From Candidatus Peregrinibacteria bacterium (GTDB lineage: Bacteria > Patescibacteriota > Gracilibacteria > UM-FILTER-43-11), in contig JAFGCT010000006.1 of NCBI GenBank assembly GCA_016932505.1, positions 30,932 through 94,931 on the forward strand: DNA of 64,000 bases. The letters run 5' to 3'. The translations under genes were made by a program, and so were the position numbers. Each line of letters starts with the position of its first letter. The first letter of the stretch is position 1. The notes below the pieces were generated by a model that saw nothing but the letters and a program-made list of their open reading frames with translations, searched no databases and was not told the origin of the DNA. This document shows, in pieces, positions 1-64,000 of the stretch.

Positions 1-70
1 TCCATTGAACGGCAATCTTACTACCTGCTGATTTAGCTATCACAGGACTCATATTTACTTTGGTTATCAT
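1..70 (-). CDS. partial CDS, N-terminus of an unknown protein (MITKVNMSPVIAKSAGSKIAVQW...)
   Basis: Reverse-strand ORF from ATG at 70 open to the window edge; AT-rich promoter-like sequence upstream. Confidence 0.4.
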   Translation of the reverse strand, partial: MITKVNMSPVIAKSAGSKIAVQW

Positions 71-215
71 ATAATTATAGCATACCTATAACCAAAAAGC
101 AATAGACCAACAACCTCAATGACCAAATTACCAGTACCAAATGCCAAACAATGATTAATGTTTAAATTCCAATGAACAAACGTTAATCGGAATTACTACA
201 TAACAATAATCCTAA

Positions 216-245
216 CGTAGAGACGCGATTAATCGCGTCTCTACG
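216..245. repeat. 30-bp perfect palindrome CGTAGAGACGCGATT/AATCGCGTCTCTACG
   Basis: Direct reading; both halves exactly complementary. Confidence 0.95.
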
Positions 246-351
246 ATTGTTTTAATAATTAGTAATATAAAATATTTGTAATTTACTCCATTGAGTTCTA
301 GTATTGAATTTGGAATTTGGTGTTAGGAAATTATTTTTTAACAAAAAATCT

Positions 352-1524
352 ATGGATTATTATCAAGAATCACTAAAGCTTCATGAAGAAAAACGCGGTA
401 AAATTGAGATTAAATCAAAAGTTCCCGTTCAAACAAAAGACGACTTAAGCCTTGCTTACACACCTGGTGTAGCTGAGCCTTGTCGTGCTATTCATAAAAA
501 CCCATCCGATATCTACAAATATACCAATAAAGGCAACATGGTGGCGGTTGTAAGCGATGGTTCTGCAGTTCTTGGTCTTGGTAATATTGGAGGTGCGGCG
601 GGAATGCCTGTAATGGAAGGTAAAGCTATTTTGTTTAAGGAATTTGCGGATGTTGATGCTTTTCCAATCTGCTTAAGCACGCAAGATACGGAAGAAATAA
701 TCGCAACAGTAAAAGCAATAGCGCCAACATTTGGCGGAATAAATCTTGAAGACATATCCGCTCCAAGATGTTTTGAAATTGAAGAAAGACTAATTAAAGA
801 ACTTGATATTCCTGTATTTCACGATGACCAGCATGGTACAGCAATTGTTGTTCTTGCAGGTCTTATTAACGCATTAAAACTGACTAACCGAAAATTTGAA
901 GATATTCGTGTTGTATTAAGTGGTGTAGGGGCGGCAGGTGTTGCAGTTACAAAATTATTAATAGAATACGGAGTTAATCCTGACCACGTATTACTTAGTG
1001 ATAGCAAAGGTGCTATATATAAAGGTCGTGATAATCTCAATGCTGTAAAAGAAAGTCTTGCTGATATTACAAATACCGCATGTCAGCTTGGATTAGACCA
1101 CCCCGATTGCAGAATAGGCGGACTTGCTGAGATAATGGTTGGCGCAGATGTATTCATTGGTGTTTCTAAGGCAGGTTTGGTTACTCCAGAAATGGTAAAA
1201 TCAATGGCAAAAGACCCAATTATTTTCGCGATGGCTAATCCTGAACCAGAAATTATGCCTGATTTAGCAAAAGAAGCTGGTGCTGCAATAGTCGCAACCG
1301 GTCGTTCCGATTTCCCAAATCAAATCAACAATGTTCTCGGTTTTCCAGGTATATTCCGTGGAGTTCTGGATGCAGGCATAAGAATAATCGACAGTAAAAT
1401 CAAAATAACAGCCGCAGAAGCAATCGCTAATTACATTCAAAATCCAACCTCTGAAGCCATTATTCCAAGTCCTTTAGACAAAGGAGTAGCAAAAGCTGTA
1501 GCGGATGCGATTAAAAATTTATAA
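352..1524 (+). CDS. NAD(P)-dependent malic enzyme
   Basis: SLAYTPGVAEPC, FHDDQHGTAIV, VVLSGVGAAGVA motifs; ATG at 352 preferred over upstream TTG 304. Confidence 0.93.
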   Translation: MDYYQESLKLHEEKRGKIEIKSKVPVQTKDDLSLAYTPGVAEPCRAIHKNPSDIYKYTNKGNMVAVVSDGSAVLGLGNIGGAAGMPVMEGKAILFKEFADVDAFPICLSTQDTEEIIATVKAIAPTFGGINLEDISAPRCFEIEERLIKELDIPVFHDDQHGTAIVVLAGLINALKLTNRKFEDIRVVLSGVGAAGVAVTKLLIEYGVNPDHVLLSDSKGAIYKGRDNLNAVKESLADITNTACQLGLDHPDCRIGGLAEIMVGADVFIGVSKAGLVTPEMVKSMAKDPIIFAMANPEPEIMPDLAKEAGAAIVATGRSDFPNQINNVLGFPGIFRGVLDAGIRIIDSKIKITAAEAIANYIQNPTSEAIIPSPLDKGVAKAVADAIKNL

Positions 1525-1528
1525 TTCC

Positions 1529-1652
1529 AAAATTTACAATTTCTAATCAAACCCCAATGACTAATGATTAAATATCCAGCTTGCAAATTGCTCATTGGCT
1601 AATTGGAGATTGGTCATTCATTAGTAATTATTAATTAGAAATTGTAAATTTT
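1529..1652. repeat. intergenic inverted-repeat element, 19-bp perfect arms
   Basis: AAAATTTACAATTTCTAAT (1529-1547) vs ATTAGAAATTGTAAATTTT (1634-1652). Confidence 0.9.
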
Positions 1653-1701
1653 ACAGTGGTGTTGTATCGTTATACCGTTATATCGTTATTTTGTTATAAG
1701 T

Positions 1702-2622
1702 ATGAATGTCAGCGTTAAATTTTGTGGAATAGATTTCCCTAATCCAACTGTACTCGCATCCGGTTATCTTGGTGTAACAGGTGCTAGTTTGGCTAACTGC
1801 ATCAATAACGGAGCAGGTGGCGTAACGGGCAAAACTCTTTTTATGGAACCACGACCAGGCCATCCAAATCCAACAGTCCTTACGTTTCCAGGTGGTCTAA
1901 TTAACGCGGTTGGTTTATGCGGTGAAGGTATAAAAAACGGAATACATGAATTCAAAAAATTCAGAGAAATGGCACCAGATGCACCACTAATCGGCAGTAT
2001 CGCTGGTAAAAATTTAAAGGAATTAATTGAAGTTGCAGAAATAATGGATACCTATCCAGTTGATATGATTGAACTAAATCTCTCTTGTCCGAATGTGGAT
2101 GATGAAATGGGTCGTCCAATTGCTTGTGATCCACTAATGACAAGAGACGCAATAAAAGCTGTTCGCAAAGTAGTTAAAAAACCTATTTCTGCAAAGCTTT
2201 CGCCAAATGTACAAAATATTGGAATAGTAGCAAAAAATGCGGAAAATGAAGGTGCGGATGCAATTACAGCAGTTAATACAATGGGGCCGGGAATGCTTAT
2301 CGACATTAAAATGCGTCGTCCAATCCTATCCAACAAAGTTGGTGGTGTATCCGGAATGGCACTTCATCCAATCGCAGTTCGCTGTGTATACGACATATAC
2401 AAAGCTGTACAAATACCAATTATCGCTACAGGTGGAATTATGAATGGGAAGGATGCAATTGAGATGATACTTGCAGGAGGTAGTTTGCTTGGAATTGGGT
2501 GTGCTATAACCGCGAACGATTTGAATTGTTTTACAATGATTACCGATAAAATTCGCGAGTATATGAAAGAAGAAGGATTTACCGATATATCCGAAATGGT
2601 CGGATTAGCCCATGAAATTTAA
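1702..2622 (+). CDS. pyrD: dihydroorotate dehydrogenase, class 1B catalytic subunit
   Basis: ELNLSCPNVD, AKLSPNV, ATGGIMNGKDAIEMILAG motifs; followed by pyrK. Confidence 0.93.
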   Translation: MNVSVKFCGIDFPNPTVLASGYLGVTGASLANCINNGAGGVTGKTLFMEPRPGHPNPTVLTFPGGLINAVGLCGEGIKNGIHEFKKFREMAPDAPLIGSIAGKNLKELIEVAEIMDTYPVDMIELNLSCPNVDDEMGRPIACDPLMTRDAIKAVRKVVKKPISAKLSPNVQNIGIVAKNAENEGADAITAVNTMGPGMLIDIKMRRPILSNKVGGVSGMALHPIAVRCVYDIYKAVQIPIIATGGIMNGKDAIEMILAGGSLLGIGCAITANDLNCFTMITDKIREYMKEEGFTDISEMVGLAHEI

Positions 2623-2633
2623 ACATAATAATT

Positions 2634-3446
2634 ATGCTAGTTTTTAAAATCAAAAAAGTAATAGACGAAGCACCTGACGTAAAAAGTTATGTTATTGAGC
2701 ATAAACTTAATGCAAAACCAGGGCAATTTGTAATGGTCTGGATGCCGGGGGTTGATGAAGTGCCTATGTCCATTGGTTTGCAAACCGATACAGAATTCAC
2801 TCTTTCCATTGCAAAAGCTGGTGACTGTACGGCTTTAATGCACGAAAAACTGTCTGTTGGTGATAAAATCGGCATTAGAGGTCCATTCGGAAAACCATTT
2901 ACTTTCGAAGGAAAGAAAAACATCGTTTTGGTAGGAGGAGGATGCGGAACACCACCAATGTTAAATCTGGCACAGGTGGCAACTGCAAAGGGGATTAAAA
3001 CAACAGTTCTTTTGGGTGGGCGAACGTCCGAGCATCTTCTTTTTGAAAAAACATTTAAAGAACTTGGGTGTGAAATTAAGGTTGCAACAGATGACGGAAG
3101 TAAGGGGCATAAAGGTTATGTAACTGATTTACTGAAGAAAGAATTGGAAAAAGGTGAGGTAGATTGCGTGTATACATGCGGACCGGAACTTATGATGGTA
3201 ACCGTTGCAAGACTCGCTCAGGATTTCAACATTCCAAGCCAAGTTAGTCTTGAGCGTTTTATGAAATGCGGTTTTGGAATTTGTGGACAATGCTGTATAG
3301 ACGGAACAGGACTGAGAGTATGTAAAGACGGACCGGTATTTGATGGTGAGATTGCCTTAAAGCACCAGGAATTCGGAAAATACAAAAGAGACTCAGCAGG
3401 TTTAATGATCGGGCTGGATGGTTGTGCACTGGATAAAAATCTTTAA
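2634..3446 (+). CDS. pyrK: dihydroorotate dehydrogenase electron transfer subunit
   Basis: FAD/NAD reductase fold (VGGGCGTPPML) and C-terminal Cys cluster CGFGICGQCCIDGTGLRVC. Confidence 0.92.
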   Translation: MLVFKIKKVIDEAPDVKSYVIEHKLNAKPGQFVMVWMPGVDEVPMSIGLQTDTEFTLSIAKAGDCTALMHEKLSVGDKIGIRGPFGKPFTFEGKKNIVLVGGGCGTPPMLNLAQVATAKGIKTTVLLGGRTSEHLLFEKTFKELGCEIKVATDDGSKGHKGYVTDLLKKELEKGEVDCVYTCGPELMMVTVARLAQDFNIPSQVSLERFMKCGFGICGQCCIDGTGLRVCKDGPVFDGEIALKHQEFGKYKRDSAGLMIGLDGCALDKNL

Positions 3447-3745
3447 GCAATTTCAAAAAGCTCTTCAGTTATCCTTTTACGGGCTTTTTCAATATAGGTA
3501 TCAGTATCTCCATCTCCATCTATTTTATTTCGCATTTGTATAATAACCCTCTTAATACCATCCAAAAAAGTCTCAATATTACTTATTGTTAATGACCTTA
3601 ATGTAAATGGTATTTGTTCTACAGCAATATCAAGAGCTGTTTGAATACTAGCATCAGAACGCACTGCTATCTTTTGTAATATCAAAATTACTTCACTGGT
3701 TTGAACTTCCTTTTCTGGCTCCTGCCAAGCTGGTTCAGAATTCAT
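3443..3745 (-). CDS. hypothetical protein
   Basis: ORF on minus strand; internal ATG at 3745 (MNSEPAWQEPEK) likelier than the longer track ORF. Confidence 0.55.
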   Translation of the reverse strand: MNSEPAWQEPEKEVQTSEVILILQKIAVRSDASIQTALDIAVEQIPFTLRSLTISNIETFLDGIKRVIIQMRNKIDGDGDTDTYIEKARKRITEELFEIA

Positions 3746-3825
3746 TTGTATCTTAAATTTTAATAATTTCTTAATTAATTTATATATAAAGGATAAAAAA
3801 TACAATGTTTTTAATTCAATTATGC

Positions 3826-3831
3826 TATAAT
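3826..3831 (+). promoter_or_regulatory. extended -10 element TGCTATAAT upstream of mini-ORF
   Basis: TATAAT with TG two bases upstream, about 30 nt before ATG 3862. Confidence 0.5.
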
Positions 3832-3861
3832 TAAGTCAGATTATTATTAAACAACAATATT

Positions 3862-3900
3862 ATGTCTATCGGTGGATGCGGTTGTGGTGGCTGCAAATAA
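3862..3900 (+). CDS. 12-aa Gly/Cys peptide MSIGGCGCGGCK
   Basis: ATG-TAA mini-ORF between an extended -10 and an intrinsic terminator. Confidence 0.45.
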   Translation: MSIGGCGCGGCK

Positions 3901-3922
3901 TTGAACACCACTTACAAAAAAG

Positions 3923-3960
3923 CCTTCCTTAATCATTCTGTTTTTAAGGAGGGATTTTTT
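3923..3960 (+). terminator. intrinsic terminator
   Basis: CCTTCCTTAA...TTAAGGAGGG stem (one G-U) then ATTTTTT. Confidence 0.85.
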
Positions 3961-3981
3961 ATTAATATGATTTTTGGCAGG
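3956..3981. repeat. 26-bp direct repeat, copy 1 (TTTTTATTAATATGATTTTTGGCAGG)
   Basis: Exact match to 5875-5900. Confidence 0.97.
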
Positions 3982-4140
3982 GTATTAAGGACTATGCAAG
4001 AGTTACTCTTAAATTTGACATGAAAAGGTTCAATTGTTAAAATTAACGACCTTATATGTATTTTCTTCCAAAGGATTTTTTGGGAGTTTGTAATAAAGGA
4101 AATAGATCTTTTAACTGATAGGAACTCAAGGAGGAAAAAA

Positions 4141-5772
4141 ATGGAAAAGTTAAGAACCAAAACACCTGTAGACGGTATTATACCGACCTACATCACCCCA
4201 AACGCCAAGATTGGCATTCAGAAAGGAGAATTGGCCAAGCCACGTACGGTTTATACTAACCCTACACCAACTTTGCTTGCAAAAGCTGTGGAACCGATTA
4301 AGAATAAAACAGTTTATCTTTACGGTTTCGGAGCTCAATCAAGCAACCACGCCAGATGTTTGCGTAGTGAGGGGGTTCATGTAAAAATTCTCGGTCGTAA
4401 CAAAGGCAGTAGCTCCATGAAGGCAGCTATCGTGGACGGGTTCGAGGTCGTTGAGTTGAATGAACTCGATCCCGATGATGTTGATCTGATGTGCTTTGGA
4501 CTCCCCGATGACCAACAGGTCGTTGCAGTTCAACAAGTCGTCAATCTGCTTGACCCCAGAAAGACAACGCTTGGTTTTTTTCACGGCATGACTGTTCATT
4601 ATGGCTTGCAGGGCTTTTACGGAGATGACCTTAAAAACGCCCTGGATTGGGGTTGGAACATGATTATTGTCGCACCGAAGGGGCCAGGAAACACTGTTTG
4701 GGAAAACAAGCAGGCTGGTGGCGGAATCGCTTGTCTTTTTGGAGCTCATGAGGACAGCCCAGACTATGAAAAGACAAGGTTGCTTGCTATGGCTTACGCT
4801 ACAGCAATTGGCGGCTATAATGGCGCTATGCTTGAGACCACATTCAAGGAGGAGACCGAAACTGATCACTATGGTGAGCAGGGTGTCCTTTGTGGCGTAA
4901 TGTTTTACGCTACCTACTTCATGATCAATATACTCCAAAGGGATTTTGGCTATAGTCTTGAAGAGGCTCAGGCCAAAGTTGAAGAAGAGGTTATCAAAGT
5001 TGGACATAACCTTCGTCGTGGTGGCTCAGATTACTTGCTCAAAAACGCTTCTGAAAAAGTAAAACAGAATGCGAAAAAATGGGCATCTTTATTCTATGGG
5101 CAGGAAGTCGATTTTAGCGACATGTCATCGGAGCTGGAAACAATTGGTTTCGATTTACGCAGGCTCCAGCCACACCTAAGCCCAGTCGACATGGTTGGAC
5201 AGGTGATATCTGGCGATGAGCTATCTCCGCCAAAACCTCTCGTCGAAGAATGGGAAGGGGGCATTATGGGAATTCTCATCATCGCCTCTGATATGCAGTA
5301 TCAAATCGGTCGCGAAGCCGGCTACTCCGCAGAGGGTATGCAGTTTGAAGTTCAGCAGGAAATAGCGCTAATCACAGATTGCTATCTGAAGGGCGGACTT
5401 TCGTACATGATTATGAGAATCAGCACGACCGCCAAACACGGCATGTACGTTTCTGGCAAGTATTTGTTTGAGTCTCAGGAAATCTCCATTCGGGAGCGTT
5501 TTGAAACAGTTCTTGGTGCAATCCAAAATGGTACCTACGCAAAGCAGACCAAAAAAGATTTGGTCGACATCCCGCGGGGTAGTGAAGAAGATTGGCTCTG
5601 GAAAGCGACAATGGCGGTTTTTGAATCACCGGAAGAACAGTTGAGTAAAGCGGCACGTCCAGCTACGCGTCCCAACTTTCAAGGCGAAGACATCCAGACC
5701 GTTTTCCTGACGCCAGTTGGCACTTGGTCCTATGAGTTCCATAATCGTGAGGGTAAAATCATCGCTGCATAG
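4141..5772 (+). CDS. divergent ketol-acid reductoisomerase-like protein (IlvC superfamily, 543 aa)
   Basis: YGFGAQSSNHARCLRSEG, APKGPGNTV, ETTFKEETETDHYGEQGVLCG, CYLKGGLSYMIMRISTTAKHGMY; strong SD AAGGAGG. Confidence 0.8.
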   Translation: MEKLRTKTPVDGIIPTYITPNAKIGIQKGELAKPRTVYTNPTPTLLAKAVEPIKNKTVYLYGFGAQSSNHARCLRSEGVHVKILGRNKGSSSMKAAIVDGFEVVELNELDPDDVDLMCFGLPDDQQVVAVQQVVNLLDPRKTTLGFFHGMTVHYGLQGFYGDDLKNALDWGWNMIIVAPKGPGNTVWENKQAGGGIACLFGAHEDSPDYEKTRLLAMAYATAIGGYNGAMLETTFKEETETDHYGEQGVLCGVMFYATYFMINILQRDFGYSLEEAQAKVEEEVIKVGHNLRRGGSDYLLKNASEKVKQNAKKWASLFYGQEVDFSDMSSELETIGFDLRRLQPHLSPVDMVGQVISGDELSPPKPLVEEWEGGIMGILIIASDMQYQIGREAGYSAEGMQFEVQQEIALITDCYLKGGLSYMIMRISTTAKHGMYVSGKYLFESQEISIRERFETVLGAIQNGTYAKQTKKDLVDIPRGSEEDWLWKATMAVFESPEEQLSKAARPATRPNFQGEDIQTVFLTPVGTWSYEFHNREGKIIAA

Positions 5773-5838
5773 CGATTGGCAATCCTCTGAAAACGTAAGG
5801 GTGAGGTCATCGCTGCATAGTGATTCGATATCCCCTGA
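5744..5838 (+). repeat. imperfect tandem duplication of the ilvC-like 3' end (about 47 bp x2)
   Basis: CGTGAGGGTAAAATCATCGCTGCATAGCGATTGGCAATCCTCTGA vs CGTAAGGGTGAGGTCATCGCTGCATAGTGATTCGATATCCCCTGA. Confidence 0.85.
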
Positions 5839-5846
5839 ATAGATCT

Positions 5847-5880
5847 AAAAAGGGCAGACATTAAATGTCGGCTCTTTTTA
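5847..5880 (+). terminator. intrinsic terminator
   Basis: AAAAAGGGCAGACAT...ATGTCGGCTCTTTTT hairpin. Confidence 0.8.
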
Positions 5881-5900
5881 TTAATATGATTTTTGGCAGG
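5875..5900. repeat. 26-bp direct repeat, copy 2, overlapping the tRNA-Trp 3' end
   Basis: Exact match to 3956-3981. Confidence 0.97.
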
Positions 5901-5968
5901 CCCAGAAGGATTCGAACCCTCATCAACGGTTTTGGAGACCGGTATGCTAACCATTGCACTATGGGCCT
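5894..5968 (-). tRNA. tRNA-Trp(CCA), CCA encoded
   Basis: AGGCCCA...CTCCAAA anticodon loop...GGTTCGAATCC...TGGGCCTGCCA. Confidence 0.93.
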
Positions 5969-6151
5969 ACGTCGTTTATCTTCCTCAATGTACGCAACGA
6001 TTTTACATTGCTGATTTAATATACGCAATTTTTATTTAAACGTAAACGTGTATTGACTTCATCCAGCTATTTTTGGTAAGGTTACCCCCTTTGAAGAACA
6101 GGATTCTTTGAATGTCTGGTCTTTAAGAATTAGGTTTGTGTAAAAAATTAA

Positions 6152-7300
<1,149 letters not shown>

Positions 7301-7398
7301 GTCAACCCATTTATGGGTGAAAAACACAAACCTACAACCCGACCCCTTAGTGCAAGCTAGAGGGGTCTTGGAGTTATTTGAGTATATATTAAGTTGTA

Positions 7399-7426
7399 TT
7401 GACAGGCACCTAAAAAAATATATAAT
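7399..7426 (+). promoter_or_regulatory. sigma70-type promoter TTGACA-16-TATAAT
   Basis: Both hexamers match consensus, upstream of 7458 ORF. Confidence 0.8.
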
Positions 7427-7457
7427 CACATCACATATTTAACATAATTTTAATACC

Positions 7458-7802
7458 ATGAGTGAAGTACTAGTTGTAAAAAGCGCTTGTCCAGATTCAT
7501 TTGGTAGATTAATAGAAAGATTAGGTCATAATGTTGATGTAACGGCAGATTCCTCTGAAGCTTTAAAATTAATGAGAGATAAAGTTTACGCAATGGTGGT
7601 AACTGGATTGAGAATTCATACTGAGAATGATGGCTTAAGGGTAGCAAGTGAAGCATCTAAAACCGCTACTAAAGTCGTGATACTTTCAGGATTAAATAAG
7701 CCAAGTATTCAACTTCCACCTAAAACTCAATTTATTCCACAAGACGATAATGCAATTGAAACCATAGGACGTGAGTTGGATAGTATATTAGATATAAATT
7801 AA
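7458..7802 (+). CDS. small receiver-domain-like protein
   Basis: 114 aa; ALKLMRDKVYAMVVTGLRI / KVVILSG layout resembles a response-regulator receiver fold. Confidence 0.6.
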   Translation: MSEVLVVKSACPDSFGRLIERLGHNVDVTADSSEALKLMRDKVYAMVVTGLRIHTENDGLRVASEASKTATKVVILSGLNKPSIQLPPKTQFIPQDDNAIETIGRELDSILDIN

Positions 7803-7827
7803 TAATTAAGAAATTACTTTAAGAAAC

Positions 7828-7864
7828 AAACTATCATTGGTACAATGCCAGTGATAGTTTTTTT
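7828..7864 (+). terminator. intrinsic terminator
   Basis: AAACTATCATTGG...CCAGTGATAGTTTTTTT. Confidence 0.9.
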
Positions 7865-8001
7865 AAATTAAGGAATTATCAATAGGGTTTACACTTGAGC
7901 TATTTGCCAGCCTGAGGCGGACATCATGGCTCACCCTCATTTTACTTCGTCCCGCTTAGCGGGACTACGTTCCATTCGGGACGTGTAACTCGCTACTTCA
8001 C

Positions 8002-8598
8002 ATGAAAAAAGACATTGCCCTAGCTTTGCACGAAATTGGTGCCGTTAAATTCGGTGAGTTTACCCTTAAATCGGGTATTATTTCGCCAATTTACATCGAT
8101 TTACGCTTACTTATATCTTACCCAAAAGTTCTTAAACTTATAAGTGAGGCGATGATAGAAATTGCTAAAGATCTTAAATTCGATGTAGTGGCTGGCATAC
8201 CTTATACAGCTCTTCCTATTACTACAGCCATATCAATTAGTCAAAACTGGCCAATGGTATATGCTCGTAAAGAAGTAAAAGATTATGGTACAAAGAAAAA
8301 AATTGAAGGTGTGTATAATGAAGGTGATACAGCACTTATAGTCGACGATTTAATAACCGATGGTGCAAGTAAATTCGAAACAATAGAACCATTCGAAGCT
8401 GCAGGATTAAAAATAACCGACTTTATAATTTTGGTAGATAGAGAGCAGGGGGGAGCCAGAAAATTAGCAGAAAAAGGATACAAAATGCACAGTGTTATCG
8501 GTATTAATGAGCTACTCGACATCCTTAAAGAAGAGGGAAAAATAGACGAAGAAAAATATCAAAAATCAAAAGATTTTATTGCCAAGACCCAAGTCTAA
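8002..8598 (+). CDS. pyrE: orotate phosphoribosyltransferase
   Basis: FTLKSGIISPIYIDLR, ALIVDDLITDGASK PRPP loop. Confidence 0.92.
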   Translation: MKKDIALALHEIGAVKFGEFTLKSGIISPIYIDLRLLISYPKVLKLISEAMIEIAKDLKFDVVAGIPYTALPITTAISISQNWPMVYARKEVKDYGTKKKIEGVYNEGDTALIVDDLITDGASKFETIEPFEAAGLKITDFIILVDREQGGARKLAEKGYKMHSVIGINELLDILKEEGKIDEEKYQKSKDFIAKTQV

Positions 8599-8600
8599 TA

Positions 8601-9497
8601 ATGCAATTTTTGAATGCCTCAAAGGAACTTACTATGAATAATTCCGCCTATAAAAAAGCGGTTTTGTTCTATGTTTGGGAAATATATAAACAGGATTTAA
8701 ACAGTGGAGACGTAACTACAAAATATTTTCTACCTAATCAGTCAAAAGAAATCACTGCAGAAATTGTATCGAATGAAGTTGGAATTCTTGCGGGAATTGA
8801 AGAGGCGGAATGGTTTTTGAATAAGCTTGGAATCGTTATAGTAAAAAAATTAAAAGACGGAAGTCAGTTGAAACTCGGTTCACTTATACTAAAAATTAAA
8901 GGTCCTGCATCAAAAATTCTTTCTTCCGAACGCACTCTTTTAAATTTAATTCAGCGTATGAGTGGAGTTGCTACTGCAACAAAAAAGATGAGCCTAAAAT
9001 TACCAAAAAACATTAAACTCCTTGCAACCCGTAAAACATTTTGGGGTATGCTGGATAAAAAAGCGGTGGTAGTTGGCGGAGGTGGAACACATCGTTTAGA
9101 CTTAAGTGATGCTGTTTTAATTAAAGATAATCACATATCCCTTTCGTCCGATTTTGAAAAAAGTTTGGAGAATGTTTTTAAAAAAGTACAAAAAATAAGA
9201 TTTATTGAAATTGAACTGGAGTCGCTTTCTCAAGTTGAATCCTTTCTCAAAATTTATAAAAATCTTAAATCGAAATTTCCAATCAATCAAAATATAGTAG
9301 TTATGTTAGATAACTTCACACCTGCAATTCTTAAAAAAATTATTCCACAATTCAAAAAACTAGGTGTATCCATAGAGCTTTCTGGTGGAATTACGGAAAA
9401 TAATGTTATGCGTTACAATATAAAAGGTATATCTGCTATTTCTTCAGGCTCAATAACCACTAAGGCAAATAGTCTGGATATTAGCCTTACAATTTAA
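8601..9497 (+). CDS. nadC: nicotinate-nucleotide pyrophosphorylase (quinolinate phosphoribosyltransferase)
   Basis: LLNLIQRMSGVAT, ATRKTFWGMLDKKAVVVGGGGTHRLDLSDAVLIKDNH; alternative ATG at 8634. Confidence 0.88.
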   Translation: MQFLNASKELTMNNSAYKKAVLFYVWEIYKQDLNSGDVTTKYFLPNQSKEITAEIVSNEVGILAGIEEAEWFLNKLGIVIVKKLKDGSQLKLGSLILKIKGPASKILSSERTLLNLIQRMSGVATATKKMSLKLPKNIKLLATRKTFWGMLDKKAVVVGGGGTHRLDLSDAVLIKDNHISLSSDFEKSLENVFKKVQKIRFIEIELESLSQVESFLKIYKNLKSKFPINQNIVVMLDNFTPAILKKIIPQFKKLGVSIELSGGITENNVMRYNIKGISAISSGSITTKANSLDISLTI

Positions 9498-9498
9498 T

Positions 9499-10140
9499 AT
9501 GAACGAAAACGATTTTGAACCCATAGAACCAAAAAAACGAAATCCATTTTATGTATTGGTCGCTTTTGTTCTTGCTCTTGCTCTTCTATTTTTATCCATG
9601 CAGGGATATTTTTATTTAATGCATCCGGAACCAGTTAATATTCCAAAAATCGAAGAAGTTCAAACATTCCTTCCATCAGATTTATCCGAACCTTTCGGCT
9701 CTCACAGGTCCAATGAAGTAAAGATAGTAATTGAAAATACTCGGGATTCCATCAAACAAGTGGCAAATTTTATAGCATCAAAGTCATGTAAAAAAGCAGA
9801 TAGGGTATGTCAAAGCAAAGCACTTTTTTACTTTGTACGTGATGAAGTTAAATACGTCCCAGATGACCAATTCCACGACCAGCTTTCAAATCCCCTCGTA
9901 ACCTTAAAAACAGGAGGTGCGGATTGTGAAGATATGGCTGTTCTGCTTTTAGCTCTGGAAAAGGCAATCGGAAACGAAACTCAACTGGTTTTTATTCCTG
10001 GTCACGCATACGCTCAAATCCGTATTCCAGAATACAAAGGCGATAGGTGGATAAATTTGGAACCGACATGCAAGACTTGTATGATGAATGAGATCCCGGA
10101 CTCGTCTGCTTTAGCTAAGAAAAATTACTACGAATTATAA
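9499..10140 (+). CDS. membrane-anchored transglutaminase-like protein
   Basis: N-terminal TM; GADCEDMAVLLLALEKAIG / PGHAYAQI / WINLEPTC Cys-His-Asp layout. Confidence 0.75.
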   Translation: MNENDFEPIEPKKRNPFYVLVAFVLALALLFLSMQGYFYLMHPEPVNIPKIEEVQTFLPSDLSEPFGSHRSNEVKIVIENTRDSIKQVANFIASKSCKKADRVCQSKALFYFVRDEVKYVPDDQFHDQLSNPLVTLKTGGADCEDMAVLLLALEKAIGNETQLVFIPGHAYAQIRIPEYKGDRWINLEPTCKTCMMNEIPDSSALAKKNYYEL

Positions 10141-10188
10141 AACAAATGGGGGAGCCAATGGGTGAGCAAATTGAGGAGCAAATTGTGC

Positions 10189-10272
10189 AATCGGCTCATC
10201 AATCGGCTCATCAATCGGCTCATCAATCGGCTCATCAATCGGCTCATCAATCGGCTCATCAATCGGCTCATC
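10189..10272 (+). repeat. 12-bp tandem repeat (AATCGGCTCATC) x7, ending 3 bp before the pabA ATG
   Basis: Seven identical units read directly. Confidence 0.98.
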
Positions 10273-10275
10273 AAT

Positions 10276-10854
10276 ATGAAGACATTAATAATAGACAACT
10301 ACGATTCCTTCACCTATATTCTAAAACAATATTTTGGCGAGCTTGGTGGTAATCCAATTGTCTTCCAGAATGACAAAATCACAATCAGTCAGATTAAAAA
10401 ATTAAAACCAACTCACATCGTGTTATCACCTGGTCCGGGAACTGTTAGTGAGCCAAAGGATGTCGGAGTTATGTTTGATGTAATTTTGGAATTTTATAAA
10501 AAGACCCCAATACTTGGAGTATGCTTGGGGCATCAGGCAATCTGTAATTTTTTTGGCGGAAAAATAGTTCGTGCACCGAAAATTATGCACGGAAAACGTT
10601 CGTCAATTTATCATCTCAATCGCGGAATTTTTAAGGGGATACACAACCCGCTTGAAGCAATGCGATATCACTCGCTAATCGTGAACACGCCATTTTGGAT
10701 GAATAAGGAAGTGGATATAGTGGCTCATACATCAGATTTTTTAATAATGGGTGTTCAGCATCAAAAATATCCTGTTTTCGGTCTTCAATTTCATCCGGAA
10801 AGTCTGGGAACAAGAAATGGAAAGAAAATAATTAAGAATTTTTTACAATATTGA
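10276..10854 (+). CDS. pabA: aminodeoxychorismate/anthranilate synthase glutamine amidotransferase subunit
   Basis: MKTLIIDNYDSFTY, LSPGPGTVSEPKD, GVCLGHQAI, LQFHPES; followed by pabB. Confidence 0.88.
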   Translation: MKTLIIDNYDSFTYILKQYFGELGGNPIVFQNDKITISQIKKLKPTHIVLSPGPGTVSEPKDVGVMFDVILEFYKKTPILGVCLGHQAICNFFGGKIVRAPKIMHGKRSSIYHLNRGIFKGIHNPLEAMRYHSLIVNTPFWMNKEVDIVAHTSDFLIMGVQHQKYPVFGLQFHPESLGTRNGKKIIKNFLQY

Positions 10855-11963
10855 AAATAACTGAATCAGACATTAGCAGGGAAGGATTTGCAGTTCTCCA
10901 CGGCAAGTGGGGAGGTCGCCAGGGGTGTATTGTCGGATTAAACGGAAAATCCGAAATGCGAAATCCGAAATGCGAAATCGGATATTTGGCATATCCCAAT
11001 CCAACTCTAAAAAACGACACCCCCTCATCCCGGTTTTATAAATATGACACCATACTCCGAAGGCGCGATGCCGTCATCGCGCATGATGGAGTAAATATGG
11101 TTTATAAAACTACCGGAAAACTAGAACAGTCCGTCACTAAAACCGAGTACATTAAAAAAATTAATCAGATAAAAGAACTGCTTGCTGCTGGCGAAATCTA
11201 TCAGATTAATTACGCAATCAGATTTCGTAAAAAATTTGATGGCAGTCCATACGCCTTTTTCCTAAAATTAATCGAAGCAAATCCAGGTGATTTTTCTGCC
11301 TACATAAACTGTGGTAAATTTCAGATTATAAGTTCTTCACCTGAAAGGTTGTTCAAAGTTGAAGGGGATAAAATTATTACACAGCCTATAAAAGGCACGG
11401 TCTCAAAAGCAGGTGGCAAAAAGTCATTAAATAAATTATTAAACTCCGAAAAAGAAAGAGCTGAATTGGATATGATTACCGATTTAGAGCGTAATGATAT
11501 CGGAAAAATATGCAAATATGGTACGCTAAAATTGGCTAAGGAAAGGGAGATAATGGAGCTGAAAAATATTTGGCACACCTATTCACAGGTTGAAGGTAGA
11601 TTGGAGACTGGAATCAAATTAAATGAAATCACTAATGCCATGTTTCCCGGTGGTTCAATAACTGGATGTCCAAAAAAACGTGCTATGGAATATATTGAAG
11701 AGCTTGAAGGATTGCCACGAAATATTTTTACCGGATCTATCGGATTTATATCTAATGTGCGAGGTGCGGAGTGTAGAGTGTATCGCACCTCGAACATCGC
11801 ACCTCGCACCACAATTGATATGAATATTTGCATCCGCACCGCCCTTGTTCATAACGGCATCATAGAATATTGGGCAGGCGGAGGAATAGTGGCAGATAGC
11901 GACCCTGAATCCGAATATAATGAATGTTTACTAAAGGCTGAGAGATTCATAAATATCTTATAA
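10851..11963 (+). CDS. pabB: aminodeoxychorismate synthase component I
   Basis: PIKGT motif (PabB-type), DLERNDIGK, MFPGGSITGCPKKRAMEYIEELE; TTG start overlapping pabA. Confidence 0.85.
   Translation: MKITESDISREGFAVLHGKWGGRQGCIVGLNGKSEMRNPKCEIGYLAYPNPTLKNDTPSSRFYKYDTILRRRDAVIAHDGVNMVYKTTGKLEQSVTKTEYIKKINQIKELLAAGEIYQINYAIRFRKKFDGSPYAFFLKLIEANPGDFSAYINCGKFQIISSSPERLFKVEGDKIITQPIKGTVSKAGGKKSLNKLLNSEKERAELDMITDLERNDIGKICKYGTLKLAKEREIMELKNIWHTYSQVEGRLETGIKLNEITNAMFPGGSITGCPKKRAMEYIEELEGLPRNIFTGSIGFISNVRGAECRVYRTSNIAPRTTIDMNICIRTALVHNGIIEYWAGGGIVADSDPESEYNECLLKAERFINIL
10943..10983. repeat. short repeat CCGAAATGCGAAAT in pabB coding sequence
   Basis: AATCCGAAATGCGA x2; same family near 60067-60099 and inverted at about 12848-12876. 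Confidence 0.85.
11757..11809. repeat. palindromic element in pabB (12-bp arms GTGCGAGGTGCG/CGCACCTCGCAC)
   Basis: Perfect arms 11757-11768 and 11798-11809, with an extra CGCACCTCG between. Confidence 0.9.
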
Positions 11964-12058
11964 ATCACAATCTTAGAATTCACAATTCACAAATTTGTTT
12001 TTTTACCCTATAATAATATTGTAAAAGGGCTTTAGTATATTTTATAAGGACTAAAGAC

Positions 12059-12838
12059 ATGATAATATCAATAAACGGTAAAATTACCGATGAGAAGCAG
12101 GCGAAATATCCTGTTACTAGCGAAGCATTTCTTTTTGGATTTGCGGTTTTTGAAACAGTACGAACCTATAAAGGTAAGGTTTTTAGGCTAGATGACCATC
12201 TTGCACGTCTTTATATGTCTGCAGATGTAATGGGTTTTAAGCCTAAGTGGACATTCAAAAAAGTTTTTGCAGAAACAAGTAAAGCACTTGGTAAGAGCAA
12301 ATGGAAAGACGCAAAAATCAGAATTATTTTAACAAAAAAGGATTTAATAATAATGATTGAGCAAATCAAAGAAAAACCTGCAGTGATGTACAAAAACGGT
12401 GTAAAAATTGTCTCTTTCCATGGAAAAAGAAACATACCTTATGCAAAAAAATTGGCAGATGCCTTTTGCTATTTGGCTAAACAGCATGCTCTTTCGTGCG
12501 GGGCATATGAGGCACTTCTTGTCGATCCAAAAACGTATGTACGTGAATGTGCTTATGCAAATATATTTTGGGTTAATGGAAACAAAGTATTCAGTACTAA
12601 TAAAGAAATACTATTTGGAATAACACGTGAAACAGTTGTAGAACTTGCCGAGAATTGTGAATTTAAAGGTATTAAATACAAAACACTATTAAGCGCGGAT
12701 GAGATTTTTATTACACAAACTACAAGCGGAATATTGCCTGTTGTAGAAATAGATGGTCATAAGATCGGCACAGGACGACCCGGCACAGTTACAAAATCAT
12801 TGATGAAAAAATTTGAAAAATTGGTCCGCGGAAAATAA
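12059..12838 (+). CDS. pabC: aminodeoxychorismate lyase / class IV PLP aminotransferase
   Basis: FLFGFAVFETVRTY, RLDDHLARL, ECAYANIFWV, GITRETVVELA; sits in the pab/fol cluster. Confidence 0.8.
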   Translation: MIISINGKITDEKQAKYPVTSEAFLFGFAVFETVRTYKGKVFRLDDHLARLYMSADVMGFKPKWTFKKVFAETSKALGKSKWKDAKIRIILTKKDLIIMIEQIKEKPAVMYKNGVKIVSFHGKRNIPYAKKLADAFCYLAKQHALSCGAYEALLVDPKTYVRECAYANIFWVNGNKVFSTNKEILFGITRETVVELAENCEFKGIKYKTLLSADEIFITQTTSGILPVVEIDGHKIGTGRPGTVTKSLMKKFEKLVRGK

Positions 12839-12885
12839 AAATATTTGTGATTTCGGATTTTTGATTTCTGATTTATTATGTTGTC

Positions 12886-13665
12886 ATGTTGGAATCAGTT
12901 CCGAAAATCATGGGGGTGCTTAACATTACACCTGATTCTTTTTCCGGAGATGGTGTTGTTGAAGATTTTAAGCCCTGTCTTTTAAAATTAATTGAAGATG
13001 GTGCAGATATTATTGATGTTGGCGGTGAATCTACGGGGCCAGGGTCAAAAGAAGTTTCATTGGATGAGGAAATGGAAAGAATTAGACCGGTCATTGATTA
13101 CATAGCTAAAGAGAAGCTTGCAAACAAGGTCGAATTCTCAATCGATACCTATAAAGCACCTATCGCCAAATACGCGCTCGAACACGGTTTTACAATTGTA
13201 AATGATGTAACTGCCCTGCGCGGAGACAGTGAAATGCTTGATGTTTTATTGGAATATAATCCAAAGGTGATTCTAATGTATTCAAAAGACTCAACTCCTC
13301 GTACTAGCACTGAATCCATTGAATACGACGACGTCATCGCCAGTATAAAAACATTCTTTATCAGCCGTATAGTAGAACTGGTTGATGCAGGTTTTGATGA
13401 AGATAACATAATAATCGACCCTGGAATGGGCATGTTTGTTTCCGCGGAACCGAAATATAGTTTTGAGATAATTGAACGTCTACCAGAGCTAAGGCAACTC
13501 GGTTATCCAATATGCATCGGTATATCACGTAAGTCATTTTTAGGTGGTGATATCAAAAACCGTGATAAGCCATCTGTCGAATATAGCTTAAAAGCTATTG
13601 AAAATGGCGCAAGCATTGTACGGGTGCATAATGTCATGCTATTAAAGAAACAAATGGCTGACTAA
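12886..13665 (+). CDS. folP: dihydropteroate synthase
   Basis: IMGVLNITPDSFSGDG, DIIDVGGESTGPGS, IIIDPGMGM, IGISRKSFLG. Confidence 0.93.
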   Translation: MLESVPKIMGVLNITPDSFSGDGVVEDFKPCLLKLIEDGADIIDVGGESTGPGSKEVSLDEEMERIRPVIDYIAKEKLANKVEFSIDTYKAPIAKYALEHGFTIVNDVTALRGDSEMLDVLLEYNPKVILMYSKDSTPRTSTESIEYDDVIASIKTFFISRIVELVDAGFDEDNIIIDPGMGMFVSAEPKYSFEIIERLPELRQLGYPICIGISRKSFLGGDIKNRDKPSVEYSLKAIENGASIVRVHNVMLLKKQMAD

Positions 13666-13666
13666 T

Positions 13667-13945
13667 TTACCAATCTCCATCCTTGTCCATTTGTAATAAT
13701 AACGCTTCTCTGTCATCAAAAAATTCCCCTCTTTCAAATTGCTGATGGGGAGCACTATCTGACGAAAATCCAAAATGTGCATCCAGATTCGTAAGTGGCT
13801 GTCGTTCTCCAATTGCAAAGATATCTTTTGTTCTTTTTCTTGCTCCTCTTGGGTCATTTTCAATAAGCCACCTTGTTCCATCTGTTTCTTCATCGTGGTT
13901 AATCGGTTCACTCAGATTTAATTGTTTCAGCCATTCTGTAGACAT
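13667..13945 (-). CDS. hypothetical protein (92 aa)
   Basis: ORF preferred over the overlapping 13642..13911 ORF. Confidence 0.55.
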   Translation of the reverse strand: MSTEWLKQLNLSEPINHDEETDGTRWLIENDPRGARKRTKDIFAIGERQPLTNLDAHFGFSSDSAPHQQFERGEFFDDREALLLQMDKDGDW

Positions 13946-14024
13946 ATAATATCAGATACTTAAATATTTTCTTAAGCATTTTAACTTTAGAAATAGCCAT
14001 AAATCAAATATAAATTGATGAATA

Positions 14025-14053
14025 TTGACTAAAAATAATTTATATTGTAAAAT
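14025..14053 (+). promoter_or_regulatory. promoter TTGACT-17-TAAAAT
   Basis: Upstream of 14078 ORF; resembles 16589-16617. Confidence 0.7.
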
Positions 14054-14077
14054 TTAAGCCACTAAAAACCACATCAG

Positions 14078-14641
14078 ATGGGAACAGGGAATAAAAAATC
14101 AGAGATTAGATTATTTACACCAATGGATTTGTCAACAAATCCGGAAGAATTGGGGTTTGATTCAATGCGAAGAGACGAAACTTATAAATATTGTTCCTCT
14201 GGACCAAAAGCATTGAGATACGCTTATGCTAAATATCTTGAAGCAGGCATTCCGGAAGGAGATATATTATTGGCAATAAAAGAAATAAATGACAAGGTAT
14301 CTGCGCTGTTAGAGAATGGTGAATTGTATGAGAGCCCTGACAAAGTAGATGGTTGGGGATATCTATTTGATATTTCTTCAACAAATATTTTAACAAATAT
14401 TTTTGATGATTATTGTGAAGAGGAATCGATTAGTATATTTAATAAAGATAAAGGGGGTCTAATGGAAGAAGAACAGGGGTCGGGTCTTAAGGTTGCAGTC
14501 AGAATTTCTGACACAACAATAATTGCTATTAAAAAATCTACATTAAAAAGGCTTTGTGAATACACAAGGAATTTAATGGATCAAATGTTATTGATAGATG
14601 GTTTAAAATTCAGTCCTAAGGAAAATGAGGCAAGTGCGTAA
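14078..14641 (+). CDS. hypothetical protein (187 aa)
   Basis: ORF with promoter upstream. Confidence 0.7.
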   Translation: MGTGNKKSEIRLFTPMDLSTNPEELGFDSMRRDETYKYCSSGPKALRYAYAKYLEAGIPEGDILLAIKEINDKVSALLENGELYESPDKVDGWGYLFDISSTNILTNIFDDYCEEESISIFNKDKGGLMEEEQGSGLKVAVRISDTTIIAIKKSTLKRLCEYTRNLMDQMLLIDGLKFSPKENEASA

Positions 14642-14642
14642 A

Positions 14643-14819
14643 CTATGCCTCTCCGCCTTCATTATTCCAGAATTTTTTATGCAATTCACGTTCTAATCCA
14701 GTTAATGCTTCAGGATTAAAATGTTTAATATTCACATCCGTATCTGTGGGGGTAATATCAACTTCCTCAACCTGAGTATCATCTGCTATTTTCGGTGCTT
14801 CAATATCTTCTGGTTTCAT
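14643..14819 (-). CDS. hypothetical small acidic protein (58 aa, MKPEDIEAPKIADDTQVEEV...)
   Basis: Reverse ORF not in the supplied track. Confidence 0.45.
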   Translation of the reverse strand: MKPEDIEAPKIADDTQVEEVDITPTDTDVNIKHFNPEALTGLERELHKKFWNNEGGEA

Positions 14820-14939
14820 ATGTGTCTTTATGGAATATATACAAACTTAGTATTTTATTATATCATATAGATAAAATCAGTCAAGTTTTAATTTCTTGAA
14901 AAGTTGCTATGATATAAACCTCCAAAACTCAATATTTAT

Positions 14940-15284
14940 ATGAAAATTGCCAAAGAATTTACCTTCGATTCAGCACATTTTTTAACCGACTATCACGGCA
15001 AGTGTGAAAAATTACACGGGCATACTTACAGAATGAGAGTAGTAATTGAGGGCGAAGTTCAGGCAAATGGTCTTGTAATGGATTTTGCAGAGCTGAAAGA
15101 AATAGTAAATAAAAAGGTGGTTAACGTATGGGATCATGCGAATATTAACGATACATTAGAACATCCATCTGCGGAAAATATGTGTATATGGGCATGGAAT
15201 CAGTTAAAAGATGATTTAAAAGGACTATTTGAAATAAGAATTTGGGAAACGGCTAATTCATTCGCCATATATAATGGTCAATAA
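14940..15284 (+). CDS. 6-pyruvoyltetrahydropterin synthase/QueD family protein with CExxHGH motif
   Basis: FDSAHFL, CEKLHGHTY, VMDFAELK, DHANIND, PSAENMCIW. Confidence 0.88.
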   Translation: MKIAKEFTFDSAHFLTDYHGKCEKLHGHTYRMRVVIEGEVQANGLVMDFAELKEIVNKKVVNVWDHANINDTLEHPSAENMCIWAWNQLKDDLKGLFEIRIWETANSFAIYNGQ

Positions 15285-15302
15285 TTTAATGATTAATCTT
15301 CA

Positions 15303-15851
15303 ATGACAAATACTAAATTAATCACAGCATACCTATCACTTGGCTCTAATATTGGAGATCGCCTTGATTTCCTTTCTGCCGCAAAAGAAAAAATTGAGAA
15401 TCATCCAGAAATGAAACTTGTTGCAGAATCTCAAATATATGAAACGGAACCATGGCCTCATACAACAAAAAAAGAAAGATTTGATGATGAAGTTAGACCA
15501 AGCATTGAAGAAGGTCCTTTGTGGTTTTTAAATCAGGTAATCAAAATAGAAACCGATCTTGAGCCGGACGATTTATTGGAAGAAATTGAGCAGATAGAAG
15601 TCGACCTTGGGCGAAAGCATAAAAATAATATGGGCCCACGCGAAATTGATATTGATATTTTGTTATATGGCGATGAAGTAATAGATTTTCCACATCTTCA
15701 AATACCGCACCGGCACATTATGGACAGGCGATTTGTCCTTGAGCCTTTGGTTGAAATGGAAGCAGATTTGGTCGACCCTAGAACAGGTCAGATGTACAGA
15801 TATATATTAGAAAATCTGGAAGATGATTTTCAGGTAGCGCCATTTCTGTAA
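15303..15851 (+). CDS. folK: 2-amino-4-hydroxy-6-hydroxymethyldihydropteridine pyrophosphokinase
   Basis: AYLSLGSNIGDR, LGRKHKNNMGPREIDIDILLYGD, IPHRHIMDRRFVLEPL. Confidence 0.93.
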   Translation: MTNTKLITAYLSLGSNIGDRLDFLSAAKEKIENHPEMKLVAESQIYETEPWPHTTKKERFDDEVRPSIEEGPLWFLNQVIKIETDLEPDDLLEEIEQIEVDLGRKHKNNMGPREIDIDILLYGDEVIDFPHLQIPHRHIMDRRFVLEPLVEMEADLVDPRTGQMYRYILENLEDDFQVAPFL

Positions 15852-15906
15852 GAAATGGAATTCTCAATTTTAAATTTACAATTTCTAATCAAATCCCAAT
15901 TAATAA

Positions 15907-16452
15907 ATGAATAATGTTGAAAAACTCATCAAAGAACTAATAGCTCAAATAGATGACCCAAAGCGGGAAGGGCTTGTAGATACTCCAAAACGTGTAGCGA
16001 AAAGTTTTGAAAAACTATACGGCGGTTATAACAAAGATCCCCAAAAAATCATTACGGTATTTGATAATGAGGGCTATGACGAAATGATAATTGCAAAAGA
16101 CATCGATTTTTATTCTATGTGTGAACATCACATGCTTCCTTTTTTCGGTAAGGTCTACATCGGTTATTTACCGGACGACAAAATCATTGGGCTTTCCAAA
16201 TTGCCAAGAATGGTCGAAATATTTTCCCGCAGACTTCAAAATCAGGAGCGTCTTACAAAACAAATCGCTGATACATTAAATGACCTACTTAAACCAAAAG
16301 GAGTCGGAGTAGTAATAAAAGCAATGCATTTATGTATGAAAGCGAGAGGTGTTGAAAAACAAAACTGCGAAATAACAACCTCATCATTCACTGGATTGTT
16401 TAAATCAAAACTAAACACAAGGAGCGAATTCTTGAATTTAATTGGAAACTGA
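15907..16452 (+). CDS. folE: GTP cyclohydrolase I
   Basis: MCEHHMLPFFGKVYIGYLP, GLSKLPRMVEIFSRRLQNQERLT, HLCMKARGVEKQNCEITTSSFTG. Confidence 0.95.
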   Translation: MNNVEKLIKELIAQIDDPKREGLVDTPKRVAKSFEKLYGGYNKDPQKIITVFDNEGYDEMIIAKDIDFYSMCEHHMLPFFGKVYIGYLPDDKIIGLSKLPRMVEIFSRRLQNQERLTKQIADTLNDLLKPKGVGVVIKAMHLCMKARGVEKQNCEITTSSFTGLFKSKLNTRSEFLNLIGN

Positions 16453-16588
16453 TTGGCTGGAGTATTAACATTATGTTAAAATTCAAAAGAAAGTAAAATA
16501 ATATGACAGTTGAAATAAAGATGTTTATATCGAATAAATACAAACAAAGTGCTGATTTCAGTAGTTATTATTTGTATAATTAATCTAC

Positions 16589-16617
16589 TTGACAAATATA
16601 AATCATTATTGTAAAAT
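16589..16617 (+). promoter_or_regulatory. promoter TTGACA-17-TAAAAT
   Basis: Upstream of 16655 ORF. Confidence 0.75.
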
Positions 16618-16654
16618 AGGCTTTGCACTTTGAGATTTAATAATTATTTTTCCT

Positions 16655-17173
16655 ATGAATGAATCATTTGAAACTGAAAGTCCCTATGCAAGATTAAACC
16701 AAGATGAGCAAGATGCTTTGAAAAGAATATTTGAAGTCGGGCAATTAGGTACAGATGGCGAGCCACAAAAAGAACAAGGGCTTGTAGATGAAGATGTCTT
16801 GGCTAATTTAGTAATAGAAGGAGATGAGGTAGACCTTATGTTAGCTGAATTAAACAGAGAGTGCGAGGAGGCTAGGGTGTATATCAAACAAGCTATAAGT
16901 AGTCATGGCTATGGTTTCGTCTTTCATACGTATTACACAAAAGTAATGAAAGAATGTGGAAATGACATTAGAAAAGCAAGAAGGGCAGTTGCCTTCTATT
17001 ATGGTTTAGAAGAAGGCAGGGATTCAAATGAAAATAATGAGTTTCAAACCTGGAGGTTAGGTGCTGATTTACGAACAGATAGGCAATTTGGAACAGAAAG
17101 GATATATTTTGACGAAAAAAGTGCAACTAGGGATGTAATAAATACAATCGTTTCAAAGGTGCCCTTTAATTAA
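16655..17173 (+). CDS. hypothetical protein (172 aa)
   Basis: ORF with promoter. Confidence 0.65.
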   Translation: MNESFETESPYARLNQDEQDALKRIFEVGQLGTDGEPQKEQGLVDEDVLANLVIEGDEVDLMLAELNRECEEARVYIKQAISSHGYGFVFHTYYTKVMKECGNDIRKARRAVAFYYGLEEGRDSNENNEFQTWRLGADLRTDRQFGTERIYFDEKSATRDVINTIVSKVPFN

Positions 17174-17179
17174 AGCGGT

Positions 17180-17782
17180 CTACTTGCGTAACACTAATAT
17201 CTGGCTAACCCAAACATCATCACCCTCATTTACGATGATCTCTTTTTCGATACCATAAGCCAGTTTCTGCGCTGCCTCCACAACATGTCTTGGAAAATGG
17301 TTATAGCACTGAATAGTGTATTTGCCATGTCCATCATCTAATATCAACGGCTTTCTATAATGAATATTCACCAATACAAAAATTCCATCGTCTTTTAATA
17401 CTCTGTAAACTTCATCCATAAAAGGTTCAATTTTTTTTAAGTGAACCATGGCAAGGGTAGAAAAAACCATATCAAAACTTTCATCTTCAAGAGGCATATC
17501 TTCCATATCTCCTTCAATAGTTTTGATGTCATGATTCTTTTGGGAAAGCAGATGGAGCATCTCAGGTGAAATATCCAACGCTGTTACATCCGCACCTGCT
17601 TTTTTCAGTTTAACCGAAAGTCTTCCTGTGCCTGCACCGGCATCCAATACCTTCTTGCCTTTTGTAAGTTCAATATAAGGGGTTAAGTTTTCTTTTTCAA
17701 AACTATCCCAGTATTTTTCACTTTCATCGTAAATTTCCGCATATCTTGCGTAACCCTCTTTAGAAGGAAGTTTTCTTTGCAT
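17180..17782 (-). CDS. class I SAM-dependent methyltransferase
   Basis: VLDAGAGTGRLSVKL, VTALDIS, FDMVFSTLAMVH. Confidence 0.9.
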   Translation of the reverse strand: MQRKLPSKEGYARYAEIYDESEKYWDSFEKENLTPYIELTKGKKVLDAGAGTGRLSVKLKKAGADVTALDISPEMLHLLSQKNHDIKTIEGDMEDMPLEDESFDMVFSTLAMVHLKKIEPFMDEVYRVLKDDGIFVLVNIHYRKPLILDDGHGKYTIQCYNHFPRHVVEAAQKLAYGIEKEIIVNEGDDVWVSQILVLRK

Positions 17783-17847
17783 ATATTATAACTTGTGGAC
17801 TAATAAACTGATAAACAGCGTTAGTAAGTCCTTCAGTTTATTAGTTG

Positions 17848-18603
17848 TTATTGAGCGTCAGGAATATTTATTTCCATTACTTGTCCATCCGGTCCTTGAA
17901 TTGTCATTTTTCCATCAACCATTTTTACGCTTCCTGTTCCTTCATCGGTTGGTACTGTCATTTCAAAATTATCCTCATCCATTACATCAATATTGCCCAT
18001 ACTTCCACCAGGAATTTCAAAATTTCCTGAATAATTTGTTCTACCCATAGAACCATAGTTGAATAGTTTTGAGAAGATAGCAACAACAATCAACATCACA
18101 ATTAAAGTACCTGCAATTTTTGCACCTGAAAGTTTATGTACAAGAGCTAATATTTTAATAATCAAAACAATTCCCCATATAAGAACCGCTAAACTAAGAA
18201 CCATTGTTACAGCTCCACCAGTAAAAGCACCAAGAGCTCCAGCAAGAACAGGTCCAAGAGCACCAAGCCATCCAAGTATAGAAGCATAAGAAGCAACTCT
18301 GAAGAACTCATCATGTTTACCCTTACCTCCAAAAACTTTTTGAGCGATTAAGCTTAATAAATAAATGCTGATTACTGCCATTATCACCTGCATTATTGCC
18401 CCCTTAATAACAAAGCTAAGAGAAAGAAATTTTCCCATAAAAACAAGCTGAGTTATTAAAGCTAAAACAGCACTTGCGATAATTATATAAAGACCGAATA
18501 CAGTCTTTTTCTTATCAGCCATCACATGATTCATAGCTGTTTTATCAAAAAGAACAACATTGATAGCTGTTTTAATTTCAGCAGTTATATTATTTTTATT
18601 CAT
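17848..18603 (-). CDS. Yip1-like multispanning membrane protein
   Basis: About 5 TM segments, C-terminal hydrophilic tail. Confidence 0.6.
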   Translation of the reverse strand: MNKNNITAEIKTAINVVLFDKTAMNHVMADKKKTVFGLYIIIASAVLALITQLVFMGKFLSLSFVIKGAIMQVIMAVISIYLLSLIAQKVFGGKGKHDEFFRVASYASILGWLGALGPVLAGALGAFTGGAVTMVLSLAVLIWGIVLIIKILALVHKLSGAKIAGTLIVMLIVVAIFSKLFNYGSMGRTNYSGNFEIPGGSMGNIDVMDEDNFEMTVPTDEGTGSVKMVDGKMTIQGPDGQVMEINIPDAQ

Positions 18604-18714
18604 TTTAAATTATTTATTTAATATTACTGAAAGCAGTTTATCAAAAGGCATCCTAAAAGGCAAAGCAACGGAAATCCTTTGCCTTTTCCTTTTCCTTTGC
18701 CTTACAATGAATAT

Positions 18715-19443
18715 ATGGAATCAATAACAATAAACAATAGGGAAGTTCCGTTTATACTAAAGCGCAGTACTCGTGCTAGACGCCTTAGAATGCAGGTTGA
18801 TTCGGAAAAAAGACAGATTGTAATGACAATTCCACGTTTTACATTAAATTTCGAGGTCAACAGGTTTATTAATAATCAGAAGCCATGGATTGAGAAACAA
18901 CTATCCAAGATTGAAAAACATAATAAAACACACCCAAAACCAAAATATTTAAATGGCGATGTATTTTATTATTTAGGTGAAGCGGTAACTTTGGAATTAG
19001 TGCCTTCCAGCTTTTGGCGACCAAGAATAAACATACGTGGGGATAAAATGGTCATGTCCATCCACCGTGAAATGACAATGTCCGAAGGTAAAAAGCTAAT
19101 TAAAAAAACAATACAGTCTTTTTATAAAAATAAGGCTGAAGAAGTAATACATGACCGACTTCAGTTCTTTAACGAATACTATCAACTTGAATACAAACGA
19201 GTTACTCTCCGCAACCAAAAAAGCCGATGGGGGAGTTGTTCGGGTAAAAAGAATCTCAACTTCAACTGGAAGCTTATAATGGCACCAATAGAAATTATTG
19301 ATTACGTAGTAGTGCACGAAATGTGCCACCTAAAGCAAATGAACCACTCCGCTAAATTCTGGAATCTTGTCTCTTTAAAAATTCCTTATCACAATGATGC
19401 TAAGAAATGGCTTAAGGAAAACAATTATCTACTTAGTGCTTAG
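18715..19443 (+). CDS. YgjP-like (DUF45) metal-dependent hydrolase
   Basis: RNQKSRWGSCS, VVHEMCHLKQMNHSAKFW. Confidence 0.9.
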   Translation: MESITINNREVPFILKRSTRARRLRMQVDSEKRQIVMTIPRFTLNFEVNRFINNQKPWIEKQLSKIEKHNKTHPKPKYLNGDVFYYLGEAVTLELVPSSFWRPRINIRGDKMVMSIHREMTMSEGKKLIKKTIQSFYKNKAEEVIHDRLQFFNEYYQLEYKRVTLRNQKSRWGSCSGKKNLNFNWKLIMAPIEIIDYVVVHEMCHLKQMNHSAKFWNLVSLKIPYHNDAKKWLKENNYLLSA

Positions 19444-19448
19444 AGTTA

Positions 19449-20312
19449 TTAGTACATTTTTGCTATAGCATCTTTCCAGCTCTGATGAATTATATCTTTG
19501 CTTTCTCGCGTAATATGTCCCGCGCCACCCACCCAACAATAAGATGGTTGGCCTACTTGATTATTGTCTTTATCAATAATCATAAAGTTAACTCTTGTGC
19601 CAATCGAATAATCAACTGATCCAGGTTCATGAAGTTTATAAAAATTATGAAGGCCTTCCATTTCAATATTATCTCTTGCATATTTTTCTGCATTTGCCTG
19701 AGTCATTCCTTCTCCACCTAGATAAAATGGCAAACCTAAAATCTTTTCTTGCTTTTTACCATCTCTATCTATTAAATCAATTTTAATTTGATATTCACCT
19801 GGAGGAATATTAATGGCACTTTCTAAAGGTGTAGGAGTAATTATATCATCGTTATCTATTAGCCATTTACATGCTTTGAACACGCGATTGCTATGCTTCA
19901 AGTTGTCGAGCAATTTCTGATTAATTTCTTTATGGAATTCTTTTCTTGCTAAACTGATATTATATAAATAATGACGATTTTTAATATCACCAAAGTATGT
20001 AGCAGGATTATCAATATCATCAGGTACAGATATTGATTCAATATATTTATCTTCTGCTTCTTGAAGAAAAACATCAGAGCCTGGTAATCCTCTAAAGTTA
20101 TCAGCGTTTATCAAAATAACATCTGCCCAGTTTCCGCCACTATATTTAAAGGATTCATCAAGGTATTGTCCAAAACCTTCTATATAGCCATTTTGTATTG
20201 CAAATGTATCTAGCTTTTGAGTCAGTTCGTTCGCACCATTCAATATTGTTTGAATCTTTTTGCGACCGAGTGGCACCTCTGTTTCAGATGATTCACTAAT
20301 TACTTCATTCAT
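19449..20312 (-). CDS. hypothetical protein (287 aa)
   Basis: ORF. Confidence 0.65.
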   Translation of the reverse strand: MNEVISESSETEVPLGRKKIQTILNGANELTQKLDTFAIQNGYIEGFGQYLDESFKYSGGNWADVILINADNFRGLPGSDVFLQEAEDKYIESISVPDDIDNPATYFGDIKNRHYLYNISLARKEFHKEINQKLLDNLKHSNRVFKACKWLIDNDDIITPTPLESAINIPPGEYQIKIDLIDRDGKKQEKILGLPFYLGGEGMTQANAEKYARDNIEMEGLHNFYKLHEPGSVDYSIGTRVNFMIIDKDNNQVGQPSYCWVGGAGHITRESKDIIHQSWKDAIAKMY

Positions 20313-20403
20313 AATAAAGTTTTTATAATATTTATTACTTAAGTTTCTTAATATTATAACATATTATATAAATAATGTACAGATAATACTAAAATTATTC
20401 CCC

Positions 20404-20437
20404 TTGACTCTGTACTACTGCTCTAGTACACTAGAGC
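20404..20437 (+). promoter_or_regulatory. promoter TTGACT-17-TACACT with overlapping operator-like palindrome GCTCTAGTACACTAGAGC
   Basis: Palindrome 20420-20437 covers the -10, 5 bp before the TrpR-family ATG. Confidence 0.75.
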
Positions 20438-20441
20438 CCGC

Positions 20442-20756
20442 ATGAAAAAAAATGACGATAAAATACGTGGTGTAGCCAAAATAATAATGTTGGCAAAAAA
20501 CGAAGACGAGGTAATCGGCATATTACACGACTTATTTACAAAATCCGAAATTGAAAAGGCACATGAACGTGTTAAGATTTTTGCATGTTTAAAAGATGGC
20601 AAATCCCAACGTGAAACAAAAAAGGAATCACATGCGGCTATTGCTACAGTTAGCCATGGTGCTAAATTTTTAAAAAACTCAGCAGTAATAATCCGTCAGG
20701 TAATAGAAACAGCGCAGAATATGGAATGGTGGCGCAGTCTTTTTTGGCGGTCCTGA
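20442..20756 (+). CDS. Trp repressor (TrpR/YerC-like) family protein
   Basis: LFTKSEIEKAHERVKIFACLKDGKSQRETKKESHAAIATVSHG helix-turn-helix. Confidence 0.82.
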   Translation: MKKNDDKIRGVAKIIMLAKNEDEVIGILHDLFTKSEIEKAHERVKIFACLKDGKSQRETKKESHAAIATVSHGAKFLKNSAVIIRQVIETAQNMEWWRSLFWRS

Positions 20757-20838
20757 TAACATTTATCATTTAATATTTAATATTTATCATTTCCGCTTTA
20801 TATAAGTGGATTTTTTTATTTTTAACCAATTTAATATA

Positions 20839-21405
20839 ATGACAAATCTAGATAGAGAAACATCTCCAAAGGACAATCGTATTTTTATGGTAGGTAATGA
20901 GGGAAAAATCACATCTGAAAAAGTGATAATACACCCGATATCAACTATCGAAGAGGCCCGGGTATTGCAGGAAAATACTCGTCACAAAGTATTATTAATG
21001 TCTAAAGAATTATTGGTAGCAATTCAGGAGACAGAAGAATCTCGTCCTGCAATTGAAGACTTAGGTGGGGTCAATAATAATGGGAATAAAAAACAACCTA
21101 CAGGAACTCTTATAGAAAATGGAGCATCTACTACAAAAGCTTTAGCTATTCATAAAGTGAACTATCCAGGTGCTATAATGACTCTTCAAAAAAATTCAGG
21201 TAATAATTGCTTTGCATTATCGACCGATCTCGCAAGAGCATTAAAGGAATCGGATTGTGAAAATGGCATTGTTCTTGAAGCTTCTGAATGTTCAGTATCA
21301 ACCAGAGAAGAATTGGACGGAATATTTGGAGTTACTCATAGCAAAGAGCCGTTACCATTTTCTGGTCTACCAATAGGAGGTCCAGTGTATGGAGGAGGCT
21401 ATTAG
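20839..21405 (+). CDS. hypothetical protein (188 aa)
   Basis: ORF; ATG at 20839 preferred over 20806. Confidence 0.6.
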   Translation: MTNLDRETSPKDNRIFMVGNEGKITSEKVIIHPISTIEEARVLQENTRHKVLLMSKELLVAIQETEESRPAIEDLGGVNNNGNKKQPTGTLIENGASTTKALAIHKVNYPGAIMTLQKNSGNNCFALSTDLARALKESDCENGIVLEASECSVSTREELDGIFGVTHSKEPLPFSGLPIGGPVYGGGY

Positions 21406-21479
21406 TATGTTTGCTTAAAAAAATAAAGAAAATTAGGAAAAATAACGTATAATAGATTTAGTCCAATAACCTAATTATT

Positions 21480-22919
21480 ATGAAACGAATTATCCCCTTT
21501 CTTTTTTCTTTCTTTATTTTTACTTCTGTTACACTTGCGGGTGATTGCTTTAGTGATCCAATTTACGAACGTGACTGGAACGCAGTTATTACGACAGGTA
21601 TGAGAGTGAGGGATGTAGCTTGTATGGAGGGTTCCACTGTTCTTACTACTGTCCCAGTTGGACACGTTGTCCATGTAATTGCAGAGACAGATGGGTGGTA
21701 TAAAGTACAGACTGCAGATGGAACAGTTGGATGGTCTGGTCAATGGTTACTTGAGCCAACAAATAAACCATTTAATACAGTATCCCCAACTACTCCCGCG
21801 CCGACAAATGAACCACTTTATGATATTGTTGGTAATCAATTTGAAACAGCAATTCGCTATTTAAAAGAAAAAAATATTATTGAAGGCTACAGCGACGGAA
21901 GTTATAAGCCATCTAAAAGCGTTAATCGTGCGGAATTCACAAAGATAATTGTAGAGGCAAAACTTGCTTCAAATCCAGTATCATCTGCATCCAATTGTTT
22001 CCCGGATGTAAAATCTAGTGATTGGTTTGCTGGCTATGTGTGTTATGCAAAAAACAACGGAATAATTGGAGGATACCCAGATGGATATTTTAGACCAGCT
22101 GAAACAATCAATCTGGCAGAAGCTGCCAAGATATTGGTTAACACTTTAAATGTGAGCAAATCATCTACGGAAAGTAGTGTATGGTATAAAGTTTTTATCG
22201 AAGCACTGCAGAATAAAAGCTATATTCCAAATACCTTTCAATCCATCAGTCAAAAAGTGAATCGTGGTGAAATGGCGGAGATGATTTGGAGGATAAAAGA
22301 GAATGTTTACAGTCAGCCTTTTGCAACATTTGATATTCAAGAACCATCAGCGAGTGATAATTCGGGGGCGCTTATGTCATGTGCGGATTCTAATATTCCA
22401 TCATCAGTCGACATGGAAGCAGTCCGTACTAAATGGTTACAATTGTATAACAATGCTCGCGCACAGCAGGGTTTAAGCGCATATTCTTACAACGATTATT
22501 TAAATCGTAGTGCTACAGTTTGGTCTGAATATATGAATGATACAAATACCATGTCTCACAAACGTCCAGGTCAAACAAACTATTACGATTATTCAATAAT
22601 TACCAAATGGTTTGCCGACCTTGGTCTAACTTTCGCGAATAATTATGGTGTCACCTACAGTGAAAATATCGGATACGGAACATATCGTTGTAGTGACAGC
22701 GACTGCACTCAGGAAATGATAGATGCTATTGAACCAATTTTTAATGCGTATATGGCGGAAAGGGGAACGGGATATACAGCTCATTACGACAGTGTGATGA
22801 ATAAGTATTTCAAAATTATCGGTTTAGGAATATCTGTAAATACGTCAAAAGAGGTGATGTATTTAACCGTGCATTATGGAACGGAATTAACATCAAATCC
22901 AGGAAGTGTTTGTGAGTAA
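21480..22919 (+). CDS. secreted surface protein: SH3b + SLH repeats + CAP/SCP domain
   Basis: Signal peptide; TGMRVRDVACMEGSTVLTTVPVGHVV (SH3b); AIRYLKEKNIIEGYSDGSYKPSKSVNRAEFTKI (SLH); SATVWSEYMNDTNTMSHKRPG...SENIGYG (CAP). Confidence 0.87.
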   Translation: MKRIIPFLFSFFIFTSVTLAGDCFSDPIYERDWNAVITTGMRVRDVACMEGSTVLTTVPVGHVVHVIAETDGWYKVQTADGTVGWSGQWLLEPTNKPFNTVSPTTPAPTNEPLYDIVGNQFETAIRYLKEKNIIEGYSDGSYKPSKSVNRAEFTKIIVEAKLASNPVSSASNCFPDVKSSDWFAGYVCYAKNNGIIGGYPDGYFRPAETINLAEAAKILVNTLNVSKSSTESSVWYKVFIEALQNKSYIPNTFQSISQKVNRGEMAEMIWRIKENVYSQPFATFDIQEPSASDNSGALMSCADSNIPSSVDMEAVRTKWLQLYNNARAQQGLSAYSYNDYLNRSATVWSEYMNDTNTMSHKRPGQTNYYDYSIITKWFADLGLTFANNYGVTYSENIGYGTYRCSDSDCTQEMIDAIEPIFNAYMAERGTGYTAHYDSVMNKYFKIIGLGISVNTSKEVMYLTVHYGTELTSNPGSVCE

Positions 22920-22922
22920 TGA

Positions 22923-23033
22923 ATGTCTGAACCCTGATTTACTTGATTACAGGATTGCCATGATTTTTAATAGGAAAAGTACTTTATTTAAATCAAGTAA
23001 TCATTTAAATCAGGAGAATTAAGGTTCAGACAT
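22923..23033. repeat. large hairpin element with ATGTCTGAACC/GGTTCAGACAT termini between convergent genes
   Basis: 11-bp perfect terminal arms plus internal CTGATTTA / TAAATCAG similarity. Confidence 0.9.
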
Positions 23034-23837
23034 TTACTCACACCACCTAATATCACTTCCACAATCCAGCATTCCTATTTTAAATCCATCAGGACATCCA
23101 TCCGCTGTCATTAGTTTATAACCTCCGCTTATCATCACTTCCACGGAAGCAAAACAGCAATCTGGTTTTGATCTTGTTTTGCATACATCCATCAAATCCA
23201 AATAGTATTCATCAATTTCAGGAATATCACCATCCGATTTAGGTGGAATAGCATCACTTGTAGGCTCGTCAAAAAATGTAGCTGATGAACCACCACCTCG
23301 GATAATACTCTCTTCAGCACCTTCTCCTACGTCATCGAGTTCCTTCATCATCATAATATTTGTATTATCATCTTCAGGAGACTCTATAATCGGCTCTACA
23401 ACTTGGTCTACAACTTTGTCTACAACAGGTAGCATTTTTTGAGTCCTTATAATCGGAGCAAGATTAATATCAATATCCATTTCTTGTTCATCAATTAATT
23501 CATTGATATTAAAATCGGTGTTTTGAATTTCAATCTTTTTTCTTCCAAGCTGATCTGTGTCATACAACGAAATAATAATTACCAAGGCAATTGCTACACT
23601 GCCGAATGTATAAAGGAAGTTCAAAAGGCTAAATTTAAATGCAGGCTTATTGCTCATCTCCTCAGCCTTTGCAGAAAGAGACCTACGAAGTCCGTTCACA
23701 AAAACTTTATCCATTTTAATGTCAGGTTTTGCCTCTATTAATTTTTCAACAAGTTTTTCCAAATCCTTCCCTTGTTTTTTTAAGCTCGGGTCAATTTTAT
23801 ATAAGTCATTTATGATTGATTGAATGCCCTTTTTCAT
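23034..23837 (-). CDS. single-pass membrane protein, possible anti-sigma partner
   Basis: Adjacent downstream of the sigma factor gene; one TM; Cys-rich C-terminus. Confidence 0.5.
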   Translation of the reverse strand: MKKGIQSIINDLYKIDPSLKKQGKDLEKLVEKLIEAKPDIKMDKVFVNGLRRSLSAKAEEMSNKPAFKFSLLNFLYTFGSVAIALVIIISLYDTDQLGRKKIEIQNTDFNINELIDEQEMDIDINLAPIIRTQKMLPVVDKVVDQVVEPIIESPEDDNTNIMMMKELDDVGEGAEESIIRGGGSSATFFDEPTSDAIPPKSDGDIPEIDEYYLDLMDVCKTRSKPDCCFASVEVMISGGYKLMTADGCPDGFKIGMLDCGSDIRWCE

Positions 23838-23839
23838 AA

Positions 23840-24388
23840 TTAAATAAAATAAATAAGTAATGCCAATACTGCCAAATCTCCGCGTAAATTTTCAATTGTC
23901 CTTTTAAACATCATCTTACAACTCGCTTCGGTTTTACCTGTAATTTCCGCAATTTCCTGAAAGCTATGACCACCCCATACCCTAAGCATTACAACTTCAC
24001 GCTGACTGGATTTTAGTTTTTTAAGATATTTCTTAACTTCTTCCATCTTCATTTTTACATCTAAATCTGTAACAATATCGTCTTTAGTTGAAAGTCCCCA
24101 AACATCATCAATATCTGCAGTTTCTTTATTTGAACGAAAATGATCTGTAATGGTATTTCTGGCAATTTGGTATAGCCATGTTTTAAAAGAAGCTTTGTCA
24201 GAATTGAAAGTCTGAATTTTTTCCAATGATTTTGTAAACACAATGCTTACGAGGTCTTCCGCAGTTTCTTTGTGGTGAGTTTTATAAAACACAAAATTGT
24301 ATATCGGTTTTATATATTCATCGTACAAGGTACTAAACGCGGTTAAGTCGCCTTTTTGGCAGAGTGCTATGGCTTTTGCCTCTTCCAT
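23840..24388 (-). CDS. ECF-type RNA polymerase sigma factor
   Basis: DLVSIVFTKSLEKI, WLYQIARNTITDHFR, QREVVMLRVWGGHSFQEIAEITGKTEASCKMMFKR. Confidence 0.9.
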   Translation of the reverse strand: MEEAKAIALCQKGDLTAFSTLYDEYIKPIYNFVFYKTHHKETAEDLVSIVFTKSLEKIQTFNSDKASFKTWLYQIARNTITDHFRSNKETADIDDVWGLSTKDDIVTDLDVKMKMEEVKKYLKKLKSSQREVVMLRVWGGHSFQEIAEITGKTEASCKMMFKRTIENLRGDLAVLALLIYFI

Positions 24389-24647
24389 GGGATGCTTTTT
24401 AGGTGAGTGCTTCTAAGGAATTGAGCCGGCTCTTTTCCAGCACCCAAATTATTATACGTTTAAATATTAAAAAAGTAACAATTATTTAATTTCTAAAGCC
24501 TAAATTCGAAATACTTAACAAATCCCAAATTACAAATTACAAATTTTAAAATTTTAAGTGCCCAATTTATAGCATTAAAGTTTGTAATTTGTTTAGAGTT
24601 TAGATATTAGAAATTAGTATTTGACAACCATTGATGGTTATAGTAAC

Positions 24648-24667
24648 ATTTAGACGTTCATCTAAAT
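24648..24667. promoter_or_regulatory. operator-like inverted repeat ATTTAGA-CGTTCA-TCTAAAT
   Basis: Perfect 7-bp arms between TTGACA (24621) and the ArsR-family ATG. Confidence 0.7.
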
Positions 24668-24676
24668 ATCTATTTA

Positions 24677-24931
24677 ATGGATTCTGTATTTAAAGCATTA
24701 TCGGATAAAAACAGACGAGATATTCTCTCGCTTTTAAAAAAGAAAGACATGACAGTCGGTGAAATTAAAAAGCATTTTAAAATAACAGGTGCCTCTCTTT
24801 CTCATCATCTCGACATTTTAAAACGCGCCAATCTTGTTACTGCGGAACGTGATGGCCAATTTATCAAATACTCTTTAAACGTATCCGTTTTTGAAGAGAT
24901 TATGAAACTATTTTATAAATTTTTTAAATAA
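24677..24931 (+). CDS. ArsR-family regulator (SdpR-like)
   Basis: FKALSDKNRRDILSLLKKKDMTVGEIKKHFKITGASLSHHLDILKRANLV. Confidence 0.88.
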   Translation: MDSVFKALSDKNRRDILSLLKKKDMTVGEIKKHFKITGASLSHHLDILKRANLVTAERDGQFIKYSLNVSVFEEIMKLFYKFFK

Positions 24932-24937
24932 TTCAAT

Positions 24938-25576
24938 ATGAAATCAAAAGGTTTTATTCTTCGTTTATCTATAGTACTTGCAATGATTATTGCAACATTA
25001 TTCCTTTATCCAAAATTACCGGACATAATTCCAACTCATTGGAACTTCCAAGGTCAGCCAGATGATTGGGGAGCTAAGACATGGGCCGCATGGCTGATTC
25101 CTGGAATTTCATTATTGATGATTATTCTTTTTCCAATTCTTGCAAAAATCGATCCGCGCCATAAAAATTACAAAAAGTTTTGGGGAGTGTGGGAAATAAT
25201 CCAAACAATAATTATTGCATTTTTCGGTTTCATATATTTTATACAGTATTACATGACGCTATATCCGGAAAATCAAAATCTAATGCAACCCATAATGCTT
25301 TCGGCAGTCGGTTTACTTTTTATAGTGCTCGGAAACTACATGGGTAAAATTCGGCAGAATTATTTTGTAGGGATTAAAACTCCGTGGACATTAAACGATA
25401 AAGAAGTATGGCAAAAAACACATCGCGTCGGTGGATGGGCATTTGTAATAGCAGGAATTTTATATTTATTTGAAGCATGGACAGGTCTTTTTATCGGCCC
25501 AGTGTTTATTATAACTATTACAGGTGTAGTGGTAGTTCCAATTGTGTATTCTTACGTAATTTCGAAGAAGAACTAA
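24938..25576 (+). CDS. SdpI/DUF1648-family membrane protein
   Basis: PKLPDIIPTHWNFQGQPDDWGAKTWAAWLIPG; GNYMGKIRQNYFVGIKTPWTLNDKEVWQKTHRVGG. Confidence 0.88.
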   Translation: MKSKGFILRLSIVLAMIIATLFLYPKLPDIIPTHWNFQGQPDDWGAKTWAAWLIPGISLLMIILFPILAKIDPRHKNYKKFWGVWEIIQTIIIAFFGFIYFIQYYMTLYPENQNLMQPIMLSAVGLLFIVLGNYMGKIRQNYFVGIKTPWTLNDKEVWQKTHRVGGWAFVIAGILYLFEAWTGLFIGPVFIITITGVVVVPIVYSYVISKKN

Positions 25577-25581
25577 ATAGT

Positions 25582-25610
25582 TTGACAATTATTAATATGA
25601 ATAGTAAACT
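25582..25610 (+). promoter_or_regulatory. promoter TTGACA-17-TAAACT
   Basis: Upstream of the structured leader of the first small-protein gene. Confidence 0.6.
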
Positions 25611-25694
25611 CGCACTCTATCATTTTAGAATATAGTGTACTTTGTTAGTAATACTATATTCTTGATACAAATTATGTCATCTTGTTTTCAATTA

Positions 25695-25744
25695 TATCAC
25701 TGCACTTTCGCAGTGTTATAAATACCTCCGATATGGAGGAGATA
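25695..25744 (+). promoter_or_regulatory. structured leader motif, copy 1
   Basis: TATCACTGC-ACTTTC-GCAGTGTTATAAATACCTCC-GATAT-GGAGGAGA; two hairpins, the second pairs CCTCC with GGAGG. Confidence 0.8.
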
Positions 25745-25755
25745 TGGAGATCACT

Positions 25756-25905
25756 ATGAGTGGAAAAAAAGAAGAGACTGGAAGAGGCCATACGTACTTA
25801 ATAAGAGGCGCAACCCCTGATCCACAAACTGCGATGGAGCAAAATATCAGGAATATGACGCCACCGAAAGACCGGCCGGAAAACCAGCCACAAAAACGTC
25901 GTTGA
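25756..25905 (+). CDS. novel small protein (49 aa, MSGKKEETGRGHTYLIRGATPDPQ...)
   Basis: ORF with SD, leader motif and terminator. Confidence 0.6.
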   Translation: MSGKKEETGRGHTYLIRGATPDPQTAMEQNIRNMTPPKDRPENQPQKRR

Positions 25906-25943
25906 TCTCAGAACAAGCCTCTAGTTAGAGGCAGGAAGACATG

Positions 25944-25978
25944 GAGGGGTGGGTCGAAAGGCCCACCACCTCGTTTTT
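25944..25978 (+). terminator. intrinsic terminator
   Basis: GAGGGGTGGG...CCCACCACCTC stem then GTTTTT. Confidence 0.88.
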
Positions 25979-26132
25979 AATAAATTTTTATGTTTGTACC
26001 TTTTAATATTTACCCTTATATATTTTAAAAGAAGAATTAATTGACTAAATAAGTCAAAATGTAGTAATTTATAAACTCTTATTTTCGGTATGCGGTATTT
26101 AAATATGTCCGTATTCCGGATGAGAAAAACAA

Positions 26133-26183
26133 TATCACTGCAAATTCGCAGTGTTATTTATACCTCCAGTGGAGGAGAAGGAG
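26133..26183 (+). promoter_or_regulatory. structured leader motif, copy 2
   Basis: TATCACTGC-AAATTC-GCAGTGTTATTTATACCTCC-AGT-GGAGGAGA, near-identical to 25695-25744. Confidence 0.8.
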
Positions 26184-26188
26184 TTGTT

Positions 26189-26380
26189 ATGTTTTTACCA
26201 GGTGAAAGACCAGGAAGACTGATGCAGTGCCTGATGGCAGGTGGAATGCCTACTGAAGAAGAACGACACAGGGCAAGAAAGCAGGAAGAAAGGGATTCTC
26301 AAAACTGGTATCGCGGGCGAGAAAGCGACGATGAGCGGCGAGAGCGCGAAGAAAGACAAGGCGTTCGACGGAGAAGATAG
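26189..26380 (+). CDS. novel small charged protein (63 aa, MFLPGERPGRLMQCLMAGGMPTEEER...)
   Basis: SD AAGGAG; leader motif; start inside the longer track ORF 26090..26380. Confidence 0.6.
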   Translation: MFLPGERPGRLMQCLMAGGMPTEEERHRARKQEERDSQNWYRGRESDDERREREERQGVRRRR

Positions 26381-26442
26381 GCAATTCTAGTGGTCAGGTA
26401 ATGGAGGTTTATGGGGCGGGCTCTGCGGAGACCGCCCTCCAT

Positions 26443-26922
26443 TTAAATATGGCAAGAGCTCTGCCCTGTCTTTTGAAAATATTTCTGATGATACTCTTCC
26501 GCTTTATAAAATTCAGTGGCAGGTACAATCTCCGTAACAATTGGGTTGTCCCACTTTCCACTTTTATCCAATTCATCTTTTATTTTTTTTGCAGTTTCTT
26601 CCTGTTCTGATGTATGAAAAAATATGGATGATCTGTATTGATCGCCAATATCCGGACCCTGTTTATTAACAGTTGTTGGATTATGCATATTAAAGAATGC
26701 ATTGACCAATTCTTCGTAACTTATTTTATTTGAGTCATATTCGACTAATGTTGCCTCTGCATGTCCGGTGGTATGACTGCATACATCTTCATAGGTTGGA
26801 TTTTTAGTTTTACCTCCACTATAGCCTACTGTTGTTGAAATAACACCATCTAGCTTATCAAATGCATCTTGCACTCCCCAGAAACATCCTGCCGCAAATG
26901 TAGCTTTTTCTATTTTTTCCAT
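26443..26922 (-). CDS. msrA: peptide methionine sulfoxide reductase A
   Basis: [41 protein letters not shown]. Confidence 0.95.
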
Positions 26923-26997
26923 ATATTGATTTTATCATAAATACACAAACAAAAAAGCAAGCTACTGCCGGGAATGCAATTCTTGCTTTTTTGTTTC

Positions 26998-27085
26998 TGG
27001 CGGAGAGACAGGGATTCGAACCCTGGGAACCTTGCGATTCAACAGTTTTCAAGACTGCCGCATTCGACCACTCTGCCATCTCTCC
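26998..27085 (-). tRNA. tRNA-Ser(TGA), CCA encoded
   Basis: GGAGAGATGGCAGAGTGGTCGAATGCGGCAGTCTTGAAAACTG...GGTTCGAATCCCTGTCTCTCCGCCA. Confidence 0.95.
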
Positions 27086-27293
27086 ATCAGCACGAAAGAG
27101 TTTACGGAAGACGGACCAAAAAATCAAGTAAGTTATTACTGCTTGACTTATGCAAGTATTTAACATATAATTCCGTTGTAATCTCCTCAAGTTAGTTTTT
27201 TCTCTTAGTGAATGAAAGTGTCTACTTCTCATTGCATAATAGATCTAAGTTGCTCTGTAGGAAGTTCACATTTATTCATTAATTTTTCATTAA

Positions 27294-27551
27294 ATGGGAA
27301 ATAAATTATATGTAGGAAATCTTTCTTACAAATTAACTGACGAGGCTCTTAAAGAAGCTTTTGCTCAGGCTGGTACAGTTGAAGAAGCTGTGATTATTAC
27401 AGACAGAATGTCTGGAAGATCTAAAGGATTTGGTTTTATTACTATGTCTACCGGTGAAGAAGCTCAGGCTGCTATAGAAATGTGGCACGAAAAAGAGCTT
27501 GATGGTCGTAAGCTAATCGTTAACGAAGCTCGTCCACCAAGAGAGAGATAA
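27294..27551 (+). CDS. RRM-type RNA-binding protein
   Basis: KLYVGNLSYKLTDEALKEAF (RNP2), SKGFGFITM (RNP1). Confidence 0.95.
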   Translation: MGNKLYVGNLSYKLTDEALKEAFAQAGTVEEAVIITDRMSGRSKGFGFITMSTGEEAQAAIEMWHEKELDGRKLIVNEARPPRER

Positions 27552-27565
27552 TTTCTCCAATCAAC

Positions 27566-27602
27566 AAAAACAGCCTTTCGGTTCGCCGATTGGCTGTTTT
27601 TT
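27566..27602 (+). terminator. intrinsic terminator
   Basis: AAAAACAGCC...GGCTGTTTTTT. Confidence 0.88.
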
Positions 27603-27618
27603 GATGTATAATCACAGC

Positions 27619-28167
27619 ATGACTAAAACAACAATATTAATCGAAGGCTACACATCTGGTGATACTGGCGGACGAAGCTGCTGTACAGTTACTTTGGTAC
27701 AGGATGGTGATATCAATATGATTATCGATCCTGGTACTACATCAAGTCAGCAGGTTCTAGTTGACGCACTAAAAAAAGAAAATCTATCAATTGAAGATAT
27801 CAATGTAGTTGGCATAACCCATGCTCATACGGATCACAACCGCAATGTAGGTATGTTCCAAAAGGCAAAGGTAATTGATTACTGGGGATGGTGGGAAGGC
27901 GATTTGTGGACTGAATCAAATGGCAGAGTATCGGATAACATCGAAATAATAAAAACTCCAGGTCACAGCGATGATAGTATTACTTTTCTTATCCAAACTG
28001 ATGACGGAATTACCGCAATTTGTGGTGATGTTTTTTGGAAGGAAAACGAACCTGAAAAAGACGCTTATGCTAATAATCTCAAAATGCTTGAAGCGAGTCG
28101 TCAATTGGTTTTAAAAAAAGCTGATTACATTATTCCGGGACATGGTAGAATGTATATTACTGGTTGA
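27619..28167 (+). CDS. MBL-fold metallohydrolase
   Basis: GITHAHTDHNRNVG, KTPGHSDDSITF, IPGHG. Confidence 0.9.
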   Translation: MTKTTILIEGYTSGDTGGRSCCTVTLVQDGDINMIIDPGTTSSQQVLVDALKKENLSIEDINVVGITHAHTDHNRNVGMFQKAKVIDYWGWWEGDLWTESNGRVSDNIEIIKTPGHSDDSITFLIQTDDGITAICGDVFWKENEPEKDAYANNLKMLEASRQLVLKKADYIIPGHGRMYITG

Positions 28168-28215
28168 AGACCTAGTGGGAGTCCTTGTAGGAGACCTGAT
28201 CGGTATCCTATAGGT

Positions 28216-28293
28216 CACCAACTAGGTCACCAACAAGAACCCCAATTAGTTCACCAACTAGGTCACCAACAAGAACCCCAATTAGTTCACCAA
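28216..28293 (+). repeat. 36-bp tandem repeat x2 plus partial third unit
   Basis: CACCAACTAGGTCACCAACAAGAACCCCAATTAGTT at 28216-28251 and 28252-28287. Confidence 0.97.
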
Positions 28294-28301
28294 TTAAAAT
28301 T

Positions 28302-28787
28302 ATGAAACTATCTTACGTAAAAGGAATAAGCTTTGGTCTTACTTCCGGAATCATTACCACACTTGGAATGATGGTTGGTCTTAATGCAGGAACGCATTCA
28401 ACCCTTGCTGTATTAGGCGGTATTCTTACAATCGCAATCGCAGATGCTTTTTCCGATGCGCTTGGTATTCATATTTCCGAAGAATCTTCAAATGCCAAGA
28501 ATAAAAAAGAGATATGGGAGTCAACAATAGCAACTTTTGTCGCCAAACTGGTATTCGCTCTTACATTTGTTATACCCGTTCTATTATTAAGTCTGGAAAT
28601 GGCAGTTATAGTAAGTATTATTTGGGGGCTTTTTATGCTTGGTTTACTTAGCTTTTTAATTGCGAAATCTCAAAAAGAACCCGTATGGCATGTTATTGGT
28701 GAGCACTGGGCAATAGCAATTTTGGTTATTGTCGCCACCCATAGTGTAGGTCATCTGATATCTTCTTATTTCGGTGAGCTAAGCTAA
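28302..28787 (+). CDS. VIT1/CCC1-like membrane protein
   Basis: VKGISFGLTSGIITTLGMMVGLNAGTHS, IAIADAFSDALGIHISEES. Confidence 0.75.
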   Translation: MKLSYVKGISFGLTSGIITTLGMMVGLNAGTHSTLAVLGGILTIAIADAFSDALGIHISEESSNAKNKKEIWESTIATFVAKLVFALTFVIPVLLLSLEMAVIVSIIWGLFMLGLLSFLIAKSQKEPVWHVIGEHWAIAILVIVATHSVGHLISSYFGELS

Positions 28788-29723
28788 GAAATTAAACAGA
28801 TATCCAATCATAATTATTCCAACTGCTACAAGTCCAAAAAAAGTAGCGAGTAATTTAAAGCTGAGAATTCTTTTTAGCATAACTGCTTCTGGCAAACTAA
28901 GCCCTGCAATGCCCATCATAAAAGCAAGTGATGTACCAAGCGGAACGCCATTTGCGGTAATTGAAAATATAATCGGTACAACAGTAGAACACCCTGCATA
29001 TATAGGAACACCAACAATCGTAGCAATAGGCACAGAAAGAACCTCGAATTTACCAATTGTATTTGTAAAGAATTCTTGTGGAACATACCCGTGAATACCA
29101 GCTCCAATAGCAACTCCAACAATAATATAAGGAAGAAGCTTCTTAAATGTCCACCAACCAAAATTCAAAGCAAATTTCATCTTTTTTTCAAGCGTCTTAG
29201 GCATTTTACTTTCAAGTCTTTTTCCTTCAGCATCTTCTAAAATTACTTCTTTGTCCATTTTTAGCGCCCCAATAATCAGTCCGCCGGCAACACCCAAAAC
29301 AATACCAGAAAACGCATATAAAAAGGCTAATTTCCAACCAAAAAGTCCACCCATAACCACAAAAGCAACTTCGTTTACAAGTGGAGAAGTAATCAGAAAA
29401 GAAAATGCGATACCAAGCGGAAGTCTTGATTCAATAAAACCGATAAAAAGTGGAATCGATGAACATGAGCAAAAAGGCGTGACAGCACCAAACAAAGCTG
29501 CACCCAAATTTCCAAGTCCAAAAGGCAGTTTAAGAAGATTGTTCTTAAACTTATTTGGATCAAAAAATGACCTTAAAAATGCTATAACTGTTACAACTAC
29601 AAATATTAAAAACAGAATTTTAAATACATCATAAAAGAAATAATTGACTGTATCAGCTATTTTACTGCCATTAGTCAGATTAAAAAGATTATATGTGATG
29701 ATGCCTGCTATATATTGGAACAT
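28779..29723 (-). CDS. permease (ArsP/DUF318-like)
   Basis: GAVTPFCSCSSIPLFIGF, SPLVNEVAFVVM, GVPIYAGCSTVVPI. Confidence 0.87.
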   Translation of the reverse strand: MFQYIAGIITYNLFNLTNGSKIADTVNYFFYDVFKILFLIFVVVTVIAFLRSFFDPNKFKNNLLKLPFGLGNLGAALFGAVTPFCSCSSIPLFIGFIESRLPLGIAFSFLITSPLVNEVAFVVMGGLFGWKLAFLYAFSGIVLGVAGGLIIGALKMDKEVILEDAEGKRLESKMPKTLEKKMKFALNFGWWTFKKLLPYIIVGVAIGAGIHGYVPQEFFTNTIGKFEVLSVPIATIVGVPIYAGCSTVVPIIFSITANGVPLGTSLAFMMGIAGLSLPEAVMLKRILSFKLLATFFGLVAVGIIMIGYLFNFLA

Positions 29724-29858
29724 TTTTATTACAAGATTAGTTATTATAAAATTACAAGATTATTTTGTGCTATATTTATACTACTTCAATATTACATTAA
29801 TTTTGTAATTTTGTAATAGTCCCGTTTATCGGGAAGTTTGTAATCTTGTAATAAAAAA

Positions 29859-30527
29859 ATGGACGTCAAAATCGAATCATCATGGAAACAAGTCCTTCAA
29901 GAAGAGTTTGATAAGCCTTATTTTAAGCAACTAACAGACTTCATTCGCATTGAATACAGGTCAAAAACCGTTTTTCCTCCACCAAGGAACCTCTTCAAAG
30001 CATTTGATTTATGCCCTTTTGATAAAGTTAAAGTAGTTATACTTGGTCAGGATCCATATCACGGACCAAATCAGGCACATGGCCTTTGTTTTTCCGTAAA
30101 TCAGGGGGTGCCAATGCCACCATCTCTCGTAAACATATATAAAGAAATAAAATCCGATATTGGAGGTGAAATACCAGCTCACGGAAATCTTGAACACTGG
30201 GCTACCCAGGGAGTTTTTTTATTAAATGCTATTCTCTCCGTTGTTGCCGGAATGCCGACTTCTCACCAAAAAAAAGGCTGGGAAGAGTTTACTGATGCGG
30301 TAATTCGTATCATTGCTGAAAAAAAGGAACACGTGGTTTTTATGCTTTGGGGTGCCTATGCTCAGAGTAAAGAATGGATGATAGACGATAAAAAACATCT
30401 AATTTTAAAAGCGCCACATCCATCTCCACTTTCTGCTCATCGTGGGTTTTTGGGTTGTAAACATTTTAGTAAAGCGAATGAGTATTTGAAAGAAAAAGGA
30501 TTGGAAGAAATTAATTGGATAGAGTGA
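29859..30527 (+). CDS. ung: uracil-DNA glycosylase
   Basis: VILGQDPYHGPNQAHGLCFSV, LLNAILSV, APHPSPLSAHRGFLGCKHFS. Confidence 0.97.
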   Translation: MDVKIESSWKQVLQEEFDKPYFKQLTDFIRIEYRSKTVFPPPRNLFKAFDLCPFDKVKVVILGQDPYHGPNQAHGLCFSVNQGVPMPPSLVNIYKEIKSDIGGEIPAHGNLEHWATQGVFLLNAILSVVAGMPTSHQKKGWEEFTDAVIRIIAEKKEHVVFMLWGAYAQSKEWMIDDKKHLILKAPHPSPLSAHRGFLGCKHFSKANEYLKEKGLEEINWIE

Positions 30528-30553
30528 AAAGACCGAAAGGAGTTCGGTCTTTT
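30527..30553. terminator. bidirectional-type hairpin terminator
   Basis: AAAAGACCGAA-AGGAG-TTCGGTCTTTT between convergent genes. Confidence 0.88.
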
Positions 30554-30563
30554 CTGAATGAGG

Positions 30564-32249
30564 TTATAGGTGTATAAGGTAAGTTTTTGCCTCATTAACG
30601 AGCATTGAACCATTTTGAAGTTCGTTAATAACTTCCATATCATGTCCAGGCATTTGCGTAAGGATTTTTAAATACATATCAATAGTATTTATCTCATGAA
30701 GTATTAATTCTATCGACACTTGATTTTTTCTGAATAGAGAAAGATCTAATCTTAGCCTTTCTCTTTCAGCAATAAAATAATAAACAAAATCATCATAGTC
30801 CACGTCGTTTTCGTATGCAAACATAAGAATTGCTACAGGTACAGGTACGCCATTTGGACACGGAAAAGAGAAAGGATTTGGAACCTCCACATGAATGCTG
30901 GGGGGTAGGCGTGATTCTGGTGGTGGTGTGTCGGGGATTCCAATTAATCCATAATAACCTTGTTGGGATCGGGCTAGCTCTTCCGCTCTTTCTTTAGCTA
31001 AGGCAATACGCTCCCTTCTTGGAAGCCAAGGTTCGCTTGGAGGACTTGTCTCTGGAGGGGCAAGCAAAACCCGAAAGAAATCAGCAATTTCCGAAGGACT
31101 TGGAAATAAAGGCCCATCACTTGCTCCAAAAAAGAGTCGTAATATGCCAATTAGAACCAGAAAGATACTAAGTCCGAAAATAATTCCAAAAGCATATTGT
31201 TTCCATGAAATGCCACCAACTAAATCACCTTCTTTGTAACTCCTGTCAATTGATTGAAGGGTGGAAACTGGATTTAGTGCACCTGCTCCAAGAGAATGTG
31301 TATCTTCTGATAAATACATTGCATAACTCTTGATGATGCTGACCTTGTCCATTTCTTCATCCTTTGCCAGTTTAAACATGTTTACAAGAAGAGCAGTAAC
31401 TCGAGGTGTCGCAAAAGATGTACCTTTAACAGAGATGCTTGATGCACCAAGTTCTTTCTTATAATCTCCTTCGGCACATACATCTACATATTTTCCATAA
31501 TTGGAATAAGATGTCTTTTTGCCATTCCCATCATGTGCAGCAACAGAAATAACATTGGGATGTGCAGCAGGGTAAGTACGCATATCAGTGTTCTCATTTC
31601 CTGCGGATGCGACCATTTCAACACCTTTTCCAACAAGCTCTTCTATCTTCCGGTCTATCGTCTCTTGCATTTTAAAGTCATCGATTGAAAATTGACCTGC
31701 CACTTCTTCTTGTTGGATATATTGTGTTTTAAGAAGATTAAATAATCCATCTCCGATTTCATTTCTACTTCTTCCAATTATTTCCAGTGAGAAATCTTCC
31801 TCAGCTCTTTTGCGAATTGTGTCATTTTCACTAAGTAATTCCATATAAAAGTGGCGGGAACCTCCAAAGCTCATGTTGACCACGATTTTTTCATCAGGGT
31901 GCTCATCAGCATACTTGTTAATACGCTTTAGAGCATCAAGATATTTCTTGTCATCAATGACAACCATATTCTCCATTTTATCTGTTTCTTCATTTTTTAC
32001 ACGGATGACCTTATCAAGATCAAAAGTAAAAAAGTGGTCTGGACTTGAGTTCTTCCTGATTATCTCCTGGATAATCCTGCCGTGGGTGAACTCTTCAAAT
32101 ACAATTTCCTTTCTTTGTTCAGGCGTCAGAATACTGACAGAGTCCAAAATAAAGACTGTGACAGTTGGATACTTTTCACACCCGAAAGAAATAAGTCCAA
32201 GAAGGATGACGAGTAAAATCATTAAAGCTCTTGTAATAGACGTTCTCAT
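30564..32249 (-). CDS. subtilisin-like (S8) serine protease, membrane-associated, possible lipoprotein
   Basis: THG, VNMSFGG, VASAGNEN, GTSFATPRVTAL; N-terminal hydrophobic segment ending SFGC; internal TM; SD AAGGAG. Confidence 0.85.
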   Translation of the reverse strand: MRTSITRALMILLVILLGLISFGCEKYPTVTVFILDSVSILTPEQRKEIVFEEFTHGRIIQEIIRKNSSPDHFFTFDLDKVIRVKNEETDKMENMVVIDDKKYLDALKRINKYADEHPDEKIVVNMSFGGSRHFYMELLSENDTIRKRAEEDFSLEIIGRSRNEIGDGLFNLLKTQYIQQEEVAGQFSIDDFKMQETIDRKIEELVGKGVEMVASAGNENTDMRTYPAAHPNVISVAAHDGNGKKTSYSNYGKYVDVCAEGDYKKELGASSISVKGTSFATPRVTALLVNMFKLAKDEEMDKVSIIKSYAMYLSEDTHSLGAGALNPVSTLQSIDRSYKEGDLVGGISWKQYAFGIIFGLSIFLVLIGILRLFFGASDGPLFPSPSEIADFFRVLLAPPETSPPSEPWLPRRERIALAKERAEELARSQQGYYGLIGIPDTPPPESRLPPSIHVEVPNPFSFPCPNGVPVPVAILMFAYENDVDYDDFVYYFIAERERLRLDLSLFRKNQVSIELILHEINTIDMYLKILTQMPGHDMEVINELQNGSMLVNEAKTYLIHL

Positions 32250-32464
32250 TTTTAATTCTCCTTATATGTTATTTGGCCAAAGCCAATTGTTTTAATCGTT
32301 TATAGTTATAACCTCAGATTTCAATGACCAGTCATTATTACACTCCAAAATGTGACGCAATAAGACAAGGGGCCTTTTGCAAGGGTGATACTATAAACTA
32401 TAAAAGTATTTTTTACAAGGGCATATATTTATTAAAAATTTATTGTGTTAATGAAGAAAAAACA

Positions 32465-32493
32465 TTGACAAAAAGCCAAAAAGCTTATAATAT
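32465..32493 (+). promoter_or_regulatory. promoter-like TTGACA ... TATAAT(AT)
   Basis: Consensus hexamers about 410 nt before the next ORF. Confidence 0.55.
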
Positions 32494-32903
32494 ATACAAC
32501 CTGTAATTCTAAAATGGGATAATATGCCCAAATTAAAATTTATCAATTACAAGTTGATCATTTAAAACATTGGGTTTTGCGCTGGGACATCCCTTTTTTA
32601 TTATTGATCTTCTTGTGTTCGCCTTTCCTTTGTGTTGATGACAACATATATTCGATTAATGTTGTACGATTAATGATTTATGTTCGTAAATCGTTCAACA
32701 TAAAACGTAAATCGAAACAGAAATAGGCATCGTCGGCACCAATGAAAGGCAAAATACAGTGGGGTTAATATAGAAGGGAGGATTCCCCCAGTGCAAAGAT
32801 ATTTTAGTAATTAATTTCTAAATACATACATCTTTTTTAAAAAACCGGACCGTCACAGACGGTCACAAAGATTGCACCAGAAATGGTGTAGAAGGAGGAT
32901 AGA

Positions 32904-35432
32904 ATGCGGAAGTATATGTTGTTTTTTCTGGCCACCCTCTTCGTTTTTGGATGCAGTAAAATGCAAGTTGATTATTGCGACGAGCCAGAAGACTGTACGG
33001 ATGAGTGCCAAGGGTACGAAAACGCGACGTGCAGTTCAACCGGCGCTTGTGTTTGCAACAACCCGATACCCCAAATCGTTGAGCCTTTCTGCGAGGACGC
33101 AAGCGATTGTCCTTGCTCCAATGGAACAGCCTCATGCAACGATGGTATCTGTGGCTGTGAAACTGAGGTCGAGGTTGAAGTGCCTGTTGAAACCGAACAG
33201 TGCAACGACACCAACCCCTGCGAACAGATTCCGGATTTCGAAGTCGAATGTTCTTTCAATCAATGTCTCTACACTCGTACAGAAACCGAAACAGTAGAGA
33301 TACCAGTCAAAACCGAACAATGCAACGACACCAACCCCTGCGAACAGATTCCAGGTTTTGAGGTTGAATGTTCTTTCAATCAATGTCTCTACACTCGTAC
33401 AGAAACCGAAACAGTCGAGATACCAGTCGAAGCAGAACAGTGCAACGACACCAACCCCTGCGAACAGATTCCGGATTTCGAAGTCGAATGTTCTTTTAAC
33501 CAGTGCCTGTATACCAGAACTGTCGAAACCGAGGTCGAAGTACCCGTCGAAACCATTCAATGCAATGACACCAAGCTCTGCGAAGAAATCGAGGGCTTCA
33601 CGGTCGAGTGTACATTTAACAAGTGTTTCTACACTCGAACAATCTACGAAGAAGCTGTCGATTCTACCATCACCATCAGGGTTGAAACGGACGATCAATA
33701 CGGCAACCCTGTAAACGGCACAATCTTGTTGAACGGGACTGTCATTGGGCAAAGCGAAGTCGAGCTGACGTTTGATTCGTCGGATGAAAATAGCTTGGCT
33801 TTCGATAATTTGCCGGGTTATGCACCGCCGGCATCAGTCCAACTTTCGGACGCTTTCCAGGAGGGTGAACGCTACAAAGCGACTTACACCCGTGATGGAG
33901 CAGTTGCAAACGTGTGCGTTACCCCGAAGAGTGAGGAGGGCCTGTACCTGCCGGATGCGACGATAAGTGTAAATGGAATAGAACTGCCATCTGGGCAGAA
34001 TTCCTGTTACACCGTCAACATAGAGGTGGATAACGAGATAGTCGGAGGTGGAATACAAAACCTGTATACTACCCCCATCTTCATCCCGAAAGACACACTT
34101 GCCGAAGGTGAGACATACAACTACGAACTCCTGTATATGGCGGAATATGTTTACATCTATTTGTTCTCATTGCCAGTACAGGGCGAAATTTTTCGAAATG
34201 GGATATCGGTGGGTCATCCTCAAGATAACCTACTTTATATTCCTATTTCCAAAGAAGGAGGTACAACGTTTTCGTTTGGTGATGTAGAAGGCTATACAAC
34301 GCCGGAAGACATCATCGTGTACGGTGCAGATTACGATTACGAAGATTCTACCACATTCACTTTTTACAGCATCTACGACAGCCAGGTTAACTCGCTCGTC
34401 TGCATTGAAAATGACAACGGCAATACGCTGTTCACGATTAATGAGGACGACCGGGAATACAACGGCGAATGGAATCGTCCAACTTGTGTTGCACTCAATA
34501 CCAGTGAAACGCACACACTGCATTTTCAAGACAGGCAGAACTATCAACCTACAACGGATAGCTTATTCATCAGCCAAGACAGCCACGTTGGTTGTACCGG
34601 TGAATTCGTTCCCGGCGGACAGTTGAACTGCATCGTGAATTACGAGTATGTTCAACAGGTTGAAGATCGGACACATTTTATAGTCCGAATAGACTTCACC
34701 GCTCCGCTTTTGGGATCGGAAGACTATCCCATATCAGGAAGATATGAGGAAGGAGGACTAATTCACGAGAATTCCTATGTTTGGAAATCGCTCGAGTTGA
34801 GCGAGGATATGGACATTACGTTCTTGTCCATAGGGTATCTCCAGCCAAGCATTCAGTCGTTCCACGTGAACTCTTCCGAGTTATCGGTCGACGATGAGGC
34901 TTATGAACCCAGCGAAAATACCTGGATTTACAAAGTAGAGTATGTGGCGCCTCAAGACGCCATTGAAACCTGTGTGTCTTCATTCAACCAGAATGGGGTA
35001 AACGTTTCATCGGAAACATACGTGCGGTTCGATGGCTTTGACGATTTGAACCAATATGAAGAAGACCAGGACTGCCACTGGTTATCTCCCACCGAATCAC
35101 ATGAGATCGTGCCGGCATGGCTCACCGGTTATTACAAGATGGTCGATGTCATCCACATCCCTGCCGGGCAATTGGTTGACTACAACCAATTCAACTTCAC
35201 CTATGTTCCCGAGTCCACGAACTATCAAATTTGTGTCGGGAATATAACAGTTGACTCACCGTTAGAGGTTAACGGAAACTCGCTCGGGTTTACCGGCCTC
35301 AGTTACAAGTGTATTGCTATCGATAAAACGCAAGACAACGAAATATCGATTGGCAATGCCACCCGTAGCTTCCCTGCAAACAGTGTTCCTCCAGGCGAAA
35401 CATCTGCTTTCGTCGATTTCTCCGATTTCTAA
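32904..35432 (+). CDS. large secreted Cys-rich lipoprotein with tandem repeats
   Basis: Signal peptide with FVFGC; four 40-aa repeats; SD GAAGGAGG. Confidence 0.8.
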   Translation: MRKYMLFFLATLFVFGCSKMQVDYCDEPEDCTDECQGYENATCSSTGACVCNNPIPQIVEPFCEDASDCPCSNGTASCNDGICGCETEVEVEVPVETEQCNDTNPCEQIPDFEVECSFNQCLYTRTETETVEIPVKTEQCNDTNPCEQIPGFEVECSFNQCLYTRTETETVEIPVEAEQCNDTNPCEQIPDFEVECSFNQCLYTRTVETEVEVPVETIQCNDTKLCEEIEGFTVECTFNKCFYTRTIYEEAVDSTITIRVETDDQYGNPVNGTILLNGTVIGQSEVELTFDSSDENSLAFDNLPGYAPPASVQLSDAFQEGERYKATYTRDGAVANVCVTPKSEEGLYLPDATISVNGIELPSGQNSCYTVNIEVDNEIVGGGIQNLYTTPIFIPKDTLAEGETYNYELLYMAEYVYIYLFSLPVQGEIFRNGISVGHPQDNLLYIPISKEGGTTFSFGDVEGYTTPEDIIVYGADYDYEDSTTFTFYSIYDSQVNSLVCIENDNGNTLFTINEDDREYNGEWNRPTCVALNTSETHTLHFQDRQNYQPTTDSLFISQDSHVGCTGEFVPGGQLNCIVNYEYVQQVEDRTHFIVRIDFTAPLLGSEDYPISGRYEEGGLIHENSYVWKSLELSEDMDITFLSIGYLQPSIQSFHVNSSELSVDDEAYEPSENTWIYKVEYVAPQDAIETCVSSFNQNGVNVSSETYVRFDGFDDLNQYEEDQDCHWLSPTESHEIVPAWLTGYYKMVDVIHIPAGQLVDYNQFNFTYVPESTNYQICVGNITVDSPLEVNGNSLGFTGLSYKCIAIDKTQDNEISIGNATRSFPANSVPPGETSAFVDFSDF
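33183..33662 (+). repeat. 120-bp in-frame tandem repeats x4
   Basis: Units start at 33183, 33303, 33423, 33543. Confidence 0.95.
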
Positions 35433-35476
35433 AATATCCCACTTTTTTGCCCACCTAGGGGAATCCACCCCAATTT

Positions 35477-35511
35477 AACTAACGATTTAGCATCCTGCTG
35501 AATCGTTAGTT
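35477..35511. terminator. hairpin, 11-bp perfect stem, after lipoprotein gene
   Basis: AACTAACGATT...AATCGTTAGTT. Confidence 0.6.
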
Positions 35512-35620
35512 AGTCATGTCTAAATTTCTGCTTACTCTTGCGTTTTTGGCTTATTTTTGGTATAATTATTAGATAAATTGGAATAAATAATCTTGTAATC
35601 TTCTAATCTTGTAATAATTA

Positions 35621-36439
35621 ATGCAATCCACATCCAAATGTTCACTTTGTGGCACTCTAAAACCGGATAAACAGCTCACAGCAGTTGAGTTAATACGTGA
35701 TGGTGTTATTGCTTTGATGAAAAAGGCTTATCCGGAATGGGATGGTACGGGTTCAGTATGTATGGAAGATCTCAACCAATTTAGGGCACATTATGTTGAA
35801 GAAGTTGTAAAAAAGCAAAAAGGTGAAATCTCAACAATCGAACGTCATGTTCTTAAAGGTTTAAAAGAGCACGAACTAATTGCTCAGAACATAAATACGG
35901 CATTTGACCGTCAGCTTACAGTTGGTGAAAGAGTGGCTGATAAAGTTGCGTCTTTCGGTGGAAGCTGGAGGTTTATTATGATATTTGGAGGTGTTTTATT
36001 TACGTGGATTATAATTAACGCTTTTGTTTTACTTTCAAAACCTTTCGATCCTTATCCGTTTATTTTGCTGAACTTAGTTCTTTCATGTTTAGCGGCAATA
36101 CAAGCCCCAATAATCATGATGAGTCAGAACAGGCAAGAGGACCGCGACAGATTGCGCTCAGAGGAAGATTACCGAGTAAATCTGAAAGCGGAACTTGAAA
36201 TTCGTCAGCTTAATGAAAAATTTGATAATTTGCTTGGACGCCAGTGGCAAAGATTACTCGAAATACAGCAAATTCAGCTTGATTTAATGGAAGAAATGGC
36301 GTTAAAAAAGGCAAAAACCGTATCACCAATCACGTCTGCTTCCACTGTTTCATCAAATCAAAATCAAACTCAAACTCCCGAAACAACTCCTATGCCAGCT
36401 GAAAAAGAACTGGTAAGCACAAAATCCACAATAAAATAA
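35621..36439 (+). CDS. DUF1003-family membrane protein
   Basis: VADKVASFGGSWRFIMIFGGVLFTWIIIN, PFDPYPFILLNLVLSCLAAIQAPIIMMSQNRQ. Confidence 0.88.
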   Translation: MQSTSKCSLCGTLKPDKQLTAVELIRDGVIALMKKAYPEWDGTGSVCMEDLNQFRAHYVEEVVKKQKGEISTIERHVLKGLKEHELIAQNINTAFDRQLTVGERVADKVASFGGSWRFIMIFGGVLFTWIIINAFVLLSKPFDPYPFILLNLVLSCLAAIQAPIIMMSQNRQEDRDRLRSEEDYRVNLKAELEIRQLNEKFDNLLGRQWQRLLEIQQIQLDLMEEMALKKAKTVSPITSASTVSSNQNQTQTPETTPMPAEKELVSTKSTIK

Positions 36440-36466
36440 TCATTAATATTCAATCTTCAATAACAA

Positions 36467-37123
36467 ATGATACATAACCTCGCCCATCAAATTGATGAAC
36501 CAGAAAACTCAATATCCGATATAAGTGATATAGAGTTGGCTTTAAATAGTGGGGAGTTCTCTGTTTTAATGCAGGATATATTAGATTATCTGGATCCTCA
36601 GGATGTAATTAAGCCAAAAAACAAAAAATCAAATAAACCAGCAGAATATAGAGTAGATGATGATTTGTCATACAAAAGAAGAAATGACAGAGCGATATTT
36701 TACAGTAAAATTTCTGATTCTCAGCTTGGGGAAGTGGTGAATTTTCTTGTTCTTGGTAAACAAAGAGAACGATTTATGCATTTATTTGATGAAGTAAGCG
36801 TTCAAAATAAGGGAAAGATTATAAAAAGCATGTTGAATTTGATTTTTAATCAGGAATTTTCCAATTATCCAATTGAAATTACTGCAATAAGAAGAAAAGT
36901 TGCAAAAGGATATGTGCAGTCTGCAAAAACTATGCAGGAAGCGATGACAGCAATATCTATGGGAAATACCATGAAAGCAATCTTATATATAAACGAAAAT
37001 CCAAAAGAATTAAGCAATTTTATAGATAATTTATTAGCCGAAAAAAAGGGGGGTGGGTCTATGAAAAAGGTGTTAGAAGAACTTTTTGAATGGATTCCGC
37101 AGACAGGAAATCTCTTGATATAA
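36467..37123 (+). CDS. hypothetical protein (218 aa)
   Basis: ORF. Confidence 0.7.
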   Translation: MIHNLAHQIDEPENSISDISDIELALNSGEFSVLMQDILDYLDPQDVIKPKNKKSNKPAEYRVDDDLSYKRRNDRAIFYSKISDSQLGEVVNFLVLGKQRERFMHLFDEVSVQNKGKIIKSMLNLIFNQEFSNYPIEITAIRRKVAKGYVQSAKTMQEAMTAISMGNTMKAILYINENPKELSNFIDNLLAEKKGGGSMKKVLEELFEWIPQTGNLLI

Positions 37124-37149
37124 ACAGTCAGTTTTTTCGTTGTAAAAGA

Positions 37150-37370
37150 ATATAGACATAATGTCTAAGTTTTTTTGGATTAAAATTACCGAGCTTATAA
37201 GCTTTCGAACGAAGCTGGGAAAGGACCCCGATGCGGCGTGTACGCAGAGGGAAGCCTTTGACGCTGAGTGAGGAAGTGAATAGCGAGATCAGATATTTTG
37301 GAAGTACTGAAACCTTTGTTAAAGGTTTCAGAGGCAAAAAAACCCCTTTTTTCTGCAGTTTTTTTGTGAT
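37150..37370. ncRNA. candidate structured RNA or element, locally GC-rich
   Basis: Nested stems AAAGG/CCTTT, CCC/GGG, TGCG/CGCA; CTGAAACCTTT/AAAGGTTTCAG hairpin; T-run at the end. Confidence 0.3.
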
Positions 37371-37447
37371 ACAATCCTTTAGGTAGAAATATGGCCGATA
37401 ATTGGCTTATTTATCAACACTATTAATTATTTTTAACCTAAATATCT

Positions 37448-40132
37448 GTGCCGAAAAAAAACGACCCAACAAACGACGAATTATTACCAATCCCAGAAGA
37501 TGAGAATATTGAGTCTGAACTTGTAGAAGAGTCTGAGGAAAACGAGGAAGAAGAGGTTTCCGAAGAAGTGTCAGAAGATGATAAAAAGTCAGATGGAGAT
37601 GGTGGTGATGATGTACCTATTAACCCTCTTACTCTGGATGGTAACGACAAATTCAAAGATATAGTAAACGAGATGCAGGAATGTTATCTGGATTACGCTA
37701 TGTCCGTTATCGTATCCCGTGCACTTCCGGATGTTCGTGATGGCTTAAAGCCTGTTCATCGAAGAATTTTATTTTCAATGCATGAACTTGGTTTACGTAG
37801 TGGTGCTAAATTCAGAAAATCAGCTACTGTAGTTGGTGACGTTCTTGGTAAATATCATCCACATGGAGATACCGCAGTTTATGATTCCATGGTTCGTATG
37901 GCTCAGGATTTCGCTATGCGATATCCACTTGTGAATGGTCAGGGTAACTTTGGTTCAATGGATGGCGACAATGCTGCTGCTATGCGTTACACCGAAGCTA
38001 AAATGGAAAAGATTACCGATGAGCTTCTTGCTGACATTGAAAAGGATACGGTTAATTTTCGACCAAACTACGATGGTAGATTGAAAGAGCCTACAGTACT
38101 TCCTTCTCGTATACCTGCTCTTCTTGTTAATGGCTCAATGGGTATTGCGGTAGGTATGGCTACAAACATTCCGCCTCACAATCTTACTGAAGTAATGGAA
38201 GGCGTAAAGCATTTAATCGATAATCCTGAGGCAAATATTGAAGATTTGATGCAATTCATAAAAGCTCCGGATTTTCCTACAGGAGGAAATGTATACGATA
38301 TAGAAGCTATTAAAACCGCTTATGCTACAGGTCGTGGAAGTGTAATGATGAGAGGTAAGGCTTCCATAGAAGAAACTAAAACCGGAAAGAACCAAATAAT
38401 TATAACCGAAATTCCATATCAGGTTAACAAGGCTAATATGGTTGAGGCTATTGCAAATCTTGTTCGTGATAAAAAAATCGTCGGAATATCCGATCTTCGA
38501 GATGAATCCAGTCGAGAAGGTATTCGTGTAGTCGTTGATTTAAAGCGCGATGCTTTCCCTAAAAAAGTTCTAAACCAACTATACAAATATACCAATCTTC
38601 AAACCTCTTTTGGTTTCAATATGATTGCGTTAATTGATGGAATTCAGCCAAGACTATTAGATCTAAAAGCTATTCTTGAAGAATTTATTAAGCATCGACA
38701 AGTTGTTGTAACCCGCAGAACAGAGTATGAACTTCGTGTTGCAAAGGCACGCGCTCATATATTAGAAGGTTTAAAAATTGCCTTAGATAACATTGATAAG
38801 GTAATTGAGACAATCAAAAAATCCGCAACAAAAGAAATTGCGAAAGAAAATTTGGTTAAAAACTTTAAGCTTACTGAAATTCAAGCAAAAGCCATTCTAG
38901 AAATGAGATTGCAAACACTTGCCGGTCTTGAACGAAAGAAAATTGAGGATGAATTAAAAGAAAAACTAGACTTTATTAAAGAATGTGAAGAAATTCTTGC
39001 TGATCCTAAAAAGATTCTATCTATTGTATCCACAGAAACTCAGGAAATTATCGACAAATACGGAGATAAGCGACGTACAACAGTTGTTCCTCATGGTGTA
39101 GGTGAATTTAACGCTAAATCCCTGATTCCAAATGAGCCTATGATTGTGGCTCTTACAAAAGGTGGTTATATTAAGCGAATGAGTCCAACCGTATACCGCA
39201 CCCAAGGTCGTGGTGGAAAGGGTGTAATTGGAATGACTACAAAAGAAGAAGATGAGATATCAAGTATCATTCACGTAATGACACATGACGATATCCTTTA
39301 TTTTACAAATAAAGGTAGAGTTTTCTCACTTCCTGCTTATGAAGTTCCTCAAGCTAGCAGAACTGCGCGCGGTCAGGCAATTGTCAATTTATTACAGCTT
39401 GAACAGGGTGAATCTGTTACTGCTTTACTGGATATGTCCAAGGGTGAAGGTGAATACTTATTTATGGCAACCAAAAAAGGAACCGTTAAAAAGACAAAAG
39501 TCGAAGACTTTAAAAATGTTCGAAAATCCGGACTTATCGCTATTAAATTAAGAGATGACGACTTCCTTGACTGGATACGTCCTACTTCACACGGTCAGCA
39601 GGTAATAATTGCTACCCGCAACGGTCAGTGTATTCGCTTTAAAGAGGAAGATGTACGACCTATGGGGCGTGCAAGTATGGGTGTACGAGGAATACGACTT
39701 AAGGCTAACGATGAAGTTGTTGCAATGAATGTAATAAAAGATGAATCCATTAGTAAATTACTTGTTGTAATGGAAAACGGACTTGGCAAAACTACTCCGG
39801 TTGATCAGTATCGTTTTCAAGGTCGTGGTGGTAGTGGAGTTAAAACTGCACAAATAACACCTAAAACAGGTAAGGTAGTAGGTGCAGAAGTTGTTCATAA
39901 TAAAATGGAAGGTGATATTATTCTTATTTCCAAGCTCGGACAGATGATACGCACTCCTATGGACAAACTTCCTACAACAGGTCGTGCAACTCAAGGCGTA
40001 TATGTAATGAGGTTAAATGGAGATGATAAAGTAGCTTCTATTTCACTTATTATTGAAGAGGAAAATCTTGATGATAGTAAACAGGAGTTACCACTTGTTG
40101 AAGAAAAGCCTAAAAAGGAAACAAAGAAGTAA
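37448..40132 (+). CDS. gyrA: DNA gyrase subunit A
   Basis: [50 protein letters not shown] start; acidic N-terminal extension. Confidence 0.96.
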
Positions 40133-40158
40133 TTTTAATCATTAATTTAAGTTTTTTA

Positions 40159-41343
40159 ATGAAAAACATCTTTAAAATTTCAATATTTCTTACTTGTTTG
40201 CTATTTGCATTTCCTGTTTTGGCTCAGCAATATAACAAAGATCTTTCTCTGGAAGAAGGTTCTGTGCAGACTGTTTCGGATGTTTTGGTTGGTAAAACGA
40301 TAAGAATTTATGCCACTGTAACAAATAATTCTGGTTTTGATCTTTCCGGAGTAGTGAAATTTTATGATGAAAATAAACAGGCTTTTATTGGTTCAGATCA
40401 AGCCGTATCTGTAATTTCCAATAAAACCGATGATGTTTTTGTGGATTGGAGTTCAGGTGTTGTAGGGAATCACACAATTAGTGTTAGGGTTTTACCATGG
40501 GATGAAAATGGAGATAATCCGAATAACAACAAAGTAACAAAAACTATATTCGTTGATGTCGATTCAGATGCTGATGGAACAGGAGATAGAAATGATCCTG
40601 ATGATGATAATGACGGAGTAAATGATGTAAATGACGCTTTTCCTCTTGATCCAAACGAATCAGTTGATACTGATGGTGATGGAATAGGTGATAATGCGGA
40701 TACTGATGATGACAATGACGGAGTTCCTGATATATCAGACTTATTTCCTCTCGATCCAAATGAAAGTATAGATAGTGATGGTGATGGGGTTGGGGATAAT
40801 TCAGATGCATTCCCATCTAATCCTAATGAGTCAATTGATTCAGACAGTGATGGCGTGGGAGATAATAGCGACCTCGACAATCAAAATCACGGTCCGATTC
40901 CACAAATTACAACTGAAAAAACAACTGTTAGCAAAGGTTCAATAGTAACCTTTAATGCTTTGCAGTCTTATGATCCGGATGGTGAAATAGTATCTTTCAT
41001 TTGGGATTTTGATGACGGAACAACAGAAGAAGGTGTGGTAATTGACCATATTTTCGAAAAAACAGGTACATACAAAGTCAGCTTACTAACTGAAGACGAC
41101 AAGGGGGAGACCAGAGAGGGGGTCGTAGAAATTAAAGTTGTGTTGAAATGGCAACTGATTGCACTTTTAATTGTTACATTGCTACTTATTCTATTAATCG
41201 CCGGAAGAAAAGTCCTATTTTCAGACAAAAAAACCAAGCTTTCTACTACTACATCAGCATCTGTAAACAAAAGAGTTCCAATTAAGAAAAAATCGAGAGC
41301 GACACCTACTAGAAAAAAAGCCTTGCCGAAACGAAAGAAATGA
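40159..41343 (+). CDS. surface protein with Ca-binding thrombospondin type-3-like repeats, PKD domain, C-terminal TM
   Basis: Signal peptide; repeated D(T/S)DGDGxGDxxD; SYDPDGEIVSFIWDFDDGT. Confidence 0.88.
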   Translation: MKNIFKISIFLTCLLFAFPVLAQQYNKDLSLEEGSVQTVSDVLVGKTIRIYATVTNNSGFDLSGVVKFYDENKQAFIGSDQAVSVISNKTDDVFVDWSSGVVGNHTISVRVLPWDENGDNPNNNKVTKTIFVDVDSDADGTGDRNDPDDDNDGVNDVNDAFPLDPNESVDTDGDGIGDNADTDDDNDGVPDISDLFPLDPNESIDSDGDGVGDNSDAFPSNPNESIDSDSDGVGDNSDLDNQNHGPIPQITTEKTTVSKGSIVTFNALQSYDPDGEIVSFIWDFDDGTTEEGVVIDHIFEKTGTYKVSLLTEDDKGETREGVVEIKVVLKWQLIALLIVTLLLILLIAGRKVLFSDKKTKLSTTTSASVNKRVPIKKKSRATPTRKKALPKRKK

Positions 41344-41405
41344 TTTAAAATCCTTCAGCCTATTAAAAGACATCATACATCGTGATGTTATAACGCAATT
41401 TAACC

Positions 41406-41921
41406 ATGAAACCAGATATCCATCCTAAATTAAATCCAGTTGTATTTGTTGATACTTCAAATGGTGTAGAATTTACAACAATGTCCACTTTAACTTCAGA
41501 CAAAACTAAGAAAATTAAAGGTGTCGAACATTTTGTTATTAATATTGATGTTTCCTCAGCTTCACATCCATTTTATACAGGTGAAAAGATGCTTGTGGAT
41601 ACAGCAGGACGTGTAGATAAATTCCGTGCTCGTCAGGAAGCGGCAGAGAAGATGAAGGCTGCATCTGAAAAAACTTCTAAAAAGAAAGAAATTGAAGCAA
41701 AAGAAACTGTAGAAGAAAAAATCACTCGTAAAGCCAAAGAAAATACTGAAGCAAAAAGAGCTGCTAAAGAAGAAGCTGCTGCAAAGAAGAAGGAAGCTAC
41801 TGCAAAACGAAGAGCCGCTGCTCAAAAGGCAGATAAAGAAGAGAAAGTCGAATCAACCGAATCAGACGTAGAGACGCAAGATCTTGAGTCTAAGGAAGAG
41901 GAGGTTGAGAAAGGGGAATAA
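41406..41921 (+). CDS. rpmE: ribosomal protein L31 with long charged C-terminal extension
   Basis: MKPDIHPKLNPVVFVDTSNG, DVSSASHPFYTGEKMLVDTAGRVDKF. Confidence 0.9.
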   Translation: MKPDIHPKLNPVVFVDTSNGVEFTTMSTLTSDKTKKIKGVEHFVINIDVSSASHPFYTGEKMLVDTAGRVDKFRARQEAAEKMKAASEKTSKKKEIEAKETVEEKITRKAKENTEAKRAAKEEAAAKKKEATAKRRAAAQKADKEEKVESTESDVETQDLESKEEEVEKGE

Positions 41922-41936
41922 TAATTATATATAATT

Positions 41937-41971
41937 AACCCCGTATCGCTTAGGTGGTGCGGGGTTTTTTT
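41937..41971 (+). terminator. intrinsic terminator
   Basis: AACCCCG...CGGGGTTTTTTT. Confidence 0.9.
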
Positions 41972-42027
41972 GTTGATGATATAGCATTGTTCCAGTAAGG
42001 CTTTTTATCTAGTTTTGTATAACGTTT

Positions 42028-42308
42028 GCGGTATATAAGAAGTTGGAGGCGTTATAATGTGCGCGGGAGTGCCTCAACGCCGAACAATTTGGATGAACGA
42101 GCGTTAAAATAAAGTTATTTTTTCCACATAAGGGCTGTGGCTATGGAGAAGCCAGCGCTGACTATACCAAGGCCAGTAGCATTAATTTCACTGTCCAATA
42201 CAAGGAAGGTGAATACCGCACTTATGATTGCTATTACTGCAAATGTATATTTCATAGATATCAGTATTAGAAAATAATTTTATTTAGCGAGCGAATCTTA
42301 TATACCGC
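42028..42308. repeat. 13-bp perfect inverted repeats flanking a small ORF
   Basis: GCGGTATATAAGA (42028-42040) / TCTTATATACCGC (42296-42308). Confidence 0.93.
42115..42255 (-). CDS. small membrane protein (46 aa, MKYTFAVIAIISAVFTFLVLDSEINATGLGIVSAGFSIATALMWKK)
   Basis: Complete reverse ORF with two hydrophobic segments; not in the supplied track. Confidence 0.6.
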   Translation of the reverse strand: MKYTFAVIAIISAVFTFLVLDSEINATGLGIVSAGFSIATALMWKK

Positions 42309-42348
42309 TGTTGGCGGATGTAGGTTTTTTGATTCAATTTATCTCACC

Positions 42349-42795
42349 CTATTTTTCTAAAATTTTTCTCAGTTTATTTACTACAGCTTTTTCCCATGCT
42401 TTCATCGCGAACCAGCCGATAAGTGGCTTGGCAATAATTCGCAACCACCTTTTATGAATATCCACTTCATAAATATAGTTGATTCTTGTTCCATCCTTAA
42501 CTTTTTCTAATAAAAGTTCCTCATGTCCTGATGTGCCGAATTTCGGACTCTGATTGTCGGAGATAAAACCTCTTCGGGGGAGAATTTTAGTTTTCATTTT
42601 TACAGGAAATGTGGTGCCAAAAGATCTTACTTGAGCTTCAATTTCTAAATTATTGCCTTCTCGTTTTGTAATAGTGACTGATTCGGCAACTTTAGGAAAA
42701 TATTTTGGCATATTTTCAAAATCGGTAATGATATTAAAAACCTTTTCGATGGGAGCTTTTATTATCCATGAGTCTTCTAAATGAATATGTTTCAT
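42349..42795 (-). CDS. SRPBCC/START-fold (polyketide cyclase/coenzyme Q-binding-like) protein
   Basis: IKAPIEKVFNIITDFENMPKYFPKV. Confidence 0.85.
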   Translation of the reverse strand: MKHIHLEDSWIIKAPIEKVFNIITDFENMPKYFPKVAESVTITKREGNNLEIEAQVRSFGTTFPVKMKTKILPRRGFISDNQSPKFGTSGHEELLLEKVKDGTRINYIYEVDIHKRWLRIIAKPLIGWFAMKAWEKAVVNKLRKILEK

Positions 42796-42875
42796 TATTT
42801 TAAAATAGAGTTTAAATTTAAAAAATTCATTTCACCTAACCCGTTTCCAACGCTCATAAAATCAAATATCAACTT

Positions 42876-43958
42876 TTATTTTTTATCCCCAACCACCTTC
42901 TCCATTTTCTCTACAAAAACTCCTTTATCAAATCTTTCGGCAATGCGTCTGATTTTTTTGTAATCATAGCTCTTTTCGTTAAGCATAAACTTAGTCATTC
43001 CATCTATAATAGATTCAGGTGTTTGCTGATCAAAAAACTCACCGCTAACGCCTTCCTGAACGCTTTCAGTAACACCGCCTACGCCATAAGCCAAAACAGG
43101 TTTACCAGAGGCCATAGCTTCTACAGGGGTTATTCCGAAATCTTCTTCGCCGGGGAAAATAAAAGCTCTACAGTTTTCCATGTAATCACGCACAACCGCA
43201 TCATCTTTGTAACCCAAAAATTCAATATTATGTTTCGACATATCCATTAGTAGGTTTTTTTGCGATCCGTCACCAATAATCACCAGCTTTCTGCCTAATT
43301 TATTAAAAGCCCTAATTGCCAAATCTATTCTTTTAAAAGGAGTAAGAGCCGATACAATTAAAAAATAATCTTCATGGCCTGGTCTTGCGGTAAATCTTTT
43401 GGTATCTACGGGCGGATAAATAACTTCAGATTTTTTTCTCCAATATTTTTCAACCCTTTTTTGAACGTGTTTAGAGTTTGCAATAATAACATCCGGTCTA
43501 TCTGAAGTCATATAATCCCATTCTCTAATGCTTTTTAACTTATGTGCGATTAAAAAACGCATCAAACTTGAATAGTTCTTTGTGTATTCATGTGTGTAAT
43601 CCCAAGCGTATCGCATAGGGGAATGGCAGTAGCAAATGTGCTTTGTTTTTTTATCGGTTTTAATACCATGTGCAAATGCACTACTGCTGGAAATAACAAC
43701 GTCGTAATTACTAAAATTAAACTGCTCAATAGCTTTTGGCATATGTGAAATCAGGTATTTCGGGTTCTTTATAATCTCAAAATATCTTTGAATATATGAA
43801 GTGTGTATTTTTTTATCTCCGAACCACTCATCCGTCTTATTTTTATCTTGAATAAGAGTATAAATAGGCGCTTTTGAGTGTGAATCAGCCAATGTTTTAA
43901 GTACACGTTCTGCTCCGCCAAGTTTTGTGAGCATTTCGTGAACTAAAGCAATTTTCAT
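42876..43958 (-). CDS. GT4-family glycosyltransferase
   Basis: HEMLTKLGGAERVLKTLA, PGEEDFGITPVEAMASGKPVLAYGVGG. Confidence 0.92.
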   Translation of the reverse strand: MKIALVHEMLTKLGGAERVLKTLADSHSKAPIYTLIQDKNKTDEWFGDKKIHTSYIQRYFEIIKNPKYLISHMPKAIEQFNFSNYDVVISSSSAFAHGIKTDKKTKHICYCHSPMRYAWDYTHEYTKNYSSLMRFLIAHKLKSIREWDYMTSDRPDVIIANSKHVQKRVEKYWRKKSEVIYPPVDTKRFTARPGHEDYFLIVSALTPFKRIDLAIRAFNKLGRKLVIIGDGSQKNLLMDMSKHNIEFLGYKDDAVVRDYMENCRAFIFPGEEDFGITPVEAMASGKPVLAYGVGGVTESVQEGVSGEFFDQQTPESIIDGMTKFMLNEKSYDYKKIRRIAERFDKGVFVEKMEKVVGDKK

Positions 43959-44087
43959 AGATGAATAATACAGAATTATTGAACTAATTAATACTTGACC
44001 TAAAATATTCTATATTGTTAAATAGCCTTAAAAAGCCACAAGACAGAATCGTGAGGCAATAATAGGACGTTAATAACTGACTAGAGA

Positions 44088-44504
44088 TTATCCTACAATT
44101 TTTCTAATTAGTGCCCTAAGCGCACCTAAATCGATATCGTCACTAACTTCTACGCAGGCATTTTTAGGGTCCATTCTTACTAAATACTGTCGTACTTGAC
44201 CTCCTTCATCACGTCTTACATTAGCTCTGTTTTCAAGAAGTTCAAACTGAACAGTTATTGTTTCGCCTTCAGGAGCAATAAACTTTCTTGAATAAGTTTG
44301 GGTTGAAGTTGATAATTTGCTTAATTGAGTTAATAACGCAACCATATTGGCTCGGCTTCCCCTTACATCTTCCGATGTTATTTCAATGGGTTCATCCTGA
44401 TTTTCCGGGGCTGAGCTAATACTTCGTACTTCTTCAGCTATATCTGCCGGGCTCATGATATCTCTCCATGTATCACCAAAATTTGTTCCGTCTCCTTGTT
44501 GCAT
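44088..44504 (-). CDS. hypothetical protein
   Basis: ORF; C-terminus resembles 44574..44942. Confidence 0.65.
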   Translation of the reverse strand: MQQGDGTNFGDTWRDIMSPADIAEEVRSISSAPENQDEPIEITSEDVRGSRANMVALLTQLSKLSTSTQTYSRKFIAPEGETITVQFELLENRANVRRDEGGQVRQYLVRMDPKNACVEVSDDIDLGALRALIRKIVG

Positions 44505-44573
44505 TTTTATAAGGTTAACTTTATTAGTAAAACACTATACAAGTAATTTAGATAAATGTCAAATGTAATTATC

Positions 44574-44942
44574 TTATCTATGCAATAAATTACCAATTAT
44601 TGCTCTTACTGCACCAAGAGGAATGCAATTTTCAAGTTTTTCGCTTTTTTCAGGGTTTTTAGTATCAAATTCTTCATCATAAACAACAGTCATTTCTTCA
44701 ACGCTACCATTTTCTAGTAATTGAGAACTAATATGAGTTGCTTCACCATTAAATAAAAAACCGACACGATAACGTGTATCTTCCGAGGTTTTAAAAAAAA
44801 GATTAACAGAATCTTTTCCGCTATACATAGCTCTAAGTTGTTCTATTAAACATCCAAGTTCCTCAAGTGTTCCATTCATTTCACTTTCATGGATTTGCAA
44901 TGGTTGTATATCTTTAGGCAGTGAAATGCTTTTGGAAACCAT
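44574..44942 (-). CDS. hypothetical protein
   Basis: ORF; C-terminal LGAVRAIIGNLL resembles LGALRALIRKIV of the neighbour. Confidence 0.65.
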   Translation of the reverse strand: MVSKSISLPKDIQPLQIHESEMNGTLEELGCLIEQLRAMYSGKDSVNLFFKTSEDTRYRVGFLFNGEATHISSQLLENGSVEEMTVVYDEEFDTKNPEKSEKLENCIPLGAVRAIIGNLLHR

Positions 44943-45069
44943 ATTATTAGTATAAGTACACTAAGAGTACACTCTACAATATATAATTGTTCACGTAAAT
45001 TACTTTAGCATATTATTTAGTGCTCATTTTTTGGTACAATAGATAAGGTATAAATATAAAAATAATTTT

Positions 45070-45996
45070 ATGAGTGATATTTACGATGTAATAATAATAG
45101 GTTCTGGCCCCGCAGGGCACACTGCTGCTATATACGCAAGTAGGGCAGATCTAAAAGTCCTTGTATTCGAAGGCTGGCAACCAGGTGGTCAATTAACCAC
45201 AACAACTGAAGTTGAAAACTGGCCTGGTTACAAAGAGGGTATTATGGGTCCTGCACTAATGGCTGAGCTAAAGGCACAGTCTCAAAAATTTGGAACCGAA
45301 TACATAATGAAGGACGTAACAAAAGTGGATTTTTCCACTTCTCCCAAAAAAGTATATATAGGTGATGAGGAATATCAGGCAAAAGCTGTAATAATCGCAA
45401 CTGGTGCTAAGCCACGTCGCCTTGGGCTTGAATCTGAAACTCGTCTATGGGCAAAAGGAGTATCCGCTTGTGCTACATGTGATGGGTTCTTTTTTAGAGG
45501 GAAAACCGTCGCTGTAGTTGGAGGTGGGGATAGTGCCATGGAGGAATCTAATTTTCTTACAAAATTCGCCTCAAAAGTATATTTAATCAATCGTAGCGAA
45601 AATTTTCGTGCATCAGAAATTATGATTGATAGAGTGAAAGCTAATGAAAAAATTGAGATATTGGTTAATAAATCTCCAATAGAAGTGCTGGGAGAAAACA
45701 ATGTTACAGGTCTTAAATTAAAAGATACAAAGACTAATGAAGAGTCCGAAATCGCTGTTGACGGAATGTTTTTGGCAATAGGACATGTTCCTGTTGTAGA
45801 ATTGTTTAAAGATCAAATCGAATTGGATGAATTCGGTCTAATTGCAAAAAAAGAAAACACAATGACATCAGTTGAAGGTGTATTTGTAGCAGGGGATGTA
45901 GCCGACCATCGCTATAGACAAGGTATTACAGCTGCAGGTATGGGTTGTCAGGCCGGAATTGATGCAATCAGATGGTTGGATGAGAAGGCTGTTTGA
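45070..45996 (+). CDS. trxB: thioredoxin reductase
   Basis: IIGSGPAGHTAAIYASRA, CATCDGFFFRGK, GGGDSAMEE, GVFVAGDVAD. Confidence 0.96.
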   Translation: MSDIYDVIIIGSGPAGHTAAIYASRADLKVLVFEGWQPGGQLTTTTEVENWPGYKEGIMGPALMAELKAQSQKFGTEYIMKDVTKVDFSTSPKKVYIGDEEYQAKAVIIATGAKPRRLGLESETRLWAKGVSACATCDGFFFRGKTVAVVGGGDSAMEESNFLTKFASKVYLINRSENFRASEIMIDRVKANEKIEILVNKSPIEVLGENNVTGLKLKDTKTNEESEIAVDGMFLAIGHVPVVELFKDQIELDEFGLIAKKENTMTSVEGVFVAGDVADHRYRQGITAAGMGCQAGIDAIRWLDEKAV

Positions 45997-46131
45997 ACTA
46001 TGATTTTCGCATGATTTGAATGATTTATATGATTTTCATCAGATTATTAACCGAACATTACAAGTCGGAATTTATATATTGTTGATAATCATAAGAAAAT
46101 CAATACAAACACATCGATAAAAGTATCAGAC

Positions 46132-46192
46132 AAAAAACCCGATGGTGTGAGCTCCAGTATAATTGGATGGCGTCACACACCATCGGGTTTTT
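46132..46192 (+). terminator. intrinsic terminator
   Basis: AAAAAACCCGATGGTGTG...CACACACCATCGGGTTTTT. Confidence 0.88.
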
Positions 46193-46203
46193 AAATATGT
46201 GAA

Positions 46204-46716
46204 TTATTTGTCCTCCTTCTTTTCTTTCTTAACTTTAACTTCTTCCTTCTCACCATTTTCAACTTTTTCTACAAACGGACTATCTGGTAATTTAGCCTTT
46301 CCTTTTACAGTTTTACCGAATTGTCTTTTTAAAGCTTCTAAGTCTGGCGCTTGTCCTTCAGCTGGCAATGCAGCTTTTGCTTGTTCAACAATTTCTTTAA
46401 ACACATCAGGATTATTCACAGCAAGTTCTGAAAGCATTTTGCGGTTAATTTCAATTCCTGCAAGTTCAAGACCATAAATAAAACGACTGTATTTCATGCC
46501 AAGTTCACGGCATGCATTGTTGATTCTAAGAACCCATAATTGATGGAAAGTTCTTTTCTTAAGGCGTCTATCGCGATAAGCATTAGTTCCAGCTTTCATT
46601 ACTGCATTTTTTGCAAGCTTGAAAACATTTTTACGTTTACCACGAAAACCTTTTGCAAGTTTTAAAACTTTTTTATGACGGCGATGTGCGGTAACTCCTC
46701 TCTTTACTCTAGGCAT
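46204..46716 (-). CDS. rplT: ribosomal protein L20 with C-terminal extension
   Basis: [55 protein letters not shown]. Confidence 0.96.
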
Positions 46717-46742
46717 TTTAAAGTATAATTAAATATTATGAA

Positions 46743-46955
46743 TTATGAATTTGGCAGAAGATTCTTAGCAGTTCTTGTGTAACCTTTTAGTTTAATAACC
46801 TTTTTAGCTAAACGTTTCTGTTTCTTTGATTTCTGTTGCAATAAGTGATTATTAGCAGCTTTGTCATGAGCGAATGTTCCTTTACCTGTTTTTTTGATTC
46901 GCTTTTTAGCGCTACTGCTTGATTTCACCTTCCCTGGTCTTGCTTTTCCTGGCAT
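46743..46955 (-). CDS. rpmI: ribosomal protein L35
   Basis: SSSAKKRIKKTGKGTFAHDKAANNHLLQQKSKKQKRL between rplT and infC. Confidence 0.88.
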   Translation of the reverse strand: MPGKARPGKVKSSSSAKKRIKKTGKGTFAHDKAANNHLLQQKSKKQKRLAKKVIKLKGYTRTAKNLLPNS

Positions 46956-46978
46956 GTCTAATTAATTAAAGATTAAAA

Positions 46979-47482
46979 TTATTTTGATGGATTTAGAATC
47001 ATTGTCATCTGGTATCCTTGCCTTCTAGGCTCTTGTTCAATACTGGATATATCTTCCAATAATGTGTGAAATTCACGTAATTTACCTTCCGCTAGATCAC
47101 CATGAGCCATTTCTCTTCCTTTGAAAATTACAACGACCTTAACTGTATTCCTATCCTCAAGAAATTTTTTGGCTTTTTTCGCTTTAACTTCCAAGTCATG
47201 CATTCCTGTGCGGATACTTAAGCGTATTGTCTTTGTCTCAGTCTGCTTGGATGCTTTCTTTTGCTTCCTATCTTTCTTCTTCTGACTATATAAATATGTA
47301 CCGTAATCCATTATTTTACACACAGGTGGTGAGCTTAATGGTGATACCTCAACTAAGTCTAATGATTTTTCTTCCGCTCTCTTTAACGCTTCATCAATCG
47401 AAACTTCTGAGGTGTCATCTCCATCAACGAGCAACACTCTTGGGACTCTAATACCCTGATTAATACGTAAACGTTTAGTTAT
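46979..47482 (-). CDS. infC: translation initiation factor IF-3 (start probably AUA/AUU)
   Basis: IF3 homology (TKRLRINQGIRVPRVLLVDGDD...) extends upstream of the track start; no ATG in frame before the upstream TAA. Confidence 0.88.
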   Translation of the reverse strand: MTKRLRINQGIRVPRVLLVDGDDTSEVSIDEALKRAEEKSLDLVEVSPLSSPPVCKIMDYGTYLYSQKKKDRKQKKASKQTETKTIRLSIRTGMHDLEVKAKKAKKFLEDRNTVKVVVIFKGREMAHGDLAEGKLREFHTLLEDISSIEQEPRRQGYQMTMILNPSK

Positions 47483-47762
47483 AGGGAAAAAATTAATGTG
47501 TAAATCTTGCCTTTGTGGCAGACAGTTTTCAAAAGCTTACTGATTTTAGGAAAGTTACAACATAAAGTCAAGTTTTTATTTTAAAAAAGACCATATCGAC
47601 CCGCATAAGATAGTAGCGAAAAAACCGATTTTAACGCAATGAGGACAAAGTCCGAGATGGAGTGACAACAAAAATATGCAAGATCTGCGAAGCAAATCTA
47701 AGTATTTTTGAGGTTTTTCCTATTGAAAACAGCCTCAATAATTCAAAGAAGACAAATCTGAA

Positions 47763-48023
47763 TCAAAGATTACTCATCAAACTCAAAAGCCCTACTTGAA
47801 CAAACCCAATTGCAAAAAAAGCAAGTATAGGAGATAGATCTATCATTCCAGTCCTTGGAAGTATGTTTCTTACAACTTTTAGTATAGGTTCGGTGACTTC
47901 ATAAATAAATCTTACAATTCTATTATAAGGATTTACTTGTATCCAAGAAATAATCACACGAGCAAATATCGCATATTTGATTATATCCAAAACTGTGATT
48001 AAAAAAGAAAGTAAATACTCCAT
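47763..48023 (-). CDS. YggT-family membrane protein
   Basis: ARVIISWIQVNPYNRIVRFIYEVTEPILKVVRNILPRTGMIDLSPIL. Confidence 0.92.
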   Translation of the reverse strand: MEYLLSFLITVLDIIKYAIFARVIISWIQVNPYNRIVRFIYEVTEPILKVVRNILPRTGMIDLSPILAFFAIGFVQVGLLSLMSNL

Positions 48024-48027
48024 AATG

Positions 48028-48801
48028 CTAATTAGTTTTAATCATACCCGAAATACCATTTACCAAATCAATCGCCCTAAAATTTCCCTGTAATTCAGTT
48101 TGATTCTCAGCTACAAGCCCCAGAATTTTTGTACCGTATTTACAAGCTTCAAAAGAATCCATGCCTTGTGCAATTAACCCACCAAGTAATCCACTAAGGA
48201 CATCTCCAGTACCTCCAACTGTCATATACGAATTACCGGTTTTATTAATAGCGATTTCCTCACCTCGTGCAATGATATCTTCATGTCCTTTGCAAACAAT
48301 GGTAACTCCGAGTTGCTTTGCCCACTTTTGTACATTTTTTACAGTTGGTTCGTCGCCGGTCATTTCTTTAAATTCACCTCTATGAGGAGTTAAAACAGTA
48401 GTTTTTGGAAATGAATTAGTGTAAAAAAGAGCACTCGCATCTATAACAGTTGGGATTGTAATGTGAGAGACAATACTCTTAACGGCTTGTTTAGTCTTAA
48501 TATTAGTTCCAAGTCCAGGACCAATCACCATTACATCCATTTTTTTACTTAGATTCAAAATACTTTTTACATCCTTATTGGTCAGGATGTTTTCGGAAAA
48601 TTTTTGAATAATAAAATTTAGTGAATATGATTTTGCGGCTTCAGCCTGGCACGGAGGAATATATGGAAAAATCAAATCTACTCCAGAATGCTCTGCGGCA
48701 AGAGCGCTAAGTATTGGTGCGCCATGGAACATTTCACTTCCTCCTACTATCATAATCTTTCCATTGTCACCCTTATGACTGTCATTTTTTCGTTTAAGCA
48801 T
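48028..48801 (-). CDS. nnrD: ADP/ATP-dependent NAD(P)H-hydrate dehydratase
   Basis: GDNGKIMIVGGSEMFHGAPILSALAA, VIGPGLG, TPHRGEFKEM, TVGGTGDVLSGLLGGLIAQG. Confidence 0.9.
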   Translation of the reverse strand: MLKRKNDSHKGDNGKIMIVGGSEMFHGAPILSALAAEHSGVDLIFPYIPPCQAEAAKSYSLNFIIQKFSENILTNKDVKSILNLSKKMDVMVIGPGLGTNIKTKQAVKSIVSHITIPTVIDASALFYTNSFPKTTVLTPHRGEFKEMTGDEPTVKNVQKWAKQLGVTIVCKGHEDIIARGEEIAINKTGNSYMTVGGTGDVLSGLLGGLIAQGMDSFEACKYGTKILGLVAENQTELQGNFRAIDLVNGISGMIKTN

Positions 48802-48875
48802 ACTTTTTATTTACTTTATATTTTATGGAAATTTGGAAATAATGGAAATAAGGTAATTTCCAAGTTTCCAAATTT

Positions 48876-49760
48876 TTAAGTTTTCAAAAACGGGTTATCC
48901 GTAATTATTTGAACTTCTGGCTCAAGATTAATACTATATTTTTCATCAACCCTATCATAAACTTGTTTTGCTAAACTCAGTATATCTGAAGTAGTCGCCT
49001 TACCGGTATTCATAATCCAGTTCGCATGTTTTTCGGATATCTGTGCACCACCAACTTTCATCCCTTTGCATCCGCTTTGTTCAATAAGCCATCCCGCAGA
49101 AGGAAACTGACCTGGATTTTTGAAAAAACTACCGCATGTTAGTCCAACAGGTTGTTTTAGTGTCCTTTCTTTAATATAGGAATTGATTTCAGTCTTTATA
49201 ATCGCACCAGGGGTCGGTTTTAATTTAAAAGTTGCACTTAGGATTATATCTTTCGTCTTTTTAAAATGGCTTGTTCTATATGCAAATTTACAATAATCAG
49301 GGCCAACAATTAGTGGTTTATTAGATTTTTCTGGAAGTATTTCTGCGTGCATAAAAACATCAGAAATATAAACATCAGGTACTCCTGCATTGCCATATAC
49401 CGCACCTCCAACACTACCAGGTACAAGCGCAAGCCCGGAAATCCCGCCTAAGTTATGTTTGGCACAAAGCAATACTAGTTTAGAAAGATTCACAGCACTG
49501 TTCGCGGTGACGTTCTTTCCATTAATCTGGAGTTTATCCATTTGATTAAGAATCACAAGTCCCGGATAACCTTCATCTGCAAATAAAACATTGCTACCAC
49601 CACCAATTATTAAATATGGTAAACCTTTTAATTTTGCAAACTCCCTAAGTCCAAGAATTTCCTGCCAGCTTCTTGCTCCGGAAAAAAAGCGTGCCGGCCC
49701 ACCGGTTCTATAGGTCGTAAACTGAGAAAGCGCTACATTTTGTTGAACTTTTAATTCCAT
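48876..49760 (-). CDS. murB: UDP-N-acetylenolpyruvoylglucosamine reductase
   Basis: FTTYRTGGPA, IIGGGSNVLF, GLALVPGSVGGAVYGNAGV, CGSFFKNP. Confidence 0.94.
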   Translation of the reverse strand: MELKVQQNVALSQFTTYRTGGPARFFSGARSWQEILGLREFAKLKGLPYLIIGGGSNVLFADEGYPGLVILNQMDKLQINGKNVTANSAVNLSKLVLLCAKHNLGGISGLALVPGSVGGAVYGNAGVPDVYISDVFMHAEILPEKSNKPLIVGPDYCKFAYRTSHFKKTKDIILSATFKLKPTPGAIIKTEINSYIKERTLKQPVGLTCGSFFKNPGQFPSAGWLIEQSGCKGMKVGGAQISEKHANWIMNTGKATTSDILSLAKQVYDRVDEKYSINLEPEVQIITDNPFLKT

Positions 49761-49862
49761 TTACTTATTACAAGATTGCTTATTACAAGATTACAAGATT
49801 ACTTTAGTGGTCGCAACGTAGGTTTTTCAACCTATATTTACTTAAAGCAAAGGAAAAGGTCC

Positions 49863-51341
49863 TTATTTACACTTTTCCAAGGCAATATCCAATCTTTTCA
49901 AACATTCCTCCTTTCCTAAATAAACTGCCAAAGTTGCAAAGTTAGGGGATTTCTCAAGTCCGGAAAGAGCTACTCTTATCGGCCACAACACCTGTCCATT
50001 TTTAAGTCCAAGTTCACCAACTATAGCTACAAGTCCGTCCGAAATAACTTTTGACTTACTGCTTTCTCCACGTTCCCAGTCAATTCCAGAAAGTACCTCT
50101 TTTGCTTTTGGTAGAACTTTGTCTTTAAGCATTGCAGGAGTTATTTGAAATTTATCAAGAGCTAATAGGGAAGTCGGGTAATCTGGAATAGGGCTGAATA
50201 AAGGCTCTAATACTTCGGATACTTCCGATAATTTACTAAAACGACCTTCGAAATCAGGATCTTTTAAAATATTTTTAATTAAACTCTCATCATCTGTCGG
50301 TATATTTTTGATGAATGGCTTAACAGTTTCAAAAAATTCATCAATATTTTCCGCAATCGCCCTTTTAATATATTCACCATTTACCCAATCCAATTTTTTA
50401 ATATCAAAAATTGCACCTCCTTTATGAACTCTATCTAAAGTAAATTTCTCAATTAACTCATCCATACTGAATATCTCTTGTTCATCTGGTGTATTCCAAC
50501 CAAGAAGAGCAAGAAAGTTTAAAAGTGCTTCAGGTAAATATCCTTCTGCTAAATAGTCATCTACAGAAACCTTGTTTTTCCTTTTGCTTAATTTGCTTTT
50601 ATCTTCATTTAGAATTAATGGAAGATGCGCAAAATGTGGTACCTCATATCCCAAAGCTCTAAATATCAAAATCTGTTTTGGAGTGTTAGAAATATGATCC
50701 TCGCCACGTATTACATGTGTAATTCCCATATCGTGGTCATCTACCACTACAGTAAGATGATAAAGTGGGTTATCAATAGCCCTTGCTATTACAAAGTCAT
50801 CAAGCTCCTTGCAATTTATACATGTTTCCCCGCGTACCAAATCCTTAAAGCTGATATCTTCATTCTCCGGAATTCTAAGTCTAATAACCGCTTTCTCACC
50901 AGCCTCAACTCTCTTTTTTGCTTCATCCGTACTTAAGTTTTTACAGCATCCATCGTATCTTGGTGGCAACTTTGCTTCTCTTTGTTTTTCCCTCATGTTA
51001 TCCAACCTCTCTTTTGTACAGAAGCAATAATAAGCTTTGTTTTCATCCAATAATTTTTGAAGGTTTTTAGTATAAACCTCAATTCTTTCGCTCTGCCTAA
51101 ATCCTTTGCTACCAGGAATGTGTACACCTTCATCGCCAGCAATTCCAAGCTTAACAAGTCCGTTAATAATATCTTCCTCGTATTCTTTTTTACTTCTTTC
51201 TTTATCTGTATCTTCCATTCTAAAAACCATAGTTCCACCTTCATGTTTGGCAAAAAGAAAGTTGTAAAGCGCAGTCCTCACAGTTCCTATGTGAAGTAAG
51301 CCTGTTGGTGATGGTGGGATGCGTACGCGAACGTTAGTCAT
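49863..51341 (-). CDS. gltX: glutamyl-tRNA synthetase
   Basis: VRIPPSPTGLLHIGTVRTALYNFLFA, VIRGEDHISNTPKQI, KLSKRKN. Confidence 0.96.
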   Translation of the reverse strand: MTNVRVRIPPSPTGLLHIGTVRTALYNFLFAKHEGGTMVFRMEDTDKERSKKEYEEDIINGLVKLGIAGDEGVHIPGSKGFRQSERIEVYTKNLQKLLDENKAYYCFCTKERLDNMREKQREAKLPPRYDGCCKNLSTDEAKKRVEAGEKAVIRLRIPENEDISFKDLVRGETCINCKELDDFVIARAIDNPLYHLTVVVDDHDMGITHVIRGEDHISNTPKQILIFRALGYEVPHFAHLPLILNEDKSKLSKRKNKVSVDDYLAEGYLPEALLNFLALLGWNTPDEQEIFSMDELIEKFTLDRVHKGGAIFDIKKLDWVNGEYIKRAIAENIDEFFETVKPFIKNIPTDDESLIKNILKDPDFEGRFSKLSEVSEVLEPLFSPIPDYPTSLLALDKFQITPAMLKDKVLPKAKEVLSGIDWERGESSKSKVISDGLVAIVGELGLKNGQVLWPIRVALSGLEKSPNFATLAVYLGKEECLKRLDIALEKCK

Positions 51342-51398
51342 TTGTAATCAGTTAATTGCATATATTAATATACATCAAATGTTATAAATTATCATCAT

Positions 51399-51529
51399 TG
51401 TCTGAACTGTGATTATATATGATGAAGTGATAAACGCGATTATTTAAAATGTAGAGATGCATTGCAATGCATCTCTACAGGGTTTAATAATAAATCGTAC
51501 AACGTTAATCGTTAATCACAGTTCAGACA
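51399..51529. repeat. hairpin element with 17-bp terminal arms and a nested 28-bp perfect palindrome
   Basis: TGTCTGAACTGTGATTA / TAATCACAGTTCAGACA; GTAGAGATGCATTG/CAATGCATCTCTAC at 51451-51478. Confidence 0.93.
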
Positions 51530-52174
51530 TTAATACGTTTCTACAGAAACCTTATCCATAGTAATATCCTCAAGTGGTTTGTCAAAAGCATCTCTTTCTG
51601 CAGTTGCAATTGCATCTACAACGTCCATTCCTTCAAATACCTGTCCAAAAACGGTATGCATATTATCTAGCCATGGAGTTCCTCCTTCTTTTTGAACAAT
51701 AAAGAATTGACTGCCATTTGTATCTGGTCCTGCATTTGCCATACTTAAGGCACCTTTGATATTTTTTAGATTTGGATTGAATTCATCTTCAAATTTTCCA
51801 CCCCAAAGGCTTTCGCCACCTCGTCCGGTACCAGTTGGGTCACCACCCTGAATCATAAAATCAGGTATAACTCTGTGGAAAATAATTCCGTCATAGTATC
51901 CTTTATCCGCTAAACCGAGAAAATTCTCAACGGTTTTTGGAGCTTTATCCGGAAATAATCTAAGTTTTATCGTTCCCATGGAAGTTTCCATAACAACAAT
52001 TTGCTCACCTTTTTCAGGCTCAGCGGTTTGGTCAAAATCACTCATAACTAAATTTTTGGTTATATTAATTTCTTCGGGTGAACCTTGATAGAATTTATCA
52101 ACGTCATTTTTTGGTGTGCAACCAATAAGTAGGCTTATTGAAAGAACGATAAGAAGGGAGGTTAGCTTTTTCAT
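51530..52174 (-). CDS. cyclophilin-type peptidylprolyl isomerase lipoprotein
   Basis: LLIGC lipobox; [30 protein letters not shown]. Confidence 0.93.
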
Positions 52175-52187
52175 GGTGTTAAATTAA

Positions 52188-52691
52188 TTAATCGAAATTG
52201 TAAGGTAAACAAGTTGTTTCATCAACTTCAATATCACAATTGTCTGGATATGCAGGTGTAGTAACACTAATATGATTATCAAAATTTCCAACAATATGTG
52301 CAGTTAAAGTACCTTCATTTTCTAGAGTTGTTCCAATCATATATGCATTATCTCCAGCATCATAATAGTAGTAATAATTAATAGGTGTGCCAGCAGAATC
52401 AGCTTTTGGGTCGACTGGAATTGTTGATAGATATTTTCTAGGTATTCTCCATCCTCCACCTGCATCTGCAGTTCCATTTTCAAGTAACGCTGGATATCTA
52501 TTGAATTCCACAAAATACAATTCCAAAGCACTTTGGATTGTACTTAAATCTTGCTTTCTTTTTGAATCCCTAGCTTGAGCAGTCTGCCCACCAATTGCGG
52601 TATAAGCCACAACAGAAAGAATCGCAATAATTGTTATTACGACAAGTAGTTCCACAAGCGAAAATCCTTTTTTAAGTTTTAATTTTTTCAT
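52188..52691 (-). CDS. type IV prepilin (PilA/GspG-like)
   Basis: MKKLKLKKGFSLVELLVVITIIAILSVVAYTAIGGQTAQARDSKRKQDLSTIQSALELYF. Confidence 0.93.
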   Translation of the reverse strand: MKKLKLKKGFSLVELLVVITIIAILSVVAYTAIGGQTAQARDSKRKQDLSTIQSALELYFVEFNRYPALLENGTADAGGGWRIPRKYLSTIPVDPKADSAGTPINYYYYYDAGDNAYMIGTTLENEGTLTAHIVGNFDNHISVTTPAYPDNCDIEVDETTCLPYNFD

Positions 52692-52752
52692 TGAGTTGAT
52701 TTTTATCTTATATCAAATAGTATTTTAGCTCTTTTTGAGGGTAAATGGCAAA

Positions 52753-53370
52753 TTAAAATTCAATATTTTCCCTTAGCCTTTTTCCAAAACCGAATTTCAT
52801 ATCCGCAGAAAGATGCCATTTGCTATCCTTCATATCTGCACCAGAGATTTTATAATGAAATGGCGCATCAAGCGATGAAAGCTCAAGATCATCTATAACA
52901 GGAATCATTACATAATTAGCGTAATCAAAACTCGCACAAGGCTGAGTCGCAGGTCCAATAGTATAATCAGGAATAGATTTGATATTGGCATGTTCAGTCT
53001 GCAAACCGTTTTCACAAAGATTATATTCAATTTTTAAATCGGCAGGAGCGCTAATTATATCTTCATAGGTTGCACTCGCTAGACTGTCCAAGGCACCAGT
53101 TATTGTGCTCACATTTTGAGTTAAAGTAATATCAATTCCCTCATAGTTATCACTTGTCTTATTAACCACCATTTCACTTGGGTTTTCCTTTAAATAATCC
53201 ATAAAACTATCAAAAAATGCCTTGGTATTCTTGTACTCAATTGTTTCCTGTTGTTGTTCCTGAAGTTTACTAAAGCGAATAGCCGCATAGAAAAAGACAG
53301 TCGTCATAAGTACTCCGAGCATGACAGTCCAGATAAGAATCGACCCTTTTTTTAAATTTGATTTAATCAT
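52753..53370 (-). CDS. PilX-like pilus assembly / minor pilin-like protein
   Basis: N-terminal KKGSILIWTVMLGVLMTTVFFYAAIRFSKLQEQQ within pilin cluster. Confidence 0.6.
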   Translation of the reverse strand: MIKSNLKKGSILIWTVMLGVLMTTVFFYAAIRFSKLQEQQQETIEYKNTKAFFDSFMDYLKENPSEMVVNKTSDNYEGIDITLTQNVSTITGALDSLASATYEDIISAPADLKIEYNLCENGLQTEHANIKSIPDYTIGPATQPCASFDYANYVMIPVIDDLELSSLDAPFHYKISGADMKDSKWHLSADMKFGFGKRLRENIEF

Positions 53371-55175
53371 TAATTTAAAGAGGCGTTAATAACATAAGAA
53401 TTTTCACTATCTGTTTCAAAATCCATCTGCAAAATATTTCCACTGTTAGTTTCAGAAAACTCAAGATCAGTCACATCATATCCACTTTGATAATCATATT
53501 CGGAAAAGCCAGTATCGAATTCAGCATCAGTGGTGTATTCCAAATTACTACTCCATCCAAGACCTGTTGGATAGGGAAGTGAAATACCCAAATCTTCAAT
53601 TGTATCTTCGGATGTTCCAATTACTCCGTTTCCTACACGCAAAACTTTATTCTGAGAATATGTTAGAACATCATTTTCGTCATATATATCAACAGAAATA
53701 GGATTAAATCCGCTAGTAATACCGGAAGTCGATAAATCGAAAACAAAAGTAAAACCTCCACCAAAAACTTCATCTATAATCACTATGTCTCCAGGTGAGA
53801 AGGAATAATCAGTATTTGGATCTACATATACACCTGATGGCTGGGGAACACCAGTTACATTAAAAGGGTCTTTGTCTGGTCCAATTAGTATTGGGTCTCC
53901 TGATTCAAAAATATTATTATCTTCACTAACTGTAAAACGTTCAAAATACAAATCACATGGGTCGATTTCATTAGCACATACCTGTTTTGTTGCATCTCCG
54001 TTAATAATAGGTACAGAAAAATACATGCTTAAAACACTTCCAACGGAATCAAATTTTGCAGTATGTAAATCATTACTAATTAATAAATCTTCGCTGGCGC
54101 TTATGTTTTGAGGGAATTTTATATCAATTTTTGAGATTTTCTGCATAGGCATTTCATTTGGTATCAAAAAATCATAAGCAGTATATTCATCAATAGAAGG
54201 TGGATCAGTTACTACTAATATCCTTCCGCTTCCGGTATCTGCAATATATAGCTGTCTTTTTGCGGAATCTATTGCAAGCCCAGTAGGGAAATTTAATTTG
54301 CAGAATTTTGCAGTATTATCACAAGCATCACTTTCACCTTCGCCTGCAACCGTTAGCAGGGACGTATCCAGAGGATAACCGCTACCAAGATTGGTGCTTA
54401 GCCATACTACTCGGTTATTATAAGTATCCGAAACAAACAGACGATTATTGTTATAAGCAAGCCCTGTTGGAAAATTAAGACCATCGCCCATTGATTCAAT
54501 AATTGTATCACCGTCGATATCCATTTTTATAATCCTGTCATTACCTGAATCCGAAACAAACAAATCGGTTCCATCAGTTGTAATATCTGTTGGGTGAGCA
54601 AACTCTTCTTCTGTAGAAATTGGGGAACAACTATCAATTGAACTGTTGCATTTATAAATCTTATTTTCCAGCGGTGCGGCAATATAGTAATCCGACCCAA
54701 CTTTGGTAATACCGGCTGGATTAAGAATATCAGATTCCGCACTTTCCCTATTTCCAATCTTCCCATTAAAAACAAAAAAATCCTTAAACACTATTTTCCC
54801 ACCCACCTTTCCAATAAAAGTAAATGGCAATTCGACATCAGTAATCTTATTTTTAATTACAATGGAAGAAGGTGTACCTGAAAAAGGTGACGGTGATTGA
54901 ATTTTATCAACATTAGCCAGTTTCCCTCTAATTATCTCATTTGCACTAAAGTCACCCTGACTTTCATCCAGTTTTTCCTGTGTAAGAATAATATTATGAA
55001 AAGAACCTGCAAAAAACGCACTAACTCCAATCATTAAAAGAGCGGTTATTGTAACTGAAACGATTAGCTCGACTAAAGTGAAACCTTGCGTATTGCGACT
55101 TTCGCATAACGCACAACGCACAACGCAAAACCTTTTTATTCCCAATGTAGTTTTGTTATTTTGTCGTTTCGTCAT
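53370..55175 (-). CDS. pseudopilin with NHL-type beta-propeller repeats
   Basis: QGFTLVELIVSVTITALLM prepilin N-terminus; HPTDITTDGTDLFVSDSGNDRIIKM, FPTGLAYNNNRLFVSDTYNNRVVWL, FPTGLAIDSAKRQLYIADTGSGRI. Confidence 0.88.
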   Translation of the reverse strand: MTKRQNNKTTLGIKRFCVVRCALCESRNTQGFTLVELIVSVTITALLMIGVSAFFAGSFHNIILTQEKLDESQGDFSANEIIRGKLANVDKIQSPSPFSGTPSSIVIKNKITDVELPFTFIGKVGGKIVFKDFFVFNGKIGNRESAESDILNPAGITKVGSDYYIAAPLENKIYKCNSSIDSCSPISTEEEFAHPTDITTDGTDLFVSDSGNDRIIKMDIDGDTIIESMGDGLNFPTGLAYNNNRLFVSDTYNNRVVWLSTNLGSGYPLDTSLLTVAGEGESDACDNTAKFCKLNFPTGLAIDSAKRQLYIADTGSGRILVVTDPPSIDEYTAYDFLIPNEMPMQKISKIDIKFPQNISASEDLLISNDLHTAKFDSVGSVLSMYFSVPIINGDATKQVCANEIDPCDLYFERFTVSEDNNIFESGDPILIGPDKDPFNVTGVPQPSGVYVDPNTDYSFSPGDIVIIDEVFGGGFTFVFDLSTSGITSGFNPISVDIYDENDVLTYSQNKVLRVGNGVIGTSEDTIEDLGISLPYPTGLGWSSNLEYTTDAEFDTGFSEYDYQSGYDVTDLEFSETNSGNILQMDFETDSENSYVINASLN

Positions 55176-55180
55176 CTAGT

Positions 55181-55585
55181 TTAGTTATAGATTATCCGTG
55201 AAGAAGTAACAGCTCCGCCATCAGCCTGATTATGTTTACCAGTACTATCAGTCCATTCTATTATGGAAGTGACCTTATAAGCGTCAGGAAGCCCAATATC
55301 TTCGATTTTTAAAGTTCTGCTAAATGGCTCTGGAATAGGATCACCGCTATTTGAAGTATTCAATCCGTATGTAGCTCCCTGGTCAACAAATCTAATACAA
55401 AAACTGTCTACAGGAGGAGTGCATAATTCCCCATATCCAAGAGCTTCCACAATCTCCATCCCTTGATTTGCGTAAAAATATGCCTGAATTTCGTTTTTAT
55501 TGGTATTACTAGAAGTTAAATTGCTAGTTTGTAGCTTAAGTACACCAAAAACAACGATTGTTAGAAGCACCATTGCAAACATCAA
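55181..55585 (-). CDS. type IV prepilin (GspI/PilV-like), start uncertain
   Basis: GGFSLVELMFAMVLLTIVVFGVL spans the track start; no ATG/GTG/TTG upstream of the cleavage site in frame. Confidence 0.75.
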   Translation of the reverse strand: MMFAMVLLTIVVFGVLKLQTSNLTSSNTNKNEIQAYFYANQGMEIVEALGYGELCTPPVDSFCIRFVDQGATYGLNTSNSGDPIPEPFSRTLKIEDIGLPDAYKVTSIIEWTDSTGKHNQADGGAVTSSRIIYN

Positions 55586-55747
55586 TTCTACTAAGCTAAA
55601 CCCTCCTTTTGATTTGTAATTTTTAATTAGAAATTTGTAATTTTTATTTAAATCAATATTAACAAGTTATTTGGCATTTTACCATTGAAAAATAGTCAAT
55701 TTTTTGCTATAATATAAGGAATAGTTAAATTTTTAATTAAACAAGGT

Positions 55748-57082
55748 ATGTCGCTATTAGATGTTCTACAAAAGGAAAGCGAGGAAGTGTTGGCTAAAAA
55801 GGTCGAAGATAAGCCAGAAGAGTCAATAATTTCTCCCGCCACAAATGACATTCAAATTGAATCAAAAGAGGAGGATGTTAAGCCTGAAATTAGTGAAAAG
55901 CCTAAAGGCGATGTATTTGACGAAGATGAAATTCCAGAAATAGTGGATGAAATATTCAAAAAAGCAATTGAAATGCACGCAAGTGATGTCCATTTTAAAC
56001 CTACTGATGATAAATTCGAGGTTTATTACAGAATCGACGGGAATATGATTGAGCATAAAGTTTATGACAGGATTTTTCACAATCCTATTATTGCTCGTAT
56101 TAAAATTATCTCCAGTTTAAAAATTGATGAACACCGATTGCCTCAGGACGGTAAAAGTAGCTATAAGGGTACAAACAAAGAAGTTGACCTTCGTGTTTCT
56201 ATTCTTCCAACTCAATATGGTGAAAAGGTTGTTATACGTTTGTTAGAAAAAAATCCTGAAATGGTGAATCTAAGAGACTTAGGCATGCTTCCTAATATTC
56301 TTATGAAAGTTGAAAAGCATTTACAGGGAACATATGGAATGATACTTGCGGTAGGTCCTACCGGTAGTGGTAAATCCACATCTCTCTTTTCAATGATTTC
56401 CACCTTCAATGCTGAGGAATATAATATCTCAACTCTGGAAGATCCGATTGAATATAAAATTCCAAATGTAACTCAAACTCAGATTAATGTGGAAATAGGT
56501 TTCGATTTTCCTGATGGTCTTAGAACCCTTGTTCGTCAGGATCCGGATATCATAATGGTTGGAGAAATACGTGATAAAAAAACAGCTTCTCTTGCAGTTG
56601 AATCTGCATTAACCGGTCACTTGGTATTCTCTACACTACATACAAATACCGCTACGGGTACAATACAACGTCTGCTAAATATGGAAATTGATAGATTTCT
56701 TATAACTGCAGCAGTTAAGCTTATTATCTCACAGCGTCTTATTAAAAAAGTATGTTCAAATTGTCGTGAAAAATACGAAGTTCCAAAGAAATATTACGAA
56801 TTATTCAAAGAACAAACTGATATTGACCCACAAAAAGCATTTCTTTACAAAGCGAAAGGTTGTGATAAATGTAACAACACCGGTTATAAGGGTAGAATCG
56901 GACTTTTTGAAGTTTTGGAAATGACACCAGCTATCGAAGAACTAATTATAGGCAATGCCTCTAATGCGGAAATCGAAGCGCAAGCTGTTAAAGAGGGGAT
57001 GATTCTTCTAAAAAAAGATGCACTTTATAAGGCCATAACAGGTGATATTACTATTGAAGAAGCTTTGCGGGTAATGCTTTAG
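55748..57082 (+). CDS. PilB/GspE-type ATPase
   Basis: VGPTGSGKSTSLFSMI, ISTLEDPIEYKI, RQDPDIIMVGEIRD, CSNCREKY...CDKCNNTGYKGRIG. Confidence 0.95.
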   Translation: MSLLDVLQKESEEVLAKKVEDKPEESIISPATNDIQIESKEEDVKPEISEKPKGDVFDEDEIPEIVDEIFKKAIEMHASDVHFKPTDDKFEVYYRIDGNMIEHKVYDRIFHNPIIARIKIISSLKIDEHRLPQDGKSSYKGTNKEVDLRVSILPTQYGEKVVIRLLEKNPEMVNLRDLGMLPNILMKVEKHLQGTYGMILAVGPTGSGKSTSLFSMISTFNAEEYNISTLEDPIEYKIPNVTQTQINVEIGFDFPDGLRTLVRQDPDIIMVGEIRDKKTASLAVESALTGHLVFSTLHTNTATGTIQRLLNMEIDRFLITAAVKLIISQRLIKKVCSNCREKYEVPKKYYELFKEQTDIDPQKAFLYKAKGCDKCNNTGYKGRIGLFEVLEMTPAIEELIIGNASNAEIEAQAVKEGMILLKKDALYKAITGDITIEEALRVML

Positions 57083-57097
57083 GTGGGATTATTGAGT

Positions 57098-57522
57098 TTA
57101 TTACGATTATTGGGATTATTAAGATGAATATAAACAAAAATGGAAAAAATATATACAGGAACATTTAGGGGGCTAATTGCATGGCAAAAAGCAAGAGATC
57201 TTACATTAGAAATCTATAAACTATCTGGTAATTTTCCTGATGTAGAAAAATTTGGTTTATCGAGTCAAATAAGACGTGCATCAGTTTCTGTGATGTCTAA
57301 CCTTGCAGAAGGTAATCAAAGAAACGGAATACGTGATAAATTAAATTTTTTGAATATTGCGTATAGCTCATTAGTAGAAGTAGATAACCAAATTGAATTG
57401 GCATATCAACTTAAATATATTTCTGAAAAAGAATATCTGCATGCCATAGAATTAATAAATAAGACTGGATATTTAATTTTTCGTTTATCTGAATCAAAAA
57501 AGAATCCCAATAATCGTAATAA
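57098..57522. repeat. 20-bp perfect inverted repeats flanking the four-helix-bundle coding segment
   Basis: TTATTACGATTATTGGGATT (57098-57117) / AATCCCAATAATCGTAATAA (57503-57522). Confidence 0.95.
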
Positions 57523-58177
57523 TCCTAAAACTCCCAATAATCTCAATAAAAAAGGATTTAGCCTAGTAGAACTAATGATAGTCATTTCAATAATCGCGAT
57601 TATGACAGTTGCCGGTGTAGTCGGCTTCCGTGGTTCCGGAGATACCTTGGTTGTAAAACAGGTAAAAGGAATTATTGAAGATACTGTAAAAACTCTTGAG
57701 CTTGAAATAATCGGTGATGAGTATGAAAAAAGTACAATGCATTTTTTACCAAATTTTCTTGTGGTGGTAAGCGAAAAAGGAGATGAAAGTCTGGATTTGA
57801 GTTTGGGTGCTGATTGTACAAATGGTCAGTTAATTAACATAGAAAACGACGGAAGTCTTATTAAGAGAGATAAAGAAGGAAACCCATTGGAATCAAAAAA
57901 TGTTAGTTCAGGTACAACTGAATGTATTGCATTTAATAACTCTTCGGAAATTGAAGAACATTATCAATTATCATCCGCTGGTGCAATTTCACCAATAATC
58001 CGATTCATTCATTTTGATGTTAGACGTGAAAAACCAGCAGGTGTGGTTCTTTCCGGAGACACAGATGAAACTATGGAAATTTCTGCACCATACGCTAAAA
58101 AAATTACATCCGATGGATCAATAGATTTGGTTTTAACAGGAGCTGAAGGTCATCAGGAAAATTTTTCCATAAAATAA
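57140..58177 (+). CDS. four-helix-bundle (S23/IVP-like) protein fused in frame to a type IV prepilin
   Basis: WQKARDLTLEIYKLSGNFPDVEKFGLSSQIRRASVSVMSNLAEGNQR...then NKKGFSLVELMIVISIIAIMTVAGVVGF. Confidence 0.88.
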   Translation: MEKIYTGTFRGLIAWQKARDLTLEIYKLSGNFPDVEKFGLSSQIRRASVSVMSNLAEGNQRNGIRDKLNFLNIAYSSLVEVDNQIELAYQLKYISEKEYLHAIELINKTGYLIFRLSESKKNPNNRNNPKTPNNLNKKGFSLVELMIVISIIAIMTVAGVVGFRGSGDTLVVKQVKGIIEDTVKTLELEIIGDEYEKSTMHFLPNFLVVVSEKGDESLDLSLGADCTNGQLINIENDGSLIKRDKEGNPLESKNVSSGTTECIAFNNSSEIEEHYQLSSAGAISPIIRFIHFDVRREKPAGVVLSGDTDETMEISAPYAKKITSDGSIDLVLTGAEGHQENFSIK

Positions 58178-58193
58178 TCTTTAATAATAAATA

Positions 58194-59483
58194 ATGTCAG
58201 CATTTGTTTCAAAAATAGGCGATACATTCTCCGATATCTGGTTCGAGATTGAATTGTTTTTTGGAAAAATTTTTAAGAGAAAGGCAAAGAAAAATCCTGT
58301 CGTTTCAGATAGTCATATCTCATCAACTTCCGCAGGAACAGATGCGTCTTATTCTGGTACTTCGGAGAAAGAAAATGAAAATGTTGAAAAAATGCCTTTC
58401 GGTTTAAGAATGCTGAGGATGGGTTTTAAAGATCGTTTATTCTTTTATGATCAGATGTCCACATTAATTGGCTCAGGGGTTACTTTAATCGAATCACTTT
58501 CACTTGTTCAAGCTCAGACACAAAGTAAGAATTTAAAAAAGCTTTATAAAGAAATAATCCATGACATTAATACGGGTATGAGTCTTGCTGATTCCATGTA
58601 TAGATTTCCTCATGTTTTTCCAAGAATGCAGGGCGCTTTAGTAGAAGCTGGAGAAAAAAGTGGAAATTTAAAAGCGGTGCTTGCCGAACTCGTAGAAGAA
58701 ATGGAGTCTTCTCAGGATTTTAAAAGAAAAATAAAAGGGGCTATGTTTTATCCGATAATTCTTTTGGTTCTTGCGCTTGGAATGGTTACAGGGATGATGA
58801 CATTTGTAATACCTAAAATCTCATCAATGTATAAGGAGGCTAATGTAGCATTACCAACAATCACCCAAAAAGTAATCGGTTTGAGTGAATTCATGGTATC
58901 AAACTGGATGATGATTTTGTTATACATTGTTGGAACAATTCTTTTTCTTTGGGGATTTTTCTGTAAAACAAAAATGGGAAGAAAAATTTGGGAAGAATTT
59001 GTGAGTATTACTCCTGTATTTGGTACAATTAGCAAAGAAAAGAACCTAATGGCAATATCCGCAAATATGAGCATGCTAATGAAAAGCGGTGTTTTAATTA
59101 GTGATGCTTTTGAAATTACAGAAAATACACTCGATAACATTCATTATAAAGAAGCACTAAAAGAAATTCACAAAGGGGTTGTAATGGGTAAAGAAGTAAG
59201 TGAAATGATGGGACTTGAAGATATAAAAGCCCAAAAATTTAAGGTTAATAAACTCTTCCCTCTTCAAATGGCACAGTTGATGCATATAGGAGAAACCACA
59301 GGAACAATCGCGCAAATGCTTACAAAATTAAAACAGAATTATCATAAAAGCATTGATTATAAACTGAAAAATATTTCGACGGTAATTGAACCACTTATGA
59401 TTTTTTTGGTTGCGATAATTGTTGGAGTTATTCTGCTAGCAGTTATGATGCCATTCTTTAATATAGGTTCGACAATTAATTAA
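58194..59483 (+). CDS. PilC/GspF-type inner-membrane protein
   Basis: FYDQMSTLIGSGVTLIESL, FPHVFPRMQGALVEAGEKSGNL, VIEPLMIFLVAIIVGVILLAVMMPFF. Confidence 0.94.
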   Translation: MSAFVSKIGDTFSDIWFEIELFFGKIFKRKAKKNPVVSDSHISSTSAGTDASYSGTSEKENENVEKMPFGLRMLRMGFKDRLFFYDQMSTLIGSGVTLIESLSLVQAQTQSKNLKKLYKEIIHDINTGMSLADSMYRFPHVFPRMQGALVEAGEKSGNLKAVLAELVEEMESSQDFKRKIKGAMFYPIILLVLALGMVTGMMTFVIPKISSMYKEANVALPTITQKVIGLSEFMVSNWMMILLYIVGTILFLWGFFCKTKMGRKIWEEFVSITPVFGTISKEKNLMAISANMSMLMKSGVLISDAFEITENTLDNIHYKEALKEIHKGVVMGKEVSEMMGLEDIKAQKFKVNKLFPLQMAQLMHIGETTGTIAQMLTKLKQNYHKSIDYKLKNISTVIEPLMIFLVAIIVGVILLAVMMPFFNIGSTIN

Positions 59484-59558
59484 AAGGAATTGTCCATATG
59501 ATAATCAAAATCTTGGTCGTTCCGAATATAATGGTCTTGATATGATTTTTGCCATTGG

Positions 59559-59583
59559 AACCTGCCTGCCGGTAGGCAAGGTT
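59559..59583. repeat. imperfect palindrome AACCTGCCTGCCGGTAGGCAAGGTT inside RAYT
   Basis: Direct reading; encodes CLPAGR on the minus strand. Confidence 0.85.
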
Positions 59584-59659
59584 TTGGGTAGGGTATTTGC
59601 GTTGGGTGGTTTTTTTGGAATTGTTTTTGATAATCGGTTATATCAAATTTATTTCGATA

Positions 59660-59703
59660 AATCTCCCGAAAGCGCGGTGCCGGCACCGCGCTTTCGGGAG
59701 ATT
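59660..59703. repeat. 44-bp perfect palindrome inside RAYT
   Basis: AATCTCCCGAAAGCGCGGTGCC / GGCACCGCGCTTTCGGGAGATT. Confidence 0.97.
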
Positions 59704-60102
59704 GGATGCGATTTATGTCACACGATATACTTGTTTTCAATGACCGCATTACCTCCGAAATATTAAAATTATCCGATGGCCTTATCAACAAATGAAAATG
59801 ATTGTGTAACAAAACCCAACCATACAAATAAAAACCTTTCAATTTTTTACAAATCCTCAAATTTTCCACAAACAAATCACAAAATATTGATTCTTTAAAA
59901 TACGGATGTCCGTTTTCTGTTTTACACGACACAAAATATACCGCATCTTCAAAATGTATACGTTTTTGGCTGTCTCGATGTTTTTTTATCATAAATCTTA
60001 TTCACTTAAATACTATAAATTCAATTAAATTCAAAAATGAGAGCTAATATTATCACATATGACAAAAAATGCGAAATGCGAAATCAGAAATGCGAAATAT
60101 AT

Positions 60103-60357
60103 TTATTTCTTACTTTTTTTCTTCTCAGCCATTTCTTTACCTTTCTCAATAATCATCATAGCAATTTTTATAGGTTGCCAAAGGTAATGATTTATCAGGT
60201 CTACTGTATCTTTCGCTTTGGATGTTACCTTGTTTACATTGCCAAGAATCTTAATAATATGGTAAACGGCGATGACTAAGAATAGCAATAAAAGACCGCC
60301 ACCGATTGATAGCACCAAATATAAAATATCTAAAGGAGTTGAATACATTTCTAACAT
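60103..60357 (-). CDS. small membrane protein (84 aa)
   Basis: One TM, Lys-rich C-terminus. Confidence 0.65.
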   Translation of the reverse strand: MLEMYSTPLDILYLVLSIGGGLLLLFLVIAVYHIIKILGNVNKVTSKAKDTVDLINHYLWQPIKIAMMIIEKGKEMAEKKKSKK

Positions 60358-60487
60358 AATTTTTTATTTTTTAATTTTTTCTGTTGTTATCTTAGCATTT
60401 TTTTTTGAAAAGCGCTAATATATTACTTGAAAATCACAATTCAAAATTCAAAATTAAAGATTCAAGATTAAAATTTTAGGTATTAAT

Positions 60488-62050
60488 ATGGATAAAATCA
60501 GACACATCAACATTTTGCCTCCAACTTTGTTATTGGCAATTTCTGCTCTTGTAAGTAGGTTGCTTGGTGTTGTGCGTGACCACATGCTTGCAAGTACCTT
60601 TGGAGCAACTTCTGGAACAGGTATTTATAATCTTGATACTTATTACGCGGCATTTCGTATTCCAGACCTTCTTTATAACATACTTGTATTTGGTGCGGTC
60701 TCGGCTGCTTTTATCCCAATTTTCACTCAATATAAAAAAAGTGGACAGCTAGACGAGGCATGGAAGTTTGCAAGCTCTATGCTACATTTAATGTTATTTG
60801 CGATTTTGGCAATATCCGGAATTGTTTATATTTTTGCCCCTCAGTTTGTACATATAGTTGCTGGTGGATTCGACGAAGAATCATTAGCCTTAACGGTTCG
60901 TTTGATGCGCATTTTGCTTCTTTCTCCAATCTTATTTTCTCTATCCTCTGTCTTAATTAGCATACAAGATAGTTTTAAAACATTTTTCTTTAGATCTCTT
61001 GCACCAGTTTTTTATAACTTGGGAATAATTTTAGGAATTGTTTATTTTGGAAAAACATTTGGTGTCGTAGGAGTTGTGTGGGGCGTGATTATTGGAGTGG
61101 CGCTTCAGTTGCTTGTTCAGTTACCCGCCCTATTATTAGTTGGCTACAAACACGTTTGGACACTCGGTCTTAATCGTCCTGATGTTCGCAAGGCATTCAA
61201 ATTAATCATTCCAAGAATACTCGGTCTTTCTATGAACCAATTAACGCTTGTTGTTAATACTCTAATTGCCAGTTTCTTAATGACGGGTTCAATTACAATA
61301 TTTTATCTGTCTGATAATTTGCAGGCATTACCACTTGGAATAATTGCAATTTCATTTGCTATCACATCCTTTGCCACTCTTTCGGAACTTGCTACTGAAG
61401 AATCAAAAGAGCCTTTCTCTAATGAAATAAAACGTGTTATGCAGCAAATTTTATACCTTATTATTCCTGCTACACTTGGAATGCTCGTATTACGGTCAGA
61501 GATAATCGACGTAATATTAGTAAGCGGTAGATTCAGTTTATCCGATGCTCAGATTACTCAAAAGGTTCTCGCTTTTCTAATTATTTCCCTTTTTGCACAA
61601 TCGCTAATTCCAATTTTAAGTCGAGGTTTTTTTGCGTTTCACAATACTAAAACACCAGTTGTTACCGGTTTTATTGGTGGGGCTCTTAGTATTATTGCAA
61701 GTTACCTATTAGCAATAACTTTTGGTTTTGGAATAACAGGAATTGCAATTGCATTCAGTTCAGGTGTTATATTAAATTTCCTACTCCTATACATATCTAT
61801 GTATAAACATTGTAAATATCCAATATTAGATTTATGGAATGTATGTAAAATGATTATAGCTGGAATCGCTATGACACTTTCTGTGGCTATTGTTCGTCAG
61901 GTTGTAAATTATGAAGGCAGTATGTATCAGCGAATTGGAATTATTTTGATGATTTCAATAATTGGCGCATTTGTTTACTTTGCTTTTTCTGCACTATTAA
62001 ATATTCCTGAACGTAAAATGATATTCAGGTCTATAAAGAAGATGAAGTAA
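60488..62050 (+). CDS. murJ: lipid II flippase MurJ
   Basis: ALVSRLLGVVRDHMLASTFGA, YYAAFRIPDLLYNILVFGAVSAAFIPIF. Confidence 0.94.
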   Translation: MDKIRHINILPPTLLLAISALVSRLLGVVRDHMLASTFGATSGTGIYNLDTYYAAFRIPDLLYNILVFGAVSAAFIPIFTQYKKSGQLDEAWKFASSMLHLMLFAILAISGIVYIFAPQFVHIVAGGFDEESLALTVRLMRILLLSPILFSLSSVLISIQDSFKTFFFRSLAPVFYNLGIILGIVYFGKTFGVVGVVWGVIIGVALQLLVQLPALLLVGYKHVWTLGLNRPDVRKAFKLIIPRILGLSMNQLTLVVNTLIASFLMTGSITIFYLSDNLQALPLGIIAISFAITSFATLSELATEESKEPFSNEIKRVMQQILYLIIPATLGMLVLRSEIIDVILVSGRFSLSDAQITQKVLAFLIISLFAQSLIPILSRGFFAFHNTKTPVVTGFIGGALSIIASYLLAITFGFGITGIAIAFSSGVILNFLLLYISMYKHCKYPILDLWNVCKMIIAGIAMTLSVAIVRQVVNYEGSMYQRIGIILMISIIGAFVYFAFSALLNIPERKMIFRSIKKMK

Positions 62051-62599
62051 CTAAAGGGGGCTAGGTAGAGAATCTACTTCTTTTGTCTTCTTTCTCTTTT
62101 TCAGGATGTCGAATCTTATTATGCCCAACATATTTGAACTCATAACTAAAGATTCTCCGATTAATGTCGGTATAGAACCTACTGCGATATTATAAATAAT
62201 CCAAAAAGGAGAAGATATGACCGCTAAAATGCGTAATGTTCTTTTGTTATTACTCCATCTTGCAACTGTACCGAATATCATTCCACAAATAGGTAGCAGG
62301 CTTATTACACCTGCCCAGGTAAGTGCGCCTCCTGCGGTAAATATTACAATAAATACAAAAGGCCATACTTTGTTTTGCGCCCATTTTTTCTCCATTTTCT
62401 GAATAAATATGTAATTTCTGATAATAACAAAAAAGGTCATAAAAGCGCCTGTGATTGCATTTAGCATTAAAAAATGCACAAAGTAAAACATGGCGGCTAT
62501 CATATGAATTCCTAATATTTTTTTTCTGCTATTAAATTGAAAACATAGAATAAAAAGAAGAAGACCTATAAATCCTATGATATTGGCTGTAGATAACAT
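62051..62599 (-). CDS. YgjV-like inner membrane protein
   Basis: CFQFNSRKKILGIHMIAAMFYFVHFLMLNAITGAFM. Confidence 0.75.
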   Translation of the reverse strand: MLSTANIIGFIGLLLFILCFQFNSRKKILGIHMIAAMFYFVHFLMLNAITGAFMTFFVIIRNYIFIQKMEKKWAQNKVWPFVFIVIFTAGGALTWAGVISLLPICGMIFGTVARWSNNKRTLRILAVISSPFWIIYNIAVGSIPTLIGESLVMSSNMLGIIRFDILKKRKKTKEVDSLPSPL

Positions 62600-63889
62600 T
62601 TATAAATTATTTACAATTTCTCTAAACAGCCTTCCTCTCTCTTTTGCATTTTTAAACATGTCAAAACTTGCGCAGGCAGGGGATAACACTATGCTGTCGC
62701 CTTCTTTTGCTTTTGCAAACACATCTTTAATTATTGCTTCAAAATCTCCGCTTTGGTTGTAGGTAATTATTTGATCTTCTCCTCCTTCATTTTTTAATGC
62801 CTGTTCAATTACCGCCCCTTCTTTACCATATAAATAAGCACGAGTGTTGTTGTTTTTAATCTTTGCCGCAAGGAATCCATAATCAACTTTTTTTGAACTT
62901 CCACCAAGCATTAATATCAATTTACCTTGTGGAAAATTATCAATCGCAACCTCAGAGGATTCCGGAGTGGTGCAGGAAGAATCGTTGTAAAAACTTATTC
63001 CATTAATCTCACGAACAAACTCCAGTCTGTGTTCTACGCCACCGAATGTTTTCATCACATCAACTATTATTTGATTATCAGTATTATGTAATTTTGCAAT
63101 CGCTGCTGCGAAGAGAAGATTATCTGGATGAGTTTTAACTTTTACATCCTTAATGTTTATTATTTTCTCTCCATTTACCACTATGTTGTCATCCTCCCAA
63201 GCTGCCCAATTATTACCGCGTTTTTCTCCTATCCAAAATACTTGCCCAGGAGCTTTTTCTGCCATTTTGGAACTATTCTCGTTATGTGTGTTAAGCACTG
63301 CCCAATCATCTTTTTTTTGATGCAGGATTAAATTATTTTTAGCATTTATATAGTCTTCTAAATCTTCATGCCAGTCTAAATGATTTGGAGTTATGTTTAA
63401 AATTGCGGAAATATGTGGGGACATCTTCAAATCCGAAAATTGAAAGCTGGAAACTTCCATAACAATTGGAAGATTAGGATTATCCAAAGCTTCCTGCACA
63501 ACGGGCTTACCATCGTTACCTCCAATTATCAATTTACCTTCGTAATGTCTTTTAAGTATTTCTGCTATTAAAGCTGTTGTAGTTGTTTTGCCATTGGAAC
63601 CAGTAACTGCAGTTATTCTCTCTTTTGCAATTTCCATCGCTATTTCTGTCATAGAAGTTACTGCAACACCTGCATTTTTTGCGGATTCAATTTCTGGCTT
63701 TTTGTAATAAACTCCTGGTGAACGGATAATGGTTTTGAAATCGGACAAATTTTTGAATGCATCTGGGTTTTCCTTTTCATCACAAATCGTAACATCTTGC
63801 ATTCCTTGTTTTTTTAAAAAATCCAAAGCTGATTGTCCTTCGACACCGAATCCTAATATCGCTACTGGTGATTTTATATTTAATTTCAT
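62600..63889 (-). CDS. murD: UDP-N-acetylmuramoylalanine--D-glutamate ligase
   Basis: AVTGSNGKTTTTALIAEIL, ILNITPNHLDWH, FYNDSSCTTPESS, LSPACASFDMF. Confidence 0.95.
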   Translation of the reverse strand: MKLNIKSPVAILGFGVEGQSALDFLKKQGMQDVTICDEKENPDAFKNLSDFKTIIRSPGVYYKKPEIESAKNAGVAVTSMTEIAMEIAKERITAVTGSNGKTTTTALIAEILKRHYEGKLIIGGNDGKPVVQEALDNPNLPIVMEVSSFQFSDLKMSPHISAILNITPNHLDWHEDLEDYINAKNNLILHQKKDDWAVLNTHNENSSKMAEKAPGQVFWIGEKRGNNWAAWEDDNIVVNGEKIINIKDVKVKTHPDNLLFAAAIAKLHNTDNQIIVDVMKTFGGVEHRLEFVREINGISFYNDSSCTTPESSEVAIDNFPQGKLILMLGGSSKKVDYGFLAAKIKNNNTRAYLYGKEGAVIEQALKNEGGEDQIITYNQSGDFEAIIKDVFAKAKEGDSIVLSPACASFDMFKNAKERGRLFREIVNNL

Positions 63890-63921
63890 GATGACATTAT
63901 AACCTATTCTCTTTATGCGCG

Positions 63922-64000
63922 AAAACGATTTCGCGCCTTCGGAGTTGGGAATGTAAAAACGATTTCGCGCCTTCGGAGTTGGGAATGTAAAAACGATTTC
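63922..64000. repeat. 34-bp tandem repeat, at least 2.3 copies, running off the window end
   Basis: AAAACGATTTCGCGCCTTCGGAGTTGGGAATGTA x2 plus AAAACGATTTC. Confidence 0.97.

Follow-up and report, generated by a model that had tools for sequence, protein, structure and literature searches.

The DNA analysed here, a stretch of 64,000 nt that we call the window, raises a simple question: why should two small and dissimilar ORFs, of 49 and 63 amino acids, each follow the same short structured leader? The window belongs to a genome of 1.35 Mb in 39 contigs (G000), and genomes of 0.6-2.1 Mb throughout its class suggest a reduced-genome lineage. As the first-pass annotation had noticed, the two leaders (25693-25743 and 26131-26179, forward strand) are nearly identical. 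They share a direct repeat (25694-25729 and 26132-26167) with a 36-nt core, in which 32 of 36 bases are identical (89%), at a spacing of 438 nt, and both cores continue with a loop, of 5 nt in leader 1 and 3 nt in leader 2, followed by GGAGGAGA. The MFE folds of both leaders reproduce the pairing described earlier, CACTGC with GCAGTG and then CCTCC with GGAGG, so that the SD-like stretch is paired. According to fold and alignment, the first hairpin, H3, reads TATA.CACTGC-ACTTTC-GCAGTG.TATA in leader 1 (25693-25720; arms at 25698-25703 and 25710-25715) and AATA.CACTGC-AAATTC-GCAGTG.TATT in leader 2 (26131-26158; arms at 26136-26141 and 26148-26153). The second hairpin, H4, is CCTCC-GATAT-GGAGG followed by AGAT in leader 1 (25725-25743; arms at 25725-25729 and 25735-25739) and CCTCC-AGT-GGAGG followed by AGAA in leader 2 (26163-26179; arms at 26163-26167 and 26171-26175). 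The MFEs of leaders 1 and 2 are -19.9 and -17.4 kcal/mol (z -3.4 and -2.8), values reached by 1 and 2 of 200 shuffles, respectively, and the wider 5′UTRs give folding z scores of -5.8 for gene 1 and -4.9 for gene 2.

Upstream of leader 1, a sigma70-like promoter, TTGACA-17-TAAACT (25582-25610, forward strand), matches 10 of 12 positions and is a candidate only, the number of such sites in the region being at chance level. Each transcript carries a further hairpin upstream of its leader: AGAATATAGT/ACTATATTCT, of 10 bp, in transcript 1 (25627-25662) and, in the fold of transcript 2, CGGTATGCGG..CCGTATTCCG (26086-26118). A strong intrinsic terminator, GGTGGGTCGAAAGGCCCACC and then the T run ACCTCGTTTTT, follows gene 1 as had been claimed (25938-25975), and gene 2 is followed by a weaker GC-rich hairpin (26404-26442, z -1.8) that faces the convergent msrA. 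The twin locus is not conserved: in relatives, the adjacent genes (SdpI-like or MsrA) come without the leader.

ORF 1 (25756-25905, forward strand; MSGKKEETGRGHTY..., 49 aa, pI 10.1) and ORF 2 (26189-26380, forward strand; MFLPGERPGRLMQ..., 63 aa, pI 10.0, Arg/Glu-rich) are GC-rich in a window of 36.5% GC, and their products are basic, hydrophilic and look disordered. Neither has relatives in 147 genomes, viral contigs, Pfam, NCBIfam or PHROGs, weak database matches not being accepted as such. The earlier remark that the two proteins share little sequence holds, since 1013 of 3000 shuffles reach their alignment score, and we reject homology between them. Judged by their sequence, both ORFs are likely coding. 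Of the original claim of two small-protein genes, the SD-spaced ATG in each and a codon usage that modestly favours the proposed frames (z 2.2 for ORF 1 and 2.0 for ORF 2) make it plausible, although homologs are missing.

The first-pass annotation had proposed a covariance-model search for further instances, and such searches found both further copies and covariation. A model derived from the twins gave one further clear match in 147 genomes, G000:C22:9301-9350 (37.5 bits, E 7.8e-7). The sequence of this third copy is AATAACACCGCATTTCGCGGATGTTATAACCCCTCCAAAATGGAGGAGAA, and the ORF behind it, MNEKLTPAGQARALADGLAEIAENAAF..., is acidic, of low complexity and cut off by the contig end; the next matches in the same genome are the antisense of the hairpin itself. 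A three-copy model applied to 39 genomes added G007:C74:1272-1324 (31.3 bits, E 4e-5), from another genus of the family. The G007 copy corresponds by synteny to the third copy: each is placed behind the same ion-channel gene (PF07885; the G000 and G007 proteins are 70% identical) and before an acidic ORF. All four copies, at three loci in G000 and one in G007, lie on the coding strand with GGAGG or GAAGG 13-17 nt upstream of the start. Other weak matches, including those in G074 and G008, aligned H3 only, without H4, and were left out of the count; a looser sequence-pattern scan of the genome contigs gave matches at chance level only, and the motif was not found in viral contigs. We rejected a REP/MITE-like repeat, as the element has just three sense copies and an ORF follows each of them directly.

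Tandem repeats of 12 nt also recur in this genome (CAATCGGCTCAT, TAGGTCACCAAC and CAATTAGCCCAT; window positions 10176-10287 and 28211-28294, and about 640-735 of L076), and some of their units look related. A 120-nt unit stands four times in tandem at 33174-33653 of the window (100, 89, 76 and 69% identical to the first). The protein encoded at L078:7195-8379 (minus strand), by inspection similar to epoxyqueuosine reductase (QueG), has a low-complexity insertion of GGSD repeats, built from 12-nt DNA repeats (CCATCCGATCCC-like).

In the alignment of the four leader copies, which was fitted to the structure of the model and thereby favours it, 96.6% of pair cells hold standard pairs and 5 of the 15 pairs are changed on both sides, one of them within the SD hairpin H4. 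The covariation score of 0.311, which rests on four copies, two of them nearly identical, exceeds 500 of 500 shuffles and is at least about three times the score of any slid control. The SD hairpin of G007 is CCTTC/GAAGG, as opposed to CCTCC/GGAGG elsewhere, and it is therefore the pairing, not the sequence, of the SD-like arm that is kept; the arm is base-paired in all four copies. The H3 loops (ACTTTC, AAATTC, ATTTC and ACTTTC) are largely kept, as is GCA..UUCGC around the loop, while the stem below changes. On this comparison, the twins are copies of one modular, predicted structured 5′-leader, H3 followed by H4, right before the start region. Of the suggestion of a duplicated cis-regulatory RNA, the duplicated RNA stands, with its third and fourth copies and its compensatory changes; the regulation itself is what we infer.

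The third copy forms the last part of a structured 5′UTR of about 200 nt, of which the twins carry only H3 and H4. The region that follows the channel gene was compared across 13 relatives. Two features recur in five genomes (G000, G001, G007, G011 and G017): a promoter-like TTGACA, which in G001 is TTGATA, and a conserved element, H1, of the form AUG(U)GAAA ... UUUCCAU-UAUGAUCYUUA, whose closing stem is preserved in 97.1% of cells and shows two double changes. In four of these five, a long, sequence-variable stem H2 (GUUGC.../...GCAAU), two hairpins and GGAG(A) follow, and then an ORF whose product has a short helix-like stretch at its N terminus and a D/E/A/P-rich acidic tail (pI 4.1-4.8). 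Against dinucleotide shuffles, UTR folding reaches z -3.6 to -9.2 in four genomes; G001, which has H1 only and a different ORF, gives z -1.2. In G011 and G017, where the syntenic gene is present, hairpins occupy the corresponding place without the CCTCC/GGAGG sequence. Sought in 291 genomes, H1 was convincing only in the five named above. The candidates in G144 and G097 are ordinary coding-like sequence without a matching UTR, and in the G246 candidate (32 bits) the H1 stem is not preserved.

The UTR comparison identifies the twins as the H3/H4 end-module of the channel-gene type of UTR, placed before other small ORFs. The third and G007 copies are the last domain of the H1-H4 UTR of a channel-linked acidic-protein gene, whereas the twins, like the rest of the window, are without H1 (AUGUGAAA...UUUCCAUUAUGAUC), lack the GUUGC stem H2 and carry other upstream hairpins instead. 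Because the charged small ORFs downstream show no mutual similarity, we infer that copying or retention of the module did not depend on the coding sequence. Channel-gene UTRs with AUGUGAAA...UUUCCAUUAUGAUCYUUA were observed at L225, L226, L227, L234 and L236, mostly before acidic disordered ORFs, and are not in Rfam.

Where contigs show the region, the acidic-protein gene adjoins a convergent 16S rRNA gene. In the family, an (A)AGGAGA- or AGGGAGA-like stretch that could pair with the anti-SD in pre-16S comes after the 16S end. At the 16S 3′ end of G011 (L234:3105-3558, minus strand) the anti-SD is altered: the sequence is GGATTATCTCCTTT, as against ACCTCCTTT in relatives. Mimicry of the 16S rRNA 3′ end (helix 45 and anti-SD) by the leader, an idea prompted by the order of helix, spacer, ACCUCC and GGAGA, was rejected; beyond CCTCC...GGAGA, 20-90% of the shuffles of H3 and spacer align equally well.

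How, then, might the leader act on the ORF behind it? The paired GGAGG sits 16 nt (leader 1) and 13 nt (leader 2) upstream of the ATG, at 25756 and 26189, respectively. Both twins carry a second SD candidate outside H4 at textbook spacing, on which the first-pass annotation was silent: GGAG, 6 nt before the ATG of gene 1 (25746-25749, forward strand), and AGGAG, 5 nt before that of gene 2 (26179-26183, forward strand). Since this second GGAG is better spaced and lies outside H4, the paired GGAGG of the twins need not be the SD in use, and simple on/off masking by H4 remains conjecture. In the longer-leader MFE structure of gene 2, the second SD pairs with AACTCTT at 26074-26080, and in the longer fold of gene 1 it pairs with an upstream ATCTT at about 25679; we take these predicted pairings as a lead only.

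The explanation that we favour, at roughly even confidence, is translational tuning through H4 with H3 as a docking site. The leader would act at the translation step, with H4 either concealing the SD-like sequence from 30S subunits or keeping a regulated standby site beside the second SD. H3 would serve as the docking site: a factor bound there, be it a protein, a small molecule or the 30S, would shift the balance between open and closed H4. The folding energy calculated for H4 is -5.4 to -7.3 kcal/mol, against -9 to -10.7 kcal/mol for SD:anti-SD, the anti-SD being taken from the same-genus genome G001. Because H4 is weaker than this duplex, the 30S could open it, and the leader would be a tuner rather than a tight lock. 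We looked for GGAG-bearing hairpins in the 60 nt upstream of the 42 long CDSs of the window and found none, so that such an arrangement is not typical of genes in this genome. Two observations speak against the favoured reading: with its second GGAG outside H4, each twin may be translated while H4 stays closed, and the hairpins of G011 and G017 do not have CCTCC/GGAGG.

The hairpins could also be a passive element, shielding the 5′ part of short, well-expressed mRNAs against decay and fixing their translation rate while sensing nothing. Structured standby sites alone can set the initiation rate (PMC3936740), and the compact stable hairpins, the purine-rich SD, the strong terminators and the GC-rich ORFs are all consistent with such a role. 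However, while the stems change, the loop of H3 is kept, and so are the order and spacing of H3, H4 and start; this is more than a bare stabiliser would seem to need, and we regard a purely passive element as possible but unlikely.

The conserved H3 loop makes a protein-binding leader possible, and the loop together with H4 might form the aptamer of a riboswitch, or an operator, for a specific ligand. The UUUC/UUC of the loop may pair with the GAGA(AA) purine tract after H4 as a pseudoknot: the loop pyrimidines are complementary to this tract in all four copies (CUUUC/GAAAG in G007), although 3-5 nt of pyrimidine-purine complementarity easily arise by chance. Gene 2 is also followed, 0.9 kb downstream, by a gene for an RRM protein (27294-27551), but this proximity is no evidence of binding. 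The elements are small, the ORFs have no metabolic function and Rfam 15 gives no match for the leader, only two tRNAs reaching the gathering threshold in the window and the sub-threshold matches to the UTRs being far below cutoffs. A riboswitch or operator of this kind seems improbable.

Quite improbable, too, is that the twin transcripts are small non-coding RNAs, their ORFs arising by chance and H3/H4 serving as a 5′ domain. The absence of relatives of the twin ORFs, the 5-11% of same-composition shuffles that keep an ORF open and a codon z of only about 2 would all fit this reading. Against it stand the SD-spaced ATG directly after each leader and the acidic frames of like build (72-179 aa) found in the expected frame at the third copy and in three syntenic relatives, which would be unexpected for a non-coding RNA.

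The fourU and ROSE RNA thermometers place a short hairpin with weak pairs or bulges over an SD-like sequence. The leader has in common with them an SD-like stretch paired within a short hairpin, but its CCTCC/GGAGG stem is perfect, G+C-rich and without weak pairs or bulges, the energy model keeps the H4 arm of every copy 90% or more paired between 10 and 60 °C, no heat-shock gene follows and the best Rfam thermometer match is far below cutoff and in other sequence; the thermosensor suggested earlier, in which heat would open H4, was thus not borne out and is scarcely credible.

Structured leaders that cover an SD-like sequence are a familiar principle. As in SD-sequestering leaders and standby sites (the preQ1 translational riboswitch, PMC9410914; PMC3936740), a hairpin pairs an SD-like sequence near the start and the neighbouring structure is conserved. 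The present leader differs from these in its lack of an Rfam match, in the second SD outside the hairpin (two of four copies) and in the unrelated small ORFs that it precedes; compared with preQ1-type leaders, it has no known ligand and its pseudoknot is putative. An open literature search found no description of such a leader, and the motif is a new, so far family-restricted example of the principle. Taken at the level of sequence and predicted fold, the leader is a real, uncatalogued structured RNA that probably tunes translation.

The UTRs described here are better conserved than the proteins and can therefore be used as gene flags for otherwise unannotated disordered small-protein genes. 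If active, the leader would offer a compact and well-defined means of translational control, and its three copies in one genome and one divergent relative would provide a ready comparison. Finally, and only tentatively, for we think it rather unlikely, the family-restricted H3/H4 cassette, with a loop that would bind a factor, might mark several disordered small proteins, unrelated or evolving fast, that are controlled together, the cassette being read by one trans-acting factor; if true, a reduced-genome bacterial lineage would possess a post-transcriptional regulon.

Follow-up and report, generated by a model that had tools for sequence, protein, structure and literature searches.

An S23-encoding hairpin element between pilB and a type IV prepilin in a Patescibacteria genome, and inverted tandem-repeat arms around S23 genes of other bacteria

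The S23-prepilin fusion between pilB and pilC

The window, a 64,000-nt stretch of a draft genome of approximately 1.35 Mb in 39 contigs (G000, the source genome), carries a pilB-prepilin-pilC cluster in which a single reading frame, 57140-58177 (345 aa), lies between pilB and pilC. The closest named relatives of the source genome are a Candidatus Peregrinibacteria genome and other Patescibacteria genomes from metagenomes. The following features were located.

55748-57082 (+): pilB-type ATPase (T2SSE; PF00437, E = 1e-117), its TAG stop 1 nt before the upstream arm
57084-57120 (+): upstream hairpin arm, a degenerate array of the 9-mer GATTATTGG (inverted-repeat and direct-repeat detection; period 9)
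57098-57117 (+): 20-nt perfect core of the upstream arm, TTATTACGATTATTGGGATT (repeat search)
57140-57493 (+): S23/IVP four-helix bundle, residues 1-118 of the fusion (PF05635, TIGR02436, fold match to 2GSC)
57500-57549 (+): downstream hairpin arm, an array of the 9-mer CCAATAATC, translated as an N/P-rich linker (sequence, repeats)
57503-57522 (-): 20-nt perfect core of the downstream arm, the exact reverse complement of TTATTACGATTATTGGGATT
57554-57559 (+): predicted prepilin peptidase site, codons G139 and F140, kept in G004 and G012 (sequence, N_methyl and TIGR02532)
57557-58177 (+): mature prepilin part (profile matches; orthologues in relatives)
58194-59483 (+): pilC-type protein (T2SSF; PF00482, E = 1.9e-54), the end of the cluster

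A preliminary description of this DNA had placed an S23 bundle and a prepilin in one frame, and both parts were recovered by profile matches. Residues 12-113 of the fusion matched PF05635 (E = 3.8e-34; 117.6 bits against a curated cut-off of 33.8), and the fold of the bundle agreed with 2GSC at a TM of 0.92. The N_methyl prepilin motif (PF07963) was matched at residues 136-158 (E = 1.9e-7), TIGR02532 also matched, and the N-terminal methylation motif of type IV prepilins, GF[TS]xxE with the cut between G and F, is present. The short basic leader of such proteins is not: the leader in the source genome comprises 139 residues, and those of S23-less prepilin orthologues in relatives are short. 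When the linker between S23 and prepilin was scanned for ATG, GTG and TTG none was found, as had been described earlier, which supports translation from the S23 ATG.

A prepilin peptidase homologue is encoded elsewhere in the source genome and the cleavage site is intact, in line with the earlier proposal that the pilin is made as an in-frame fusion with a cleavable leader, here of approximately 139 aa. Structure prediction of the fusion, which had been suggested as a check, was successful in part: the S23 part was modelled as four helices within residues 9-121 and the linker as disordered, but the pilin part was of low confidence and was left out of the argument.

Elsewhere in the window, a 601-aa protein with a prepilin motif and NHL repeats is encoded at 53370-55175 (-), beside further pilin-like genes. 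A REP-associated tyrosine transposase is encoded at 59480-59992 (-), beside pilC, with a perfect 44-bp palindrome (59660-59703) within its frame.

Arms of the pilB element

The 20-bp perfect inverted repeat that had been reported around the bundle was exact, with a chance expectation of 0.01 per window for repeats within three mismatches, and proved to be the core of longer arms. The full arms (57084-57120 and 57500-57536) are 37 nt in length and 84% complementary, the downstream side extending to 57549, and both are tandem arrays of a 9-nt unit. Since the downstream arm is built of 9-nt units, the reading frame is kept through the linker.

An S23 ORF bounded by complementary arms, as in an intervening sequence (IVS), was thus found at the pilB element. 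Its site, between pilB and the prepilin, is outside any rRNA gene, and therefore it is not an rRNA IVS; Rfam gave no match in this locus (L003).

The pilB junction in related genomes

The pilB locus was compared in 18 genomes of the family, those named all being metagenome assemblies. Most relatives have no S23 element at the pilB junction, and in eight of them (G001, G002, G003, G005, G008, G009, G011 and G017) a prepilin without S23 follows pilB. These uninterrupted prepilins, for which the preliminary description had proposed to look, support its reading of an IVS-like S23 element placed ahead of the prepilin. In G002 the junction has a hairpin from a different repeat family. The prepilin orthologues of G005 (L040) and G014 (L043) have no ATG, GTG or TTG in the interval from the preceding stop to the GF site, a result that points to non-standard start codons or to errors.

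The S23-prepilin fusion was present in three genera (G000, G004 and G012), each time with 9-mer arms. In a fourth, G007, the pilB junction holds an unfused S23 gene, also with 9-mer arms, that ends at a stop codon beyond the arm and 3 nt short of pilC; the prepilin of this genome is encoded at another place. This S23 gene groups with the three fused ones in the S23 tree, the relationships of the four being based on approximately 106 aa. The in-frame fusion recurs at this locus in two genera besides that of the source genome, and so it does not result from misassembly or a spurious frameshift. The private, recent insertion first envisaged does not agree with these results; presence in four genera indicates that the element is old within the family, yet G001, which has no S23 at pilB, belongs to the same genus as G012, which has the fusion.

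Identity among the three fusions was 58-69% in the S23 part and 33-43% in the pilin body. Changes in the S23 part were mostly at third codon positions, and this pattern, together with its conservation above that of the pilin body, indicates selection on the S23 protein. Arms have diverged from genus to genus and are complementary within each of the four cases, a locus's own pair scoring best in three of the four rows.

That constraint, and the fact that the fusion is common to three genera, would be expected if S23 had long been joined to the pilin as a functional domain, serving in pilus assembly or its regulation, with the repeats irrelevant. We consider such a fusion improbable, because the S23 gene of G007 stands at the same junction unfused and with no prepilin there, because the genomic contexts of S23 genes are many and unrelated (in G002 one is fused to triose-phosphate isomerase), and because the arms have stayed complementary at all four pilB loci.

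A second alternative is that RNase III cuts the stem in the mRNA and parts S23 from the pilin message, so that the pilin is made from a non-standard start and the open frame is incidental. The S23-encoding IVS of Coxiella 23S rRNA is excised by RNase III (PMC4990558), and the arm duplex of the pilB element was calculated at -38.9 kcal/mol, compared with a mean of -11.5 for shuffled sequence. If the stem were cut, the pilin would lose its start codon; translation from an unusual internal start is possible, however, since some S23-less pilins of the family, those of G005 and G014, also have no NTG before GF. Two results make this alternative unlikely: the frame is open through S23, arm and prepilin in three genera, which would be unexpected if it were useless, and the S23 frame runs past the arm in only five of 55 armed loci from the survey described below.

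Arms at other S23 loci

The source genome has eight S23 genes, of which one is inside a 23S rRNA gene in sense orientation, and is therefore a classical intervening sequence, and the remainder are between protein genes. The preliminary description had suggested a search for S23 ORFs flanked by the same repeat. The outcome was different: none of the other seven genes is flanked by the pilB-element 9-mer, and at least six are enclosed by arms built from another unit. The 9-mer itself recurs, in the approximately 0.46 Mb of the genome that was sampled, in nine or ten ORF-less hairpins of about 60-120 bp, mostly intergenic and often straight after a stop codon.

Complementarity between upstream and downstream flanks was scored at 66 S23 loci, eight from the source genome and 58 from relatives, with the 99th percentile of mismatched flank pairs as the threshold for arms. 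Inverted arms above this threshold were found at 54 of the 66 loci, whereas none of the 58 outer flanks used as controls exceeded it. Each arm is a tandem array, the best-scoring periods ranging from 6 to 15 nt, and the unit differs by locus. At 44 of 55 armed loci the upstream gene is co-directional, and the median distance from gene end to arm is 5 nt.

Unit length was compared with the S23 tree. Nine 9-mer loci, among them the pilB element, formed one clade and eight 11/12-mer loci formed another; nearest neighbours in the tree shared a unit class at 35 of 51 loci (17 expected; a maximum of 28 in 500 shuffles). A test of unit length by mean distance gave a weaker result, reached in 65 of 2000 shuffles. 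The correspondence could reflect mere co-inheritance of arms and gene.

Arms were also found outside the family. Of 36 S23 loci in named genomes of Peribacteria, Chloroflexi and Bacteroidota, 24 exceeded the earlier threshold of 14.5 and 13 exceeded 22.2, the 99th percentile of the cross-pair control in this set, which is inflated because related loci share units. Heptamer inverted arms were seen at the seven cyanobacterial plasmid S23 loci and the one Riemerella plasmid locus that were examined. Searches of the open-licence literature yielded no report of a connection between S23 genes and tandem-unit hairpins.

Several individual loci were recorded in the course of the survey. The triose-phosphate isomerase fusion (L114:239-1336 (-); G002:C69) is in frame across 12-mer arms, and the isomerase keeps its own ATG. 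On the Anabaena sp. 90 plasmid pANA02 (L298) an S23 gene with heptamer arms lies between cas6 and cas4; a CRISPR survey (PMC10910872) likewise includes S23. A second family of dispersed hairpins, starting TGTCTGAACTGTGATT, has copies at 51399-51529 of the window, at L160:15068-15675 and at L171:11545-12064. Two copies of this family with loops of approximately 500 nt encode GxxExxY proteins (TIGR04256, E of about 1e-40), and a second gene family may therefore travel in hairpins. At L170:15322-15903 a 178-aa ORF with no NCBIfam match is enclosed by inverted arms of an 11-nt unit, and is possibly another cargo gene.

ORF-less hairpins and the question of spread

Hairpin density was determined in five genomes only, a small sample with approximately 0.16-0.46 Mb of sequence from each. 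Three genomes, with 8, 16 and 7 S23 genes, had 47.7, 32.5 and 56.2 ORF-less tandem-unit hairpins per Mb, respectively, compared with none in an S23-free genome and a genome with one S23 gene (400 and 217 kb sampled) and none in block-shuffled sequence. In 31 of 44 ORF-less hairpins the unit was a better match to S23 arms from the same genome than to arms from other genomes. Between the congeneric G012 and G001, a 430-bp S23 element in the former corresponds to 48 bp in the latter, with flanks 77-82% identical, a comparison compatible with either ancestral state; one arm of the 430-bp element provides the stop codon of the upstream gene. Target duplication was not seen in the empty-site comparisons.

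The main rival to an S23-linked spread is a host process, replication slippage together with template switching, in which S23 might or might not assist. As an explanation of the whole, hairpins would arise and spread by these processes, and S23 would be a passenger that thrives between operon genes and is joined to its arms by descent. Polymerase slippage has been put forward as the origin of heptamer repeats and of repeats of 5-11 nt (PMC4679880), and no transposase or reverse transcriptase would be required, in agreement with four genomes (G021, G022, G033 and G036) that have no PF00078 or PF01797 matches. Slippage would not account for arms inverted around one gene family, nor is it easily reconciled with the lack of tandem-unit hairpins in the S23-free and S23-poor genomes or with the difference between S23 loci and outer-flank controls and the presence of arms in distant phyla. 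On balance we think this passenger explanation rather unlikely, although it retains more weight than the alternatives above.

A RAYT/REP-type system, in which the Y1 transposase at 59480-59992 moves the hairpins, was suggested by the position of this REP-associated tyrosine transposase 1.9 kb from the element. The four genomes named above carry 7-9 S23 genes with no Y1_Tnp match, and the hairpin density of G033 was the highest of the genomes sampled, which makes it very improbable that such a system is responsible.

Two candidate partners were rejected. A Y1/RAYT partner as a requirement was ruled out by the S23-rich genomes without PF01797, including G033 with its many hairpins, and a reverse transcriptase partner of the kind found in diversity-generating retroelements (DGRs) was rejected because the source genome has no PF00078 match and S23-rich genomes elsewhere also have none. 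Neither enzyme is therefore needed, since S23-rich genomes occur without both.

A model for the pilB element

The results are best explained by an S23 hairpin element with the anatomy of an rRNA IVS, once or now mobile, that was probably inserted behind pilB, where it supplies the prepilin with a start codon and a cleavable leader. We infer both the mobility of the element and the role of S23. The element would be a long hairpin whose loop carries an S23 gene and whose two arms are tandem arrays of one short unit. Insertion at pilB would have occurred in an ancestor of at least four genera, and in three of these S23 would have lost its stop codon and come to read through the downstream arm into the prepilin.

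Translation from the S23 ATG would then yield an S23-linker-prepilin product that inserts via the prepilin helix, and prepilin peptidase would cut it between G139 and F140, leaving a normal pilin and freeing S23 into the cytoplasm. Absorption of the element into the prepilin would be harmless, because the leader is cut off anyway. S23 itself, as an oligomeric RNA- or DNA-binding ring like Avd, would recognise the stem formed by its own repeat unit and favour the spread or maintenance of that stem. S23 may bind the stem of its own repeats, since it is related to Avd (PMC10053308).

A broader model is offered tentatively, as one that we regard as possible but short of probable. S23 would be the protein component of a selfish system of hairpins with a wide distribution; it would recognise stems of a unit length set by clade, and would promote the spread of hairpins, carrying the gene or not, to operon junctions, to rRNA and to loops of other RNAs. 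Such a system would account for IVS, for repeats like the short tandemly repeated repetitive (STRR) sequences and for the pilB prepilin leader.

We know of no function for S23/IVP proteins since their discovery in rRNA intervening sequences and, to our knowledge, no catalytic site has been recognised in S23. The co-occurrence of S23 genes and hairpins in many bacteria provides a first testable link between this family and unexplained repeats. A general link between S23 proteins and tandem-unit hairpins is possible; if S23 genes generally sit in hairpins whose unit length tracks the type of protein, binding could be put to a direct test, and STRR-like repeats and other dispersed hairpins of short units would have a protein as candidate partner. 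How a hairpin element can become part of a host gene is illustrated by the prepilin fusion.

Comparison with known systems

Ordinary type IV prepilins share with the fusion the N_methyl motif, the GF cleavage site and the place between pilB and pilC, but the leader of the fusion is a 139-residue folded domain. The Avd proteins of diversity-generating retroelements have the fold of the S23 bundle (TM 0.82-0.88), and the bAvd Pfam family was matched with E = 3.6e-7, below its cut-off; unlike Avd, the S23 genes of the source genome have no adjacent reverse transcriptase (PF00078).

REP/RAYT systems also combine dispersed short hairpins with one accompanying protein, repeat and protein type being matched, whereas the S23 hairpins need no HUH transposase and have arms that are tandem arrays. 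The STRR sequences of filamentous cyanobacteria are 7-bp tandem repeats of unknown function that can form intergenic hairpins (PMC2670836), and the P6b region of the trnL intron is a stem-loop of repeat motifs (PMC4476775). Tandem 7-mers in hairpins are common to STRR sequences and to the S23 arms of cyanobacterial plasmids, which resemble STRR by their heptamer form. The pilB element differs in its 9-mer units, and the STRR papers cited mention no associated gene.

The closest counterpart is the S23-encoding IVS of 23S rRNA, in which a long complementary stem likewise encloses an S23 ORF in its loop. The pilB element differs in its position between protein genes of an operon, its locus-specific unit arrays, its ORF-less copies and its fusion to a prepilin; it is nevertheless functionally like the S23 intervening sequences, and is related to them.
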